From positions 1-64,000 of the forward strand of contig NZ_JPVN01000013.1 in assembly GCF_000772945.1 (NCBI RefSeq): DNA of 64,000 bases, given 5' to 3'. Each line of letters opens with the position of its first letter. The stretch's first letter is position 1. Shown here piece by piece: positions 1 through 64,000 of the stretch. This stretch comes from Ureibacillus manganicus DSM 26584. Lineage in GTDB: Bacteria > Bacillota > Bacilli > Bacillales_A > Planococcaceae. The notes under the pieces were generated by a model. It searched no databases, was not told the DNA's origin, and was given only the letters and a program-made list of their open reading frames with translations. The translations under genes and the position numbers were made by a program.

Positions 1-49
1 GGCACGCCGCCAGCGTTCGTCCTGAGCCAGGATCAAACTCTCCATAAAA
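1..49 (-). rRNA. rrs: 16S ribosomal RNA, 5' end only
   Basis: Read on the minus strand, these bases give the universal start of bacterial 16S rRNA, including GAGAGTTTGATCCTGGCTC followed by the conserved GACGAACGCTGGCGGCG block. Only about the first 45-49 nucleotides lie in the window; the gene continues beyond base 1. The exact mature 5' end is placed by analogy with Bacillus 16S. Confidence 0.96.
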
Positions 50-228
50 AGAAAATTTGATAAAGCTCAAATTTTTTCAGACATTCAGTCGAATGTCTGA
101 AAAAACATCTGCTGGCATCAATTTTGATGTCCAAAATTTTGTTTCTATAATAGAAACGTTTAATTCATTAACGTTTTGTTGTTCAGTTTTCAAGGTTCAT
201 GTCGCTGTTTCTTAACAGCAACTTTTAT
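50..228 (-). other. rRNA operon leader (pre-16S region)
   Basis: Transcribed spacer between the rRNA promoter and 16S. On the minus strand it contains CCTTGAAAACTGAACAA, a motif familiar from Bacillus pre-rRNA leaders and spacers. It also has a strong hairpin at 72-105 (arms TTTTTTCAGACATTC and GAATGTCTGAAAAA, loop of 4). A second dyad has arms AAATTTGA at 54-61 and TCAAATTT at 67-74. These are probably processing or antitermination structures, not terminators, because 16S lies downstream. Confidence 0.7.
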
Positions 229-257
229 ATAATAACATGTCTCTAAAACAAAATCAA
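229..257 (-). promoter_or_regulatory. rRNA operon promoter (sigma-A type)
   Basis: On the minus strand TTGATT (252-257) and TATTAT (229-234) are separated by exactly 17 bases, with AT-rich sequence upstream. The position about 180 bases before 16S fits a Bacillus rrn P2-like promoter. Further AT-rich -10-like sequence at 310-340 could be a second promoter but has no clear -35. Confidence 0.6.
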
Positions 258-340
258 GTATTTATTTTATCAATTTTCTTTAAAAGAAAACTGCTTTGTT
301 TTAAGGACAAGTAATAATATACTATATTATTTTTTATATA

Positions 341-1240
341 TCAAGCTTTTTTATAAAAAAACTTTTTTATTAGTTTTAGATCAACTACAAATAATGTTAT
401 ACCAAGCAAAACAACAATACCGCCAATTATTTGAGATGGCATTAAATTTTCAGAGAAAATATAATATGCTAAAATTGCAGCTCCAATCGGTTCAAATAAT
501 ACAGCAATAGAAATTACATTTGTACTTACCCATTTAATAGCCCAATTAAATAATGTATGTCCTAATAAATTTGGAATGATTGCAAGTAATAAAAACCACA
601 TCCAGTTCATTGCAGAGTATGGTCCAAATGATTCTCCTTTTAATAGAACGTAAAAAAATAAACAAATAGTACTTATTGAATATACAACCATCGTATATGT
701 TATTAATGATATTCTTTTTCTCACCTCTTGTCCAAATAATAAATACGCAGTAATAAGCGCACAAGCAATGAGTGCTAGCATGTCTCCATACAGTGCGATT
801 CCACTAACTTGGAAATCCCCCCAACTAATTAGGAAACTTCCAAATATTGCGATTAAACCTGAAATGATCGTTTTTACTGAAAGAGGCTCTTTAAAGAAAA
901 AATATGTGCCTACAAACGCAAATAAAGGTTGCAAGGTAACTAATACGGTTGAGCTTGCAACTGAAGTGTAATTTAACGATTCAAACCAAAGGATAAAATG
1001 AAACGCCAAAAAAATACCAGCTATTGATGAGAATAGCCAATCCCGTCCTGTTATTAACTTCAATTCTTTTGTATATTTCATGAAAAAGATTGGACTCATT
1101 ATTAAGACCGAGAACAACATTCGATAAAAAGCAATTACTCCTGCATCCGCTTGTGCTAATTTAACGAAAATCGCAGAAAGTGAAATAGATATAACACCGA
1201 TAAGTATTGGTATGTATGGATGAATCAATGGTTTATTCAT
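341..1240 (-). CDS. EamA/DMT-superfamily transporter
   Basis: A 299-residue, very hydrophobic protein with about ten membrane segments arranged as two EamA repeats (roughly residues 8-140 and 150-290). This is the layout of drug/metabolite-transporter permeases that export amino acids or other small metabolites; the substrate cannot be read from sequence. The ATG at 1240 follows a GGGGACC ribosome-binding site. The gene points toward the rRNA operon, and its stop codon lies within about 90 bases of the rRNA promoter, with no obvious strong terminator between. Length is normal for the family. Confidence 0.85.
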   Translation of the reverse strand: MNKPLIHPYIPILIGVISISLSAIFVKLAQADAGVIAFYRMLFSVLIMSPIFFMKYTKELKLITGRDWLFSSIAGIFLAFHFILWFESLNYTSVASSTVLVTLQPLFAFVGTYFFFKEPLSVKTIISGLIAIFGSFLISWGDFQVSGIALYGDMLALIACALITAYLLFGQEVRKRISLITYTMVVYSISTICLFFYVLLKGESFGPYSAMNWMWFLLLAIIPNLLGHTLFNWAIKWVSTNVISIAVLFEPIGAAILAYYIFSENLMPSQIIGGIVVLLGITLFVVDLKLIKKFFYKKA

Positions 1241-1340
1241 ATATTGTGGTCCCCAATCATATAATGATTCCTTAACTATTTATTATTACATTTTGTCAAA
1301 TTTCCATAAAGTTAGCAATACGTAAAAAGGGGGAATCATT

Positions 1341-2063
1341 ATGCACTTGCTTACAACTGATACTTTTTCCCTTGAAGTGCTAATCAAATTATTAATTGCT
1401 GCATTTTTAAGTTTGATCATTGGAATTGAGCGTGAATTAAAAAAGAAACCCGTTGGATTAAAAACTAGTCTAGTTATTTCTACGTTCAGTTGTTTATTAA
1501 CAATTATTTCGACTGATACTGCGTATAATGTACCTTCTCGGGAGGATATTAATATTACACTCGATCCACTACGATTAGCAGCACAAATTGTAAGTGGTAT
1601 TGGCTTTTTAGGAGCAGGTGTTATTTTAAGAAAGGGTAACGATAGTATCACCGGATTAACAACCGCAGCCATGATTTGGGGTGCAGCGGGCATCGGAATT
1701 GCAGTAGGTGCGGGATTTTATGTTCAAGCGTTTATCACAGTAGTAATCGTAGTAATTGGAATAGAAGTGATTGCACCTTTAATGTGGAAATTTGGTCCAA
1801 AACGATTACGCATGCGAGATGTATCTATTAAAGTTCAATTATTCGATCAACAAAATATTAATAATTTACTGAATTTCATGAAAGAAAATGACATGTATAT
1901 AGATAATATTCGAATAAAAGACGTACAGTCTCCAGCTGAACATTTATTATATGAAGTAGATATAAGATTTTCCATTTTATTGAAAGTTGATACATTTGCT
2001 CTATTTAGTTTACTTCATTCCCTACCATATATTAAAAATATCGAAATAGAGATTTTAGCGTAA
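1341..2063 (+). CDS. MgtC/SapB family membrane protein
   Basis: A 240-residue protein. Residues about 10-140 form four to five membrane helices carrying MgtC hallmarks: IGIERELKKKPVGLKT near residue 28 and LGAGVILRKG with GLTTAAMIW near residues 88-112. Residues about 150-240 form a soluble ACT-like tail, as in MgtC proper. MgtC proteins are linked to growth in low magnesium and to modulation of the F-type ATP synthase in pathogens; the role in Bacillales is poorly defined. An AGGGGGAA ribosome site precedes the ATG. Only about 14 bases separate it from the downstream cation-efflux gene, so the two are probably cotranscribed and may share a metal-homeostasis role. Confidence 0.85.
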   Translation: MHLLTTDTFSLEVLIKLLIAAFLSLIIGIERELKKKPVGLKTSLVISTFSCLLTIISTDTAYNVPSREDINITLDPLRLAAQIVSGIGFLGAGVILRKGNDSITGLTTAAMIWGAAGIGIAVGAGFYVQAFITVVIVVIGIEVIAPLMWKFGPKRLRMRDVSIKVQLFDQQNINNLLNFMKENDMYIDNIRIKDVQSPAEHLLYEVDIRFSILLKVDTFALFSLLHSLPYIKNIEIEILA

Positions 2064-2077
2064 TTGGAGGAAATTAT

Positions 2078-3079
2078 ATGAGTGAAATCTTTAAATTACT
2101 TAAAGGCGGAAACAAACCATCATTAGTGGCCGCATTTGTAAACCTTTTTTTAGGTTTACTTAAAGGTGCTGCCTATTTCTTCACTGGAAACGTTGCTATG
2201 TTTGCTGAAATGATGCACTCCCTGGGAGACTCTGCCAACCAGTTTTTCGTTTTTATAGGTTCAGCACTTTCTAAGAAAGCTCCAACTAAAAGATATCCTA
2301 ACGGATTTGGGCGAGTAGTCAATCTAGTTTGTTTAGGAGCAGTTTTAATCGTAGCTATTCTTTCATATGAGACCATTAAAGAAGGATGGCATCACTTTTT
2401 ACACCCAATAGAAAGCTCAGAGGGTATGTTCATTGCATTAGGAGTATTAGCAATTGGTTTCATTTTAGAAGCCTTTGTACTTCATAAAGCTGCAAAAGAA
2501 GTTCTTCACGAAGTCGGTAAGGAACATGCAGGTCTTCTTGCAATACCTAAATCCATCGCTTACTTAAATCGTGCTAAACCTGCAACAAAGCTTGTTTGGA
2601 TGGAAGATTTAGTTGCTACTAGCGGTAATATTCTAGCCTTTTTAGCAATTGTTATTGCATATTTCACTGGGTTCTATGCATTAGAAGGGCTTATATCTAT
2701 GGTTATTGGCTTAATGATGTTTTATGTTGTTGGGCGAGTATTCCTAGATAATGCTCGAGGCGCTATCGGTGAAACAGATGAAGAAATGTTAGTTCATATC
2801 GGTAATATGGTAATGGAAGACCCACACGTTACTGATATCCAACGATTAGAAGTCGTAAAAGAGGGAGAATTTTTACATGTGGAGCTAGTTGCTGAAACAG
2901 ACCCCAATCAGTCTTTAGCCTATCTTGATGATGTTCGGGATCACCTAAAAGATTTAATACTTAGTCAAAAAGGTGTTAATAAAGTCACCATTGCTTTCGA
3001 TGAGGAAGATGGTATAACTGAATGGAAACATTATAAAACAAAGGATAATACAGATAGTGATCGTAAAGAGAGTTTCTAA
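2078..3079 (+). CDS. cation diffusion facilitator (CDF) transporter
   Basis: A 333-residue CDF-family protein predicted to export divalent metal ions in exchange for protons. Six membrane helices occupy about residues 15-220. The metal-site signature HSLGDSAN is in helix 2 (about residues 47-54), and a cytoplasmic dimerisation domain follows from about residue 230 (acidic, with DPHVTDIQRLEVV). Specificity (Zn, Mn, Fe, Co) cannot be decided by eye. TTGGAGG lies just before the ATG, and the gene immediately follows mgtC. A strong terminator lies about 30 bases after the stop. Confidence 0.88.
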   Translation: MSEIFKLLKGGNKPSLVAAFVNLFLGLLKGAAYFFTGNVAMFAEMMHSLGDSANQFFVFIGSALSKKAPTKRYPNGFGRVVNLVCLGAVLIVAILSYETIKEGWHHFLHPIESSEGMFIALGVLAIGFILEAFVLHKAAKEVLHEVGKEHAGLLAIPKSIAYLNRAKPATKLVWMEDLVATSGNILAFLAIVIAYFTGFYALEGLISMVIGLMMFYVVGRVFLDNARGAIGETDEEMLVHIGNMVMEDPHVTDIQRLEVVKEGEFLHVELVAETDPNQSLAYLDDVRDHLKDLILSQKGVNKVTIAFDEEDGITEWKHYKTKDNTDSDRKESF

Positions 3080-3111
3080 AGCAATTCATAAGTTAGCCTA
3101 TTAAAATAACT

Positions 3112-3148
3112 GGGAGTATCTTGAACGTTTTACATTCAAGATACTCCC
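3112..3148. terminator. bidirectional Rho-independent terminator
   Basis: Perfect 14-base arms GGGAGTATCTTGAA (3112-3125) and TTCAAGATACTCCC (3135-3148), followed by TTTATTT on the plus strand. It sits between the convergent CDF and alcohol dehydrogenase genes. Confidence 0.85.
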
Positions 3149-3156
3149 TTTATTTA

Positions 3157-4317
3157 CTATAAAGACATCTCCAAAATTTTTCTTACATCTTCAGCTTGGA
3201 GTTTTTTAAATACACCTAGTGGCCTAGCCATTGCTTTTTCAACAAGTATATCTAATTTTGAATCGTCTATTTCATAATCAGCTAATCTACTTGGTGCGCC
3301 AATTGAAATCCAAAACTCACTTAGGCGATTAATTCCTTCATATGCAATTTCCTCTGCGGATTTCCCTTCCGGATTAACACCGAAAACGCGGGTTGCTAAT
3401 TGAGCAAAACGATCTGGGTTTACATGAACATTATGTCTCATCCAATTAGGGAATAAAATTGCTAACCCTCCACCATGTGGAATATCGTAAACAGCTGATA
3501 CTGCATGCTCAATATCATGTGTTGCCCAATCACCTGTTGAACCCATAGATAAAAAGGTATTTAATGCAATTGTTCCTGAAAGAAGAATTGTTTCACGGAG
3601 TTCGTAGTTCTCTAAGTCATTTACTAGTTTAGGTCCAGTTGCTATAACTGTTCTTAAAACTCCTTCACACATCTCATCTGTAACTGGTGTATTTGTAGCA
3701 TTGTGGAAATATTGTTCAAACACATGAGCCATCATATCAACAATTCCGTATACCGTTTGGTTTCGAGGTAAAGTAAATGTATAAGTAGGATCTAGTATTG
3801 AAAATTTAGGGAATACAAATGGGCTACCCCAACCAAACTTCTCCAACGTTTCTTCATTTGTAATAACTGAGCCAGCGTTCATTTCTGAGCCAGTGGCAGC
3901 AATAGTTAAAATCGTTCCAAGAGGTAGCGCATCCTTCACTTCCGCTTTTTTAATAACGATGTTCCATGGATCTTCATCAATCATCGCTCCAGCAACAATT
4001 AATTTCGAACAGTCAATAACTGATCCACCACCAACAGCAAGCACAATATCAATTTCTTCTTTTTTACAAATTTCAATACCTTTACGTGCTGTACTTACAC
4101 GCGGGTTTGGTTCTACACCACTTAATTCGAATACCTTCATTTTTAAATTTTCTAAAATAGTCATTACTTCATTATATAAATCGTTTCTTTTAATACTTCC
4201 TCCACCATAGACGACTAATATTTTATCCCCGTACTTTGGGAGCTCCTTTTCTAGTTGTGTAATTTGTCCTTTCCCAAAATGTAAGCGGACTGGATTATAA
4301 AATGTAAACTCGTTCAT
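3157..4317 (-). CDS. yugJ: iron-containing alcohol dehydrogenase (YugJ-like)
   Basis: Member of the type III (iron-dependent) alcohol dehydrogenases, which reduce aldehydes to alcohols with NAD(P)H. The nucleotide-binding signature [10 protein letters not shown] lies near residue 95. The expected metal ligands appear in [10 protein letters not shown] (Asp, His) and in [18 protein letters not shown] (two His). The reading frame extends 13 codons upstream, but the ATG at 4317 has an AGGGGAG site at ideal spacing and gives 386 residues, matching the Bacillus butanol-dehydrogenase-like YugJ proteins. It is convergent with the CDF gene. The physiological substrate is unknown. Confidence 0.88.
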
Positions 4318-4386
4318 TAGTAAAACTCCCCTTTTCATATATTCAACAAACAACATATCATAATAACTTTACCCAAAATTAAAAAA

Positions 4387-4425
4387 GGCTATGTAAAAGA
4401 GATTAAAATTCCCTTTTACATAACC
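4387..4425 (-). terminator. terminator of the glutamate dehydrogenase gene
   Basis: Arms GGCTATGTAAAAG (4387-4399) and CTTTTACATAACC (4413-4425), with one mismatch, followed on the minus strand by a run of six T. It lies just downstream of the gudB/rocG stop. Confidence 0.85.
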
Positions 4426-4436
4426 ATAATAAACAA

Positions 4437-5681
4437 TTACACCCAGCCACGGAAACGAGAAGCTTCCGCAGTACGGCGAACACCCACCATATACGCCGCT
4501 AATCGCATATTAATATTGCGAGTTGTTGCAGTTGTATATACATTCTCAAAGGCTTCGACCATTTTTTGATATAACTTTTCTGATACTTCTTCTTCAGACC
4601 AATAGTAACCCATGTTATTTTGAACCCATTCAAAATAAGAAACTGTTACACCACCAGCAGATGCTAATACGTCTGGTACTAAAAGAATTCCGCGATCAGT
4701 TAAAATTTTAGTTGCCTCTGCAGTTGTTGGCCCGTTAGCTGCTTCAACAACGATATTTGCTTTTATTTCATTTGCATTTTCAGCAGTGATTTGGTTTTCA
4801 ATCGCAGCTGGTACTAAAATATCACATTCAAGTTCTAATAATTCTTTGTTTGTAATTGTATTTTCAAACAGTGTTGTTACTGTTCCAAAACTATCACGGC
4901 GATCAAGTAAATAATCAATATCTAATCCTTCTGGATCATGAAGAGCACCATAAGCATCAGAAATTCCGATTACTTTTGCACCTAAATCACTCATAAATTT
5001 CGCTAAGAAGCTTCCAGCATTACCAAAACCTTGAATAACAACGCGTGCACCCTGAATATCAATGCCACGTTTTTTTGCAGCTTCTTGAATAACGATTGTT
5101 ACTCCTTGAGCTGTTGCTCTATCACGGCCTTGTGAACCACCTAGTACGATTGGTTTTCCTGTAATAAAACCTGGTGAGTTAAATTCGTCCATTCGACTAT
5201 ATTCATCCATCATCCATGCCATAATTTGGGCATTTGTAAATACGTCTGGAGCTGGAATATCTTTTGTTGGTCCTACAATTTGACTTATTGCTCGAACATA
5301 GCCACGGCTCAATCTTTCGAGCTCTCCCATCGACATTGTACGTGGATCACAAATAATTCCACCTTTACCTCCACCATAAGGAAGGTCAACAATACCACAT
5401 TTTAAAGTCATCCACATTGAAAGGGCTTTCACTTCATCTTCATTAACACCAGGATGGAAACGTACGCCACCTTTTGTCGGTCCTACTGCATCGCTATGTT
5501 GTGCTCTATAAGCAGTAAATACTTTTGTCGTTCCATCATCCATTTTCACTGGAATACGCACATGTAACATACGAAGTGGTTCTTTTAATAATTCATACAT
5601 TGCTTCATCATAACCAAGCTTATTTAGCGCTTCTTTAATAACATCTTGTGTAGATGTAAGAAGGTTTAGATTCTCAGACAT
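4437..5681 (-). CDS. gudB: NAD-dependent glutamate dehydrogenase
   Basis: A 414-residue glutamate dehydrogenase of the RocG/GudB type, converting glutamate to 2-oxoglutarate and ammonia in amino-acid catabolism. The N-terminal catalytic domain has PTKGGVRFHPGV and the substrate signature PYGGGKGG (about residues 103-110). The Rossmann domain carries VIQGFGNAGS near residue 213. Length is as expected. RocG and GudB cannot be told apart by eye; no neighbouring arginine-degradation genes argue for RocG. GAGGCG precedes the ATG. A 29-base dyad lies about 40 bases upstream of the start. Confidence 0.93.
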   Translation of the reverse strand: MSENLNLLTSTQDVIKEALNKLGYDEAMYELLKEPLRMLHVRIPVKMDDGTTKVFTAYRAQHSDAVGPTKGGVRFHPGVNEDEVKALSMWMTLKCGIVDLPYGGGKGGIICDPRTMSMGELERLSRGYVRAISQIVGPTKDIPAPDVFTNAQIMAWMMDEYSRMDEFNSPGFITGKPIVLGGSQGRDRATAQGVTIVIQEAAKKRGIDIQGARVVIQGFGNAGSFLAKFMSDLGAKVIGISDAYGALHDPEGLDIDYLLDRRDSFGTVTTLFENTITNKELLELECDILVPAAIENQITAENANEIKANIVVEAANGPTTAEATKILTDRGILLVPDVLASAGGVTVSYFEWVQNNMGYYWSEEEVSEKLYQKMVEAFENVYTTATTRNINMRLAAYMVGVRRTAEASRFRGWV

Positions 5682-5721
5682 TTAAATTCGCCTCTTCATT
5701 CATATAATATTTAATGTCGCA

Positions 5722-5750
5722 CATATTGTAACATACATTGCTACAATATG
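5722..5750. promoter_or_regulatory. inverted repeat upstream of glutamate dehydrogenase
   Basis: Perfect 9-base arms CATATTGTA (5722-5730) and TACAATATG (5742-5750) separated by 11 bases, 41 bases before the gudB start. The size and placement suit a protein-binding operator. No regulator can be named from sequence. Confidence 0.4.
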
Positions 5751-6052
5751 GGATTTTAAAAGCATAATACTATGCAATCAATTACTTAGAAAATCACTTT
5801 CAAAACTATTATATTTATAATATCAATTATCCGTTATTTTGTTAGATAATTCAAATGAGAGCAGATGCTGCGGTCGCCTACTTTTCATTTTTCACTAATC
5901 AATAATGTACAAGTAATACATACATTATTTTTATGTTAGAAATCTATATTATTATTTCGCTTCTATAACAGTTTCTATACACACCAACGAAAAGAGGCTA
6001 TCTTGAAAGATTTTAATGATTCTTTCAAAATAGCCCCTTACTATTCGACTAC
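5751..6052. other. intergenic region without a recognised gene
   Basis: AT-rich sequence upstream of gudB, ending in the yugI terminator at 5996-6035. A short GC-richer stretch at about 5868-5882 stands out but encodes nothing I can recognise on either strand. Confidence 0.5.
5996..6035 (-). terminator. terminator of the S1-domain protein gene
   Basis: Arms GGCTATCTTGAAAGA (5996-6010) and TCTTTCAAAATAGCC (6021-6035) with one mismatch, directly downstream of the minus-strand stop at 6053. Confidence 0.75.
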
Positions 6053-6427
6053 TTATTGACCTGATTGTTCAATCCAATCTTGTAATTTGTCCCTTAATGA
6101 TTTAAAACCATTAGCATCATTTTCATCTACACGTTCTTGCAATGATTTTCTTGGTTGAACTTCTTTCTTTTTTTGTAGTGGTGCTTCTTGTAGTGCACGG
6201 GTTGATAAACTAATTTTTTCTGAAGTTCCATCAATTTCTAAAATCTTTACTTGAATTACGTCACCGATTTTTAAGTAATCCTCAATATCCTTCACAAAAC
6301 CGTATGTGATTTCTGAAATATGGACTAGTCCTTGTGTTTCTTCATCCAACGCTATGAAAGCTCCATATGGCTGAATTCCCGTTACCTTTCCCGCTACTAC
6401 TTCACCTACTTCGTATTTTTTTGCCAT
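6053..6427 (-). CDS. yugI: S1-domain RNA-binding protein (general stress protein 13-like)
   Basis: A 124-residue protein with a single N-terminal S1 domain (residues about 5-78: VGEVVAGKVTGIQPYGAFI through ISLSTRAL) and a charged, lysine-rich tail. It matches Bacillus YugI/GSP13, a small S1 protein associated with ribosomes and general stress. An S1 domain binds single-stranded RNA; the precise job of this family is not settled. It keeps the B. subtilis neighbourhood (yugJ, yugI, yugE, patB). Confidence 0.85.
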   Translation of the reverse strand: MAKKYEVGEVVAGKVTGIQPYGAFIALDEETQGLVHISEITYGFVKDIEDYLKIGDVIQVKILEIDGTSEKISLSTRALQEAPLQKKKEVQPRKSLQERVDENDANGFKSLRDKLQDWIEQSGQ

Positions 6428-6576
6428 AGCGAATTTCCTACTTTCTAATTCTTACGTAAATGTCATGTTAAATTATAACATACAGTAGGGTTCATTAACA
6501 AAAATTCATCACATTTGGTTGAAATATTCAAACATTTTAATAAACAAATGTAGAGTGAAAAAGATGAATCACAAAT

Positions 6577-6617
6577 AGGGTATCTAATTAGTGAGCTTCA
6601 CTAATATAAGACACCCT
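6577..6617 (-). terminator. terminator of the yugE-like gene
   Basis: Interrupted stem pairing AGGGTATCT...ATTAGTGA with TCACTAAT...AGACACCCT, located just after the minus-strand stop at 6637. Confidence 0.65.
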
Positions 6618-6636
6618 ACTTATATAATCTCTGAAG

Positions 6637-6897
6637 CTATACAATGCACTTAGCTTCAAATTTAATAGCTATTAATTTATATGAGATGGAGACACACTCT
6701 TCAAAAGGGATCCATAATTCAAATGAATGCTCATAGATAGTTTGTATCAATTTTGCTAGTTTTGAAGGATCATCAATACTTTGAAGAGCTGCAACGACAT
6801 CAGCCGATTCAGTATCATAATTATCAGCACCAATGTGAAACGGGTCCCATTCTTGTATAGTTACCAAAGCTTTTTGATTCATCAAAATATTGTCCAT
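6637..6897 (-). CDS. yugE: DUF1871 family small protein (YugE-like)
   Basis: An 86-residue soluble protein with the WDPFHIG motif near residue 18 and the helical pattern of the DUF1871 family, to which B. subtilis YugE (also 86 residues) belongs. No function is established. It sits divergently from patB, with only about 80 bases between them, as in the B. subtilis yug cluster. Family assignment is by pattern memory, supported by length and neighbours. Confidence 0.7.
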   Translation of the reverse strand: MDNILMNQKALVTIQEWDPFHIGADNYDTESADVVAALQSIDDPSKLAKLIQTIYEHSFELWIPFEECVSISYKLIAIKFEAKCIV

Positions 6898-6977
6898 TTT
6901 TTCACCTATTACACTTTTATACTTATTCGTTATGGTATCATAGAATATAAAAATAATAAATGAAATGAGTGATAGTT

Positions 6978-8162
6978 TTGTCTTTGAATTTTGATGCGCT
7001 TTATAATCGGAAGAATACCAACTCTCTAAAATGGGACCAATTTAAGGATCGAATAAGAGATAAATATAACGTCCATGATTCTGATGATATTTTACCAATG
7101 TGGGTTGCTGATATGGATTTTGCTATTCCACATGTAATTACGGATGCAATTAAAGAAAGATTAGATCACCCAATTTTCGGTTATTCCTATGTGAGTGATA
7201 CATGCAAACAAGCGATTCAACAATGGTTTGAAAAACGCCATAATTGGTCTATTGATCCAAAAACAATTTTATTTCACCAAGGAGTTGTTCCTGCGATAGC
7301 AACAGTTATCGAAACATTTACTGAACCGGGCGATAAAATATGTGCCTCTACCCCTGTATATCCTGCTTTCTTCTCGATTCCGAAAGCACAAAAAAGAGAA
7401 GTTGTTACATGTGATTTAGTTGCTAATGAGAATGGTTATGAATATGATTTTGTTGCGTTAGAAGATGCATTTAAAACTGGAGTAAAAGTTTATATACTCT
7501 GTAACCCGCATAATCCAGGTGGAGTTGTTTGGTCACAACAAGATCTTGAAAAACTTGTACAGTTATGTATCAAATATGATGTATTACTTCTTTCAGATGA
7601 AATTCATGCAGATATAGTGTTTGATGGATATAAACATATCCCTACATTAACTATTAAAGATGCAGACAAAGCTAAAATTGTTACTACCATTGCACCTACT
7701 AAATCATTTAATATTGCAGGAATCCATGCGGCAATGATGGTTGTGCCTAATGAAACGTTACGATTAAAACTAACAGAAAATTTACAAGCTCATGGCCTAG
7801 GCGAAATTAATTTATTAGCCTCAGCTGCAGTGCAGGCTGCTTATGAAAAAGGCGAAGAATGGTTAGATGCAATGATTCAGTATACTTCCAATAATATGGA
7901 CTACGTTGTGGAAGAGTTAAACAAAATAGATGGAATAACTGTAACAAAACCAAATGCAACCTACTTAATATGGATTGACTATAGTAAAACTGGAATTACT
8001 GAAAGCGAAATGATGCAACGTTTACTGGTAAAAGGTAGACTTGCTATAGAACCTGGGACAAAATATGAAGAAGCTGGTAGAGGATATTTACGAATGAACC
8101 TAGCATGTCCTTTTGAAACAGTTAAAGATGGCGTAGAAAGATTTAAAAAAGCATTATCTTAA
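6978..8162 (+). CDS. patB: PatB/MalY-type pyridoxal-phosphate C-S lyase
   Basis: A fold-type I aminotransferase-like enzyme. In this subfamily it acts mainly as a cystathionine beta-lyase/cysteine desulfhydrase, splitting C-S bonds to give pyruvate and ammonia. Hallmarks are LPMWVADMDF near the N-terminus, CNPHNPGG near residue 177, LSDEIHAD near residue 205 and the PLP-lysine segment APTKSFNIAG near residue 235. The frame is open from a GTG at 6969. The TTG at 6978 gives the usual N-terminus and better spacing from the weak GAGTG site, so it is preferred (394 residues). A terminator follows. Confidence 0.87.
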   Translation: MSLNFDALYNRKNTNSLKWDQFKDRIRDKYNVHDSDDILPMWVADMDFAIPHVITDAIKERLDHPIFGYSYVSDTCKQAIQQWFEKRHNWSIDPKTILFHQGVVPAIATVIETFTEPGDKICASTPVYPAFFSIPKAQKREVVTCDLVANENGYEYDFVALEDAFKTGVKVYILCNPHNPGGVVWSQQDLEKLVQLCIKYDVLLLSDEIHADIVFDGYKHIPTLTIKDADKAKIVTTIAPTKSFNIAGIHAAMMVVPNETLRLKLTENLQAHGLGEINLLASAAVQAAYEKGEEWLDAMIQYTSNNMDYVVEELNKIDGITVTKPNATYLIWIDYSKTGITESEMMQRLLVKGRLAIEPGTKYEEAGRGYLRMNLACPFETVKDGVERFKKALS

Positions 8163-8170
8163 AATAACAA

Positions 8171-8204
8171 AAAGAACAAGGAGAATACTATTCCCTTGTT
8201 CTTT
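8171..8204 (+). terminator. terminator of patB
   Basis: Arms AAAGAACAAGG (8171-8181) and CCTTGTTCTTT (8194-8204), followed by a T run, 8 bases after the patB stop. Confidence 0.85.
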
Positions 8205-8322
8205 TTATTATTATAGAAAATACTTTTTTCAATATCCTCTTTCAATGCTAAATTTTATTATTTATAATTATGATAACTATTATCTTTTTTTCAAATAATA
8301 GAAATATTAAGTAATATTAAAA

Positions 8323-9927
8323 ATGAGGTGTGTCTTTGTTGTAAAAATACAACAACACATTATGGCTAAAAAATCATTAAAATTCAAAATGTTCTTGTTT
8401 TCCTTTGTAATTGTGTTTTTTTCAATACTTACAAGTGGCATGATGATGATCCATAATATATCAGGTGCTTTTGAGAAGGAATTCGGTTCACGAGCTATTG
8501 CAATTGCAAGAACTGTCGCAAATATGACAGATATACAAGACACTGTCGGTACGCATAACGGCTTTGAAGTTATTCAACCAATTGCAGAAAGAATTCGTCT
8601 TGCTACTGATGTAGACTATATTGTTGTTTTTGATATGGATGGCGTTCGATATTCGCACCCATCTGAAAGTAGAATTGGGACAATCTTCGAAGAAGCTCGA
8701 AAAAATGAGGCAATGTCTCAGCGTGAATACATTTCCAAAGCAATTGGTGTCCAAGGACACTCCATTCGCGCGTTTGTACCTATTATGAATAGTCAAGCAA
8801 CAAAACAGGTCGGAGTTGTAATTGTAGGTATTCTTTCACCCACTTGGTTTAATTTATTGTCTTATTATCAATCGGATTTGTATATTTCATTGTTCTGGGG
8901 ATTATTAGTAGGTGTAATTGGAGCGATTATTCTTGCTAATCACATAAAAAAGCAAACTTTAAATTTGGAACCTTATCAAATCGCTCGAATTGTACAAGAA
9001 CGCTCAGCTATTATGCAAGCAATGGATGTAGGAATTCTTGCAACTGACGCAAACGGGAAAATTACCTTTATTAATAGAATAGCAAGACAATATACACACT
9101 ATTTTGGTAAGAACAGCACATTACAAGAAATTTTTTATAATACGTGGTTAGCTGAAAAGAAGATTGAGAGACATGAAAGTTACCGGCCTTTATTACTTTT
9201 TGACCAAATGTATTTAGTACGTACATTCCCTATTTTAATCCACGACAAAAACGCTGGTTATCTAATAATGATTACAGATCGGCAAGAAGCTCATACATTG
9301 GCAGAAGAATTGACTGGAGTAAAAGCACTTGTTGACTCCTTAAGGGCACAGCACCATGAATTCTTAAATCGATTACATAGTATTGCTGGTTTAATACAAC
9401 TTGATCGAAATGAAGATGCGCTTAGCCTAATCATTGATGAAATAACCGATGAAGAAGATGTCGTTCAAAAATTACGCGATAAAATTCTAGAGTACTCTAT
9501 GCAAGGTTTACTACTGGGAAAACACTCCCGTGCAAAAGAACTTGGCGTACATCTTACAGTAGATGATGAATCCTACTTTCTCGATTTTATGACAGGTTTT
9601 TCAAGTGGTGACCTCGTTACAATCATAGGAAACTTAATTGATAATGCGATGGAAGCTTGTTTAACAAAGGAAATACGTGATGTAAATATACTTATACAAG
9701 GGGATCAAAACTTCCTTTATATTGAAGTACAAGATAGCGGTAAAGGAATTGAAGGAAATCTAGAAAAAATATTTGAATACGGGTTTACTTCAAAACAACA
9801 AGATGGACATGGCATAGGGTTAGCATTGGTTAAGCAAATCGTTGAGTCCAACAAGGGATCCATTGAAATTATGTCTGAAGTAAATATTGGTACAACGATA
9901 ACTGTTAAAGCCGGGGTGATGAAATGA
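8323..9927 (+). CDS. dctS: C4-dicarboxylate/citrate-family sensor histidine kinase
   Basis: A 534-residue membrane kinase of the DcuS/CitA/DctS family. A helix at about residues 20-45 leads to an extracytoplasmic PDC sensor domain (RIRLATDVDYIVVFDMDG, then YSHP). A second helix at about 180-205 is followed by a PAS domain (about 225-330). The phospho-acceptor helix is RAQHHEFLNRLHSI, and the ATPase domain has NLIDNAMEA, DSGKGI and GHGIGLALV. Known relatives sense succinate, malate, fumarate or citrate. The start is uncertain: ATG 8323 lacks a clear ribosome site, and ATG 8362 lies just after a perfect hairpin at 8336-8355. It overlaps the response-regulator gene by 4 bases. Confidence 0.9.
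   Translation: MRCVFVVKIQQHIMAKKSLKFKMFLFSFVIVFFSILTSGMMMIHNISGAFEKEFGSRAIAIARTVANMTDIQDTVGTHNGFEVIQPIAERIRLATDVDYIVVFDMDGVRYSHPSESRIGTIFEEARKNEAMSQREYISKAIGVQGHSIRAFVPIMNSQATKQVGVVIVGILSPTWFNLLSYYQSDLYISLFWGLLVGVIGAIILANHIKKQTLNLEPYQIARIVQERSAIMQAMDVGILATDANGKITFINRIARQYTHYFGKNSTLQEIFYNTWLAEKKIERHESYRPLLLFDQMYLVRTFPILIHDKNAGYLIMITDRQEAHTLAEELTGVKALVDSLRAQHHEFLNRLHSIAGLIQLDRNEDALSLIIDEITDEEDVVQKLRDKILEYSMQGLLLGKHSRAKELGVHLTVDDESYFLDFMTGFSSGDLVTIIGNLIDNAMEACLTKEIRDVNILIQGDQNFLYIEVQDSGKGIEGNLEKIFEYGFTSKQQDGHGIGLALVKQIVESNKGSIEIMSEVNIGTTITVKAGVMK
8336..8355 (+). promoter_or_regulatory. small perfect hairpin near the dctS start
   Basis: TTGTTGTA (8336-8343), a four-A loop, and TACAACAA (8348-8355). 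It lies inside the frame if translation begins at 8323 but immediately before the alternative ATG at 8362, where it could shape translation initiation. Confidence 0.3.
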
Positions 9928-10589
9928 CAATTTCTATTTTTATAGTAGAAGATGATCCAATGGTACTTGAAGTAAATAAAAGTTTTTTAAATAGATTGAC
10001 AGGCTTCACACTAATAGGTGAAGCCCAAACTTGTGATGAAGCATATAAACGGATTGCCAAATGTAAACCTAATTTGGTGCTTTTAGATATGTACTTACCA
10101 GATAAACCTGGGATTGAATTATTACAAAAAATTAGAAATGAACAGCTTCCATGTGATGTGATTATGGTTACCGCAGCAAGAGATACAAAATCTGTACAAG
10201 ATGTTATTCGTATGGGAGCATTTGATTATTTAATAAAACCATTTCGATTTGAACGATTTCAAACGGCATTACAAAATTATGCTGAAACAATAAAGAAATT
10301 AAGAACAACAACTAATATGAAACAAGAAGATGTGGATAAATGGTTTGGTCATACTCAAGATGAAGTTTCCCTTCCAAAAGGATTAAATGACCTTACAATG
10401 AAGCAAATACTGGATGGACTTATAGAGAACAATGCTGCCATCACATCTGAACAATTAGCACAAAACGTAGGAATGGCTCGAGTAACCGTTCGAAAGTATT
10501 TAGACTTTTTAGCTGGAAAAGGAAAAGTGCATATTGATTTAAAATATGGTACAGTTGGTCGCCCTACAAAATATTATTCAATTAAATAA
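9924..10589 (+). CDS. dctR: response regulator, CitB/DctR family
   Basis: A 221-residue cytoplasmic regulator. The receiver domain (about 1-120) has the acidic pair EDD, the phosphorylation site LVLLDMYLPD near residue 54, and the conserved TAA and K (IKPF) positions. The C-terminal helix-turn-helix (about 165-205; ITSEQLAQNVGMARVTVRKYL) is typical of regulators paired with DcuS/CitA kinases. It overlaps dctS by four bases, so the pair is translationally coupled. The likely target is the downstream TRAP operon, whose leader contains a palindrome and direct repeats. Confidence 0.9.
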   Translation: MTISIFIVEDDPMVLEVNKSFLNRLTGFTLIGEAQTCDEAYKRIAKCKPNLVLLDMYLPDKPGIELLQKIRNEQLPCDVIMVTAARDTKSVQDVIRMGAFDYLIKPFRFERFQTALQNYAETIKKLRTTTNMKQEDVDKWFGHTQDEVSLPKGLNDLTMKQILDGLIENNAAITSEQLAQNVGMARVTVRKYLDFLAGKGKVHIDLKYGTVGRPTKYYSIK

Positions 10590-10595
10590 CCTTTA

Positions 10596-10628
10596 AAAAG
10601 CTTATAAACTCTTCGTTTATAAGCTTTT
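10596..10628 (+). terminator. terminator of dctSR
   Basis: Arms AAAAGCTTATAAAC (10596-10609) and GTTTATAAGCTTTT (10615-10628), followed by ATTTTG. It separates the regulator operon from the transporter genes. Confidence 0.85.
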
Positions 10629-10679
10629 ATTTTGTTTTATAACAGTACCAATACAATGTTTTTTGTTATATACCACAAA

Positions 10680-10715
10680 GAACAAAATGTTCATTAAGTT
10701 CATAATATTGTTCAT
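10680..10715. promoter_or_regulatory. candidate response-regulator binding region
   Basis: A perfect palindrome GAACAAAATGTTC (10680-10692) overlaps the first of three TTCAT direct repeats (10690, 10699, 10711). It lies 80-90 bases before the first TRAP-type binding-protein gene. Spaced direct repeats fit a DctR-like activator; this is inference. Confidence 0.4.
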
Positions 10716-10771
10716 TTTGGTTTTTTTATTAATATAAAACTTAATTACACCACTTTGTAAGGAGGATGTGG

Positions 10772-11815
10772 ATGAAAAGAGTTTTAGGGATTTTCATTCT
10801 TTGTTTCCTTTTTACAATTCCATGGATTTTACTCGTTTCGATTCAACCGGAGGATTATCCCTATGATTATGAGCAACTAAGTGAGAACGAACGCCTTGTT
10901 ATACGATTTTCACATGTAGTTGGTGAGGATACGCCAAAAGGAATGGCTGCTCGTAAATTTGCTGAATTAGTAAAAGAACGTAGTAATGGCTATATCGAAG
11001 TTCAAGTGTTTTCAAATGGGAATTTATATAAAGACGGCGAGGAAATGAATGCGCTTTCTCGTGGTGACATTCAACTAATTGCACCAGCGATTTCAAAGCT
11101 GACAGAATACGTTCCTGAAATTTCTATTTTTGACCTTCCCTATGCGTTTCATTCCTTAGACGAAGTGCATGAGTTTGTAGAAACAAAAGCAGGTCAAACA
11201 TTAGTAGAAAGATTAAAAGCACATAATTTATACGCAATTAGTCTTTGGGATAGTGGTTTTAAGCAAATGAGTAATCGAATTCGCCCAATCCATCATTATG
11301 ACGATATTAAAAGGTTAACAATGCGGATCATGCCTAGTGACATTTTAGAAAAGCAGTTTAGTAGTTTAGGTGCATTCCCAAAAAAGTATGATTTTAATGC
11401 CGTTTATAATGAACTGCAAAAAGGTTCTGTCGATGGACAAGAAAATACCTTAACAAATATCACAAGTAAGAACATCTACTCTTTACAAGATTATTTAACC
11501 ATTAGTAATCATGGTTATTTAGGATACTTCGTTCTATTTAACTTAGATTTTTGGAATAGTTTGGATGAAGATGTAAAGCAACTTCTAACTGAAACATTTC
11601 AAGAAGTGCAAGAGTGGGAATGGAAACTCACGAATCAGTTAAACAAAGAGACTTTGCAAAAAATTGAAAACTGTGGATGCATTGAGCTCCATTATTTAAG
11701 TCAGGAAGATATGCTTGAGTGGGAAAAAAGATTCGAACCCTTATATAACTACTATAAACAAAATTATGGCGACGAATTTATAAATGCGCTTCCCAAATAT
11801 CAAACTGACACCTAA
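10772..11815 (+). CDS. DctP-family TRAP solute-binding protein, probable co-sensor (DctB-like)
   Basis: A 347-residue periplasmic-type binding protein of the DctP family. It has an N-terminal hydrophobic segment (about residues 3-20) without the cysteine lipobox seen in the next gene, so it is probably anchored by an uncleaved helix. The family core is present: VIRFSHVVGEDTPKG, the substrate-carboxylate arginine region RLTMRIMPS, and GSVDGQEN. A second binding protein directly downstream of dctSR recalls B. subtilis DctB, which works with DctS in sensing. An auxiliary transporter component is the alternative. ATG 10772 is preferred because GGAGG at 10761 is too close to ATG 10766. It ends before the leader of dctP. 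Confidence 0.75.
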   Translation: MKRVLGIFILCFLFTIPWILLVSIQPEDYPYDYEQLSENERLVIRFSHVVGEDTPKGMAARKFAELVKERSNGYIEVQVFSNGNLYKDGEEMNALSRGDIQLIAPAISKLTEYVPEISIFDLPYAFHSLDEVHEFVETKAGQTLVERLKAHNLYAISLWDSGFKQMSNRIRPIHHYDDIKRLTMRIMPSDILEKQFSSLGAFPKKYDFNAVYNELQKGSVDGQENTLTNITSKNIYSLQDYLTISNHGYLGYFVLFNLDFWNSLDEDVKQLLTETFQEVQEWEWKLTNQLNKETLQKIENCGCIELHYLSQEDMLEWEKRFEPLYNYYKQNYGDEFINALPKYQTDT

Positions 11816-11885
11816 AACTTGGTTATTAAGAGATTTTTCTCTTTTAACAATATATCTACTTATTTCTTTAAGGGGGACAAAGAAA

Positions 11886-12917
11886 ATGAAAAAATGGTTA
11901 CTGCTTACAATCATTAGTGCCTTTGCACTTGTATTAGCAGCATGTGGTGGCGGTAGTGGCGCTAAGTCTAGCGAAGACTACACTAAAGAGAACCCATTAG
12001 TAATTAAATTCTCTCACGTTACTGCAATTGATAGTGTTAAAGGTAAATCTGCAGATTATTTCGCACAATTAGTTGATGAAAAAACAGATGGTCGTGTAAA
12101 AGTTGAAGTTTACCCTTCTTCTCAATTATACGGAGATGCTGACGAACTAGATGCTTTAATGTCTGGGAACGTACATATGATCGCTCCATCTGTAACAAAG
12201 ATGGTTAAGCTTGATCCACGTTGGCAATATGTTGACATGCCTTTCTTATTCCAAGACGCTGAGCATGTTCAAGCATTCTTCGATTCAGAAGTAGCGCAAA
12301 GCTTATTTAAAGCTGATGCTTTAGCTTCTAACGATATTATGGGTAAAGCTTTCTGGCCAAATGGTTTTAAAAACTTTTCTTCTAACAAAAATCCATTAGT
12401 TAAACCAGAAGATTTCGCTGGTCAAAAATTCCGTGCACAAGCAGGGAAAGTATTAGAAGCCCAATTTAAAGCTTTAAATGCTGGTTCAGCAACAATTTCT
12501 TTCGGTGAAACTTACGCTGCATTACAACAAGGTACTGTAGATGGTACAGAAAATCCACATAACAACTTCGACACAATGAAGTTCTATGAAGTTCAAAAAT
12601 ACTATTCTACTTCTGCTCATGGTCGTCTAGACTATGCAATCTTTGTAAACAAATCATTCTGGGAGAAAATGCCTGAAGATTTAGGAAAATTAGTAGACGA
12701 GGCTCTTGCTGAAGCAACTACTTATGCACAAGGCTTAGCTGCAGATGAAAATGCTAAATCATTAGAAAAAATCAAATCAGCAGGTTCTGTTGAAGTTTAC
12801 GAAATGTCACAAGCAGAACGTGACGTATTAAAAGAAGCTATGCAACCTGTATACGATGAATTCGCTGATGTAATTACTAAAGAATTAATCGATGGTATTG
12901 AAGCTTTGAAAAAATAA
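11886..12917 (+). CDS. dctP: TRAP transporter solute-binding lipoprotein DctP
   Basis: A 343-residue extracellular binding protein that captures C4-dicarboxylates or related organic acids for the DctQM permease. It begins with a lipoprotein signal (basic MKKW, hydrophobic core, lipobox LAAC with Cys near residue 20). A DctP fold follows, with FRAQAGK carrying the conserved substrate-binding arginine and GTVDGTENP. The frame is open 34 codons further upstream, but ATG 11886 follows AAGGGGG and starts the signal peptide. A hairpin after the stop (12931-12954) may set a high binding-protein to permease ratio. Confidence 0.93.
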   Translation: MKKWLLLTIISAFALVLAACGGGSGAKSSEDYTKENPLVIKFSHVTAIDSVKGKSADYFAQLVDEKTDGRVKVEVYPSSQLYGDADELDALMSGNVHMIAPSVTKMVKLDPRWQYVDMPFLFQDAEHVQAFFDSEVAQSLFKADALASNDIMGKAFWPNGFKNFSSNKNPLVKPEDFAGQKFRAQAGKVLEAQFKALNAGSATISFGETYAALQQGTVDGTENPHNNFDTMKFYEVQKYYSTSAHGRLDYAIFVNKSFWEKMPEDLGKLVDEALAEATTYAQGLAADENAKSLEKIKSAGSVEVYEMSQAERDVLKEAMQPVYDEFADVITKELIDGIEALKK

Positions 12918-12930
12918 GCATCGTTAGTTT

Positions 12931-12954
12931 GAGTGCCCCTTCTTGGTGGCACTC
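12931..12954 (+). other. intercistronic hairpin between dctP and dctQ
   Basis: Arms GAGTGCC (12931-12937) and GGCACTC (12948-12954), no long T run. Probably an mRNA-stability or partial-attenuation element that raises dctP expression over dctQM, as is common after binding-protein genes. Confidence 0.5.
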
Positions 12955-12992
12955 ACTTATTATATTTAATAACCCTTAAAGGAGTGAAAACT

Positions 12993-13490
12993 ATGAAACT
13001 TTTAACGAAAGCTTGGACATTTCTTGAGGAAGTTTTAGCTGGGGTGTTCTTCTCTATTGGAATACTATTAATTTTTTATGGTGTAGTAATGCGTTATGTT
13101 ATGAATGACCCACAAGCTTGGGTTGAAGAAGTTGCCCGTTACACAATTATTTGGGGTGTATTTTTAGGTTTCGGTCTTGCACTAAAACACAATCAACATA
13201 TTCAAGTAGATATTTTATACGATAAATTAAATAATACTGGTAAATTTATTATGAATTTAATAGCTACTGGATTAAGTATCGTTTTCTGTCTCATTTATAC
13301 ATATTACGGGTACGTTCTAGTAGAAAATCGCTTTGCTTCAGGAATGGTATCACTAGATGTTGGAATCCCTATGTGGATTGTTTACTTAATCTTACCGCTA
13401 TCAGGTGTGCTATTCTTACTTCGCTTTATTGAAAGATTAGTGAACATTCTACGTAGAAAGGGTGAAGAATATGCTAATCCTCTTAATTAG
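12993..13490 (+). CDS. dctQ: TRAP transporter small permease subunit DctQ
   Basis: A 165-residue four-helix membrane protein of the DctQ family. It contains the family region RYVMNDPQAWVEEVARY near residues 40-55 and the following WGVFLGFGLALK. DctQ pairs with DctM and the DctP protein to drive sodium- or proton-coupled uptake. ATG 12993 follows AAAGGAGTG; the upstream 20 in-frame codons fall in the intercistronic hairpin and are rejected. Its 3' end overlaps dctM by 20 bases. Confidence 0.92.
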   Translation: MKLLTKAWTFLEEVLAGVFFSIGILLIFYGVVMRYVMNDPQAWVEEVARYTIIWGVFLGFGLALKHNQHIQVDILYDKLNNTGKFIMNLIATGLSIVFCLIYTYYGYVLVENRFASGMVSLDVGIPMWIVYLILPLSGVLFLLRFIERLVNILRRKGEEYANPLN

Positions 13491-14757
13491 TTTCTTTGTA
13501 TTATTATTTTTACGTGTACCTGTAGCAATTGGATTAGGGCTTTCTACGATTTTTGTATTGTTTATGTCTGATTTTAATATGAACATGATGCCACAAAGAA
13601 TGTTCACTGCCCTCGACTCATTCCCAATGATGGCAATACCAGGATTCGTTTTAGCTGGTATTATTATGGCTCGTGGTGGTATTTCTAAATATTTAATTGA
13701 AGCATTACGTTCTTGGGTAGGTCACCTTCCTGGTGGACTTGCTGTTGTTACAATTTTAGCTTGTGCTATTTTTGCAGCAATTTCAGGATCTTCACCTGCT
13801 ACTGCAGCAGCAATCGGCTCAATTATGATTCCAGCATTAATCGCAGGTGGTTATAGTAAAAGATACGCTCTTGGTCTTGTTGCAGCTGGAGGAACTTTAG
13901 GTATCTTAATTCCACCAAGTGTACCATTAATTATTTATGGTATTACATCTGAAGAGTCAATCGGTTCTCTATTCATGGCTGGAGTTATTCCTGGCTTAGG
14001 TTTGACAGCAGTATTAGTTATTTCTGCAGTCGTTTATGCAAGGAAAAATGGCTTTAAAGGTGATCAAAAAGCTAGTTGGGGTGAACGTGGCCGAAAATCA
14101 CTTAAAGCAATTTGGGGAGCATTTTTACCTATTTTAATATTAGGTTCTATCTATTCTGGTGCTGTAACTCCTACAGAATCTGCAGTTATTGCAGTTATCT
14201 ATGGTTTACTTGTTTCAGCATTTATTTATCGTGAAATGAAACTAAAAGATCTTCGTCATATAATCGTAGAGTCTGTTAATGTAACTGCAATGATTTTCCT
14301 TATTATCGGTGCTGCTTCTTTATTCGGTTTATATTTAACAAACGCTCAAGTTCCACAAGCGGTAGGTGCTTGGATTGCTGCAAGTGAATTGAACGTATGG
14401 ATATTCATGTTAATTGTTAACCTACTATTCTTTGTATTAGGTATGTTCTTAGAAGCGGTTTCAATCATTTTAATTACATTACCAATTCTATTACCTATCT
14501 TAGATCACTTTGGAATTAACTTATATCACTTTGCTATAATAATGGTAATCAACATGGAACTTGGTATGATTACGCCTCCAGTTGGTTTGAACTTATTCGT
14601 AGTAAGTGGTATCGCAAAAGAAAAACTTGGGGTTGCAGTACGAGGGGTAATACCGTTCATTATTTTAATGATTTTATGGTTAGTTGTTATTATTCTATTC
14701 CCACAATTATCTCTGTGGCTACCATCTCTATCAAACTCAAGTATTGTTAGTCCATAA
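13471..14757 (+). CDS. dctM: TRAP transporter large permease subunit DctM
   Basis: A 428-residue, 11-13 helix permease, the transport subunit of the TRAP system. Family signatures include FAAISGSSPATAAAIGSIMIPAL near residue 100 and GGTLGILIPPSVPLIIYG near residues 135-152, plus the repeated element MELGMITPPVGLNLFV near the C-terminus. ATG 13471 lies 9 bases after an in-frame GTG and is preceded by AAAGGGTGA. It overlaps dctQ and is followed within 20 bases by an MFS gene, so a four-gene operon is likely. Confidence 0.94.
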   Translation: MLILLISFFVLLFLRVPVAIGLGLSTIFVLFMSDFNMNMMPQRMFTALDSFPMMAIPGFVLAGIIMARGGISKYLIEALRSWVGHLPGGLAVVTILACAIFAAISGSSPATAAAIGSIMIPALIAGGYSKRYALGLVAAGGTLGILIPPSVPLIIYGITSEESIGSLFMAGVIPGLGLTAVLVISAVVYARKNGFKGDQKASWGERGRKSLKAIWGAFLPILILGSIYSGAVTPTESAVIAVIYGLLVSAFIYREMKLKDLRHIIVESVNVTAMIFLIIGAASLFGLYLTNAQVPQAVGAWIAASELNVWIFMLIVNLLFFVLGMFLEAVSIILITLPILLPILDHFGINLYHFAIIMVINMELGMITPPVGLNLFVVSGIAKEKLGVAVRGVIPFIILMILWLVVIILFPQLSLWLPSLSNSSIVSP

Positions 14758-14775
14758 AGTAGGTGAGTGATCACA

Positions 14776-15966
14776 TTGAACACAAAGGGGTATTCAATAA
14801 AAGATAAACAATTTTGGATAATTGTACTGAGCTTGTCGCTTGCTTCAATGTTCATCTTTGCTGCATTCTACTCGTTTCAGCCACTACTACCCGTACTAAC
14901 GGATGAATATGGGATATCCGTTTCATCCGCTAGTATGACTATGTCAATAGCAACAATTTCTTTAATAGTAGGGTTAATAGTTTTAGGGTTTTTAGCCGAT
15001 CGAAATGGACGTGTTTTATTTATAAAACTGTCCATTTTGTTTTCTATCATTCCGATGGTTTTCATCCCTTTTACAGATTCTTTTCTTATACTTATGATTT
15101 TAAGATTTATCCAAGGGTTTGCATTAGCAGGGGTTCCAGCCGCAGCATTGGCTTATATCGGAGAAGAAATTAACCCGAAATTTAGTCATATGGCAACTGC
15201 TATTTATATAGCAAGTAATCCTCTTGGTGGAATGATTGGTAGAGTATTAACTGGGTATTTCTCAGAAATTCATTGGCAATATGCATTTTATATCTTAACT
15301 ATTTTTGGGTTATTTGTTTTTCTTTTTGTCTTATTTGCCTTACCTAGATCTAAAAATTTCATGCCTAGTGAAAGACCATTTATGCAAGATATAAAGAGTT
15401 TTAGTTTCCATTTAGCAAATCCTAAACTTCTTTTAATGTTCGGACTCGGCATCATACTGCAAATCACATTTACAGGGGTATGGACCTATTTACCATTCCA
15501 TTTAACATCACAGCAATTTGGATTATCACTAGATTCAATATCTCTAATATATTTTGCTTATGGATTTGGGGTAATAGGTGCTCCATTTGCCGGTTGGCTC
15601 TCCAGCCGATATACTTTAGATAAAGTACGTACAATAGCGATATTAGTACTAATTTTCGGTGTTGTACTAACTATTACTTCGTCATTGACGCTAGTGTTAA
15701 TTGGTATGTGTATACTCTGTTTTGGTTTTTTTACTGCACATTCTCTTACAGCTTCGTCTGTCAACAAAACTGCACAACACTTAAAAGGTAGTGCATCAAG
15801 TTTATACTTAGTTTCCTATTATATTGGGGTAGCTTCAGGAAGCTCACTGATTGGTCCTGTTTGGGAAAAGTGGAATTGGAGTGGAATTATTACAATTGCA
15901 ACAATACTCCCTTTCATTTATTTGTTGTTTTTCCTTTATATGATGAGGAAGGTTACTGTGAAATAA
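14776..15966 (+). CDS. MFS transporter (YnfM-like)
   Basis: A 396-residue major facilitator with twelve membrane helices and the motif-A loop GFLADRNGRVLFIK after helix 2. It most resembles the YnfM/arabinose-efflux-like branch, whose substrates are largely unknown. TTG 14776 is chosen over GTG 14767 because AGGTGAG lies at good spacing before it. It sits about 20 bases after dctM and before a strong terminator, so it is probably the last gene of the TRAP operon and might export or exchange a related organic acid; that link is inference. Confidence 0.82.
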   Translation: MNTKGYSIKDKQFWIIVLSLSLASMFIFAAFYSFQPLLPVLTDEYGISVSSASMTMSIATISLIVGLIVLGFLADRNGRVLFIKLSILFSIIPMVFIPFTDSFLILMILRFIQGFALAGVPAAALAYIGEEINPKFSHMATAIYIASNPLGGMIGRVLTGYFSEIHWQYAFYILTIFGLFVFLFVLFALPRSKNFMPSERPFMQDIKSFSFHLANPKLLLMFGLGIILQITFTGVWTYLPFHLTSQQFGLSLDSISLIYFAYGFGVIGAPFAGWLSSRYTLDKVRTIAILVLIFGVVLTITSSLTLVLIGMCILCFGFFTAHSLTASSVNKTAQHLKGSASSLYLVSYYIGVASGSSLIGPVWEKWNWSGIITIATILPFIYLLFFLYMMRKVTVK

Positions 15967-15971
15967 AAAGA

Positions 15972-16005
15972 GGGATGTCTAGAAAGTAAACTTTCTAGAC
16001 ATCCC
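15972..16005 (+). terminator. terminator of the TRAP/MFS operon
   Basis: Perfect 15-base arms GGGATGTCTAGAAAG (15972-15986) and CTTTCTAGACATCCC (15991-16005), loop TAAA, then TTCTT. Confidence 0.88.
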
Positions 16006-16067
16006 TTCTTACTTATAATATTCATCCATCTGCGGTGGTCACATCAAGATGTCACCATCCTCGGCGC

Positions 16068-16107
16068 AAAGAGGACATCTCAAAAGGCTTTTTCAGACGC
16101 CCTCTTT
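16068..16107 (-). terminator. terminator of the ppiB operon
   Basis: Thirteen-base stem between AAAGAGGACATCT (16068-16080) and AGACGCCCTCTTT (16095-16107), two G-T wobbles, directly after the minus-strand stop at 16109. A further imperfect hairpin lies at about 16034-16060. Confidence 0.65.
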
Positions 16108-16108
16108 C

Positions 16109-16330
16109 CTATTCCTGAGTTCTATTCTCTAGGTTTTGCTGTCTTTCACCTAAAATACGATCTTCAATTTCTTTTGCTTTTAATGCTTGTTTTCTTGAAA
16201 TACGTTTAATCCAAGTAAAAACCAATATACATAAAAGTATTAAAATAAAAAATTCAATTGCTGCTGGAATGTACGCAGTTTTATCTTCTGGAAAATATAA
16301 GAAACCTGAATACAAAGCGATAAAATTCAT
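16109..16330 (-). CDS. small single-helix membrane protein, unknown function
   Basis: A 73-residue protein with one clear membrane helix (about residues 23-42, IEFFILILLCILVFTWI). A strongly charged cytoplasmic tail follows, rich in Lys, Arg, Glu and Gln. I do not recognise a family. It starts about 20 bases after the cyclophilin gene on the same strand, with a ribosome site AGGATGAGA before the ATG. It has its own terminator, so it is probably real and cotranscribed with ppiB. Confidence 0.6.
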   Translation of the reverse strand: MNFIALYSGFLYFPEDKTAYIPAAIEFFILILLCILVFTWIKRISRKQALKAKEIEDRILGERQQNLENRTQE

Positions 16331-16350
16331 TTAAATCTCATCCTTTAAAA

Positions 16351-16944
16351 TTATTCACTAACAGTGATTGATTCTATTTTAACATCTTCTAATGGTTTAT
16401 CGCTCATGTTTTTCTCAACGTTCGCAATTTTGTCAACAACGTCCATACCTTCAACGACATGTCCGAATACTGTATGTTTGAAGTCTAACCAAGGAGTACC
16501 ACCAACGCGTGCGTATTCTTCAATTACTTCTTTTGGATAACCTGCTTGTTCCATTTGTGCAATCATGTTGCTTGGAATATTTTGCATTTGAACAATGAAG
16601 AATTGTGATCCATTTGTGTTTGGACCTGCATTTGCCATTGATAATGCACCGCGCAGATTAAATAGCTCTTGACTGAACTCATCTTCAAAAGAACCACCCC
16701 AAATAGATTCTCCACCCATACCAGTTCCAGTCGGATCTCCACCTTGAATCATGAAGTCAGTAATAACTCGGTGGAAAATGATGCCGTTATAATACCCAGA
16801 TTTTGCATGACCTAAAAAGTTTTCTACTGTTTTTGGAGCATGTTGTGGGAATAGTTTGATTTTAATAGAACCTAAAGTTGTATTCATTTCAACTACTACT
16901 TCACCAGGGTTTACTTCTTTTGTTAATTGTGGATACATGTCCAT
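16351..16944 (-). CDS. ppiB: peptidyl-prolyl cis-trans isomerase, cyclophilin type
   Basis: A 197-residue cytoplasmic cyclophilin catalysing proline isomerisation during protein folding. The core signatures are all present: [29 protein letters not shown] (with the catalytic Arg of FHRV), NTNGSQFFI and [15 protein letters not shown] roughly 30-residue insertion around residues 125-155 ([22 protein letters not shown]) is typical of Bacillales homologues. No signal peptide. GGAGAG precedes the ATG. Confidence 0.93.
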
Positions 16945-17117
16945 CTCTCCTTATTTGCTAAATATCAACACTTTCATTACATCGCTTAAGTTTAACATAG
17001 ACCATTTATTTTTTCCCCTAATTATACTTTCTACTCTTTTCACTGTTGAATTAGTGTATAATAGACAGAAAATTGAGATTTGAGATTTTCATTGATAACG
17101 GAAGAAGTGAACGGTTT

Positions 17118-18377
17118 ATGAAAAACCAAAAGCATAACTTTGTCATTATCCTTATAGCGAATTTTATTGTTGCTGGCTCAACAACAATGATCATGCCATT
17201 CTTATCATTATATATTGAAAGCTTCGGAAATTTTTCTGAAAGTTATGTACAAAGATGGTCTGGATTAATTTTTGGAGCAACGTTTGTAACTGCATTTATT
17301 ATGTCTCCTATTTGGGGTAGAGTCGCTGATAAGTATGGATACAAACCCATCATGATCATGAACTGTTTCGGAATTGCTACGAGTATTTTTTTAATGGGCT
17401 ATGTACACAATGTGGAGCAATTCTTCTTATTACGATTATTTATGGGGATCACGACTGGGTTTATCCCAACATCAATGGCATTTATTAGTAAGCATACCCC
17501 TAAAAACATTGCTGGAAAAACACTAGGAACACTCCAAATGGGTAGTGTTGGAGGAACATTATTTGGGCCAGTCATTGGTGGATTGTTAGCAGATCAAGTT
17601 GGGTTTAACTTTACATTTATTTTTACAGCCATAGCAATTATTATTGCTGCATTCCTAATTATTTTTTCTGTACATGAAGCGGAAATTATTAAGAAATCAA
17701 AGAATATGATTTACTCACGTAAAAATATTTTATGGACGATATTTCATCATCGTTTAATTTTTAATATTATGCTCGTTACTACTTTCATACAAATAGGGAG
17801 TTTCAGTATCCAACCACTCCTTTCTTTATATGTATCTCATTTAACTACGTCGGAGCAGGTTGCCCTTTTAGCAGGAATTACCTTTAGCGCTGCTGGAGTT
17901 GGGAATCTCTTATTTTCACGATACTTTGGTCGATTAGCAGATCAAATTGGTTATGAAAAGGTATTAATGGTTTTACTTTTTGTTTGTTTTATCGTTATTA
18001 TCCCACAAGCCTTTGTTACTTCTTTATGGCAATTAATCGGTTTAAGATTATTATACGGTATTTTTGTAGGTGGCTTAATCCCTATCACTACAGCACTTAT
18101 TCGCCGAGACGCGCCACTTGAAATTCAAGGTGAAGTTATGGGTTATAATCAAAGCTTTCGATTTTTAGGGAATATTATCGGACCAGTAATGGGAGGCATT
18201 ATTAGTAGTTTAGCAACCATTTCTTCTGTATTTTATGTTACTGGATTACTATTCTTTATATCTGCAGCCATGGTTTATTATATACGAAAATTACCGAAGC
18301 AATATATGGAAGATCTATTAGAGGAACATAGTTCAAGCTTAGAAAGTCATGGTTCGGTCCAAAACAAGACAAAATAA
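17118..18377 (+). CDS. MFS multidrug-efflux-type transporter
   Basis: A 419-residue major facilitator with twelve helices in the MdtG/NorA-like drug:proton antiporter group. Motif A is GRVADKYGYKPIM after helix 2 and recurs as FGRLADQIGYEKVL in the second half; motif C-like GPVIGGLLADQVG lies near residue 155. The ATG at 17118 has GGAAGAAGTGA before it; the in-frame upstream extension to 17073 lacks a ribosome site. The substrate is unknown. It stands alone between divergent ppiB and the PBP gene. Confidence 0.82.
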   Translation: MKNQKHNFVIILIANFIVAGSTTMIMPFLSLYIESFGNFSESYVQRWSGLIFGATFVTAFIMSPIWGRVADKYGYKPIMIMNCFGIATSIFLMGYVHNVEQFFLLRLFMGITTGFIPTSMAFISKHTPKNIAGKTLGTLQMGSVGGTLFGPVIGGLLADQVGFNFTFIFTAIAIIIAAFLIIFSVHEAEIIKKSKNMIYSRKNILWTIFHHRLIFNIMLVTTFIQIGSFSIQPLLSLYVSHLTTSEQVALLAGITFSAAGVGNLLFSRYFGRLADQIGYEKVLMVLLFVCFIVIIPQAFVTSLWQLIGLRLLYGIFVGGLIPITTALIRRDAPLEIQGEVMGYNQSFRFLGNIIGPVMGGIISSLATISSVFYVTGLLFFISAAMVYYIRKLPKQYMEDLLEEHSSSLESHGSVQNKTK

Positions 18378-18471
18378 TTTCGATAGTACTTTATTCCACT
18401 AAATTACAAACCAAAAACTATAAAGAATATGGTATTCTTTCGAGTAGAGAAAGTCTCTTGGGGGAACATCT

Positions 18472-20322
18472 ATGAAACAAATGATAGGTTTTATTTTCAT
18501 CGTTTGCAGCATCCCAATCCTTTTATTTTTAGGAAATGGTTTAATTAAAGAATTAACGACTTTAGAAGAAAATGAAAGTCAGTTAACTAAAGAAATTGAA
18601 CTACCAGAAATGAAAGGTACGCTACCTGCAAAGATGTTCGATCGGAACGGAAATATCTTTAACGAAGAATATGTTGAGTGGAGAGAACCCATTCAATTTG
18701 AAGATGTTCCAGAAATTATTAAACAACTTTATATTTTAAGTGAAGATACAGAATTTTATCGACATATTGGATTTGACTTAAGCGCAATTGCAAGAGCGTT
18801 TGTTGTAAACACCTCAAGTGAATCAATTGAACAAGGTGGTAGCACTATTACACAGCAACTTGTACGATTGCGTTACTTATCGACGGAGAAAACGTACGAA
18901 AGAAAGTTAATGGAACTGTTTTATGCCTATAAATTAGAACAACTTCACGACAAACAAACTATTTATGAAATGTATTTAAACGAAATGTATTTTGGGAATC
19001 GCGTGTATGGAATTGGCTCTGCTGCAACTTACTATTTTCAAAAACCTTTAGAACAGTTGTCAGTTGCTCAAATGGCATTTATAGCAGCAATACCAAACAA
19101 TCCATCCATTTATGATCCATTGAAACATTTTGATAATACAAAGGCTAGACAGGAACGATTGATTGATACATTAGCAGAGAATAATGTGATCACAACAGAA
19201 GAAGCCGCTAAATACAAACAAGAAAATATAACCCTACACTTAAAATCTAAAATACAGCAACATCCTGCCTACAGTACATATGTTCTAGAAGAGTTAAAGT
19301 GGCTTATCGCCTCCAATGAGGGACTTGATGTCAAATTAGATCAAACACAATCCGAAGATGAGCGTATTCGTATCATAAATGAAATAGAATCTAAGTATGA
19401 GGAAGTTCTAAATGCAGGAATTGAAATCCACACAGCACTTGATCCAGTAAAACAACATGCGGATCAACAGAAAATTGATTCCATCCTTTCGGTAAAGGAC
19501 TTACAAGCGAGCGCAGTAGTGATAGATAATAGGACTCGGGAAATCGTCAGTTTATATGCGGGAAAAAATTATCAAAAATTTGAATTCAATAGAGCTTATC
19601 AGGCAACGAGGCAACCAGGATCTTCCTTTAAGCCATTAATCGTGTATGCCCCCCTTTTTGAAACGACTAAATATACACCAAACTCTATAGTAAGTGGAGG
19701 GCCAATTTGTATTGGTAATTTCTGTCCTCAAAATTATAGTGGAGCGATTTATGGCAATGTAAGTATTTCTACAGCATTTAAACATAGTTATAATACCTCT
19801 GCAGTGCGGTTGATGAACACCATTGGTATTGAAACAAGTTTTCAGTATTTAGATCGTTTTCATTTCAACTCTCTAGTAGAGCAAGATTATTCTTATGCAG
19901 CTGCATTAGGTGGGTTAACATACGGAGTCTCAGCACTGGAAATGGCAGATGCATTTAGTAGCTTTATCGATGGAAATTACGTGAGGGCACATAGTATACG
20001 GAAAGTGACTGATTTAGAAGGTAATGTTTTGTATAGTTGGCCAACTGAAAAAGAAACAATTTGGTCACCTCACACCGTTCAATATATTCGTTCTTTACTA
20101 AGCGATGTTGTAACTAGTGGGACTGGCGTTGGATTATATTCAAATTCGTCTTACATAGGTGCAAAAACTGGCACAAGTAACGATTATCGAGATTTTTGGC
20201 TTGCTGGTTTAACACAAGAATACACTTCCGCTGTATGGCTTGGTTTCGATCAACCAAAATCGATGTACTATCTAGAAGATGATCAAATTCATTACAAAAT
20301 ATTTAATGCTATTATGTATTGA
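18472..20322 (+). CDS. class A penicillin-binding protein (bifunctional)
   Basis: A 616-residue cell-wall enzyme with an N-terminal membrane anchor (residues about 4-24). The glycosyltransferase domain (about 60-230) has EDTEFYRHIGFD and GGSTITQQL. The transpeptidase domain (about 320-600) has catalytic RQPGSSFKP (SxxK), SYNTSAV (SxN) and GAKTGTS (KTG). It polymerises and crosslinks peptidoglycan. It is shorter than typical PBP1 (over 700 residues) and lacks a C-terminal Fn3 or Gly-rich tail, closer to PbpF/PbpG types, some of which act in sporulation. A TTGGGGGAAC site precedes the ATG. Confidence 0.9.
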   Translation: MKQMIGFIFIVCSIPILLFLGNGLIKELTTLEENESQLTKEIELPEMKGTLPAKMFDRNGNIFNEEYVEWREPIQFEDVPEIIKQLYILSEDTEFYRHIGFDLSAIARAFVVNTSSESIEQGGSTITQQLVRLRYLSTEKTYERKLMELFYAYKLEQLHDKQTIYEMYLNEMYFGNRVYGIGSAATYYFQKPLEQLSVAQMAFIAAIPNNPSIYDPLKHFDNTKARQERLIDTLAENNVITTEEAAKYKQENITLHLKSKIQQHPAYSTYVLEELKWLIASNEGLDVKLDQTQSEDERIRIINEIESKYEEVLNAGIEIHTALDPVKQHADQQKIDSILSVKDLQASAVVIDNRTREIVSLYAGKNYQKFEFNRAYQATRQPGSSFKPLIVYAPLFETTKYTPNSIVSGGPICIGNFCPQNYSGAIYGNVSISTAFKHSYNTSAVRLMNTIGIETSFQYLDRFHFNSLVEQDYSYAAALGGLTYGVSALEMADAFSSFIDGNYVRAHSIRKVTDLEGNVLYSWPTEKETIWSPHTVQYIRSLLSDVVTSGTGVGLYSNSSYIGAKTGTSNDYRDFWLAGLTQEYTSAVWLGFDQPKSMYYLEDDQIHYKIFNAIMY

Positions 20323-20411
20323 AAACAAAATTAATGCGTATTGAAAGTGTGTAACTATTCATAGTAAATGTCTTAAACACATATTCGAAAATCTTACATT
20401 CATAAACAATG

Positions 20412-20448
20412 AAAAGAGCTCTTATCAACTAAGATAAGGCGCTCTTTT
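20412..20448. terminator. bidirectional terminator
   Basis: Arms AAAAGAGC/GCTCTTTT with an inner stem TTATC/GATAA, between the convergent PBP and YufK-like genes; T-rich on both outer sides. Confidence 0.75.
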
Positions 20449-21011
20449 TAATTTGCAAATGGCAAACTCGCTAAAATTCCATTATAAAGTTTTAATAATA
20501 TATACAATATAAAAGTTGTAAAAATAGACCAAAAAAGTATCTCAAAGAAAATAATCCCAATCATACCAGTCATACTCATAAATCTGCTCATTTTGTAGGT
20601 GGTATAGACAAAATAAACAAATACAGTAATTGCAAATACTCCTATTAATACATTAACAGATGCAATTCCTACTACTGAAAGCAGGGAACCGAAAAAAAAG
20701 ATTACATACCCACCCCGCGCAGCACTCATAGTTTCTCCTATTTTATCTTTAGAGAAAAATAACATCCCTACTTCATGTATTGTTTGTCCGATTAATTTTA
20801 ATGCTGAAAACAGCATAAAAAAACAAAGTGATAAAACGATTAACAAAAATACACGTAATTCTATGTCAGATAAAAACTCTCGCATTCCTGCGTAAACACC
20901 TATAGAAGATAATAAAGGTAGAATTTGATTAACTATAAAAATTCCAAAAGATAAACTAAATAAAATAATAGTGAATAGTGGTAAGTAACCATACAAATAT
21001 GGATTTTTCAT
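20448..21011 (-). CDS. yufK: YufK-like membrane protein (DUF5366)
   Basis: A 187-residue integral membrane protein with about five helices and no soluble domain. Size, hydrophobic profile and position directly before mrpA match B. subtilis YufK. The assignment rests on those features, not on a diagnostic motif. Function is unknown. It is divergent from the mrp operon with about 160 bases between, so the two could share control. Confidence 0.6.
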   Translation of the reverse strand: MKNPYLYGYLPLFTIILFSLSFGIFIVNQILPLLSSIGVYAGMREFLSDIELRVFLLIVLSLCFFMLFSALKLIGQTIHEVGMLFFSKDKIGETMSAARGGYVIFFFGSLLSVVGIASVNVLIGVFAITVFVYFVYTTYKMSRFMSMTGMIGIIFFEILFWSIFTTFILYILLKLYNGILASLPFAN

Positions 21012-21174
21012 AAATACGTCCTTATCATTTCAATTCTATATCAACATTTTATCATATTTAAAATGAATACTATCAAGTTAGTTTTGAACATATCAGTGCA
21101 TAATTACACTATTTACAGTATAATTTAAACTATTCCGAAATTTTGTTTTAATTGAGAAAGGAGGATTATTTATT

Positions 21175-23592
21175 TTGTTACAAATATTATGTCTTTTCAT
21201 TCCCATAATTGCTGCCTTTTTTATGCCTTTTCTCTTTAAGAAGATTAGAAATGTACATACTGGCTGGTTTGTTTTAATAGTTCCACTGTTTCTAGTTGTC
21301 TATTATTCAACATTTATACCTGCAGTTTCAAAGGGCGAAACAGTAATTGAGCAATTAAGTTGGATTCCATCACTTGGTATTTCCTTTGTATCCTATATTG
21401 ATGGGTTAAGTTTATTATTTTCATTATTAATATCAGGAATTGGAGCATTAGTTGTTCTTTACTCAATCTTTTATTTAAATCGTAAAAAAGAACAACTTCA
21501 TAATTTCTATATTTACTTATTAATCTTTATGTCAGCGATGTTAGGCGTAGTGCAATCTGATAATATGATTACCTTATATTTCTTCTGGGAACTAACGTCT
21601 ATTTCATCTTTCTTATTAATTGGATATTGGTTTAATCGTGATAAATCACGTTTTGGAGCCCTTAAGTCAATGATGATTACAGTCGCTGGTGGAATGCTTA
21701 TGCTCGGAGGATTTGTTCTACTTTCTTTAATGGGAGGAACATTTTCTATTCGTGCTTTAATTGAACAAGCACCACAGCTAGCAACTAATGATTTATTTAT
21801 TGTTGCACTTGTCTTGATTTTATTAGGTGCGTTTACAAAGTCTGCTCAATTTCCATTTTATATTTGGTTACCAGATGCAATGGAAGCGCCAACACCTGTC
21901 AGCGCATATTTACATTCTGCAACGATGGTTAAGGCGGGTATTTATTTAGTTGCACGATTTACACCAATATTCGCCTTATCTGAAGTTTGGGTATGGTTAG
22001 TAGCAGGAATTGGTTTGTTAACACTATTCTGGGGTTCATTCTTCGCATTGAAACAAACAGACTTAAAAGGAATTCTTGCGTTTTCAACGGTGAGTCAATT
22101 AGGTTTAATTATGTCATTACTTGGTGTTAGTGCAATCGCTTATCATATTGACGGAGCAGAAGATACTGTATTTAAATATGCAGCATTTGCAGCGATTTTC
22201 CATCTAATTAACCACGCTACGTTTAAAGGAAGTTTGTTCATGATTGCAGGTATTGTCGATCATGAAACAGGCACTCGTGATATCCGTAAACTAGGTGGAC
22301 TAATGAGCCTGATGCCTGTAAGTTTTACAGTTGCTTTAATAGGAAGCTTTTCAATGGCAGGTTTACCACCGTTTAATGGCTTCTTAAGCAAAGAGATGTT
22401 CTTAACTGCTATGCTTTCGGTTACTGAATTTGATTTATTTAATTTCTCGACATGGGGACCTCTATTCCCAATTATCGCTTGGGTTGCAAGTGTGTTCACA
22501 TTTATTTATAGCTTTTACTTTGTATTTAAGACATTTACAGGAAAACTTAATGTTGATCAATTACCTACTAAGCCACATGAAGCGCCAATTGGTATGTTAA
22601 TCTCACCTGTGCTCTTAGCTGGCCTTGTTGTTACAATATTCTTTATTCCTAATATTGTAACGGATACGTTTGTTAAACCAGCTGTAGTTGCTATTCAACC
22701 ATTCTTATATTCTAGTCCTTATGATGTGAATATTCATGTTTCGGCTTGGCATGGCCCTACAACTGAATTGTATATGACTATTGGTATTGTTGTCGTAGGT
22801 TTATTATTATTCTTAACATTATCGAAGTGGCAAAAACTATATAGTGCACTACCAGAACGTTTTACTCTTAATCGTTTATATGACTTCACAATTAATGAAT
22901 TATTAGGTTCTTGGATGACACGTTTTTCAAAATTATATATGACAGGTTCTATTCGTAAATACTTAGCTTATATGTTTACAGCGATTCCTGTAATCGTCAT
23001 CGGAACACTAATTGTAAAAAATGCATTTGCATTTAAATTTGAAGGTTCCTCACCAATTCATTTATATGAAATAATTCTTATTTTAGTGTTGGTTATTGGA
23101 ACAATTACTACAGTCTTTGCTAGATCGCGTATTACTTCAATTATTGCATTAGGTGCAGTTGGCTATACAGTTTCACTATTCTTTGTCATATTTAACGCAC
23201 CTGATTTAGCACTAACACAACTTGTAATAGAAACGATATCGGTAGCATTATTCTTGATGGCATTTTACCACTTACCAAAATTTTCAAAAGTGGAAGAACG
23301 TACTCGTTTCAAATTTGGTAGAGCCTTTGTATCAATTGCTGTTGGGATAATGGTGACTCTTGTTGCATTATCAAGTCACTCGCAGAAGTTTATAGAATCT
23401 ATTTCATCTTACTACAAAGAAACAGTCTATTCTGAAGCAGGTGGAGGAAATATCGTAAACGTTATTTTAGTTGATTACCGTGGATTTGATACTTTGTTTG
23501 AAATAGCTGTACTAGCTATTGCAGGTATATCAATATTCGCAATGATTAAATTACGTTTAAGCAGAAAGGAGAAAAATTATGAAAGTAAATAA
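21175..23592 (+). CDS. mrpA: Mrp Na+/H+ antiporter subunit A
   Basis: An 805-residue polytopic membrane protein homologous to complex I NuoL, with the extended C-terminal portion typical of MrpA. The proton-channel core is recognisable in LPDAMEAPTPVSAYLHSATMVKAG (about residues 236-259) and FKGSLFMIAGIVDHETGTRDIRKLGGL. It is part of the heptameric Mrp antiporter needed for sodium, alkali and pH tolerance. It starts with TTG after an excellent AAAGGAGG site. All seven mrp genes follow head to tail with overlaps. Confidence 0.96.
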   Translation: MLQILCLFIPIIAAFFMPFLFKKIRNVHTGWFVLIVPLFLVVYYSTFIPAVSKGETVIEQLSWIPSLGISFVSYIDGLSLLFSLLISGIGALVVLYSIFYLNRKKEQLHNFYIYLLIFMSAMLGVVQSDNMITLYFFWELTSISSFLLIGYWFNRDKSRFGALKSMMITVAGGMLMLGGFVLLSLMGGTFSIRALIEQAPQLATNDLFIVALVLILLGAFTKSAQFPFYIWLPDAMEAPTPVSAYLHSATMVKAGIYLVARFTPIFALSEVWVWLVAGIGLLTLFWGSFFALKQTDLKGILAFSTVSQLGLIMSLLGVSAIAYHIDGAEDTVFKYAAFAAIFHLINHATFKGSLFMIAGIVDHETGTRDIRKLGGLMSLMPVSFTVALIGSFSMAGLPPFNGFLSKEMFLTAMLSVTEFDLFNFSTWGPLFPIIAWVASVFTFIYSFYFVFKTFTGKLNVDQLPTKPHEAPIGMLISPVLLAGLVVTIFFIPNIVTDTFVKPAVVAIQPFLYSSPYDVNIHVSAWHGPTTELYMTIGIVVVGLLLFLTLSKWQKLYSALPERFTLNRLYDFTINELLGSWMTRFSKLYMTGSIRKYLAYMFTAIPVIVIGTLIVKNAFAFKFEGSSPIHLYEIILILVLVIGTITTVFARSRITSIIALGAVGYTVSLFFVIFNAPDLALTQLVIETISVALFLMAFYHLPKFSKVEERTRFKFGRAFVSIAVGIMVTLVALSSHSQKFIESISSYYKETVYSEAGGGNIVNVILVDYRGFDTLFEIAVLAIAGISIFAMIKLRLSRKEKNYESK

Positions 23593-24001
23593 CGTCATAT
23601 TGCAGTTCACTGCAAAAATCGTCTTTTTCATTATTTTCTTCTTCGCTATCCATATTTTCTTTGCTGGACATTATACACCAGGTGGCGGATTTGTTGGAGG
23701 CCTTGTAACAGCAAGTGCAATTGTATTATTAATTATTGCCTTTGATTTAAACACTGTTCAACGCCTTCTTCCAATAAACTATGTTTACTTAGTTGCAATT
23801 GGTTTGATCTTAGCTTTAGGAACAGCTGCAATTTCAATGTTTGTTGATCAGCCGTTCTTTACACACTTTTTTGATTATTTCTATTTACCTTTGTTCGGAA
23901 AAACATCGCTCCATACTGCAGCTTTGTTCGATTTAGGTGTCTATCTGGTTGTTGTTGGTGTTACGATGACCATTATTCAAACGATAGGGGATGATGAATA
24001 A
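23579..24001 (+). CDS. mrpB: Mrp antiporter subunit B
   Basis: A 140-residue, four-helix membrane subunit with the MrpB/MnhB core HYTPGGGFVGGLVTA near residue 28. It is part of the Mrp membrane arm and is required for antiport in characterised Bacillus systems. It overlaps mrpA by 14 bases and touches mrpC, indicating translational coupling. AAAGGAG precedes the ATG. Confidence 0.95.
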   Translation: MKVNNVILQFTAKIVFFIIFFFAIHIFFAGHYTPGGGFVGGLVTASAIVLLIIAFDLNTVQRLLPINYVYLVAIGLILALGTAAISMFVDQPFFTHFFDYFYLPLFGKTSLHTAALFDLGVYLVVVGVTMTIIQTIGDDE

Positions 24002-24342
24002 TGGAAATTATTATGGCATTCGTTTGTGGATTTTTATTTATGTCCGCGATTTACTTAATTCTCTCAAGAAGTTTATTAAGAATTATTATTGGAACTGGAC
24101 TATTAAGTCATGGTGCTCACCTACTCATTATTACTATGGGTGGATTTGGAGGAAATAACCCTCCTGTGTTAGCGGATGGTGTTACAGAATATGTTGACCC
24201 ACTTCCACAAGCGTTAATCTTAACAGCTATTGTTATTAGTTTTGGTGTAACTGCATTCTTTCTAGTGTTGGCATATCGCTCGTACCAAGAGTTGAAAACG
24301 GATGATATGACTCAAATGAAAGGAAGTGAAGATCATGAATAA
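24001..24342 (+). CDS. mrpC: Mrp antiporter subunit C
   Basis: A 113-residue, three-helix subunit homologous to NuoK. It shows the family pattern LLSHGAHLLIITMGG near residue 37, then DPLPQALILTAIVISFG near residue 63. The start codon overlaps the mrpB stop by one base, and the 3' end overlaps the mrpD ribosome site. Confidence 0.95.
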   Translation: MEIIMAFVCGFLFMSAIYLILSRSLLRIIIGTGLLSHGAHLLIITMGGFGGNNPPVLADGVTEYVDPLPQALILTAIVISFGVTAFFLVLAYRSYQELKTDDMTQMKGSEDHE

Positions 24343-25825
24343 CTTTCTTTTGTTACCTATCATCATTCCATTTTTCTTTGCAATGATTTTAATGTTCGGT
24401 CAAAAGAATTTGAAATATCAACGGATTACAACAATATTAGGTTTAATAATCTCCATTATTTGCGCATTTGCTCTATTGTTTAATGTAAAAGAAAATGGTC
24501 CTCAATCATTGACACTTGGTAGTTGGCCAGTTCCGTTTGGTATTACCATGGTTTCTGATATGGTATCAGCGTTGTTAGTTTTAACAACTCTTTTAATCAC
24601 TTTCTTTATCGTTTGGTATGGCTTCGGTTCTATCGGCAAAGAACGTGAACGTTTCTTCTATTATCCTGGTGTAATGTTTATTCTTACTGGAGTTAATGGA
24701 GCATTTACAACAGGTGATATTTTTAACTTGTTTGTATTTTTTGAGGTTCTCTTAATGGCTTCTTACTTACTTATTGTTCTTGGTGGCGAAAAGGCTCAAC
24801 TTAGAGAATCTATTAAATATATATTAGTGAATGTAATATCTTCTGCATTATTCGTTATTACAGTTGCTTATTTATATTCTGTAGTTGGTACTTTAAATAT
24901 GGCAGATATATCAGTGAAAATTACTGAAATTAACCAACCTGGAATAGTTACAGTTATTGCTGTCCTTTTCTTATTGGTATTTGGTATGAAAGCAGCAATA
25001 TTCCCACTTTATTTCTGGCTACCAAATGCTTATGCAGCACCCCCAATACCAGTACTTGCTTTGTTCGGTGCTTTATTAACAAAAGTTGGGGTTTATGCAA
25101 TTATGCGTACATATACGCTATTCTTTACCCATGATCTAGCCTTTACTCATGAATTACTACTTGTACTCGCTATTCTTACTATCATCGCTGGTAGTATAGG
25201 TGCACTAGCGCATTTTGATGTTAAACAGATTATCATTTATAACATCGTCATTGCTGTAGGAGTAATATTATTTGGTGTAGCCCAAATGAATGAAGTTGGT
25301 CTAGAAGGTGCAGTTTTCTATTTAATCCATGATATGATTATTAAAGCTGCATTGTTTATGTTGATAGGCATTGTGATTTATGTAACAGGAACGACAAACC
25401 TAAAGAAAATGGGCGGTTTAATGAAAAATTATCCGTCACTTGGTTGGTTTTATTTAATCGCTGCTCTAGGGTTAGCTGGAGTACCACCTTTAAGTGGTTT
25501 TATTGGTAAGCTTTTGATTATTCAGGGAGGCTTCCAAGCAGGAAATACTTGGTCGAGTATTTTTATATTAGCCTCTAGTATAGTTGTTTTATTGTCAGTA
25601 ATTCGAATCTTTATCTATGCATTTTGGGGTGAACAAGGACAGGTTTCAAACAATATCAATAAAACAACCTTTAACATTATGTTCTTCCCTACTGTGCTCT
25701 TAGTGTTTATTTCAATTTTATATGGTGTTGGTACTGAATTCATTGTTCCGTTTATGGATGATGCAGCAAAAGTATTATCCGATCCGTCCATCTATACTGA
25801 TGCAGTGTTGAAAGGAGGAAACTAA
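24335..25825 (+). CDS. mrpD: Mrp antiporter subunit D
   Basis: A 496-residue NuoN/NuoL-like subunit with about fourteen helices. It has the conserved channel segment FPLYFWLPNAYAAPP near residue 225 and helix-breaking LAGVPPLSGFIGK near residue 385. With MrpA it is thought to form ion channels in the complex. ATG 24335 is preferred to the GTG nine bases upstream because GGAAGTGA then sits at the right distance. Confidence 0.95.
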   Translation: MNNFLLLPIIIPFFFAMILMFGQKNLKYQRITTILGLIISIICAFALLFNVKENGPQSLTLGSWPVPFGITMVSDMVSALLVLTTLLITFFIVWYGFGSIGKERERFFYYPGVMFILTGVNGAFTTGDIFNLFVFFEVLLMASYLLIVLGGEKAQLRESIKYILVNVISSALFVITVAYLYSVVGTLNMADISVKITEINQPGIVTVIAVLFLLVFGMKAAIFPLYFWLPNAYAAPPIPVLALFGALLTKVGVYAIMRTYTLFFTHDLAFTHELLLVLAILTIIAGSIGALAHFDVKQIIIYNIVIAVGVILFGVAQMNEVGLEGAVFYLIHDMIIKAALFMLIGIVIYVTGTTNLKKMGGLMKNYPSLGWFYLIAALGLAGVPPLSGFIGKLLIIQGGFQAGNTWSSIFILASSIVVLLSVIRIFIYAFWGEQGQVSNNINKTTFNIMFFPTVLLVFISILYGVGTEFIVPFMDDAAKVLSDPSIYTDAVLKGGN

Positions 25826-25826
25826 T

Positions 25827-26306
25827 ATGTCCTTTCAAATATTATTGAATATATTTTTAGCTTTCCTTTTAATGTTTTTAACATCTAACTATTCACCATC
25901 TGGTTTCGTTATAGGTTACTTATTGGGATTACTCTCAATAATTGCACTAAGAAGATTTTTTAAATATCGACTATATATAGGACGAGTTTGGGCAGTAATA
26001 TTATTAATCTTTCTTTTTATAAAAGAACTGATTTTAGCCAATATTTCTGTACTGGTGCTTGTTTTAAGACCTAAATTAGAAATGCAGCCTGCCTTCTTTA
26101 AGTATGATACTGAGTTAAAAGAAGAATGGGAAATAACACTGTTATCAAGTTTAATAACATTAACCCCTGGTACAGTTGTTGTGCATGTATCAGATGATAA
26201 CAAATCTCTATTTATCCATGTAATCGATAGTAACGATATTAATGAAACAATTGATTCGATTAAAAACTCCTTTGAAAAGGCAATTTTGGAGGTGTCCCGC
26301 TCATGA
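25827..26306 (+). CDS. mrpE: Mrp antiporter subunit E
   Basis: A 159-residue subunit with two or three N-terminal helices and a soluble C-terminal domain containing the family segment LLSSLITLTPGTVVV near residue 108. GAAAGGAGG precedes the ATG. It follows mrpD at one base and overlaps mrpF by four. Confidence 0.94.
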   Translation: MSFQILLNIFLAFLLMFLTSNYSPSGFVIGYLLGLLSIIALRRFFKYRLYIGRVWAVILLIFLFIKELILANISVLVLVLRPKLEMQPAFFKYDTELKEEWEITLLSSLITLTPGTVVVHVSDDNKSLFIHVIDSNDINETIDSIKNSFEKAILEVSRS

Positions 26307-26584
26307 CATATTTTATTTGGACTGCCATAGTAATTATTGCAATATCAATGGTTGCTCTTACTTATCGTGTAGTAAAAGGCCCAGCACCTTCTGATCGAGT
26401 TATCGCTTTAGATGCGCTAGGTATAACACTCATATGTATTGTTGGCTTATTTTCTATTTTAGTAGGTACTAATTTCTTCTTAGAAATTATCTTACTACTA
26501 GCTATTTTATCGTTTATTGGGACAGTAGCCTTCTCTAAATTTATAGAGAAAGGGGATATTATTACTCGTGACGATTCTCGCTAA
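26303..26584 (+). CDS. mrpF: Mrp antiporter subunit F
   Basis: A 93-residue three-helix subunit with VKGPAPSDRVIALDALG near residue 25, the MrpF/MnhF signature. It overlaps mrpE by 4 bases and mrpG by 17. In characterised systems MrpF also affects cholate and sodium export. Confidence 0.94.
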   Translation: MTYFIWTAIVIIAISMVALTYRVVKGPAPSDRVIALDALGITLICIVGLFSILVGTNFFLEIILLLAILSFIGTVAFSKFIEKGDIITRDDSR

Positions 26585-26933
26585 TATTCTAGTTATATTT
26601 TTTATCTCAGTTGGTCTTTTGTTTATCGTTGTAACAGTAATTGGTCTTATTCGATTACCTGATTTGTATTCAAGATCACATGCAGCTTCCAAAAGTTCAA
26701 CTCTAGGTGTTATGTGTATTCTATTAGGTGTATTTTTTCACTTCTGGTTAAAGGAAGATCATTTTAACCCAGGTATTCTTTTAGGGATTGTGTTCCTATT
26801 CATCACCGGTCCGGTTGGAGCTCATATTATGAGCCGTTCTTCATATATTGCAGGAGTAAAACCTTGGTCGGGTACAGTTCGTGACGATTTAAAAGAAGAA
26901 TTTAAAGGGAAAATTAAAAAAGAAAAATTATAA
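26568..26933 (+). CDS. mrpG: Mrp antiporter subunit G
   Basis: A 121-residue, three-helix subunit with the family segment LIRLPDLYSRSHAASKSSTLG near residue 27, followed by FLFITGPVGAHIMSR. It begins with GTG after AAAGGGG within the end of mrpF. The lysine-rich tail is ordinary for the family. It closes the complete seven-gene operon. Confidence 0.94.
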   Translation: MTILANILVIFFISVGLLFIVVTVIGLIRLPDLYSRSHAASKSSTLGVMCILLGVFFHFWLKEDHFNPGILLGIVFLFITGPVGAHIMSRSSYIAGVKPWSGTVRDDLKEEFKGKIKKEKL

Positions 26934-26993
26934 ATAAAGAAGCACAGTAATCCCGAGCTTCTGTTACAGTTAAAACTTGATTAGTTTTTCTTT

Positions 26994-27020
26994 GGAGCAT
27001 CTTATAGGTGCTCCTTTTAT
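26994..27020 (+). terminator. terminator of the mrp operon
   Basis: GGAGCA (26994-26999) pairs with TGCTCC (27009-27014), followed by TTTTATTT, about 60 bases after mrpG. A second short dyad CGAGCA/TGCTCG lies at about 27066-27083. Confidence 0.65.
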
Positions 27021-27125
27021 TTGGCTAAATCACACTTTGTAGTTATTTTTAACATAATAAAAAACCGAGCAAACTGATGCTCGAAATCATCCTTTAAAGT
27101 ATTTATTTTCATAGTTGTTAACACA

Positions 27126-27150
27126 CAAAAAGCGCGAACAAGTCGCGCTC
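27126..27150 (-). terminator. terminator of the Gly/Tyr-rich protein gene
   Basis: AGCGCGA (27131-27137) and TCGCGCT (27143-27149), followed on the minus strand by a five-base T run; 7 bases beyond the stop at 27157. Confidence 0.7.
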
Positions 27151-27156
27151 TTAGCT

Positions 27157-27366
27157 TTAATAATATCTACGATGATGTCTTCTCGGATAGTGATAATATG
27201 GAGGGTACGGATTATATGGATAATATGGTGGTCTGTAGTAGTTTGGATAACGATAATTATCTTGGGTAAGAACATTACCTAGAAAACCGCCTAAAAACCC
27301 ACCTAAAAATGGATAACCAAAACCATAACCGCCGCCCCCATAGCCGCCTCTATTATAATATGACAT
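27157..27366 (-). CDS. small Gly/Tyr/Pro/His-rich protein, unknown function
   Basis: A 69-residue low-complexity protein. Residues 1-30 are Gly/Tyr rich (RGGYGGGGYGFGYPFLGG), and residues 38-69 are Tyr/Pro/His/Arg rich (YYRPPYYPYNPYPPYYHY, ending RRHHRRYY). I recognise no family. Similar compositions occur in spore-coat or surface-associated proteins of spore formers, which is only a suggestion. ATG 27366 follows a perfect AAGGAGGAAT site; the frame extends 9 codons upstream but lacks a better one. It has its own terminator. Confidence 0.65.
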   Translation of the reverse strand: MSYYNRGGYGGGGYGFGYPFLGGFLGGFLGNVLTQDNYRYPNYYRPPYYPYNPYPPYYHYPRRHHRRYY

Positions 27367-27460
27367 ACTATTCCTCCTTTTCTTTAGTAACATATGTAAG
27401 AAAAGGAGGTGTAGTTATGCTGTTGCCTATTACGAAATTAGCTACTATTTAAAAACTATT

Positions 27461-28975
27461 TCAGCCTTGGTGTATGTCTTTGAAACGTTCTATAAATGTT
27501 GCCATTGTTCTAACCATGACACCAGTCCCACCTTTTGGACCTAAGTCATGAGCAGATTTCGCATCAGAAGTTCCGGCGATATCTAAATGAATCCACGGTG
27601 TATTTTCAACAAACTCACCAACAAATCCACCACCAAATATCATATGACCATCGCTACCTGGTGAATTGATTAAGTCAGCAACATCTGACTTCCGGATACG
27701 TTTTTTATCATTTTCTGTTAATGGCATACCCCAAACAAATTCACCTGTTTCGATGCTTGCTTCCATAAATGCATCAAAGAATGCTTCATTGTTAGATAGA
27801 GCACCTGTTTTATCATAACCTAAAGCTGTAATTACTCCGCCAGTAAGAGTTGCTACATCAATTAAGTAATTAGCACCTTGTTGTTTTGCATAAGTTACTG
27901 CATCTGCAAGTACAAGACGTCCTTCAGCATCTGAATTTAAATTTTCAACAGTTTTTCCACTATAAGTCGTAATGATATCATCTGGTTTCATGGCATCACT
28001 TGAAATCATATTATCTGTAGCACCAATTACAGCGACAACATTTTGATTTGGTTTTAGTTCGCCAACAATTCTCATTGCACCTAGAACTGCTGCAGCTCCT
28101 CCCATATCACCTTTCATGCCAACCATTCCAGTTTTTGGTTTGATAGAGTAACCACCAGTATCATAAGTTACACCTTTACCAACTAATCCAATCACTTCTT
28201 CCCAATTTTTCGTCGCTTTATATTTTAACGTAATCAGTCTTGGTTCAATAGATGATCCTTGGTTAACAGCTAAAATTGCACCCATTCCAAGTTCTTCAAG
28301 TTCAGCTTTGTTTAAAATTTCTACTTCAAAGCCGTAATCATTTGCCAATTGCACAGCATAATCTGCTAAATCTGGTGCTGTTAATAGGTTTGGTGGACGA
28401 TTAACTAAGCTTCTTGCTTCATTTACTGAGTCCGCATAAACTTTACCAGTATTAAAGTTTGAAACGACATCATTGATATCTGATTCTGTCACAAACTCTA
28501 CAGTTTCAATATACGTATCTGGTTCATTTGACGTTGTTTTATAATGAGGAACTGTATAATATCCCATTCCAATTCCTTGAGCTGATAAAAATGCAATTTC
28601 CTTTTCATCTATTGGTGCTGCTGTAAATGATTCTAACCAAATTGAAACGTTTGTTGCTTTTAATTTTTTTAATTCTTTCCCTACCAATCCAAATGTTTCT
28701 CTCAGGTTTTGGCGAGTTAACGTTTTTTGGTCACCCAATCCCACAAATAAAATTCTTTTTAAATTTGCGTTTTGAGTATTCAAAGGAATTTTAGTTAGTT
28801 TTTTTGAGTTTGTTTCAATATCACCTGATTTGATCCATTCATCAATAGCAGTTCCAAAGTAGGAAATAAATTGTTCCCATCCCTTCACTTGATTGGAATT
28901 TTTCCTTACACCTACAATTAATAATTCAGATGTAGCGTTTTCGAATGTTTTCGTGTCTTTTATAATATTTTTCAT
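27461..28975 (-). CDS. pepA: leucyl aminopeptidase (M17 family)
   Basis: A 504-residue cytosolic aminopeptidase that removes N-terminal residues in peptide turnover. The catalytic C-terminal domain (about 175-500) has the metal-binding segments VGKGVTYDTGGYSIKP (Lys and Asp), MKGDMGGAAAV and the M17 signature here reading NSDAEGRLVLADA (usually NTDAEGRL). GGGGAGGAT precedes the ATG. It corresponds to B. subtilis yuiE and sits next to yuiD, as expected. Confidence 0.93.
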   Translation of the reverse strand: MKNIIKDTKTFENATSELLIVGVRKNSNQVKGWEQFISYFGTAIDEWIKSGDIETNSKKLTKIPLNTQNANLKRILFVGLGDQKTLTRQNLRETFGLVGKELKKLKATNVSIWLESFTAAPIDEKEIAFLSAQGIGMGYYTVPHYKTTSNEPDTYIETVEFVTESDINDVVSNFNTGKVYADSVNEARSLVNRPPNLLTAPDLADYAVQLANDYGFEVEILNKAELEELGMGAILAVNQGSSIEPRLITLKYKATKNWEEVIGLVGKGVTYDTGGYSIKPKTGMVGMKGDMGGAAAVLGAMRIVGELKPNQNVVAVIGATDNMISSDAMKPDDIITTYSGKTVENLNSDAEGRLVLADAVTYAKQQGANYLIDVATLTGGVITALGYDKTGALSNNEAFFDAFMEASIETGEFVWGMPLTENDKKRIRKSDVADLINSPGSDGHMIFGGGFVGEFVENTPWIHLDIAGTSDAKSAHDLGPKGGTGVMVRTMATFIERFKDIHQG

Positions 28976-29076
28976 TTTGACATCCTCCCCTTGTACCTAT
29001 TTTATAACAAAATTTAAATTTACAATATTGATAAGTAAATTTAATTTAGAATCCGTTTTTTCTTCTGAGATAATTA

Positions 29077-29085
29077 TGCTATACT
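29077..29085 (+). promoter_or_regulatory. extended -10 promoter of yuiD
   Basis: TGC followed directly by TATACT (29080-29085), about 38 bases before the yuiD start; no good -35 is visible, as is usual for extended -10 promoters. Confidence 0.45.
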
Positions 29086-29123
29086 TTACTCTATATAATT
29101 AAGAAAGGTAGGGATTTTTCGCT

Positions 29124-29600
29124 TTGGCATTATTACAGAATACACCTTTACTTTTAGCACTATTTTCTATTCTGTTTGCACAATTCATCAAAGTTCCTAT
29201 TCATTTCGTTTTAACGAAACAGGTGAATTGGTCGTTATTAAATTCTACAGGAGGTATGCCAAGCTCCCATTCAGCAGCTGTAACTAGTTTAGCAACTGCA
29301 GTTGGGTTTGAAACCGGCTTAGGCTCCCCTACCTTTGCAGTAGCAGCAATGTTTGCAGGTATTGTTATGTATGATGCTAGTGGTGTACGTTACCAAGCAG
29401 GACAGCATGCTGCAGCACTAAACCAAATTCGAGACGACTTAGCTGTTTTTTTTAGAGAGATCTCTAGATGGCCAGATAAATCCGAAGACGAAAAACATGA
29501 AGAATTGAAAACCTTGTTAGGACACAAACCTAGCGAAGTATTATCTGGTGCTGTTACAGGTATATTAATCGCAATCATTTATTACAATTTTATAGGGTAA
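29124..29600 (+). CDS. yuiD: divergent PAP2-family membrane protein (YuiD-like)
   Basis: A 158-residue membrane protein of the DUF212/YuiD family, distantly related to PAP2 phosphatases. It has GGMPSSHSAAVTSLA near residue 43 and YDASGVRYQAGQHA near residue 82. Several hydrophobic helices surround a central charged loop. Substrate is unknown. Translation begins with TTG at 29124 after AAAGGTAGGG. It is divergent from pepA, as in B. subtilis. Confidence 0.85.
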   Translation: MALLQNTPLLLALFSILFAQFIKVPIHFVLTKQVNWSLLNSTGGMPSSHSAAVTSLATAVGFETGLGSPTFAVAAMFAGIVMYDASGVRYQAGQHAAALNQIRDDLAVFFREISRWPDKSEDEKHEELKTLLGHKPSEVLSGAVTGILIAIIYYNFIG

Positions 29601-29635
29601 AAAAAGTGCCATCGAATCTATCGATAGCACTTTTT
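29601..29635. terminator. bidirectional terminator
   Basis: Long stem AAAAAGTGCCATCGA against TCGATAGCACTTTTT with one mismatch, T runs on both sides, between convergent yuiD and yuiB. Confidence 0.85.
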
Positions 29636-29638
29636 TTA

Positions 29639-29968
29639 TTAGAACATTCGGTATCCACTTTTTCGTAAAAACAAGATAACAATACCAGCAACAATCGCTC
29701 CTGCAAATCCTCCAGTTAAAATCGCAATATCAACGATTTGTAATGAAAGTATTTTATCCCATAACGCAGGAAAAGCCGTTCCTGCCTTAAATATGTAATC
29801 TAAGAAACTTACTTCATCAATGATAAAAATTACAACGATTGGGTAAAGAATTGCCATGAGCCACGTCATGCGAAGTAGCATGTTTAATAGGAATCCAATA
29901 CCAAAGAACATAACAAAAAATAGTACAACCGATATGATTAACTGTACTATAGAAACTGAACCGCTCAT
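29639..29968 (-). CDS. yuiB: YuiB-like membrane protein
   Basis: A 109-residue membrane protein with three helices and the FFGIGFLLNMLLRMTWLMA segment near residue 20 that recalls Bacillus YuiB. Function is unknown. The ATG at 29968 is preceded by GGAGG at slightly long spacing (11 bases); the frame reaches 29995 but that start lacks a site. Its promoter region contains a perfect 18-base palindrome, suggesting it is under specific repression or activation. Confidence 0.7.
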   Translation of the reverse strand: MSGSVSIVQLIISVVLFFVMFFGIGFLLNMLLRMTWLMAILYPIVVIFIIDEVSFLDYIFKAGTAFPALWDKILSLQIVDIAILTGGFAGAIVAGIVILFLRKSGYRMF

Positions 29969-29999
29969 ATTTATGTATACCTCCGATTTTCTCATAACT

Positions 30000-30028
30000 A
30001 GTGTAACCTATATAGGTTACGCTTTCAA
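30000..30028 (-). promoter_or_regulatory. promoter with palindromic operator upstream of yuiB
   Basis: On the minus strand TTGAAA (30023-30028) and TACACT (30000-30005) are 17 bases apart. The spacer and part of the -10 are occupied by the perfect palindrome GTAACCTATATAGGTTAC (30003-30020). It lies 35 bases before the yuiB start. Such an arrangement is typical of an operator bound by a dimeric regulator. Confidence 0.5.
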
Positions 30029-30042
30029 ATAGAAAAGTAGTG

Positions 30043-30080
30043 AAAGAATGGTCACAAAAGTCCTTTTGTGACCATTCTTT
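30043..30080. terminator. strong 18-bp hairpin, probable terminator
   Basis: Perfect arms AAAGAATGGTCACAAAAG (30043-30060) and CTTTTGTGACCATTCTTT (30063-30080), two-base loop. It lies just upstream of the yuiB promoter. The flanking T runs are short, so termination is probable but not certain. Confidence 0.6.
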
Positions 30081-30512
30081 TGCGACGAGCAGCTACCGCA
30101 GCGCAGGAGCAAAATGATCTAATCTATAATTACTTGTCCCATTTCAAATTAGAAATTATTTACCCGACGAAATCCGGATACGACATAATTAAAATTATGT
30201 GCAAGCTTCGCATAATTCCAGTTAAGTCGTAGGTTAATTGTGGTAATTATCAATATCGAACATTTCATTAAACAACATGAAAAAAGCTAGCGGCCCACAA
30301 TATGTGAACGCCAGCTTAATAGATTACACCGCTTTGATTGCCTTACCATTTACAAATCTACCTGACCCGTTTCAAACATTTTCAACACAATAAATAAGCT
30401 CAATAAATTAAAAGTAGGCTCGGTCAATTTTAATAAATTATGAATCTATGGTTGTTTGTATGCACCAAGTAAAATTTGATTATTACTACAAAATACTAAA
30501 AAATTCGACATA
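30081..30512. other. intergenic region with nested dyads, no recognised gene
   Basis: A 430-base stretch downstream of the NUDIX gene. At 30180-30230 there is a nested dyad: outer arms ACGAC (30180) and GTCGT (30226), inner arms AATTATG (30193) and CATAATT (30211). A minus-strand Rho-independent terminator lies at 30280-30317. Upstream of it (about 30330-30375, minus) a short frame reads GSGRFVNGKAIKAV before a stop, possibly the tail of a decayed gene. I could not assign any function. Confidence 0.4.
30280..30317 (-). terminator. Rho-independent terminator on the minus strand
   Basis: Interrupted stem AAGCTGGCG...CACA against TGTG...CGCTAGCTT, followed on the minus strand by TTTTTT. It is nearly 200 bases past the NUDIX stop, so it ends either a long 3' UTR or a separate small transcript. 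Confidence 0.65.
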
Positions 30513-31019
30513 CTATATTCCTTTATTGAAAAATAGTTTATAGGTTGAATATTCGAATACATCTCCGGGATTAATATCTTCTCTCTTATTTAGTTGGTGT
30601 TTGAACAGATCGTGGCTAGCCATTTCTTGTAACATGACAGAGGCTTCCCCTCCATTGACTAGTTCTTCAACAGTTAACCATTTCACCTCTGAAATTTCTT
30701 TTTCTTGGATTTTGATAGTTTGGTTGCAATCGATCGGTTGGCAATAAAAAATTGCCATATTATCACTGATATCTTGTCTAATAACTCCCGTCCGCAAACC
30801 AATTAACCCTGTCACTTCACAATCAATTCCAGTTTCCTCTTTTACTTCACGTACCACAGCTTCGTCAGCAGTTTCACCAAATTGCACAAAACCTGCAGGT
30901 AATGACCATATTCCTTTTAAGCCACTATATGTCTTTTTAACGACGAGCCATTTCCCTTCAGAATTAATTACAATCCCTGCTACTCCAAGCCAAACTTTCC
31001 CTCGTTCAGTCCTCATCAT
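30513..31019 (-). CDS. NUDIX hydrolase
   Basis: A 168-residue NUDIX-fold hydrolase. The box is intact: [23 protein letters not shown] (about residues 43-65), with the REVKEE metal-binding glutamates. The family hydrolyses nucleoside diphosphates linked to another moiety (ADP-ribose, oxidised dNTPs, NADH); substrate cannot be inferred. AAGGGGGAT precedes two adjacent ATG codons (31019 and 31016). It is monocistronic, with a long untranslated region downstream. Confidence 0.87.
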
Positions 31020-31234
31020 AATCCCCCTTCACTCAAAACTTCCTATATTTATTATACAGTTTACGGTATTTGTTCAAAAACTGCATTTCGTTTATACAAA
31101 AAAAAGCCTCCTTAATTCATCATGTTTAAAAACATCACAAATCAAAGAGACCTAGTATTTACAACCTTTTTTTCCTTCGGGTTGTTTATTTATAATCATT
31201 TAGGATTGAGTACACGCTAATGTCTCATTCAGAT

Positions 31235-31612
31235 TTATTCACAAACTTCCGGATTTCCTGTAACCTTCGCAGTTCTAAATGAAGTTCCACAGCCACATGA
31301 TGCAATCGCATTCGGGTTGTCGATTGTGAAACCGCCGCCCATTAATGATTGCTTATAGTCAATTTTTGTACCCATTACGATTGGTGCATCTTCACGGGAA
31401 ACAAGAATTTTAATGCCGTGTTGTTCATCTATGAAATCCTGAGCTTCATCATAGTTAAAATCAAAATTCATACCATAAGATAGCCCACTACATCCTCCAC
31501 CATGTACAAGGACACGTAAATATGACCCTTGCTCTTCATTATGCTCTTGCATTTCCTTAATACGGAATGATGCCGCTTCTGTTAAATCAATTACCTTCTT
31601 TTCACTTGTCAT
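31235..31612 (-). CDS. erpA: HesB/IscA-family Fe-S carrier (YutM-like)
   Basis: A 125-residue A-type iron-sulfur carrier that takes clusters from the SUF scaffold to apoproteins. The three conserved cysteines are visible: VHGGGCSG (near residue 40) and the C-terminal CGCGTSF. The short extra C-terminal tail is common in Bacillales. ATG 31612 with AAGGTGA is preferred to the in-frame GTG nine bases upstream. Functionally linked to the suf operon and nfu gene elsewhere in the window. Confidence 0.9.
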   Translation of the reverse strand: MTSEKKVIDLTEAASFRIKEMQEHNEEQGSYLRVLVHGGGCSGLSYGMNFDFNYDEAQDFIDEQHGIKILVSREDAPIVMGTKIDYKQSLMGGGFTIDNPNAIASCGCGTSFRTAKVTGNPEVCE

Positions 31613-31728
31613 CCCAGTCACCTTCCTTCTCTTGCTACATATATGATAACAATTATATACTTATTAATTCAACAATACTGCTTTTTGAAAAATATAGGTA
31701 TTTTGTTCCGCAAACAATTAACGATAGC

Positions 31729-31737
31729 TGTTATAAT
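31729..31737 (+). promoter_or_regulatory. extended -10 promoter of the DUF2225 gene
   Basis: TGT followed by consensus TATAAT (31732-31737), about 36 bases before the coding start; the -35 is weak. Confidence 0.5.
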
Positions 31738-31773
31738 AGTCTTACAGATTTAACAAGAGGAGTGTAAAGCATC

Positions 31774-32472
31774 ATGGAAATTACACCGTTCTATGAAAAG
31801 CAAATTGTTTGTATTAACTGTAATAAAAAATTCCCTTCAAACAAAGTGCGTACAAAATTTATTAAAATTGACCATACAGAATCCGATTTCCGGCCAATTT
31901 ACAGTGATTCTAAAGTCAATGCATTATTTTACAATGTATTTGTCTGTGAGCATTGTGGGTTTTCCTTTACAGAAGACTTTACGAAATATTTCGCTCCTGG
32001 AGTTCGTGAGGTCATTCAGGAACAAATTACAAAGAAATGGATCCAACACAATTTTAATGGTGAACGAACGATTTCTCAAGCAATCCAAGCATTTAAACTA
32101 GCATTGTTATCCGGAACGTTTAAAAAAGAAAAATTTGTTTCACTAGCAGGAATAGCACTGAGGCTTGCTTGGATGTACCGTTCATTAGAAAACGAAGATC
32201 AAGAAATGCGCTTTATGAAAATGGCCCGCGATTATTACATTGAATCTTTCTCTGTTGAAGATTACGAAGGAACCCAAATGTCCAGTGTTCGAATTATGTA
32301 CATGATTGCAGAGCTTTCTAGACGCATTAATGATTTAGAAAATGCAACACGGTTTTTCTCCAAAGTTATTGAAAAACAAAGTATTGGTGGAGAGGCAAAA
32401 TTAATCGATATGGCGAAGGACCAATGGCAACTAGTCAGAGAAGAACGTGAGAGATTGAGAGAAGAAGTTTAA
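31774..32472 (+). CDS. DUF2225 family protein
   Basis: A 232-residue cytoplasmic protein of the DUF2225 family. It carries two N-terminal Cys pairs that look zinc-binding: CINCNKKF (about residues 13-20) and CEHCGFSF (about 53-60). A helical, TPR-like C-terminal region (about 95-225) contains repeated charged helices. No function is established. The ATG follows AAGAGGAGTG. It is convergent with the nfu gene. Confidence 0.8.
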   Translation: MEITPFYEKQIVCINCNKKFPSNKVRTKFIKIDHTESDFRPIYSDSKVNALFYNVFVCEHCGFSFTEDFTKYFAPGVREVIQEQITKKWIQHNFNGERTISQAIQAFKLALLSGTFKKEKFVSLAGIALRLAWMYRSLENEDQEMRFMKMARDYYIESFSVEDYEGTQMSSVRIMYMIAELSRRINDLENATRFFSKVIEKQSIGGEAKLIDMAKDQWQLVREERERLREEV

Positions 32473-32475
32473 ATG

Positions 32476-32509
32476 AAAAAAGCTGCCTAATTGATTTCAA
32501 TTAGACAGC
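32476..32509. terminator. bidirectional terminator
   Basis: AGCTGCCTAATTGA (32481-32494) pairs with TCAATTAGACAGC (32497-32509), one mismatch, with a T run on the minus side serving the nfu gene. Confidence 0.8.
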
Positions 32510-32520
32510 ACTTCGTAATG

Positions 32521-32757
32521 TTAGAATACTTGCTCTACTTCAATAATGCCAGGTACTTCTTCTAAAAGAGCACGTTCAATACCAGCTTTTAATGTGATTG
32601 TAGAACTAGGGCAGCTACCGCATGCTCCTAGAAGGCGTAAACGTACAATTCCATCTTCTACATCTACTAATTCACAGTCTCCCCCATCGCGTAATAAGAA
32701 TGGGCGTAATTTATCTAAAACTTCTTGCACTTGTTGTTTTTGTTCTAATTCTGTCAT
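32521..32757 (-). CDS. nfuA: NifU-like Fe-S scaffold (YutI-like)
   Basis: A 78-residue protein consisting only of the NifU C-terminal domain, with the cluster-binding motif CGSCPSST (about residues 46-53). Such Nfu proteins carry [4Fe-4S] clusters to client enzymes, such as lipoyl synthase encoded further along. It is divergent from the yuzD-like gene, as in B. subtilis. GGAGTCGAGGG lies before the ATG. Confidence 0.92.
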
Positions 32758-32838
32758 TTCCCTCGACTCCTTTCATTAAAATCATTATAATGTGAAGAAG
32801 TGAAAAAATCCAATAGTTAAGTTAGAAAGGTTGTTAGA

Positions 32839-33171
32839 TTGATTATGGAAAATAAACCTTTAATTGAAGTGTTTGGAGCAGATATTCTTTGTGCAAGTTG
32901 TGTCAATGCACCATCTTCAAAAGATACATATGAGTGGTTACAGGCAGCCATTACTCGCAAATACCCAAACCATCCGTTTGTGATTCGATATATTGATATC
33001 GAACAACCACTAACCGATGAGCGTGACCAAGAGTGGGCAGAACGTATTCAAAATGATGAATTTTTCTATCCACTTGTCCTTATTAATAGCGACGTAATTG
33101 GTGAGGGCTACATTCAACTTAAACCTGTATTCAATGCATTAGAAAATCTAGGATTTGTACCAGTAGAATAA
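32839..33171 (+). CDS. yuzD: YuzD family protein (DUF1462)
   Basis: A 110-residue thioredoxin-like small protein of the YuzD family. The N-terminal strand ends in a CxxC motif (GADILCASCVN, about residues 13-23), and VIRYIDIEQP and FYPLVLINSDVIGEG follow. It may have a redox or Fe-S-linked role given its conserved position beside nfu, but none is proven. TTG 32839 is chosen because GAAAGG lies at the right distance; ATG 32845 is the alternative. Confidence 0.8.
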   Translation: MIMENKPLIEVFGADILCASCVNAPSSKDTYEWLQAAITRKYPNHPFVIRYIDIEQPLTDERDQEWAERIQNDEFFYPLVLINSDVIGEGYIQLKPVFNALENLGFVPVE

Positions 33172-33255
33172 GAGAAGAAGCAGATTGCTTCTTCTTTTTT
33201 ATTATTCTTTATATCGTCTGCTCTAAAGAACATCAATTGTGTGAAAAGTTTCACA

Positions 33256-34329
33256 TTATAGATCAACTTGTCGTTTATAAAACCAAAGATAACCGGACTT
33301 CATTAATCGAGCAATACGGCCAGTTACTGCCATATCCATTACTAGTGCAAATCCTTGTTTTTTACCTAAAGAACCTAATGAGCCTTTTAGTTTAATTTCA
33401 GGCATTTTTTCTGGTAGAGGTTCATTTTTATACTTTGCTTTTAACGCTTTAACCGCATATTCAGCTTGTTCTTCGGCTAGTTGCGCACTCGGTGGTAGAT
33501 TTGATGAAGCACAATCTCCAATGACATAAACATTCTCATCATTCATTAATTGAAAATATTGATTTACGATTGGTCGTCCTTTTGAATCCTTTTCAATGTC
33601 TTCCATCTCTCTAACCACTTTTACTGGTTGGACTCCAGCTGTCCACACTGCAGCATCTACAGGTATTACTTGATCATGATTATGTAAAGCGCCTTCTTCA
33701 ACCTTAGTAATATTGGATTCTGCAATTACTTCCACATTATTTTTATCAAACCATGATTTAATATAGTTACTTAACTTCTCAGGGAAATCTCGTAGAATTC
33801 GATTTGAACGGTCAAATAATTTTATTTTTAAATCTGCTCTACTTTCGCGAAGTTCACTTGCTAACTCAATTCCGCTTAACCCAGCACCAATAATTCCTAC
33901 TGTAGACCCTGCTGGTAAGCCACAAAGTTTTTCGAAGGTATTACGTGACTTAGCAATTGTTTGAATACTGTACGTGTATTCCGCGGCTCCAGGAACGCCA
34001 TGATAATTATCTTCACACCCTAAACCGATTACTAGGTCATCATAATATATTTCTCTATCTTCATTTAAATAAACAACTTTTTCTTTCGTATCAATTTTCG
34101 TAATTTCACCAAATACTCTTTGAAGTCTAGGATGCTCTGGAAAATCTACACGAACCTCTCTGTCTGTTGATGTTCCTGCAGCTAACGCATAAAATTCTGT
34201 TTTCAAACTATGAAATGGTGTACGATCTACTAATGTAATCATAGTATCTTCTGGGAAGTTATTTGGTAATAATCGAAGTAACATTCGCATATTGCCATAA
34301 CCTCCACCCAATAAAACTAAGTTCTTCAT
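33256..34329 (-). CDS. yutJ: type II NADH dehydrogenase-like oxidoreductase (YutJ-like)
   Basis: A 357-residue FAD/NAD(P)-dependent oxidoreductase. The N-terminal FAD-binding motif is NLVLLGGGYGNMRM; a second dinucleotide motif, VGIIGAGLSGIELASEL, is near residue 145; and NVYVIGDCASSNLPPSAQLAEEQ near residue 265 positions the flavin. It resembles respiratory NDH-2 but belongs to the YutJ branch, whose electron acceptor is unknown. ATG 34329 follows AGGGAGAG; the extension to 34359 is rejected. The upstream region is rich in TTCACAAA repeats that may be regulatory. Confidence 0.85.
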   Translation of the reverse strand: MKNLVLLGGGYGNMRMLLRLLPNNFPEDTMITLVDRTPFHSLKTEFYALAAGTSTDREVRVDFPEHPRLQRVFGEITKIDTKEKVVYLNEDREIYYDDLVIGLGCEDNYHGVPGAAEYTYSIQTIAKSRNTFEKLCGLPAGSTVGIIGAGLSGIELASELRESRADLKIKLFDRSNRILRDFPEKLSNYIKSWFDKNNVEVIAESNITKVEEGALHNHDQVIPVDAAVWTAGVQPVKVVREMEDIEKDSKGRPIVNQYFQLMNDENVYVIGDCASSNLPPSAQLAEEQAEYAVKALKAKYKNEPLPEKMPEIKLKGSLGSLGKKQGFALVMDMAVTGRIARLMKSGYLWFYKRQVDL

Positions 34330-34598
34330 ATAACTCTCCCTTATCTTTGTGAAGTTCACAAATAATACAAATTTGAGTATATCTCATTGTGATGCTTTTC
34401 ACAATATCTTTTGTGAAAAATTTCACAAAAGAGGTTTATCAGTGTTCTCCTTCATGAACTTGAGGTTTTTATTAGTTAGATAGACCTACAATTTGTTTTG
34501 GCAATCTTCGAATGTATAAGGTGATGTTAATAAAGGATAAAACTGATAGATTGACGAAATTTAAAAAACAGAGTAGCATTTTGATGAGGTGAACTCCA

Positions 34599-34835
34599 TT
34601 GAATCCACTAGTAGAATTTTGTATTAGTAATCTAGCAAACGGTGCACAAGAAACCTATGATATATTAGAAAACGATCCAAATGTCGACGTGCTTGAATAT
34701 GGTTGTTTAAGTTACTGTTCTGTTTGTGATAGCACTTTATATGCACTCGTTAACGGTGATATTGTGGAAGCAGATACACCTGAAGAGTTAACGAAAAAGA
34801 TTTATCAATATATAGAGGAAAATCCTCTTTTCTAA
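34599..34835 (+). CDS. yuzB: YuzB family protein (DUF1450)
   Basis: A 78-residue protein of the DUF1450/YuzB family, with the spaced cysteines VEFCISN near residue 8 and [11 protein letters not shown] near residues 33-43. The pattern suggests metal or cluster binding, but no function is known. TTG 34599 follows AGGTGAAC. It is divergent from yutJ and is followed by a terminator, then the 52-bp hairpin array. Confidence 0.85.
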
Positions 34836-34837
34836 AT

Positions 34838-34881
34838 AAAGGACGATTCGAAAATTAGTTACTTTTTTCGAATCGTCTTTT
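34838..34881 (+). terminator. terminator of yuzB
   Basis: GACGATTCGAAAA (34842-34854) pairs with TTTTCGAATCGTC (34865-34877) and is followed by TTTTAATTT. Confidence 0.85.
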
Positions 34882-34939
34882 AATTTATTATATGAGGGAT
34901 GCGGGTTAAGGGACACTATCTTTCGAAATCCTAAGGAAT

Positions 34940-35780
34940 TGTCTAGTAAATGCGATTTACTGGACAAAACTTTTGGATATCCCGAAAAGGTGTCTAGTAA
35001 TGAGGGGTTACTAGACAATAAATTTAGAAATCCCAAGTAAATGTCTCATAGAGGCGCTTCTACTAGACAGTACCACCACGATTTTCACGCCAACTGTCTC
35101 ATAGAACACTTCTACTAGACAATACCGCCTGCGAATTCCTTCCAAATGTCTCATAGAACCCTTCTACTAGACAGAACAGCCTGCGAATTCCTTCCAAACG
35201 TCTCATAGAACCCTTCTACTAGACAGAACAGCCTGCGAATTCCTTCCAAATGTCTCATAGTACCCTTCTACTAGACAGAACAGCCTGCGAATTCCTTCCA
35301 AACGTCTCATAGAACCCTTCTACTAGACAGAACAGCCTGCGAATTCCTTCCAAATGTCTCATAGTACCCTTCTACTAGACAGAACAGCCTGCGAATTCCT
35401 TCCAAACGTCTCATAGAACCCTTCTACTAGACAGTACCGCCTTGATTCTCACTCCAAATGTCTCATAGAACCCTTCTACTAGACAGAACAGCCTGCGAAT
35501 TCCTTCCAAACGTCTCATAGAACCCTTCTACTAGACAGTACAGCCTGCGAATTCCTTCCAAATGTCTCATAGAACGCTTCTACTAGACAGTTCAGCCTGC
35601 GAATTCACTCCAAATGTCTCATAGAACCCTTCTACTAGACAGTTCAGCCTGCGAATTCACTCCAAATGTCTCATAGAACCCCTCTACTAGACAGTACAGC
35701 CTGCGAATTCACTCCAAATGTCTCATAGAACCCTTCTACTAGACAATACCGCCAAAATTTCCCTTCCAATTGTCTCATAG
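34940..35780. repeat. 52-bp tandem array of imperfect hairpins
   Basis: Sixteen repeat units plus a 10-base partial, starting at 34940, 34991, 35042 and 35095, then every 52 bases to 35771. Each opens with an imperfect dyad (TGTCTCATAGAA, three bases, TTCTACTAGACA) followed by a spacer usually reading CAGCCTGCGAATTCC. The two leftmost units are diverged but keep better-paired arms; 34991 has TGTCTAGTAA and TTACTAGACA exactly. A further relic may precede 34940. It fills the gap between convergent yuzB and yutF. No spacer diversity, so not CRISPR. No open frame persists through it. Confidence 0.95.
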
Positions 35781-35794
35781 ATCGTCCATCTTCT

Positions 35795-36562
35795 TTACAG
35801 CTCTACCTCATCCAAATCCGCAACACAATACGTCGGTATTGCATCTTTCTCCAAGGCAACTTCAGTGCTTGTCACACCTGTATTTACATGAATAGTGTCA
35901 CATCCAAAACGAACCCCGCACAAAATATCTGTATCATAATTGTCTCCAATCATGACCATATCTTCTTTATCATAGCCATATTCTTCTTGGATTACTTCTA
36001 ACATGACTGGTGAAGGCTTTCCGATAAACATTGGCTCTACACCGGCAACACCAGCAACTAACCGCACAAACGAGCCGTTTCCTGGTAAGAAGCCAAGTTC
36101 AGTTGGGAATTTTATATCTTCATTTGTCCCGATTAATTTTGCTCCATTTTGTACAGCCATGCTTGCCTTAGCCAGCTTCATATAATCCACTGCTCGGTCG
36201 ATCCCCATGACTACAACATCTACTTCAGATTCATTGGAAATAGTGATTCCTTCTTCTTTAAAAGCGGTTTCTAATCCCTCAGAACCAATCATATAAACTT
36301 TTGCTTCTTTGTAATTTTGCGCCACGTATTTTGCAGTAGTTATGGCACTTGAAAAGATTCTAGAGCGATCTGTTTCAATCCCAATATCACCCAAAGCTTG
36401 TTGTAATTGTGATGGAGTTTTCGAAGAATTGTTTGTAATAAAGTAATATTCAAGCCCTTTTTCTTGCAGACGATGAACAAAACGAACTGCAGATTGAATT
36501 CCTTCTTTCCCTCTATACACAGTTCCATCTAAATCAAAACAATAGGCTTTATAAGTTTTCAT
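35795..36562 (-). CDS. yutF: HAD-superfamily IIA phosphatase (NagD/YutF-like)
   Basis: A 255-residue haloacid-dehalogenase hydrolase. Motif I CFDLDGTVYRG carries the nucleophile Asp near residue 10; FITNNSSK is motif II; and KPSPVM with MIGDNYDTDI near residue 200 completes the site. The C2-type cap between them places it in the NagD/p-nitrophenylphosphatase group, which dephosphorylates small sugar or nucleotide phosphates. Its start overlaps the yutE stop by four bases. It ends at the edge of the hairpin array. Confidence 0.9.
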   Translation of the reverse strand: MKTYKAYCFDLDGTVYRGKEGIQSAVRFVHRLQEKGLEYYFITNNSSKTPSQLQQALGDIGIETDRSRIFSSAITTAKYVAQNYKEAKVYMIGSEGLETAFKEEGITISNESEVDVVVMGIDRAVDYMKLAKASMAVQNGAKLIGTNEDIKFPTELGFLPGNGSFVRLVAGVAGVEPMFIGKPSPVMLEVIQEEYGYDKEDMVMIGDNYDTDILCGVRFGCDTIHVNTGVTSTEVALEKDAIPTYCVADLDEVEL

Positions 36563-37011
36563 TCATGATTCTCCGGTAAAAACGCTGAAACTGGTCCTAG
36601 TTCATTCTCAAGATAATTTTTTACATAGTCAGAGAACTTCGCTAAACTTGCTACATTTTCATTTAACGCTTGTAATATTAATTCATTATCTACTTCGACA
36701 AACTCTCTAACTAACATTTTACGAAGAGCAACCACTTCTTTTAAAGGTTGTTCCATTTCTGTTGGGATTACTTTTTCATCAAGTAAAATATCTATAATAT
36801 CATCATAACTTCCAGGATCTCTCATGATAAATCCATCAATAATTAAATTCCCCACATCCATTAAAGATTCAATTGTATTATGTCCAATTCTTTGTAGCGC
36901 AAGCTTTGAAACTTCATTATTTAACCAATCATTGGAACCTTCAAATAAGTTTAATAGTTCATCCAAATGATTTAATGTTGTGATAATTTTATTACGATCG
37001 ACAAAATACAT
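36559..37011 (-). CDS. yutE: HEPN/DUF86 protein (YutE-like)
   Basis: A 150-residue all-helical protein of the DUF86 (HepT-like) family. HepT toxins use an R-x4-6-H motif in a late helix; here the corresponding region reads RKMLVREFVEVDNE without the usual His, so RNase activity is doubtful. No partner nucleotidyltransferase antitoxin gene adjoins. ATG 37011 gives the standard N-terminus (MYFVDRNKI) after GGGGGC; the longer frame to 37035 is rejected. It is translationally coupled to yutF. Confidence 0.8.
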   Translation of the reverse strand: MYFVDRNKIITTLNHLDELLNLFEGSNDWLNNEVSKLALQRIGHNTIESLMDVGNLIIDGFIMRDPGSYDDIIDILLDEKVIPTEMEQPLKEVVALRKMLVREFVEVDNELILQALNENVASLAKFSDYVKNYLENELGPVSAFLPENHE

Positions 37012-37100
37012 GTCATGTTGCCCCCATTCAATCAATTAAGTTGATAGTCGTTTCTTTTTTATAGTACCATATTCTTATGAATTGGGAGGAATAAAACAGA

Positions 37101-37367
37101 ATGGAACGTTTTTTCTTATATGATGACACAGAAGATACAAAAACAAGATTTGTTAGTTTTACTGGAAAATTAATTCGTTATGATTTAGCTATTGTTCAAT
37201 CAAGACGATTCTTCGGAAAAGTTCTCGTTTTGGATATGCAATCAAGTCGATTTGCGATTATCGGTCCAGATGATTTAGATGAACCAGGTTATTTAGAATA
37301 TGTTTACAATAAAACCGAAGAAGAAGCAGAAGATTTACGTGAATATTTAACAGAATTACTAGCCTAA
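37101..37367 (+). CDS. DUF3055 family protein
   Basis: An 88-residue acidic cytosolic protein of the DUF3055 family, recognised by FLYDDTEDTKTRFVSF at the N-terminus and RFAIIGPDDLDEPGYLEYV in the middle. The function is unknown. GGGAGGA precedes the ATG. It lies alone between divergent yutE and convergent yutD, a position often held in Bacillales. Confidence 0.8.
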   Translation: MERFFLYDDTEDTKTRFVSFTGKLIRYDLAIVQSRRFFGKVLVLDMQSSRFAIIGPDDLDEPGYLEYVYNKTEEEAEDLREYLTELLA

Positions 37368-37370
37368 AAG

Positions 37371-37405
37371 AAAAGGACCTTTCTCCAATAGAGTTAGGTC
37401 CTTTT
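37371..37405. terminator. bidirectional terminator
   Basis: AAAAGGACCT (37371-37380) and AGGTCCTTTT (37396-37405), perfect arms, between convergent genes. Confidence 0.8.
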
Positions 37406-37416
37406 ACTTTTACTAT

Positions 37417-37776
37417 TTAAACTTGGGCTTGCTTTTCAATATCTTGAGATTTAGTATTCTCATTGCTTTCAACTTTAGATGGTACCTCTACTTGACGAGG
37501 TGCTCTACCAACCTTTTTCAAGATAAAATAGGCACAGCCAAAATTACAGTACTCATATAAGTAGTCTTCAAACGAGCTGATTTTAGTATCAAATGTAGAT
37601 TTTTGATTACGGTCATCGAAGAACCCTTTCATTCGTAATTGGCCATAACCCCAATCTCCAACAATATAATCATATTTAGCTAATACATCAGAGTAGCGTG
37701 CTAAAAATACATCTTCTTGAAAACCATCACGGACATTTTCTATTATTTCATAAGCAAATCCATCTGCGATAATCAT
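37417..37776 (-). CDS. yutD: YutD family protein (DUF1027)
   Basis: A 119-residue protein of the YutD family. The diagnostic block DYIVGDWGYGQLRMKGFF (about residues 35-52) and YLYEYCNFGCAYFILKK (about 72-88) are intact, followed by a variable Lys/Glu-rich tail. The biochemical role is unknown. GAAAAAGGGGGAAT precedes the ATG. It lies downstream of lipA on the same strand with a 30-base gap, so the two may be cotranscribed. Confidence 0.88.
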   Translation of the reverse strand: MIIADGFAYEIIENVRDGFQEDVFLARYSDVLAKYDYIVGDWGYGQLRMKGFFDDRNQKSTFDTKISSFEDYLYEYCNFGCAYFILKKVGRAPRQVEVPSKVESNENTKSQDIEKQAQV

Positions 37777-37807
37777 CGAATTCCCCCTTTTTCAGCAGCA
37801 CTACATT

Positions 37808-38716
37808 TTATCCTTCAAATTGAAGTTGTCTGTTTTTCGTTGCTTCATTTACTTGTTCGTCTGCATGATAACTACTACGTACTAAAGGGCCCGCCTGACA
37901 ATGTTTGAAACCTTTTTCCATCGCAATTTTGCGCAATTTACCGAATTCTATCGGTGAATAATATTTTTTGACAGGAAGATGCTTTTTAGTTGGTTGTAAA
38001 TATTGACCGATAGTCATAATATCCACATCATTTGCACGTAAATCGTCCATTACTTCTAAAATTTCATCCCAAGTTTCTCCAAGGCCAATCATTAATGATG
38101 ATTTAGTAGGAACTTCAGGTTGCATTTCTTTTGCACGACGTAAAAATTCTAACGAACGATCATACTTCGCACGAGCACGAACTCTTGGCGTAAGACGGCG
38201 AACTGTTTCGATATTATGATTTAAAATATCTGGCTTCGCATCCATTACCATCTGTAAATTTTCTTCAATCCCACCTAAATCAGATGGTAAAACCTCTACA
38301 GAAGTTTGAGGTGACTTACGACGAATGGCACGGATTGTTTCAGCTAAGATGCCAGCGCCACCATCTTTTAAATCGTCACGTGCTACCATTGTAATAACAA
38401 CGTGCTTTAAATTCATGATCTCTACTGAATCCGCAACGCGTTCTGGTTCTGCTGTGTCCAATTCGTTTGGTAAGCCTGTTTTTACCGCACAGAAGCGACA
38501 AGCACGTGTACAAACTGCGCCCAGAATCATCATTGTTGCAGTTCTACGTTCACCCCAACATTCATGGATATTCGGGCAACGAGCTTCCTCACAAACCGTA
38601 TTAAGATTATTTTCACGCATTAACTTTTTTAAGCCTTTATATTCATCATTTGTATTTAACTTTATTTTCAACCAATCTGGTTTACGTAAAATTTCGTCTT
38701 TATTGCCAACTGTCAT
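37808..38716 (-). CDS. lipA: lipoyl synthase
   Basis: A 302-residue radical-SAM enzyme that inserts two sulfur atoms into octanoyl groups to make lipoyl cofactors for 2-oxoacid dehydrogenases and the glycine cleavage system. The auxiliary-cluster cysteines are in [12 protein letters not shown] (C-x4-C-x5-C) and the radical-SAM cluster in CTRACRFC (C-x3-C-x2-C). ATG 38716 follows AAAAGGAGAAT; the frame extends to 38773 without a site. It consumes Fe-S clusters, consistent with Nfu and SUF genes nearby. Confidence 0.95.
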
Positions 38717-38928
38717 TGTTATTCTCCTTTTCATATTGCGACTGTCGCAAATACCCTTCGTAGTAAGCCTCAAAAACTCCGCAATTGCGAAAGCTTTTTG
38801 TCGCAGTTAAAAATTTCTACAAATTCTACTAAATGAAGTTAAAGCATATGTTGTCAATTTAACATATTAAAACTATTGTAACAATTATCTCACTTCCATT
38901 GTACAATAATGTCATAATTTTTAGGGAA

Positions 38929-39732
38929 TTAATTTGGATCTCCTGGTAATGGCACTGGTACCTCTATAGATGGTTGTGCACCGTCTCCCCCACCTGACCA
39001 AATATGTGGAACTGGACTTTGCACAAGGCCGATTGCAACAGGAATATATTGTTCAACAGTGGCTGTCTTACTAGCGAATGGTACAATAATTTGAACATTT
39101 ACATTTATTTGTATCCCTACTTCTACTTTTGCATTATTAATGCCAAACTCAGTAATATCAGAAATAATATTACTACTTACATTTCCGATTATATGGAAAC
39201 GAATGGGTATTTTTGGTCCTAAGTTCCCTAAAATAGGAAGGTTAAGCGCTTGGCCTAATGGAACAAAAAAGACAATCCCATCACCGGCTTCCATACTCCC
39301 AACATCATACTGAACATTTTCTAATTCAGGTAGATGACTTAAATCCCCTTGCTCTGCTTCTTGCAAATGCAACTTTACTAAACTTACTATTTCAGCTCTT
39401 TCTTTATTGATAATCTCTGTATTGAACTTCGTTGTTACCATTTCATTTGAATTGGTTGGTACATTTTCAATCACTTCATGTACGTTCATAACCGTTTTTG
39501 CACTAATTGCACGACTAACAACATGCGAGGCAATTTTATAGGTTTGAATTTCTGCGTAATCTAAATAGACAGGTAATAACCGATCATTTACATAAAATAA
39601 AAATAATATGATACATGCAATGAAACTTAAAAGGAAAATTGCTATTTTGTTCGATTTTCCTGATTTCCTCGCATGATATTTTCTTTTCGTTCCACGGGAA
39701 AACATATTGTTCGGCGGCCTTCGAGAAAACAA
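38929..39732 (-). CDS. yunB: sporulation protein YunB
   Basis: A 267-residue protein of the YunB family, expressed in the mother cell and needed for full sporulation in B. subtilis. After a basic N-terminus there is one membrane helix (about residues 30-50). A large extracytoplasmic domain follows (HVVSRAISAKTV, VPLGQALNLPILGNLGPKIP). A TTG at 39732 is preceded by AGGAGGAG and is taken as the start. The in-frame extension to 39816 would overlap the HD-GYP gene and lacks a site. Confidence 0.88.
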   Translation of the reverse strand: MFSRRPPNNMFSRGTKRKYHARKSGKSNKIAIFLLSFIACIILFLFYVNDRLLPVYLDYAEIQTYKIASHVVSRAISAKTVMNVHEVIENVPTNSNEMVTTKFNTEIINKERAEIVSLVKLHLQEAEQGDLSHLPELENVQYDVGSMEAGDGIVFFVPLGQALNLPILGNLGPKIPIRFHIIGNVSSNIISDITEFGINNAKVEVGIQINVNVQIIVPFASKTATVEQYIPVAIGLVQSPVPHIWSGGGDGAQPSIEVPVPLPGDPN

Positions 39733-39775
39733 AAAATCTCCTCCTATTCTATAAAATATGAACAGGAGGAGAGTT

Positions 39776-40879
39776 CTATTCGACAGCTGCAAGGTAATCG
39801 GGTTCAATCTTTTCAATCAAAACTTGAGGGTGTTCTTCTAGATTAATCATATATGTAGATTTTACTAGCGTATTATTTTCTTCAAAAATACGAACTAATG
39901 GAAGCGATGAATTGTTTAGATTTTGTTTTGCTACTACACCTCTTCTGCCATCTGTTAGCAAAACAATCGTTCCATTTGGATAATGCACAATACATCGTTT
40001 GAAGGCTTCCACGCACTTTTTATCGAATATTTTCCCGCTGCCAGATTCAATAAGTTGAACCCCTTCAGAAGGAAGCATTTTATTTCTATAAACACGATCA
40101 GATGTTACTGCATCAAATACATCTGCTATTGCAAGTATTTTTGCATATGGATGAATATCTTTTTCAACAAGTCCTCGAGGATAACCGCTTCCATCAAGTC
40201 TTTCATGATGCTGAAATGCACAATGCGCAACTAATAAAGAAATGGAATGTAAGTTTCTTAATATATCAAAACCAAACGTTGTATGCTGCTTCATCGTCTC
40301 AAATTCTTCATCGGTTAATCGCCCTGGTTTAAATAAAATACTAGTTGGTATTTGCAATTTCCCAACATCATGTAACATTGCACCAATTCCGATTAATTTC
40401 AACTCTTTATGGGGGTACCCAAGTTCTTTTGCAATTGCTAGGGAGTATAGTGTCACTTGGAAAGAATGCTGATATAAGTACTCGTCATATAAAAAGGAAT
40501 CTGTTATGATTGTTAACATTTCTTTACTATTTAAAATAGAATCTAACAATTCATCAACGAGTTTTCCTATTTCTGATGATTGTTGGTCCAGAATATAGCT
40601 CGCTTTCTTTCCCTCAACCCCTTTTAGCTTTTTAAAAGATTCTGTAATTTTTTTTACTGCACCCAATCTTTTTTGAACTGGGATCGATTCACGAACTTCA
40701 ATGCCTTTTGAGATTTTGTCCTCAATGTACACATATTTAATATTTAATTGTTTTAATCGATTAATAATTTGCTGTGATACAACTACATCTTTCTGAATTA
40801 ATGGCCGACCTGATTCGTTCCAAATCGTATTTGCGATTATCATTCCTGGTTGTAGTACATCGAGTGAAATTAGTCTCAT
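39776..40879 (-). CDS. HD-GYP domain phosphodiesterase
   Basis: A 367-residue soluble protein with an HD-GYP domain (about residues 135-300). The metal-binding HDVGKLQIP and the HD-GYP hallmark HHERLDGSGYPRGL are both intact, so cyclic-di-GMP hydrolysis is plausible. The N-terminal 120 residues are an unassigned helical module with no sensor domain I recognise. It lies between yunB and yunD, the place yunC occupies in B. subtilis. Confidence 0.88.
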   Translation of the reverse strand: MRLISLDVLQPGMIIANTIWNESGRPLIQKDVVVSQQIINRLKQLNIKYVYIEDKISKGIEVRESIPVQKRLGAVKKITESFKKLKGVEGKKASYILDQQSSEIGKLVDELLDSILNSKEMLTIITDSFLYDEYLYQHSFQVTLYSLAIAKELGYPHKELKLIGIGAMLHDVGKLQIPTSILFKPGRLTDEEFETMKQHTTFGFDILRNLHSISLLVAHCAFQHHERLDGSGYPRGLVEKDIHPYAKILAIADVFDAVTSDRVYRNKMLPSEGVQLIESGSGKIFDKKCVEAFKRCIVHYPNGTIVLLTDGRRGVVAKQNLNNSSLPLVRIFEENNTLVKSTYMINLEEHPQVLIEKIEPDYLAAVE

Positions 40880-40929
40880 TTAGTAAAGCTCCAATCATTA
40901 GCATAAATTAGCGGATTTAAACCTTTTAG

Positions 40930-42291
40930 CTAAAGATGTTTTTCACCATAAGTTGATAAAATATCTCTTAAAAATAACGGTAAATAATATTTCTTTTTTG
41001 CATCTTTAAAACTAGGGAAAAAATATCCGAATGTAAACATGTCTAAGGTAGCAAGTCGATATGTTTTGTCCATATCTGCAATTTGCCCACCTATTAATAA
41101 TTCGCCATCTTCATTAAGCGAGAAATGATATGTAAGTAGCTTACCGAAAATCGCTCCTCTAAATCCTAATCCTTTTAGTTCTAATAGAGGCCACTCATCG
41201 TTATTAGAAAGTAATAGCACTTCTTTCATTTCATTTCCGCTTAATTCTATAACACAGGCATTAATCGGGTGTGGTAATATTTTATGGATATCGTATTTTG
41301 TTACAATGCCTTTTTTTAGTCCGCCTAAAAAAATTCCTGCATTAAACATAACACAGTCTGCGCCTGTAAATTCCTGCATACATTTTGCAAATAACCTTGA
41401 GAGGTTTGAATGATGGAACCATTCTTTGTTGTATGTTTTCGATGTACGAAATACTGGTTGATTTAATAATTCCTTGCCTGTAGTAGCAAGTGATTCTACA
41501 AAATTCCCTTCCTGTTCAATCTCAGGTAAAAGGGCGTTTTCTATGACTATTTCTTCTTTTTTAATGACTATTCTTTTTTGCTGATCGAATTGTATTTGTA
41601 AATGCCCTGTATATGCCCCAAATTTCCCACATCCTGTTAGTAACACATTGTCAATCAGTTTCCCTTCTAAGAACAAATGATGAGTGTGAGATCCTAATAT
41701 TACATCAATATCAGGGCATTCTTTTGCTAACAGTTCATCATCTGTAATTCCTAAATGAGATAAACATAAAACAATATCGACATGTTCTTTTAGTTGTTTG
41801 ACGTTGGTTTTAATTGCTTCTTTTGGATCTTCAATGTTCCAATTTAGTTCATCATAGAAGGCCGGGAACATCGCAGTTGCACCTATTACACCAATTTTAG
41901 TTCCATATTTTGTTGTTAATATAGTATAGGGTTTAAGCCAATTAGGATCTTTCCCAGTCTTTGAATGTAAATTTACAACAATGACATCAAAATTTGCTTC
42001 ATCATATAGATGGTATAAATCATCATGTTCTAAGGTGATTCCTTCATTATTACCAATTGTTACAACGTCGTATTGTGCTTCATTTAACATTTCCACATTC
42101 CCTTTACCAAGGGTTGCTTCAGTAAATATATTTGAACGATCCATATGGTCTCCAATATCTAAAAGGAAACTAGGCTGTCCTAATTTTGCAAAGGCAATTC
42201 GTTGTTCTTTAATATAATATTGCATTCTTGGCCAATACTCGAAGTGGCTATGTATATCGTTTGTATGAAAAAAATGTATTGTTTCAATCAT
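40930..42291 (-). CDS. yunD: 5'-nucleotidase/2',3'-cyclic phosphodiesterase-like phosphatase (YunD)
   Basis: A 453-residue calcineurin-like metallophosphatase followed by a 5'-nucleotidase C-terminal domain. Metal ligands appear in HTNDIHSHFEY, DIGDHMDRS, TIGNNEG and LGSHTHH. No signal peptide or sorting signal is seen, so it is cytosolic, as for B. subtilis YunD. GGTGGCGAGC lies before ATG 42291. It and yunE, yunF below form the conserved yun block. Confidence 0.88.
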   Translation of the reverse strand: MIETIHFFHTNDIHSHFEYWPRMQYYIKEQRIAFAKLGQPSFLLDIGDHMDRSNIFTEATLGKGNVEMLNEAQYDVVTIGNNEGITLEHDDLYHLYDEANFDVIVVNLHSKTGKDPNWLKPYTILTTKYGTKIGVIGATAMFPAFYDELNWNIEDPKEAIKTNVKQLKEHVDIVLCLSHLGITDDELLAKECPDIDVILGSHTHHLFLEGKLIDNVLLTGCGKFGAYTGHLQIQFDQQKRIVIKKEEIVIENALLPEIEQEGNFVESLATTGKELLNQPVFRTSKTYNKEWFHHSNLSRLFAKCMQEFTGADCVMFNAGIFLGGLKKGIVTKYDIHKILPHPINACVIELSGNEMKEVLLLSNNDEWPLLELKGLGFRGAIFGKLLTYHFSLNEDGELLIGGQIADMDKTYRLATLDMFTFGYFFPSFKDAKKKYYLPLFLRDILSTYGEKHL

Positions 42292-42349
42292 GCTCGCCAC
42301 CATCTTTCAATAATCAATTACAAAATGTCATTCTTTGTATCCGCCAGTG

Positions 42350-43171
42350 TTAAAATAATCCATCTAAAATAGAACGAATACCAAGCAATAATAAAATAAT
42401 TCTTAAAGCAAATATAAGTGTTTCGGATTTCATCTTTTTATTTAATGAGGCTCCAATCTTTGCACCCACATATGCTCCAATAATAATAGGTATTGTATAA
42501 ATCCAAGGCACATTCCCTAATGCTATGTGTGATCCCGAGTTAACAATTGATGAAAGGAAAACCATAAACATAGATGTTGCAACTGCTACGTGTGGTGGGA
42601 AATGGAATAGTAAAAGCATAGCTGGTACGATCATAGACCCGCCACCAATTCCAAATAATCCAGAAGAAAAACCTACAACAAAAGTTAATAAAAGCGCGAA
42701 CCAAATTGGATAGCCGTAAATATATTCTTTCCCAGAATGATCAATAAATTGCTTCTTAGTACCATGTTCTACAAACCAATTTACTGGTTTTAGTTTATCC
42801 TTAACTAGTAATAATGTAGATAATACAATTAATAAAATACCAAAATATAAATTAAAGGAAGGTAAATCTAAAAATTGGTTGACCCATGCACCTAACATCG
42901 TTCCAGGTATACTACCTATAAAAAAGATGAACCCACTCTTGTAATCTACTGTTTTTGACTTCATATAAGATAGGGTTGATGACAATCCCGTAAAAATCAT
43001 CATAATAACAGAGAGTCCTACTACGCTTTGAGGTGTTAAATCAGGAATAAACCCAAGTGAAAGTCCTATAAAAAGTGTTGCAGGAACTAATATGACTCCC
43101 CCGCCTAATCCAACAAGTGCCCCAATAATTCCTGAACAGAGTGCGATAATTGCTAATAATATAAATTCCAT
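42350..43171 (-). CDS. yunE: TauE/SafE-family permease (YunE)
   Basis: A 273-residue integral membrane protein with about eight helices and the duplicated glycine motif of TauE/SafE: GALVGLGGGVILVPA near residue 18 and SGLFGIGGGSMIVPAMLL near residue 170. The family exports sulfur-containing anions such as sulfite or sulfoacetate; the real substrate here is unknown. It overlaps the yunF stop by one base. Confidence 0.88.
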   Translation of the reverse strand: MEFILLAIIALCSGIIGALVGLGGGVILVPATLFIGLSLGFIPDLTPQSVVGLSVIMMIFTGLSSTLSYMKSKTVDYKSGFIFFIGSIPGTMLGAWVNQFLDLPSFNLYFGILLIVLSTLLLVKDKLKPVNWFVEHGTKKQFIDHSGKEYIYGYPIWFALLLTFVVGFSSGLFGIGGGSMIVPAMLLLFHFPPHVAVATSMFMVFLSSIVNSGSHIALGNVPWIYTIPIIIGAYVGAKIGASLNKKMKSETLIFALRIILLLLGIRSILDGLF

Positions 43172-44031
43172 TACATATCCCCTTCAAAAAGATCTAATTG
43201 TTTTGGTGACAAACCACTATATTCTATATCTAACATTCTCATAAGCTGCTTCGCATTGTTCGCGGCATGGTGACCAGAATTATTATTGAATAGTACGTAA
43301 ATATCTTTAGTCTGTTGCCCTAGCTCATGAATCGCCTGTACGATTTGGCTAAGTTCTTCTTCATTGTAATCATATAAAAATCTGACTTCTCGCCAGTTCT
43401 GCTGATTGCCTGCATTTCTCCAACCATGAATATTGCGACCATGTATGCGAAATAATACCTTTTCTTCCGTCGTAGACACACTTACTAGAGGTACAGATCC
43501 ACTTCCCGCCTGAGGTTCATCACAAACCGAATGGATAAGACGATTATCTCTCAAAAATTGAAGCATTTCATCCCGATTTTTTTCTGAATACCATGTTTGA
43601 TTTCGAAATTCGATTGCTATTGGAAACTCGCCTAGTTGTTCCTTCACATAGCGAATGTATGTTACATTTTTTCCTTGGCAATCATACCAAGGTGGAAATT
43701 GAACAAGTACCATCGCTAATTTCCCTTCTTCTTGGAAAGCTCTTGCACAAGCTCTAAAGGCTTCAAACATGTCATTACGTGTGTCAAACGGAAGTTCATC
43801 CCTTAGATGACCTGTAATTCCTTGATATGCCTTTAATACGAATTGAAAATTTGATGGTGTTTCTGCGCACCATTTCTTCACATATTGTTCTTTTGGGATG
43901 GCATAAAAGGACGTGTCAACTTCAACAATTGGAAAATGTGCACTATAGTTAAATAGCTTATCCTTTACTGTAGATGTTTCACTATATAAAGAAGGATGAT
44001 CTCCCCAACCTGTTAAACCTACATATATCAA
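43171..44031 (-). CDS. yunF: DUF72 family protein (YunF)
   Basis: A 286-residue soluble protein of the DUF72 TIM-barrel-like family. It opens with MIYVGLTGWGDHPSLY and has VLVQFPPWY near residue 107, AIEFRNQTWY near residue 137 and YVLFNNNSGHHAANNA near residue 245. It may be a nuclease or hydrolase-like enzyme; no reaction is proven. Translation starts with TTG 44031 after AAAGGAGGGG. It is the last conserved yun gene before the accessory region. Confidence 0.85.
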   Translation of the reverse strand: MIYVGLTGWGDHPSLYSETSTVKDKLFNYSAHFPIVEVDTSFYAIPKEQYVKKWCAETPSNFQFVLKAYQGITGHLRDELPFDTRNDMFEAFRACARAFQEEGKLAMVLVQFPPWYDCQGKNVTYIRYVKEQLGEFPIAIEFRNQTWYSEKNRDEMLQFLRDNRLIHSVCDEPQAGSGSVPLVSVSTTEEKVLFRIHGRNIHGWRNAGNQQNWREVRFLYDYNEEELSQIVQAIHELGQQTKDIYVLFNNNSGHHAANNAKQLMRMLDIEYSGLSPKQLDLFEGDM

Positions 44032-44214
44032 GAAACCCCTCCTTTATCAATATTTTTTTCCGGAGTAACCATCCATAGACTCCAACAGTATGATCCAGCA
44101 TTTTGTTGTGACTCTATGAATCAGTGAGATGGAAAGACCAACCACTGATGGAAGTTTTACTTTATAATATCACAGATAAATGATAGTTTTTCACCTTTTA
44201 GATGCTATTATGTA

Positions 44215-44248
44215 CAAAAAAAGTGAGTCAGCAGCATGAGACTCACTT
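44215..44248 (-). terminator. terminator of the pnkp-hen1 operon
   Basis: AAGTGAGTC (44221-44229) and GACTCACTT (44240-44248) with a T run on the minus strand, about 30 bases after the pnkp stop. Confidence 0.8.
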
Positions 44249-44281
44249 ATTGCAATTCTTCAATTAAATTCACAAGTTACT

Positions 44282-46873
44282 TTACAATCTAGGATCAACA
44301 GGATCAGATTCTAGAGCGAGTACACCAAGTGCACATTCATGAACTCTTGAAATAGACTCACCGTTTACGAATCTTTGAACTCCTTCTACTCCTAAAGCGA
44401 ATTCTTTTAAGGCATTTTTTTGTTTTTTACCAGTATTTCTATGTTTTAATCTTTTTAAATTTTCAGGTTGTAAGTAATCCATTCCATAGATGATATGAAG
44501 ATATTTACGACCTCTCACTTTTATGGCAGGTTGAATTAATCTTCCCTTATACGTTGAGATGAATGTTTCTGGTTTGATGACAATTCCCTCATGGCCGTCA
44601 CTTGTCATTTCTTCCCACCATTTGATAACATCTTCTTCACTCGCCTGGTCTTCAATGACCATATACTCAGTTTTTACAAACAGCGAATCTATTGCATGGA
44701 ACTCTCGATTCTTTTCCATATGCCATGTATGTGGTTTATCAAAGAATGTTTCTTTACTATGTGCCAGTAAATGGAACGGTGCAATTTGAATTTCGTCAAT
44801 GGTATGGATGTCCCAGCAGTATTTTTGAAATACTTCTTTGAATACGTGGGCATTCTTTAGTTTTTCATCGTACTCTTTTAACCATTTTTCGAGATTTTGG
44901 TTATCCCCAACCGCGCTTTCAAGCTTATGCATTAATATGTTTCGGTCTAAAATTGCATTTTCAGATACATGAGCATACTGTTTACTAATTAATTCTTTTG
45001 CTTTTAAATTCCACGGCATAATTTCAGCATCTAGTAGGATAAACTCTGTATCATTATTGTCGAAGTAATTGCTAGCAGTTAGCCCTTTATTAATTTTTAA
45101 AAGGATTGTTCGTTCCATTTCTTCATCAAAGAATCGCCTTCCAGTACGGGTATAAATTACACCTAGCGTTTCTCGACCAATATATTTTAGTCCAGCTTCA
45201 TTATCTTTAAATAACAACAAAATCCCCCTACTACCCATATGCTTTTTCTCAGCAACTAGTCTTTGAATACCCAAATTTCTGTAGTAATCAATCGCTTCTC
45301 TCGGATGTTCAAGGTAATTTTCCAGAGATGAAGGTGTTGGTGTTGGACTCATTGTTGGCGGAATGTACACTAATTCTTCTATTGGTACCGTGTAATGTGA
45401 CACAGTATCAAGTGCAGGAATTACATATTCTTTTGAAATACTTATTTCACCAAGAATATCTGTTCCAACAGTATATCCTTCTATAAATTGCGCAATGTTT
45501 GGTGGATTCAACCTTTGTTTCTTAAATTCATCAAAAGGATTGTTTGTTCCATCAGTGTAATCTTTTTGCGCTTTGACAGAAACAAATTCTTTTTCAGGGT
45601 ACTGGAATGCAGTTAGTTCCCCCCCAAATACAACCCCTTGGTCTATGTTAATTGTATTGTTAATTGCAAGTGGTTTCGGTTTTGGATCGTGACCCCAAAG
45701 TATTAATGTGCTATTTTTATGATGAATTGTCCAATCCTTCCGAATCGGTTTACCGTTTTCATCTAGCCCTTCATTGTCTCCATATCGGCAAAAATCACTT
45801 ATGTCATAAGACTGTTTTCCTATGAATTCATCTTTTATTCCTGCATGAGTACAAACTAAAGTAGGTACACCATTTTTCGTTAATACATAGTGAGAAGGAG
45901 CATTAATAAGCAATTCTTTTAATGATTGTTTTAATGATTTAGCTACTTCTTCACCATATTGTTTCTCGTATAAAATAAATTCTTCTTCAACAAATTCATC
46001 TCCATGACTTAGGGTTACTTTCCGTCCATCTAACCAGCGTGCAATTTTCCAACCATGATTACTGTCTATCATGTAGGCAAGTCCATTATTTACATGACGT
46101 AAGAAAAATTCCATTGTTTTGAGAGATTGTGGTCCGCGGCTCATAATATCACCGAGGGAAAGAAACTTTTTCCCTTCTGGGTGAATGTAAAACTCCTCGT
46201 GATTTCTTTTGTACCCTAACTTTACTAGCAGTTGAATCATTTCACTATAACAACCATGAATATCACCAATAATGTCTATTCCATTACCTATTTCTAAATG
46301 AACCGGATTATTGCTTCTTACGATTTCAACTGCACTGCTATTAGAAATCGTATAAGTAGCGAGGTATCCTTCTTTTTTGATAAACCGTTTTTCTCTTTTA
46401 AATACTTGATATTGTTGTTTAATTCTTTTGATGCCTCTTGGATTTTCACGATTTTTATCTCTAGTAAGCAAATCATTCTGATCTACATCCATGATGATAG
46501 AAACAATCGGAACATGATTAGCTCTAGCTATTGCGATATACTTTTTACGATCGTCAGGATATAAATGAGTGGCATCTACAAAAGTAAGTTTGTTCAATCT
46601 ACATCTTGATTGGATGATTTGATCTAAAATTGAAAAAGCTTCTGCTGATATGTGTTGATATTGATCATAAAGAATATCCGCTTCATCGCGCTCACTTCTT
46701 TGATAATCAATAAAATCAATATCACCAACTAATATTCTACATTCATCTGAGCTAATCACTTCAGAAGTTAGAATATCGCCCTTTTTTACAAGTTCACGTA
46801 AAAGAGTTGATTTCCCACTATTTGAAGGACCAATGAGTAATACGATTCCGGCATAAGGTAAATTTATTTTCAT
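44282..46873 (-). CDS. pnkp: polynucleotide kinase-phosphatase-ligase Pnkp
   Basis: An 863-residue three-module RNA-repair enzyme. Residues 1-170 are the 5'-kinase, with P-loop GPSNSGKST (15-23). Residues about 180-430 are a metallophosphatase (GDIHGCYSEM, GDIMSRGP) that removes 3' or cyclic phosphates. Residues about 480-863 are a ligase-like domain with nucleotidyl motif KHMGSRG. Bacterial Pnkp heals and seals cut RNA with Hen1. ATG 46873 overlaps the hen1 stop as ATGA; the frame to 46903 is rejected. Length is typical (about 850-870). Confidence 0.94.
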   Translation of the reverse strand: MKINLPYAGIVLLIGPSNSGKSTLLRELVKKGDILTSEVISSDECRILVGDIDFIDYQRSERDEADILYDQYQHISAEAFSILDQIIQSRCRLNKLTFVDATHLYPDDRKKYIAIARANHVPIVSIIMDVDQNDLLTRDKNRENPRGIKRIKQQYQVFKREKRFIKKEGYLATYTISNSSAVEIVRSNNPVHLEIGNGIDIIGDIHGCYSEMIQLLVKLGYKRNHEEFYIHPEGKKFLSLGDIMSRGPQSLKTMEFFLRHVNNGLAYMIDSNHGWKIARWLDGRKVTLSHGDEFVEEEFILYEKQYGEEVAKSLKQSLKELLINAPSHYVLTKNGVPTLVCTHAGIKDEFIGKQSYDISDFCRYGDNEGLDENGKPIRKDWTIHHKNSTLILWGHDPKPKPLAINNTINIDQGVVFGGELTAFQYPEKEFVSVKAQKDYTDGTNNPFDEFKKQRLNPPNIAQFIEGYTVGTDILGEISISKEYVIPALDTVSHYTVPIEELVYIPPTMSPTPTPSSLENYLEHPREAIDYYRNLGIQRLVAEKKHMGSRGILLLFKDNEAGLKYIGRETLGVIYTRTGRRFFDEEMERTILLKINKGLTASNYFDNNDTEFILLDAEIMPWNLKAKELISKQYAHVSENAILDRNILMHKLESAVGDNQNLEKWLKEYDEKLKNAHVFKEVFQKYCWDIHTIDEIQIAPFHLLAHSKETFFDKPHTWHMEKNREFHAIDSLFVKTEYMVIEDQASEEDVIKWWEEMTSDGHEGIVIKPETFISTYKGRLIQPAIKVRGRKYLHIIYGMDYLQPENLKRLKHRNTGKKQKNALKEFALGVEGVQRFVNGESISRVHECALGVLALESDPVDPRL

Positions 46874-48228
46874 TGGTTTAGCTCCTTTCGTGTAAATAAA
46901 CAAGCCTGAGTTGGGTACCCATGTAGTTCATGTTCTTCACCAATGCCATCAAATGATAATTCGTATTTATGGCCATTGTTTTTACACCACGTTTTAAATT
47001 CTTCTCTTGTCCATTCAAAACGATGATCAGGATGCCTGTAATCCTCATCCATCTCGTAAACTTTATTGTATTCTTTATTTGGCGTCGTAATAATTAGTGC
47101 TTTTGGTTTATAGTCAGTTATTATTGTTTTCATTACTTTTTCAAGCCTGTACTCATCAATATGTTCAATTACTTCGCAAAGTACGATGATATCTTTATCT
47201 TTTAGTCGTTCATCATAATAAAATAGTGAACTAATAATTTGCTTTGGTTTCACGAAATGACTTTGCTGCTCATTTTTTTCAAAACGTTTACGAGCTGAAA
47301 TTGAAGCTGTTTGTGATGGTTCCACTGCTAATATTTCCTGTACACCATTAATGAAACCTAACTTCTCTGAGAGCTTTCCTTCACCTGAACCGAGGTCAAC
47401 GATACTCTCTTTGTTTGGTAATTGGTTTATGATTGAAACTATTTTTTCATATCTTAAATCATTTAAACGGATTTTATGATCAGATTTTTTAAGGGGCTCA
47501 TTATCTGCACGTTGATCTTGCTGTTCTACTAAGCTGTAAAGTTCCTTAAACCGTAATGCTTGTTGGTATATGAACTCTCTTTGTGGATGATTGTCTAACC
47601 AGCCCTCTCCAAAACGTTCCAATTTTTCTATCTCTTTTTCATCTATATAATAATGTTTGTAATTATCTAACACTGGGATTAGTACAAAAAGCTGTCTCAG
47701 CCCCATTTGAAGCGTCGTAAAACCTTTTAATTTAATGAAACGTGCTGAACTTTCACTTTTTAAGTTCATATTGTAGTCGGCTTCACCGTAAGTAATTTCA
47801 ACATCGTATCCTAACGGTTGAAATAACTCCAATATCGCTCTGTCTGAAAATTTAGAAGCAAGTGGCCCAAAGCCAAATTCAAATTGGAAGGCATGGTTTA
47901 CCCATTGTTCATATTCTTCATGAGGTTTCCCATTTAACGCTGTACCGAGGGCAGATCTTAGAAACGTACAAAAAATACTACTTACAACAAATTCTCGATC
48001 ATTTATATAGGAAGTAATATCATAAGTTTGTGAGTTATTTCTTGAAAGTTCAATGGGATCCGGCGTTACAAAAAAAGTGACATCAATTTCTTCATCGGTA
48101 AACTTACTAAAAAACATCCGGACATAGTGTCCATTTACATCTCTTTCATAAAGATTATTCGGATTTTTTGCTAATAGGTAGGAAATAACTTTTACATCTT
48201 GTCCTATTGCACGAATCGATAATTGCAT
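46870..48228 (-). CDS. hen1: 3'-terminal RNA ribose 2'-O-methyltransferase Hen1
   Basis: A 452-residue bacterial Hen1. The N-terminal half (about 1-240) is the domain that supports Pnkp ligase adenylylation. The C-terminal half is a SAM methyltransferase with VDLGSGEGKL and the metal-binding CEVIEHIDEYR followed by DYRHPDHRFEW (the Glu-Glu-His-His set). It methylates the 2'-OH at the break before sealing, so the same nuclease cannot recut. ATG 48228 is preferred to 48240 and follows AAGTGGGTG. It is the first gene of the two-gene operon, divergent from the R-M genes. Confidence 0.93.
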   Translation of the reverse strand: MQLSIRAIGQDVKVISYLLAKNPNNLYERDVNGHYVRMFFSKFTDEEIDVTFFVTPDPIELSRNNSQTYDITSYINDREFVVSSIFCTFLRSALGTALNGKPHEEYEQWVNHAFQFEFGFGPLASKFSDRAILELFQPLGYDVEITYGEADYNMNLKSESSARFIKLKGFTTLQMGLRQLFVLIPVLDNYKHYYIDEKEIEKLERFGEGWLDNHPQREFIYQQALRFKELYSLVEQQDQRADNEPLKKSDHKIRLNDLRYEKIVSIINQLPNKESIVDLGSGEGKLSEKLGFINGVQEILAVEPSQTASISARKRFEKNEQQSHFVKPKQIISSLFYYDERLKDKDIIVLCEVIEHIDEYRLEKVMKTIITDYKPKALIITTPNKEYNKVYEMDEDYRHPDHRFEWTREEFKTWCKNNGHKYELSFDGIGEEHELHGYPTQACLFTRKELNQ

Positions 48229-48417
48229 CGTTAAATACACCCACTTTCAACTAATGGTTTTAGTTCCCTTTTATTCAATTTAACATATTAATCCAATTTT
48301 CACCTCAGCAAACAATCTATACTGGACATAAAAAAGTGTCTCCAGAAACATCACGAAATCATCCTCAAATGGAAAGAATTTTTCGCAGAACAATGCGCTA
48401 ACGAGAAAATTACATAA

Positions 48418-48432
48418 GAACATACGTTTGAA
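48418..48432. promoter_or_regulatory. LexA-box-like sequence
   Basis: AGAACATACGTTTG fits the Bacillus LexA/DinR pattern CGAACRNRYGTTYG at all but the first base. It lies between divergent hen1 and the methyltransferase genes, just upstream of a likely promoter for the latter. A single imperfect match could be chance. Confidence 0.35.
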
Positions 48433-48445
48433 GTTTTTCAACTTT

Positions 48446-48473
48446 TTGATACTACCATTACAATTATTATGAT
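48446..48473 (+). promoter_or_regulatory. promoter of the methyltransferase operon
   Basis: TTGATA (48446-48451) and TATGAT (48468-48473) with a 16-base spacer, about 40 bases before the first methyltransferase start. Confidence 0.5.
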
Positions 48474-48515
48474 AATATAGTCATATGTCCTTTTTAAGGA
48501 GAGGTGAATTTATAT

Positions 48516-49739
48516 ATGGCAACATCCGTTACTACGAAAAATAATAGAGGCTTATCAGGAACATTTGCTCTTAATAAAACCGAGCCAATCCACAGATGGT
48601 ATAAATACGACGAAGGTTATTCTAGTGAATTTATTATAAATGAATTTGAAAAATTACCGATAGAAGCTCAAACGCTTTTTGAACCATTTGGCGGATCGGG
48701 TACAACCCCATTAGTAGCCGCACAATATGGAATTCAATCATTCTTTAGCGAAATTAATCCATTTATGGCTTTTGTTACAGAAACAAAAATTAATACGGTA
48801 AGAGCAGCACATCAAAGAATGGATGTAGTTATAGGAGAACTTTTATCCTTAAAAGAAAGTGTACTCGGTAATCTAGATTTCGAACCCCTTATTGGTGTTT
48901 CTTATGATGGCTTTGAAAAGTTTTACAAACCTGAAGTATTAGCAAAACTTTTGGCCATTAAGAAACTTTTAACTAATCTAAATGATCCTCTATCAATAAA
49001 TATTTCCAAAATCGCACTAGCTTCTATTGCCATAAAGGTTTCTAACATGATTAAACGTGGCGATTTAAGATATGCAAAAGAAAATGAGAAAAAACAAGAA
49101 GACTTTAATGTTTTGGTTCATTTCATCAATAAATTAGAAGATATTATTTACGATATAGAAAACCATTCAGGCTCAATCCAATCTAATACTACATTTATTC
49201 ACTCAGATGCTAGACAAGCCATCTTACCGCAAGAAGTAGATTGTGTTATCACTTCTCCACCCTATTTGAATGGCACAAATTATATTCGAAATACAAAGTT
49301 GGAGCTAAAGCTTTTAGATTTTGTTACAACTGAAAAGGATTTACCTTTCCTTCACTCTGGAGGAATAATGGCGGGAATAAACAGCGTATCTAATCGCCGA
49401 AACATACCAATTATCTTAGACGAAGTAAAAGGTTATGTAGAACAATTAGAACCAGTTGCTTATGATAAAAGAATCCCCATTATGGTTGCTGGGTATTTTT
49501 ATGATATGAATATTGTTTTTCAACAACTAAAACAAACCATACGTAATGATGGGATATTTGTTTTAGATATCGGAGATTCTCAATTCGCAGGTGTTCACAT
49601 TCCAACTGATTCGATATTATCTGAACTTGCTGCTAAACATGGCTTTATACAATACGATGAAGAAGTTCTACGTACTAGAAGATCTAAAAATCAGATGATT
49701 CTATCGCAAAAAGTACTGCGCTATCAGTTAAGAAAGTGA
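48516..49739 (+). CDS. DNA amino-methyltransferase (R-M subunit M1)
   Basis: A 407-residue SAM-dependent DNA methyltransferase. The SAM-binding motif is FEPFGGSGTTPL (about residues 55-66) and the catalytic motif is TSPPY (about residue 248), a sequence that methylates exocyclic amino groups (N4-cytosine or N6-adenine). The roughly 180 residues between them may hold target recognition. ATG 48516 is used; a GTG at 48504 is in frame but lies within the AAGGAGAGG site. It is followed 11 bases later by a second methyltransferase, fitting an asymmetric target with one enzyme per strand. Confidence 0.85.
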   Translation: MATSVTTKNNRGLSGTFALNKTEPIHRWYKYDEGYSSEFIINEFEKLPIEAQTLFEPFGGSGTTPLVAAQYGIQSFFSEINPFMAFVTETKINTVRAAHQRMDVVIGELLSLKESVLGNLDFEPLIGVSYDGFEKFYKPEVLAKLLAIKKLLTNLNDPLSINISKIALASIAIKVSNMIKRGDLRYAKENEKKQEDFNVLVHFINKLEDIIYDIENHSGSIQSNTTFIHSDARQAILPQEVDCVITSPPYLNGTNYIRNTKLELKLLDFVTTEKDLPFLHSGGIMAGINSVSNRRNIPIILDEVKGYVEQLEPVAYDKRIPIMVAGYFYDMNIVFQQLKQTIRNDGIFVLDIGDSQFAGVHIPTDSILSELAAKHGFIQYDEEVLRTRRSKNQMILSQKVLRYQLRK

Positions 49740-49750
49740 GGTGCTAATAA

Positions 49751-50932
49751 TTGAATAGTGTAATTACAAAACAAAAATCACTTTCTGAAATAGATATGTT
49801 TAAACAGAAAGCTGAACAGTTCATGACAGCAATGCCTTACAGAGAAAAGCCATATGGTGGACGCAACTGGGGGCATGCATGGCACTCACTTTGTTCATAC
49901 CATGGAAAATTAAAACCCTCTATTGCACATTTCCTTATCAAAGAGTTTACTGAAGAAGGACAAACAGTTCTTGATCCTATGAGTGGTGTAGGGACAATAC
50001 CATTTGAGGCGTGTTTACAAGGTAGAATAGGGATTGGAAATGATTTAAGTGAAATGGCATATGCTGTAACAAAGGCAAAGTTGGAGACGGCAAATAAAGA
50101 GCGGGTTAATGATTTAGTAAATGAACTAGAGGATTACATTAACGAAAATTTAGTTGAGTATTCACCGGATGATATTCCTTATTCTGACTTTGGTCTAAAC
50201 GGGAAAATCCCAGATTACTTCCATCCTGATACTTATAAAGAAATACTAACTGCTCGAGTATTTTTTAGAGAGAGAAAAACAGAATCTAGTGAAGCAGCAT
50301 TTATTTTTTCTTGTTTTTTACATGTTCTACATGGCAATCGACCTTATGCTTTATCTAGAAATTCCCACCCTTTAACTCCCTATGCACCAACAGGTGAGTT
50401 CATTTATAAAAATGTAGTTCAACATATTAAAAATAAAATTGCGCTTTCTTATAAAAAAGGTGAATGGGATAATTTTCAAGAAGGGCAAGCGATTTTTGGA
50501 GACTTATTTAATTTAGAAGGAAAAGTAAGTAATGTAGATGCAATTATTACCTCTCCTCCTTTTTTTGATTCTATTAAATTTTATAGTAGTAATTGGTTGC
50601 GATTATGGCTTTCTGGATGGGAACCGAAAGATTATCAAAACGCGGAAATAAGATTTTTAGAAGGAAAACAAAAAAAGGATTTAAATATTTATAATACATT
50701 CTTTAATATTTGCAATAGCTTGTTAAAAGAACAAGGAATTGTAATTCTCCACTTAGGAAAATCAAAAAAATGCGATATGGCTACTGAATTAGCAAAACGT
50801 GCCACTGAACACTTCGATGTTGTTTATATTGGCAATGAAGATGCTAAAGACTTTGAGAAGCATGGAATATCGGATAAAGGTTCAACAACAGACCATCAAT
50901 TTTTGTTTCTTAAGAAAAAACTCCCAATTTAA
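49751..50932 (+). CDS. DNA amino-methyltransferase (R-M subunit M2)
   Basis: A 393-residue DNA methyltransferase related to but distinct from its upstream neighbour. Motif I is LDPMSGVGTIPFEA near residue 75 and the catalytic motif is TSPPF near residue 270. Between them is a helical region with the peculiar block HGNRPYALSRNSHPLTPYAP. TTG 49751 follows GAGGTG. It ends at a terminator shared with the convergent nuclease gene. Confidence 0.85.
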   Translation: MNSVITKQKSLSEIDMFKQKAEQFMTAMPYREKPYGGRNWGHAWHSLCSYHGKLKPSIAHFLIKEFTEEGQTVLDPMSGVGTIPFEACLQGRIGIGNDLSEMAYAVTKAKLETANKERVNDLVNELEDYINENLVEYSPDDIPYSDFGLNGKIPDYFHPDTYKEILTARVFFRERKTESSEAAFIFSCFLHVLHGNRPYALSRNSHPLTPYAPTGEFIYKNVVQHIKNKIALSYKKGEWDNFQEGQAIFGDLFNLEGKVSNVDAIITSPPFFDSIKFYSSNWLRLWLSGWEPKDYQNAEIRFLEGKQKKDLNIYNTFFNICNSLLKEQGIVILHLGKSKKCDMATELAKRATEHFDVVYIGNEDAKDFEKHGISDKGSTTDHQFLFLKKKLPI

Positions 50933-50941
50933 GGGAGTTTT
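50917..50941. terminator. bidirectional terminator
   Basis: AAAACTCCC (50917-50925) and GGGAGTTTT (50933-50941) with flanking A and T runs, between the convergent methyltransferase and nuclease genes. Confidence 0.8.
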
Positions 50942-51008
50942 TTTAAAAGTGTTATTGTTGTTGGTTAATTGTGAACACACTTTCATACGTAGATTCGACG
51001 TAGTAAAA

Positions 51009-52007
51009 TTATTTTAGTTCCTTGTTGGCTAAATCAACCCAAACACTGGAAATTGTTTTGGAATATTGAAAAAAGTCAAATCCGATTTCTTTTAAAAGCC
51101 TGTTTCTCAGTTTAATAATCTCCCCAAGATATCTACTGTATTTTGCTAATAATTCATCAACTACTTCTGGATCACTTAACCGATTTATTGCTTCAGGGTT
51201 ATATGTTGGGGGTCCGGATAATAACTCAAATCCAAAGCCAGTTAATATTGCAAGCCGCTGAATTTCACTAGTATTATAAAACTCTGTTGGCCAGCTTCCC
51301 GACTTTTCTCCATTACATTTGCGACATAGTAAAGTAGCATTTTTAGTGTTTAAAGGCCATAAATAATAAACTGGTAAAGTATGATCTAATGGTCTTTCAA
51401 TTGAGCTCTCCACGTTTGAAAGGTCTTTATTACATTTAAAGCATCGATAATTATACCTTTCATATATTTCTTTACTATTTATTTTTTCATGTCCTGACAA
51501 ATCCATATACATTCTTCTCTTTTGAGCCGCTTCTCTATGTTGGTCAGATGTTCTTGTTCCATTTTTTATACTGTTATAAATCTTTTTACATAGTCTACAT
51601 TCTCCCTGTCTTCCCGAGTTCCTTGAACTGTGGTTATCGAAAAATGATAATGGCTTCATCGTATTACAAACTATGCAATATTTAAATTCTTCCGCTTCAT
51701 TAACATATTCCTCATGAAGAACGGTAAAATCGCCACTTTCTGCAATTACCTTAGCACCATCTTGCTCTACTTCCATATCGTACTTAAAGAAGGTTGTCTC
51801 ACCATCAGTATGTATTAAGTAATTACATTTATCACATTCAATTTCGAACTCTCCGTCTAATTGATCTTTTCTAACAGTTATGAAGTGTTCACAATCAGGA
51901 TTTAAACATTGAAATCCTTTAAATACTACATCGCCCATTCCTTTTACATGATCTGCCCTAATTTGACCATGTTTTTTGACTTTACTGTATGGTTTTCTCC
52001 TAGACAT
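51009..52007 (-). CDS. HNH endonuclease, probable restriction enzyme
   Basis: A 332-residue protein with two or three Cys-pair zinc modules (CLNPDCEH...CDKC near residues 33-62; CIVCNTMKP...CRLCK near residues 110-140). A C-terminal HNH core follows (YRCFKCNKDL, PLDHTLPVYYLW, NATLLCRKCNGEKS, about residues 185-245). Convergent placement beside two methyltransferases makes it the likely restriction endonuclease; recognition sequence and cut position are unknown. ATG 52007 follows GGGGGC; the frame extends to 52025. It could instead be a homing-type or unrelated HNH nuclease. Confidence 0.78.
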   Translation of the reverse strand: MSRRKPYSKVKKHGQIRADHVKGMGDVVFKGFQCLNPDCEHFITVRKDQLDGEFEIECDKCNYLIHTDGETTFFKYDMEVEQDGAKVIAESGDFTVLHEEYVNEAEEFKYCIVCNTMKPLSFFDNHSSRNSGRQGECRLCKKIYNSIKNGTRTSDQHREAAQKRRMYMDLSGHEKINSKEIYERYNYRCFKCNKDLSNVESSIERPLDHTLPVYYLWPLNTKNATLLCRKCNGEKSGSWPTEFYNTSEIQRLAILTGFGFELLSGPPTYNPEAINRLSDPEVVDELLAKYSRYLGEIIKLRNRLLKEIGFDFFQYSKTISSVWVDLANKELK

Positions 52008-52025
52008 AAATAAGCCCCCATTCAT

Positions 52026-52369
52026 TATTACTATTATACATACAAAATTAGAGGGAATGGGAATTTGGCAAACCTTGAAACAATTAGTGTGAAAATAAAA
52101 TTAAAATTGGAGTAGAAGTAGAAGTAGAAGTTGTTAGAATAAAATATATTGAACTAACCTAGAATGGCAATATGCTCTTAGTGGAACTTGTATATTACTG
52201 AACAAATGAAAAAGACGAACTTTAAAAGTTCGCCTTCTTCACCACTGAATATTACTTAATCGGCTCGAAATCGGCATGAATTCGGCACAAAGGATTAACG
52301 TACAAAAATACAAGTGACAGTAGTATGATACAACTAGTAAATTTGGGCGTATTGATTAATACTTATTAT
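52026..52369. other. intergenic region with a short tandem repeat and integrase relic
   Basis: Contains a GTAGAA repeat (three copies plus one base, 52112-52130), then the decayed integrase tail annotated at 52205-52300. I see no intact gene. The last 60 bases before the next stop codon have no clear terminator. Confidence 0.5.
52205..52300 (+). pseudogene. relic of a tyrosine-recombinase C-terminus
   Basis: The plus strand reads EKDEL, a stop, then KFAFFTTE in one frame, matching EEDELQKFASYIKR at the end of the integrase remnant near 58.6 kb. It shares the hairpin CGAACTT-TAA-AAGTTCG and downstream TCGGCTCGAA and TCGGCACAAA elements with that copy. Only the last 15-20 codons are recognisable, so this is a fragment. 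Confidence 0.6.
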
Positions 52370-53296
52370 TTACTGTACCAACGTTTGAATAGGGAATATA
52401 TAAGGTTCGTTCGGCTCATTAATCACATCCCAACTTGTTACTTTGACAATTGGCAATTCATATCCATCATAGTTTCCTACAGCTAATACCCCTTCAATTT
52501 CTAACCACGAATCTTGTTGTAATTGATCAGCTCCTTCAAATTCGGTTAAAAAGCCGATGACACTCGCATCCGCAACGCAATGAGTAATAAAAAACCTAGA
52601 TAGTACAAGCTGGTTTACTGCAAATTCACCTTCTTTAAAGACAAAGCCACTCAATTTAATAGTTCTGCCAGCAAAAGCCTCTGGATTTTCGTTGATCCTA
52701 CTATAATACGAAATAAATATGTCTTCACTCATGTCAATTATTTCAGAATCCTGGAGCCATCTTTCTTTTTCTTTTAGTTCACCTTCCGTTAAATAGTTAT
52801 TGTTAACAAGTGGTATATGATCACTTGAATAGATATCAATATTTTCTTTTTCAGTTAATGACTCCGAATTCTCCATGAGCGATTCTTCAAACGACTTCTC
52901 CTCTTTTTGTCCACTACTAATCTGCGATAGTATGGATCCTTTGTTTGCCGCAATCGAAGAATCTAAAGTTGCTGGAGGAATAGTAAATCCCGTTATAAGC
53001 GGAAAGGCTACAATTGCGAAGCCAATGATTTTCGCAAAATTCCAATGACCATGTCCATGATCATGACTGTGGCTACAATGAACCGAACAAACGTGATGGG
53101 TACGCTTCCCCTGAAAGATTCTTGGCAGTTGAATCATAAATAAAATAAAAAAGATTCCCACAGCAAGCTTACTCATAAAATCGTATTTTGGATTAATGTA
53201 CTTCGCGATATCACCTGTCAAATGGAGATTGGCAAAAAACAACGTAAATAGTCCGATTAGTACCGCTTTTAATAAATGCTGAGTGTTTAATTGCAT
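52370..53296 (-). CDS. ycgQ: TIGR03943/UPF0703-family protein (YcgQ-like)
   Basis: A 308-residue membrane-anchored protein. About three N-terminal helices surround a His-rich loop (HHVCSVHCSHSHDHGHGH near residues 66-83) that looks metal-binding. A soluble domain with ITHCVADASVIGFLTEF near residue 225 follows. The family is almost always encoded beside a UPF0718 permease, as here, and the pair is commonly placed in zinc regulons. Mechanism is unknown. It starts 14 bases after the permease stop, so the two are cotranscribed. Confidence 0.82.
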   Translation of the reverse strand: MQLNTQHLLKAVLIGLFTLFFANLHLTGDIAKYINPKYDFMSKLAVGIFFILFMIQLPRIFQGKRTHHVCSVHCSHSHDHGHGHWNFAKIIGFAIVAFPLITGFTIPPATLDSSIAANKGSILSQISSGQKEEKSFEESLMENSESLTEKENIDIYSSDHIPLVNNNYLTEGELKEKERWLQDSEIIDMSEDIFISYYSRINENPEAFAGRTIKLSGFVFKEGEFAVNQLVLSRFFITHCVADASVIGFLTEFEGADQLQQDSWLEIEGVLAVGNYDGYELPIVKVTSWDVINEPNEPYIFPIQTLVQ

Positions 53297-53310
53297 GGAT
53301 TCATTCCTTC

Positions 53311-54312
53311 CTAAAGAAAACTCGTTAAGTAAACAAATGTAAATACAATTGAAGTAATCAGCATAAACAATACAAATACAAATTTTGCTTTAAACACACT
53401 GAGTAACATGATTGTATTTTTCAAATCAATCATCGGTCCATAAACAAGAAAGGCTAAGATAGATGTAGAAGGAAAGATGTTTTTAAATGATGCACCAATA
53501 AATGCATCTGCTTCAGAGCATAATGATAAAAAATAAGCCAGCGCCATCATGACAATCGTCGAATGAATTAAGCCATCTCCAAATAGGAATAGGAATTGCA
53601 TGGAAACGTACGTTTGAAGTAAGGCTGCCACGAAAGCACCCAAAATTAAATATTTACTCATATCAAAAAATTCATCGATTGAGTGCTTAAACATTTCACT
53701 TACTCTCGTTCCAATTAGTTGTCTTTTACCCTCTTTCAAAAAAGCATTTTGATTTTTATTCATCCGCTTTAACTGATTAGATTTATATAAAAAACTGACT
53801 ACAAGTGCAATGGCTACTGCTGCAACAAATCCAACACCCATCCTATATAAGGCCATTTCCAAATCATTACCAAAAGCCATATAGGTGGATAAAATAACAA
53901 TTGGATTAATTAATGGGCCGGTTAATAAAAAACCGATTCCAGCGTAAAGTGGAACCCCCTTTTCAATCAATCGTCGAACAATTGGGACAATACCACACTC
54001 ACATGCCGGAAAAAGTGATCCAACAAAACAGCCCATAAATACTGCTAAAATTTTATTTTTAGGTATGAAAGCTCTAATATGGTCCTCAGTGATAAAAATT
54101 TGAATAAATCCGGCTATTAGCACGCCAATCAATACAAAAGGAATTGCTTCAATTAAAATGCTAAGAAAAATTGTATTAAATTGATTAAATGATTTTGGTA
54201 GTGTAAATACGTCACTACTTGAAAAAATAGGGACCATAAACATAATACTTATAGAAATTCCTAACATAAATACGACTAAAAATTGAGTAGAAATCTTCAA
54301 TTTAGATTGCAT
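53311..54312 (-). CDS. ycgR: UPF0718 permease (YcgR-like)
   Basis: A 333-residue permease with about eight to ten helices, family PF03773. The signature FPACECGIVPIVRRLIEKGVP lies near residue 103, followed by TGPLINPIVILSTY and a second half containing SLCSEADAFIGAS and YGPMIDLKN. A role in metal or metal-complex transport is suggested by its Zur-box-like upstream palindrome (54411-54431); the substrate is not known. GAGGAGATTCG precedes the ATG. Confidence 0.85.
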   Translation of the reverse strand: MQSKLKISTQFLVVFMLGISISIMFMVPIFSSSDVFTLPKSFNQFNTIFLSILIEAIPFVLIGVLIAGFIQIFITEDHIRAFIPKNKILAVFMGCFVGSLFPACECGIVPIVRRLIEKGVPLYAGIGFLLTGPLINPIVILSTYMAFGNDLEMALYRMGVGFVAAVAIALVVSFLYKSNQLKRMNKNQNAFLKEGKRQLIGTRVSEMFKHSIDEFFDMSKYLILGAFVAALLQTYVSMQFLFLFGDGLIHSTIVMMALAYFLSLCSEADAFIGASFKNIFPSTSILAFLVYGPMIDLKNTIMLLSVFKAKFVFVLFMLITSIVFTFVYLTSFL

Positions 54313-54410
54313 CGAATCTCCTCTTTCAAGAATTGGATTTGATTTATCAATACTGCTTGTCTACATTTTCGGGAAACGAAAGATTGTTTTCTCAATAGTG
54401 TATTTATTTT

Positions 54411-54431
54411 AAATCGTAATAATTCCTATTT
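54411..54431. promoter_or_regulatory. Zur-box-like palindrome upstream of the ycgRQ-like pair
   Basis: AAATCGTAAT, a central A, then ATTCCTATTT. The left arm matches the Bacillus Zur box exactly and the right arm differs at two positions. It is about 100 bases before the permease start. Confidence 0.7.
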
Positions 54432-54451
54432 ATAATCTATTTTTTGGACAT

Positions 54452-54498
54452 AAAAAAATCTCCCGATTTTGCTTAAAATAAACAAATATTGGGAGATT
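54452..54498 (-). terminator. terminator of the zinc-GTPase operon
   Basis: AATCTCCC (54457-54464) and GGGAGATT (54491-54498) enclose an A/T-rich loop, with a seven-T run on the minus strand; it lies about 110 bases past the GTPase stop. Confidence 0.7.
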
Positions 54499-54611
54499 AA
54501 TGATGAATTCAGTTAAGTTTCAATCTATTAAGTAAAAAAATTTCAAATTCTGTTCATTTTTTTAATGTATGAATTTACAAAATGAACCCTAGCAAAACAA
54601 AAATTTATGAT

Positions 54612-55811
54612 TTATGATTTTTGAATTATCCAATTATAAGGATCTTCTAAATTTCCCCAAGATGCATTGAATTCTTCCGTTGTTAATAGACATTGGTCTA
54701 ATTCCTTCGTAATCATTTCTTTATCTAAATTCATTCCAATTATGACCAATTTTGTCATACGGTCGCCGAATTCTAAATCCCACTCTTCTTGTATTTCAGG
54801 GTTATCTAATAGTATTTGTTTTTGTTGCTGTTCCGATAAAGCGGCTACCCAATATGAGACTGGCTCAATATTAACTGAGGGACCCGCTTGAGAGAATAAA
54901 ATGGTATATTCGTTGTGGGCTGCACTCCAAATAAGACCTTTCGCTCGCACAATCGATAATGGCATTTGTTCACTCCACTCTTTAAATCGTACTGGATGGA
55001 ATGGTATTTTTCTTGTATAGGTGAAAGAAGATATCCCGTATTCTTCGGTTTCAGGTGTGTGGTTTTCGTGACCTAGCTGTAACTCTTTTAACCATCCAGC
55101 AGAATTGACAACACAATCAAAGTCAAATTGCCCTGTATTCAATATTTCTTTTGGATCTATTTTACCATTTATTGTACGAATAATTTTTGCCTCTGGTTGC
55201 AATATGCGAATAATCCGTTCTAATTTTTCTAACTCTACCTCTGAAACCAAATCACATTTATTTAATATTAACACATCACAAAATTCAATTTGGTCAATTA
55301 ATAAGTCAGCTACTTCACGGTCATCTAATTCCCCAACAGCCTCTTTCCTATCCAATAAGCTTTCACCAGATTGGAAGTCGTGCCAAAAACGATTTGCATC
55401 GACAACCGTTACCATTGTATCTAACGTACAAATTTCCGGTAGATTAATACCTGATTCTTCATCGTAATATGAAAATGTTTGGGCAACAGGAATCGGTTCA
55501 CCTATACCAGTTGATTCAATCACGATATAGTCAATTTCACCAATGTCGACCAGATTCTGCACTTCAATTAATAAATCCTCACGCAATGTACAACATATAC
55601 ATCCATTGGACATTTCAACGAGCTTTTCCTCTGTCCTAGAAATACCACTACCTTTTTTTACAAGCTCTGCATCAATATTAATCTCACTCATATCATTCAC
55701 TATTACGGCTACTCGAAGATTTTGTTTATTTTGTAAAATATGATTTAACACCGTTGTCTTCCCAGAACCTAAATAACCGCTTAAAACTGTAACTGGAATT
55801 TTTTTCGCCAT
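54612..55811 (-). CDS. COG0523 zinc-responsive GTPase (YciC/ZigA-like)
   Basis: A 399-residue G3E GTPase proposed to act as a zinc metallochaperone during zinc starvation. Walker A is GYLGSGKTT (about residues 11-19), the metal site CxCC is NGCICCTLRED near residue 70, and NKCD is the guanine-specificity motif near residue 180. The CobW C-terminal domain ends near residue 390. Length matches B. subtilis YciC. It lies downstream of L33 and S14 genes that carry Zur boxes and has no box of its own. Confidence 0.9.
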   Translation of the reverse strand: MAKKIPVTVLSGYLGSGKTTVLNHILQNKQNLRVAVIVNDMSEINIDAELVKKGSGISRTEEKLVEMSNGCICCTLREDLLIEVQNLVDIGEIDYIVIESTGIGEPIPVAQTFSYYDEESGINLPEICTLDTMVTVVDANRFWHDFQSGESLLDRKEAVGELDDREVADLLIDQIEFCDVLILNKCDLVSEVELEKLERIIRILQPEAKIIRTINGKIDPKEILNTGQFDFDCVVNSAGWLKELQLGHENHTPETEEYGISSFTYTRKIPFHPVRFKEWSEQMPLSIVRAKGLIWSAAHNEYTILFSQAGPSVNIEPVSYWVAALSEQQQKQILLDNPEIQEEWDLEFGDRMTKLVIIGMNLDKEMITKELDQCLLTTEEFNASWGNLEDPYNWIIQKS

Positions 55812-55881
55812 TAATACTTCCCCTTTTTACTTTCAATTCAACTCGAAACCGTACTTCTATCTTGAAGTAGAACAATAATCT

Positions 55882-56151
55882 TTACCAACTGGATTTTTTC
55901 ACACCAGAAATTTGCCCTTTATGTGCGTATTCTCTAAAGGCAATACGAGACATCTTGAATTTTCTCAAATAACCTCTTGGTCTTCCTGTCACTTCACATC
56001 TGTTTTTTAAACGTGTCGATGATGAATCCCTCGGAAGTTTTCGAAGTGCATCATAATCCCCTTTTTCTTTTAGTTCTTTTCATAGATCGGCGTACTTTTT
56101 TACCACTTCTTGGCGTTTTTGTTCTTTCACGATTTTGGACATCTTCGCCAT
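55882..56151 (-). pseudogene. rpsN2: zinc-independent ribosomal protein S14 with in-frame TGA
   Basis: The minus strand encodes an 89-codon S14 paralogue lacking zinc-ribbon cysteine pairs: MAKMSKIVKEQKRQEVVKKY at the start, [17 protein letters not shown] in the middle, [11 protein letters not shown] at the end. Codon 24 (56080-56082) is TGA where the family has Arg, a single C-to-T change from CGA. The rest of the frame is intact. The product is a 23-residue fragment unless TGA is read through or is a sequencing error. A Zur-box-like site lies 18 bases upstream. This paralogue normally replaces zinc-bound S14 under zinc limitation. Confidence 0.88.
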
Positions 56152-56168
56152 ATATGTCCATCTTTTTT

Positions 56169-56189
56169 AAAGTGTAATCATTACGATTT
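56169..56189. promoter_or_regulatory. Zur-box-like palindrome before rpsN2
   Basis: Left part AAAGTGTAAT, central C, right arm ATTACGATTT. The right arm is a full match to the Bacillus Zur consensus; the left differs at two bases. Confidence 0.75.
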
Positions 56190-56233
56190 AAAATTAACTA
56201 TATTTCACCCTGTAAAAAGTCCATTTTATAACC

Positions 56234-56383
56234 TTATTTTGTTTCTCGATGCAACGTACGTTTTTTTAAACGTGGGCTATATTTCATTAGTTCGATACGC
56301 TCTGGATTTGTTCGTTTATTTTTGGTTGTAATATAATTTCGATCTCCAGTTTCTGTACATGCTAAAGTGATTTTAACTCTCAT
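56234..56383 (-). CDS. rpmG: zinc-independent ribosomal protein L33
   Basis: A 49-residue L33 ([19 protein letters not shown]...). The zinc-ribbon cysteine pairs are missing; the region that would hold the second pair reads [16 protein letters not shown]. Such C-minus paralogues replace zinc-containing L33 when zinc is scarce, freeing zinc from ribosomes. GGGAGGAAG precedes the ATG. Two Zur-like palindromes lie upstream at 56425 and 56499. It is probably cotranscribed with rpsN2 and the GTPase gene. Confidence 0.92.
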
Positions 56384-56424
56384 CTTCGTTCTTCCCTCCT
56401 AATAAGCCATTTAAACAGAGAAAC

Positions 56425-56447
56425 TAAATCGTAACTATTACGATTTA
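56425..56447. promoter_or_regulatory. Zur box upstream of rpmG
   Basis: Perfect inverted repeat with arms TAAATCGTAA and TTACGATTTA around CTA, 42 bases before the rpmG start. It matches the Bacillus Zur operator closely. Confidence 0.88.
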
Positions 56448-56498
56448 ATTTCTAAAAAAATAATCCCTCATAATGGAATTAAAGTACGTTGTAATTAT

Positions 56499-56519
56499 AA
56501 ATAGTAATCATTACTATTT
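56499..56519. promoter_or_regulatory. second Zur-box-like palindrome upstream of rpmG
   Basis: Perfect palindrome with arms AAATAGTAAT and ATTACTATTT around a central C. It is a Zur-box variant with A/T replacing the C/G of each arm, about 115 bases before rpmG. Confidence 0.7.
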
Positions 56520-56564
56520 GCAAGTATTTAATTATACTGTTTCAAACAATTTGTGAAGGTGGAT

Positions 56565-56755
56565 TTAATTTCCTAAATAAAGATGAATTGGGTACCTTCT
56601 ATTTTGTACTTTTTGGGCAGTTCCTGTTTTCCCACCTATCTGCAATCCATCACAGAATGCTTGTCGACCTGAACCATTTGCCACTACTGATTCAAGAGCA
56701 TTACGGCCTTGTGCAGATATTTCTTCGCCCAAGTAATTACTAGAGGAACATTAAT
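56565..56755 (-). pseudogene. fragment of a SpoVD/PbpB-like transpeptidase
   Basis: The minus strand reads about 60 codons: SSSNYLGEEISAQ, GRNALESVVANGSGRQAF, GGKTGTAQKV and then a stop. The GGKTGTAQ block is the KTG box of class B penicillin-binding proteins, and the surrounding residues resemble SpoVD. It has no start or other domains. It sits between Zur boxes, so it is a relic brought in by rearrangement. Confidence 0.8.
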
Positions 56756-56862
56756 CCTGAATAGAAGTTTTCTACTCTATTGATACATTTGTTTAACAAG
56801 AAAAATATTTTTTTTAATTTTATTGTTGCAATATGTGTTAAGTTTGGATAATATTTAGTTTG

Positions 56863-56885
56863 TAAATAGTAATCATTACGATTTA
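56863..56885. promoter_or_regulatory. Zur box upstream of znuA
   Basis: TAAATAGTAAT, central C, ATTACGATTTA; one base short of perfect symmetry, ending 14 bases before the znuA ATG, where bound repressor would block transcription. Confidence 0.85.
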
Positions 56886-56899
56886 GAAGGGAAGAAATA

Positions 56900-58087
56900 A
56901 TGAATAAATATTTTTTGATACTACTAGCTTTATGTTTTACCCTACTAACAGCATGTAACAGTACTACCGTTCAAAATGAAGGGTCAAATGAAATTGCAGA
57001 AGAACAAACAAAATTAAAAGTTTACACTACCGTATATCCGTTAAGCTATTTTACGGAACGTATTGGTGGCGAGTTTGTTGAAGTTAAATCCATTTACCCT
57101 CCAGGTTCCAACGAACATACATTTGAACCAACGCAACAAGATATGATTAAGATTGCAGAGGCAGACGTGTTATTCTATATAGGGTTAGGTCTTGAAGGTT
57201 TTATTGAACAGGCACAAGAGGCATTGAATGGCCAAAAAGTTGAGTTTATTGCCACTACAGCTAATGTACCTGAAAAAAAGTTTAATATGAGTACAGGTCA
57301 TTCACATGATGAACACTCGGGAGATGGTCTAGATTCTCATACAGAGGATGAACATTCTGAACATAGTGAAGATGCTCATACAGAGGGTGAACATTCCGAA
57401 CATAGTGAAGATGCTCATACAGAGGATGAACATTCCGAACATAGTGAAGGTGAGCATTCAGAAGATGATCATGCTCACGAGGAAGTAACTAGTGAATCTA
57501 AAGATGAGCATTCTTCCCACGATGAAGACAGTCATGAAGGACATCATCATCACCACCATGAGATAGATCCTCATGTTTGGCTATCTGTATCAATTTCTGA
57601 AGATCTTGCATTATCCATCAAAGATGCACTTACAAAAAAAATGCCCGATCAAGCTGATACATTTGAAGCAAACTATCAAACTTTAGTAGAAGAATTAAAA
57701 GCTTTAGATGATAAGTTTAAAGAAATGGTGGCTCTAGCTGACACACATACATTTTTTGTATCACATGCTGCATTTGGATACATAGCAGGTGAATACAATT
57801 TAAAACAAGTACCTATTGCCGGTCTGAATTCTCAAAGTGAACCTTCACAAAAGGAATTAACGGAAATAGTTGATCTAGCAAAGGAATTAAATATTAAAAA
57901 TATTTTATTTGAACAAAATGTTTCCTCAAAATTAGCTGAAATTATTCAATCCGAAATCGGAGCTGAAGCGTTGATTTTGCATAATCTAAGTGTACTTACA
58001 AAAGAAGATATTGCTAGTAATGAAACATATTTCACCTTAATGGAACAAAATATCGAAACTTTAAGTAAAGCTTTAAGCAATAAATAA
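56900..58087 (+). CDS. znuA: zinc ABC-transporter binding lipoprotein with long His-rich insert
   Basis: A 395-residue lipoprotein (signal MNKYF..., lipobox LLTAC with Cys about residue 19) of the cluster 9 metal-binding family that delivers zinc to ZnuBC. Predicted ligand regions are NEHTFEPTQQD, IDPHVWLS and FFVSHAAFGY. Between about residues 130 and 225 is an unusually long His/Asp/Glu/Ser-rich loop, partly three 39-base tandem repeats (57341-57457) followed by six His in a row. GAAGGGAAG precedes the ATG. No znuB or znuC adjoins, so its permease is encoded elsewhere. Confidence 0.92.
   Translation: MNKYFLILLALCFTLLTACNSTTVQNEGSNEIAEEQTKLKVYTTVYPLSYFTERIGGEFVEVKSIYPPGSNEHTFEPTQQDMIKIAEADVLFYIGLGLEGFIEQAQEALNGQKVEFIATTANVPEKKFNMSTGHSHDEHSGDGLDSHTEDEHSEHSEDAHTEGEHSEHSEDAHTEDEHSEHSEGEHSEDDHAHEEVTSESKDEHSSHDEDSHEGHHHHHHEIDPHVWLSVSISEDLALSIKDALTKKMPDQADTFEANYQTLVEELKALDDKFKEMVALADTHTFFVSHAAFGYIAGEYNLKQVPIAGLNSQSEPSQKELTEIVDLAKELNIKNILFEQNVSSKLAEIIQSEIGAEALILHNLSVLTKEDIASNETYFTLMEQNIETLSKALSNK
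57341..57457 (+). repeat. 39-bp tandem repeat inside znuA
   Basis: Three direct copies starting at 57341, 57380 and 57419, each encoding about TEDEHSEHSEDAH, differing at a few bases. They expand the metal-binding loop in frame. Confidence 0.93.
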
Positions 58088-58132
58088 TTTCCTTTTCATT
58101 AAAAACTTATTTTGATTAGTCTACTCTTTAAA

Positions 58133-58159
58133 AAACACGTTACAATTTGTAGCGTGTTT
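58133..58159 (+). terminator. terminator of znuA
   Basis: AAACACGTTACA (58133-58144) and TGTAGCGTGTTT (58148-58159) with one mismatch, then GTTTGTTT. Confidence 0.8.
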
Positions 58160-58178
58160 GTTTGTTTAATGATGAAGG

Positions 58179-58277
58179 ATAATTTTTTTAAGTTCACGCC
58201 TTAAGGATGTTGGTCAGTCTTTAGGAGTGAACTATTCTCACTATATAAAAAATGAGGATTCTTCCTCCTTTAAATAG
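58179..58277 (+). pseudogene. fragment resembling an XRE helix-turn-helix repressor
   Basis: An open stretch reads FLSSRLKDVGQSLGVNYSHYIKNEDS before a stop. The spacing of LKDVGQSLGVNYSHY resembles the helix-turn-helix core of XRE regulators, with a disrupted SKIENG-like end. Too short and damaged to be functional. It lies just before the integrase remnant, as in many integrative elements. Confidence 0.45.
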
Positions 58278-58367
58278 CCCATTTATTGAATAACTTTTCT
58301 TACAAAATTCGCTACTTAGCAACAATTAATATGCAAACATTATAACGGTCAATATCTAACACCTTCC

Positions 58368-58605
58368 ACTTTTCATTATACGATTCGTGAATATTGCAAA
58401 AAAGCTGGTGTAGATTATAAAGGTACGCACGTTTTTCGACATACACACGCAGTTTTGTTACTTGAATCAGGTGTAAGTCTTAAATATGTATCAAATCGCT
58501 TTGGGACATAAGACCATCAAAACAACAGCAGATAAGTTATCTTGAAAAAATAGAAGAAGACGAACTTCAAAAGTTCGCCTCCTACATTAAAAGATAAAAC
58601 ACAAT
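58368..58605 (+). pseudogene. decayed tyrosine recombinase (phage-type integrase), C-terminal part
   Basis: The plus strand reads FHYTIREYCKKAGVDYKG, then HVFRHTHAVLLLESG (integrase box II with the HxxR motif), then LKYVSNR. One extra T near 58501 breaks the frame. In the next frame GHKTIKTTAD continues, a second shift follows, and the tail is YLEKIEEDELQKFASYIKR and stop. The catalytic Arg-His pair is present, but the shifts make it inactive. A short relic of the same tail occurs at 52.2 kb. Confidence 0.85.
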
Positions 58606-58685
58606 CGGCACAAAATCGGCTCGAAAGTTATTTCACCATATATAATAACCTTTCAAACCCCTGATATACAAAGGTTTTTCCTACA

Positions 58686-60083
58686 TTAACCGATTGAACC
58701 TTCCATCTCGAACTTGATTAAACGGTTCATTTCAACCGCATATTCCATTGGAAGTTCTTTTGTGAATGGTTCGATGAAGCCCATTACGATCATTTCTGTA
58801 GCTTCTTGCTCAGAAATACCACGGCTCATTAGATAGAATAATTGTTCTTCAGATACTTTTGAAACTTTTGCTTCGTGCTCTAAAGATACATTATCATTTA
58901 GTACTTCGTTATAAGGAATCGTATCAGATGTAGATTGGTTATCCATGATTAACGTATCACATTCAATATTAGAACGTGCACCTGTTGCCTTTTTACCAAA
59001 TCTAACGATACCACGGTAAGATACTTTACCACCGTGTTTTGCAATAGATTTAGAAACGATTGATGAAGATGTATTTGGTGCTAAGTGAATCATTTTTGCA
59101 CCAGCATCTTGGTGTTGACCTTTACCGGCAATTGCGATTGAAAGTGTCATACCACGAGCACCTTCACCTTTAAGAATACAAGCTGGGTATTTCATTGTTA
59201 ATTTAGATCCGATGTTACCATCAATCCATTCCATAGTACCGTTTTCTTCAACAACCGTACGTTTTGTTACTAGGTTGTATACATTGTTAGCCCAGTTTTG
59301 GATTGTAGTGTAACGGCAATATGCATCTTTTTTAACAATAATCTCAACTACTGCTGAGTGAAGTGAGTTTGTTGTGTAAACAGGAGCTGTACATCCTTCT
59401 ACATAGTGAACACTTGCACCTTCATCAACAATAATTAAAGTACGTTCGAATTGACCCATGTTTTCAGAGTTAATACGGAAGTAAGCTTGTAATGGTGTTT
59501 CTAATTTAACACCAGGTGGTACGTAGATGAATGATCCACCAGACCATACAGCTGAGTTTAATGCTGAGAATTTGTTATCTGATGAAGGGATCACTGTACC
59601 CCAGTATTTTTTGAAAATATCTTCATTTTCTTTTAACGCTGAATCAGTATCTTTGAAAACAATTCCTAAATCTTCAAGATCTTTTTTCATGTTGTGATAT
59701 ACAACTTCTGATTCGTACTGAGCTGATACACCAGCTAAATATTTTTGTTCTGCTTCTGGAATACCTAATTTATCGAAAGTTGCTTTAATTTCTTCAGGTA
59801 CTTCATCCCAAGATTTTTGAGTAGCTTCAGATGGTTTTACGTAGTAAGTAATTTCATCAAAGTTTAATGCAGAAAGGTCGCCACCCCATTGTGGCATTGG
59901 TTTTGAGTAGAAAATTTCTAACGCTTTTAAACGATAGTTTAACATCCACTCTGGTTCATTTTTCATATTTGATATTTCACGAACGATATCTTCGGTTAAT
60001 CCACGTTTTGAACGGAAAACTGATACGTCCTTATCATGGAAGCCGTATTTATAATCGCCGATTTCAGGCATTTTCTTTGCCAT
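58686..60083 (-). CDS. sufB: Fe-S cluster assembly protein SufB
   Basis: A 465-residue SufB, core of the SufBCD scaffold on which clusters are built. Recognisable blocks are [43 protein letters not shown] and the C-terminal [25 protein letters not shown] 60083 follows GGAGGAGA; the six upstream in-frame codons are rejected. It is the last gene of the sufC-sufD-sufS-sufU-sufB operon. Confidence 0.96.
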
Positions 60084-60104
60084 TTTCTCTCCTCCGTTCA
60101 ACCC

Positions 60105-63068
<2,964 letters not shown>

Positions 63069-63088
63069 TTTAGTTCCGTCCTTTCTCC

Positions 63089-63868
63089 TTATGCTTCTTG
63101 TTCTACCGTTTCGTCTTCAATACCAAGTTCTTTTTTAATCCAGTCATAACCTTCAGCTTCTAAACGGTGTGCTAATTCTGGACCACCTGATTTAACAACG
63201 CGGCCTTGCATCATTACGTGTACATGATCTGGTGTGATGTAGTTAAGTAAACGTTGGTAGTGAGTAATTGCTAAGCAACCAAATCCTTCACCGCGCATTT
63301 CGTTAATACCTTTAGCAACAACTTTTAATGCATCGATATCTAAACCAGAGTCAATTTCGTCAAGTATTGCGAATGTAGGTTTGATCATCATTAATTGTAG
63401 AATTTCGTTACGTTTCTTTTCCCCACCAGAGAACCCTTCGTTTAAGTAACGTTGAGCCATGTCTTGGTCCATATCTAAGAAATCCATTGTTTTATCTAAT
63501 TCGCGGATGAATTTCATTAATGAGATTTCATTTCCTTCACCACGACGAGCATTTATAGCAGAACGCACAAAGTCTGCATTTGTTACACCAGAAATTTCTG
63601 ATGGATATTGCATAGCTAAGAACAGACCAGCTTGTGCTCTTTCGTCAACTTCCATTTCAAGCACGTTTTCTCCGTCTAATTCAATTGTACCTTGTGTTAC
63701 TTCATATTTTGGATGCCCCATGATTGCTGACGCTAACGTAGACTTACCTGTACCGTTAGGACCCATGATTGCATGAACTTCGTTTGTATTAATTGTAAGG
63801 TTTACACCCTTAAGAATTTCTTTGTCTTCAATCGATACGTGAAGATCTTTTATAACTAGTGTAGACAT
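63089..63868 (-). CDS. sufC: Fe-S cluster assembly ATPase SufC
   Basis: A 259-residue ABC-type ATPase that powers conformational change in the SufBCD scaffold. Walker A is GPNGTGKST (about residues 35-43), the ABC signature reads FSGGEKKRNEILQ (about 149), and Walker B is FAILDEIDSGLD with the following H-loop His in AITHYQR. First gene of the operon; GGAGGGAA precedes the ATG. Confidence 0.96.
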   Translation of the reverse strand: MSTLVIKDLHVSIEDKEILKGVNLTINTNEVHAIMGPNGTGKSTLASAIMGHPKYEVTQGTIELDGENVLEMEVDERAQAGLFLAMQYPSEISGVTNADFVRSAINARRGEGNEISLMKFIRELDKTMDFLDMDQDMAQRYLNEGFSGGEKKRNEILQLMMIKPTFAILDEIDSGLDIDALKVVAKGINEMRGEGFGCLAITHYQRLLNYITPDHVHVMMQGRVVKSGGPELAHRLEAEGYDWIKKELGIEDETVEQEA

Positions 63869-63927
63869 TATTTTCCCTCCGATTGTACTTTGAATGGTAA
63901 AACCATTACTAATTTATTATCATTCTA

Positions 63928-63956
63928 ATCTTAACCGAAAACCCATGAGCATGCAA
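63928..63956 (-). promoter_or_regulatory. candidate promoter of the suf operon
   Basis: On the minus strand TTGCAT (63951-63956) and TAAGAT (63928-63933) are 17 bases apart, about 60 bases before the sufC start. No regulator site was recognised with confidence. Confidence 0.4.
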
Positions 63957-64000
63957 AGCATTTATTCGCAAGTGGATTTCCCACGATAAAATCCAATTAA

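Follow-up and report, generated by a model that had tools for sequence, protein, structure and literature searches.

The gap between the convergent genes yuzB and yutF of Ureibacillus manganicus DSM 26584, within the 64,000 nucleotides of contig NZ_JPVN01000013.1 analysed here (the window), is occupied by a tandem series of short palindromic units, and the question it raises is what such an array is and at which level, DNA or RNA, it might act. The answer that we favour, with a probability of roughly 36%, is that it is one copy of a family of dispersed, replication-polar, hairpin-capable arrays at the level of DNA, recognised more by structure and geometry than by sequence. A structure that is kept while its letters are free to change, a period of five helical turns, polarity, a position beyond terminators and transposon homing that is independent of sequence all point to the DNA level, and suggest a chromosome feature that has not been described; a description of this repeat family was not found in the open-access literature. 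Interspersed palindromic repeats as such are already known. We know of no repeat, however, that combines a five-turn period, covariation of the arms between arrays, an orientation set by replication, and near-exclusive homing of transposons to two array classes that are unrelated in sequence.

The layout of the locus, and the sites of related features in other genomes, are collected in Table 1. The preliminary description had put the array at about 16 units with a near-constant 52-base period, with exact arms at 34991 and left-edge units that pair as well as or better than the others, and this account holds up. TRF reports the homogenised part (35039-35781, period 52, 14.3 copies, 90% match, score 1100), and a covariance model places 16 dyads between 34940 and 35745; the first unit-to-unit step is 51, the following one 51-53, and thereafter it is 52. 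On the left, two units differ in their arms from the rest and pair better, the first (34940) with 12 pairs including one G.T; in DNA folding the left three units reach z = -5.5 as compared to about -2 for a single internal unit, and single-unit hairpins are predicted, as DNA, to be modest (about -3 to -6 kcal/mol). No long open reading frame spans the array, as had been claimed; an 82-aa minus-strand frame (34788-35036) overlaps the two left units only. The layout of repeat and spacer is of CRISPR size, and CRISPR-like false arrays are often misannotated (PMC5294841). In the window the spacers are repeated, near-identical copies and not unique, which rules out a CRISPR array in line with the original reading.

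Table 1. Features of the yuzB-yutF gap in the window, and loci of IS256-family copies and second-class arrays
Feature	Position or locus	Strand	Remarks
yuzB-like gene (NF010190 / PRK13669)	34599..34835	+	converges on array
Hairpin + T-run 3' of yuzB (GACGATTCGAAAA...TTTTTTCGAATCGTCTTTT)	34842..34881	+	read from sequence
Whole array	34940..35781	minus = polar ('A') strand	16 dyad units, ~52-bp period, plus terminal half unit
Unit 1, divergent arms TGTCTAGTAAATGCGATTTACTGGACA	34940..34966		sequence, fold; covariance model match 34934-34972
Unit 2, exact arms TGTCTAGTAATGAGGGGTTACTAGACA	34991..35017		sequence, fold; covariance model match 34985-35023
Units 3-16, locally homogenised TGTCTCATAGAACCCTTCTACTAGACA + 25-bp spacers	35042..35745		reverse strand: TGTCTAGTAGAAGGGTTCTATGAGACA
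17th, terminal half dyad TGTCTCATAGA	35771..35781		sequence; yutF stop codon 13 bp further
yutF-type HAD-IIA hydrolase gene (TIGR01457)	35795..36562	-	converges on array
IS256-family copies in 51-52-bp class	L302, L303, L306, L307, L309-L316, L318, L319, L321		
IS256-family copies in other tandem arrays	L304, L305, L317		
Second-class arrays	L243 3697-4882, 10043-11315, 17322-18549; L167 5735-6258; L193 5355-6020		
Further second-class arrays	L156 17605-17890; L095 18937-19277; L141 16460-16788		

The array is not confined to this gap. A DNA search of the same genome returned 28 matches, which fall in the window array and at about a dozen other sites, and roughly 30 arrays are present in the stretches around search matches and others, array totals per genome being lower bounds. 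By sequence search, 12 of 25 Ureibacillus genomes match a composite built from several unit classes; with the covariance model, 15 of the 25 have units, as does one genome from another genus, which contains a 52-bp array. In a sequence search of 200 genomes of the family the matches were confined to Ureibacillus. The closest relatives of YutF are Ureibacillus proteins (82% for U. acetophenoni), and the orthologous yutF-yuzB gap of U. acetophenoni carries 52-bp arrays with wholly different arms, TGTCCATTATAGGGGATATAAAGGACA and TGGTCCTGATCGACCTTATCAAAACCA. In other relatives this gap is shorter, at about 30 to 470 bp; it has no 52-bp array and in most cases contains a terminator hairpin. At several further orthologous sites, two or three species have arrays whose units have changed. 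The patchy distribution across the genus indicates that the arrays are not essential. It had been proposed at the outset that a unit found here only, with arms that do not co-vary, would indicate simple slippage expansion; the family is dispersed and constrained and its arms co-vary, and the expansion of a unique unit by slippage was rejected. A selfish mobile family, also suggested earlier, may still be an apt description, with the lack of any dedicated transposase found and the presence of arrays at orthologous positions across species arguing against it. In the complete genome G022 about 17 arrays (16.5 kb) lie within 400 kb (3.82-4.22 Mb, L168-L187), far above the 2.9 kb of array per 400 kb in an even sample of that genome. 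This stretch precedes the skew switch, but the arrays of G015 and G013 are spread out, and we therefore do not claim enrichment at the terminus.

Independent arrays, when oriented by the purine-rich spacer, align without gaps on a unit of a 27-bp dyad (the length of most dyads) and a 25-bp spacer, with the consensus GAA(A/C)-TGTC-YYR-TAGAA-GCG-TTCTA-YRR-GACA-AAA(C/G), then about 17 variable bases, then GAA. Within the dyad the outer arms TGTC...GACA and an AAGSG-type loop are conserved and the mid-stem co-varies; across arrays GCG is followed by T in 31 cases, C in 22, G in 15 and A in 2, and the middle base varies between C and G. Seven of the 11 stem pairs change on both sides between arrays, pair 14-26, for instance, being UA in 44 array consensuses, GC in 13, CG in 3 and AU in 1. 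Among 66 array consensuses standard pairs make up 88% of paired cells, double-sided changes occupy 71 cells as compared to 22.6 in shuffles, and covariation stands at 0.335 as compared to 0.131 when shuffled and at most 0.112 with the partners slid; the dyads were located via pairing, which inflates the percentage paired, and a fairer gauge is how far covariation exceeds its values under sliding and shuffling. RNAalifold proposed no consensus fold on the array consensuses. Between arrays, the mid-stem positions are about as variable as a large part of the spacer. Within arrays (626 units, 56 arrays) variation is about 0.05 per site at variable stem positions as compared to 0.12-0.15 in spacers, a two- to threefold difference, which is what selection on pairing, and not on letters, would give. 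The covariation and the low within-array variation of the stems lend support to the earlier suggestion that the structure is maintained. As to which strand folds, and whether as DNA or RNA, consensus counts on the polar strand favour G.T over A.C (59:24), but in the mutation-controlled test single-arm changes within arrays show no significant preference (55:40 in arms and 192:186 in spacers; p = 0.25). Nor are the outer arms fixed, since they too can change with pairing largely kept; 52-bp arrays at L157 3266-4166, L202 7884-8730, L204 8799-9137 and L283 have alternatives to TGTC/GACA (GGTC/GACC, GCGTTT/AAACGC and, in the other genus, CGGGC...GACCG).

The arrays also have a direction. Judged by local GC skew, the purine-rich strand is leading-sense in 35 of 36 arrays in G022, 24 of 28 in G000 and 17 of 22 in G001, some of these counts being two halves of one array split by an insertion. 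Every array cluster of G015, a complete genome that was outside the model building, follows the leading strand: clusters at 0.24-1.64 Mb are on the plus strand and those at 3.19-3.48 Mb on the minus strand, and the skew changes sign between 1.3 and 1.9 Mb. The opposite polarity is seen in about 10% of arrays, and in the window array itself the purine polarity is weak. In convergent and divergent gaps taken together, which have no overall direction of transcription, 24 of 27 arrays are concordant with replication and 3 discordant, and between two lagging-strand genes five arrays are concordant as compared to one that is not. The purine bias of the spacers is more than background: the purine fraction on the leading-sense strand is 0.757, as compared to 0.523 (sd 0.04) for the remaining intergenic DNA of G022. 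At forks it is the lagging-strand template that is exposed as single-stranded DNA, and this template is the leading-sense strand. Neither this polarity nor the helical phasing and IS256 homing set out below appeared in the preliminary description.

The period is 52 bp in 84 of 92 catalogued arrays and 51 bp in the other 8. Fifty-two base pairs amount to five helical turns, and A/T dinucleotide steps recur once per turn (10.4 bp). The 10.4-bp harmonic accounts for 38% of the phase-coherent A/T-step signal and is the strongest in 42 of 64 arrays as compared to about 16% of random sequence, a count in which the 64 are not independent tests since the arrays share descent; about half of the unrelated classes show the phasing, and it is missing in some divergent ones.

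Two transposases of the Mutator/IS256 kind (PF00872) occur in G022 in five and six copies, and all five of the one type and five of the six of the other lie inside tandem arrays. All six copies of a related IS256-family element in G013 are within 51-52-bp arrays, and those of G001 (2/2) and G000 (1/1) lie within tandem arrays or between them, some of these arrays belonging to a second class, for a total of 19 of 20 IS256-family copies. In the G022 stretches examined the arrays make up 2.2% of the bases yet contain 6/6 copies. The transposases are about 401 and 411 aa long, and where junctions were read the target duplication is about 8 bp and differs in sequence from site to site. Because the duplicated targets differ, a sequence is less likely as the common targeting factor than a structure or a protein bound there. 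Arrays of the second intergenic class in the genus are built from direct repeats of about 20.6 bp, equal to two turns; they have no dyad and show higher-order periods of 42, 61-63, 82 and 102-105 bp, and they too are struck by IS256-type elements.

If the arrays are recognised at the DNA level, a passing fork might expose the lagging-strand template and allow the units to fold into hairpins; alternatively, within the same model, the units might stay double-stranded and together form one face of the helix, covered by protein. Some host factor, whether it serves replication, repair, topology or the nucleoid, could then bind the repeated sites, tandem copies would raise its occupancy, and IS256 transposases might use the bound protein or the structure as a safe landing site. 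This leads us to speculate about a bacterial satellite-like chromosome domain that is replication-polar, conserved in structure and geometry and bound by a fork or nucleoid factor, with IS256 recognising the domain and not its sequence, a picture that we hold as possible, if doubtful. Should the arrays bind such a factor, they would provide a testable handle on the marking of direction or topology in bacterial non-coding DNA, and also on the choice of safe sites by IS256.

Alternatively, the array might act as duplex, in the manner of BIMEs, as a series of sites at which gyrase or a bending nucleoid protein relieves torsion between genes that converge or adjoin, with the phasing mattering and the hairpin secondary. 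The five-turn period with its regular A/T steps would suit such a role, as would the IS256 homing shared by the non-dyad 20.6-bp class. So would the enrichment in convergent gaps: 20 of the 71 context-typed arrays, about 28%, lie in such gaps, which make up 46 of 343 background gaps of at least 100 bp (13%). Dispersed copies in other convergent gaps had been named at the outset as a sign of a mobile or structural family. REP/BIME elements are reported to bind gyrase and other proteins and are targeted by insertion sequences, IS256-family members included (PMC1525189). However, the co-varying arms and an orientation that follows replication rather than transcription are left unexplained, arrays are present in divergent gaps too, and we judge this reading somewhat unlikely.

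In architecture the arrays are nearest to REP/BIME and STAR (Staphylococcus aureus repeat) and members of neither. Like REP/BIME/REPIN they are clustered extragenic palindromes and insertion sequence targets, but they run head-to-tail and not in alternation, and their sequence is not conserved across arrays. Neither of the REP/BIME tags GTAG and CGTC stands beside the stem, where the array flanks are GAA(A/C) and AAA(C/G), and G000 and G022, which are rich in arrays, lack the Y1/RAYT transposase (PF01797) of REP mobilisation. STAR is likewise a repeat of Bacillales, intergenic, with motif and spacer at about 50 nt and with no function assigned. Its spacers do not differ within a locus but do so from one locus to the next (PMC3532100), and those of the Ureibacillus arrays are similarly homogenised within loci and distinct between them. 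STAR has a fixed 14-bp GC-rich motif and 40-44 bp spacers, whereas the Ureibacillus arrays have a 27-bp dyad with a free mid-stem, a 25-bp spacer and polarity; the motif T(G/A/T)TGTTG(G/T)GGCCC(C/A) has one 1-mismatch match in the window, far from the array, with 1.55 expected by chance. Since the defining STAR and REP/BIME motifs fail and the REP transposase is absent from G000 and G022, we file the arrays with interspersed palindromic tandem repeats as a variant. The array loop AGAAGSG resembles Chi and SRS/KOPS, which are also purine-rich and leading-strand oriented; this likeness was rejected, as the loop is neither AGCGG nor GAGAAGGG and has no invariant core word, and outside arrays these two words are not outstandingly skewed.

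The arrays might instead be selfish or neutral minisatellites, in which hairpins on the lagging-strand template drive slippage and homogenisation, and correctly oriented hairpin repeats persist without any host function. Local homogenisation with array-specific spacers, the patchy distribution, the orientation bias and the absence of coding content are consistent with this. Constraint along the unit is uneven, however (TGTC/GACA, the loop and the AAA and GAA flanks are kept, and the mid-spacer is free), the period is near-invariant across very different sequences, and arrays persist at orthologous sites. We regard a minisatellite of this sort as unlikely; it and the gyrase or nucleoid array are the close rivals of the structure-recognised family that we prefer, and the RNA-level and purely mutational readings are less likely.

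An element acting in RNA, with read-through transcription producing chains of hairpins that protect or process mRNA 3' ends, seems improbable to us. It would account for co-varying stems with a conserved loop and for the co-directional gene 5' of the polar strand in 55 of 71 context-typed arrays, and yutF runs into the window array with no terminator of its own found before it. The hairpin and T-run 3' of yuzB is, on its sequence, the probable terminator of that gene; a scan of 34780-35850 for intrinsic terminators (GC stem then U-run) found none, its loop limit of 8 leaving this hairpin unscored, and no convincing promoter or terminator lies inside the window array. Against an RNA-level role, an intrinsic terminator comes first at 46 of 78 array-facing gene ends, and therefore most arrays are probably outside strong transcription; a detected terminator is missing at about 40% of these ends, so some arrays may be transcribed. 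In addition, about nine arrays run antisense to the genes on both sides and seven occupy divergent gaps, and Rfam gave no match above the gathering score in the window, two sub-threshold matches both being centred outside the homogenised array. The idea of an ordinary transcription barrier or terminator, the barrier having been entertained in the preliminary description, is not supported, for related reasons: the window array is without a terminator and most array-facing gene ends already have their own. Template switching at quasipalindromes, a replication-strand-dependent process that would keep arms complementary without selection and give covariation with low arm variability, is very improbable, since it leaves the conserved flanks outside the arms unexplained and many arrays carry stem mismatches that have become fixed in their units and have not been corrected (for instance, C5.A23 in 12 array consensuses).

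Other tandem repeats were seen in passing. A 39-bp repeat of 3.6 copies (AGATGCTCATACAGAGGATGAACATTCCGAACATAGTGA) lies at 57331-57472 of the window, possibly within a gene, its length being divisible by three, and near yutF in Lysinibacillus (L036 1-141 and L038 1833-1935) there are tandem repeats of 36-37 bp (TTTGTAGCTGCCGCTTCGCTTTCGCACAGAAAAAACA) that represent a different repeat type.
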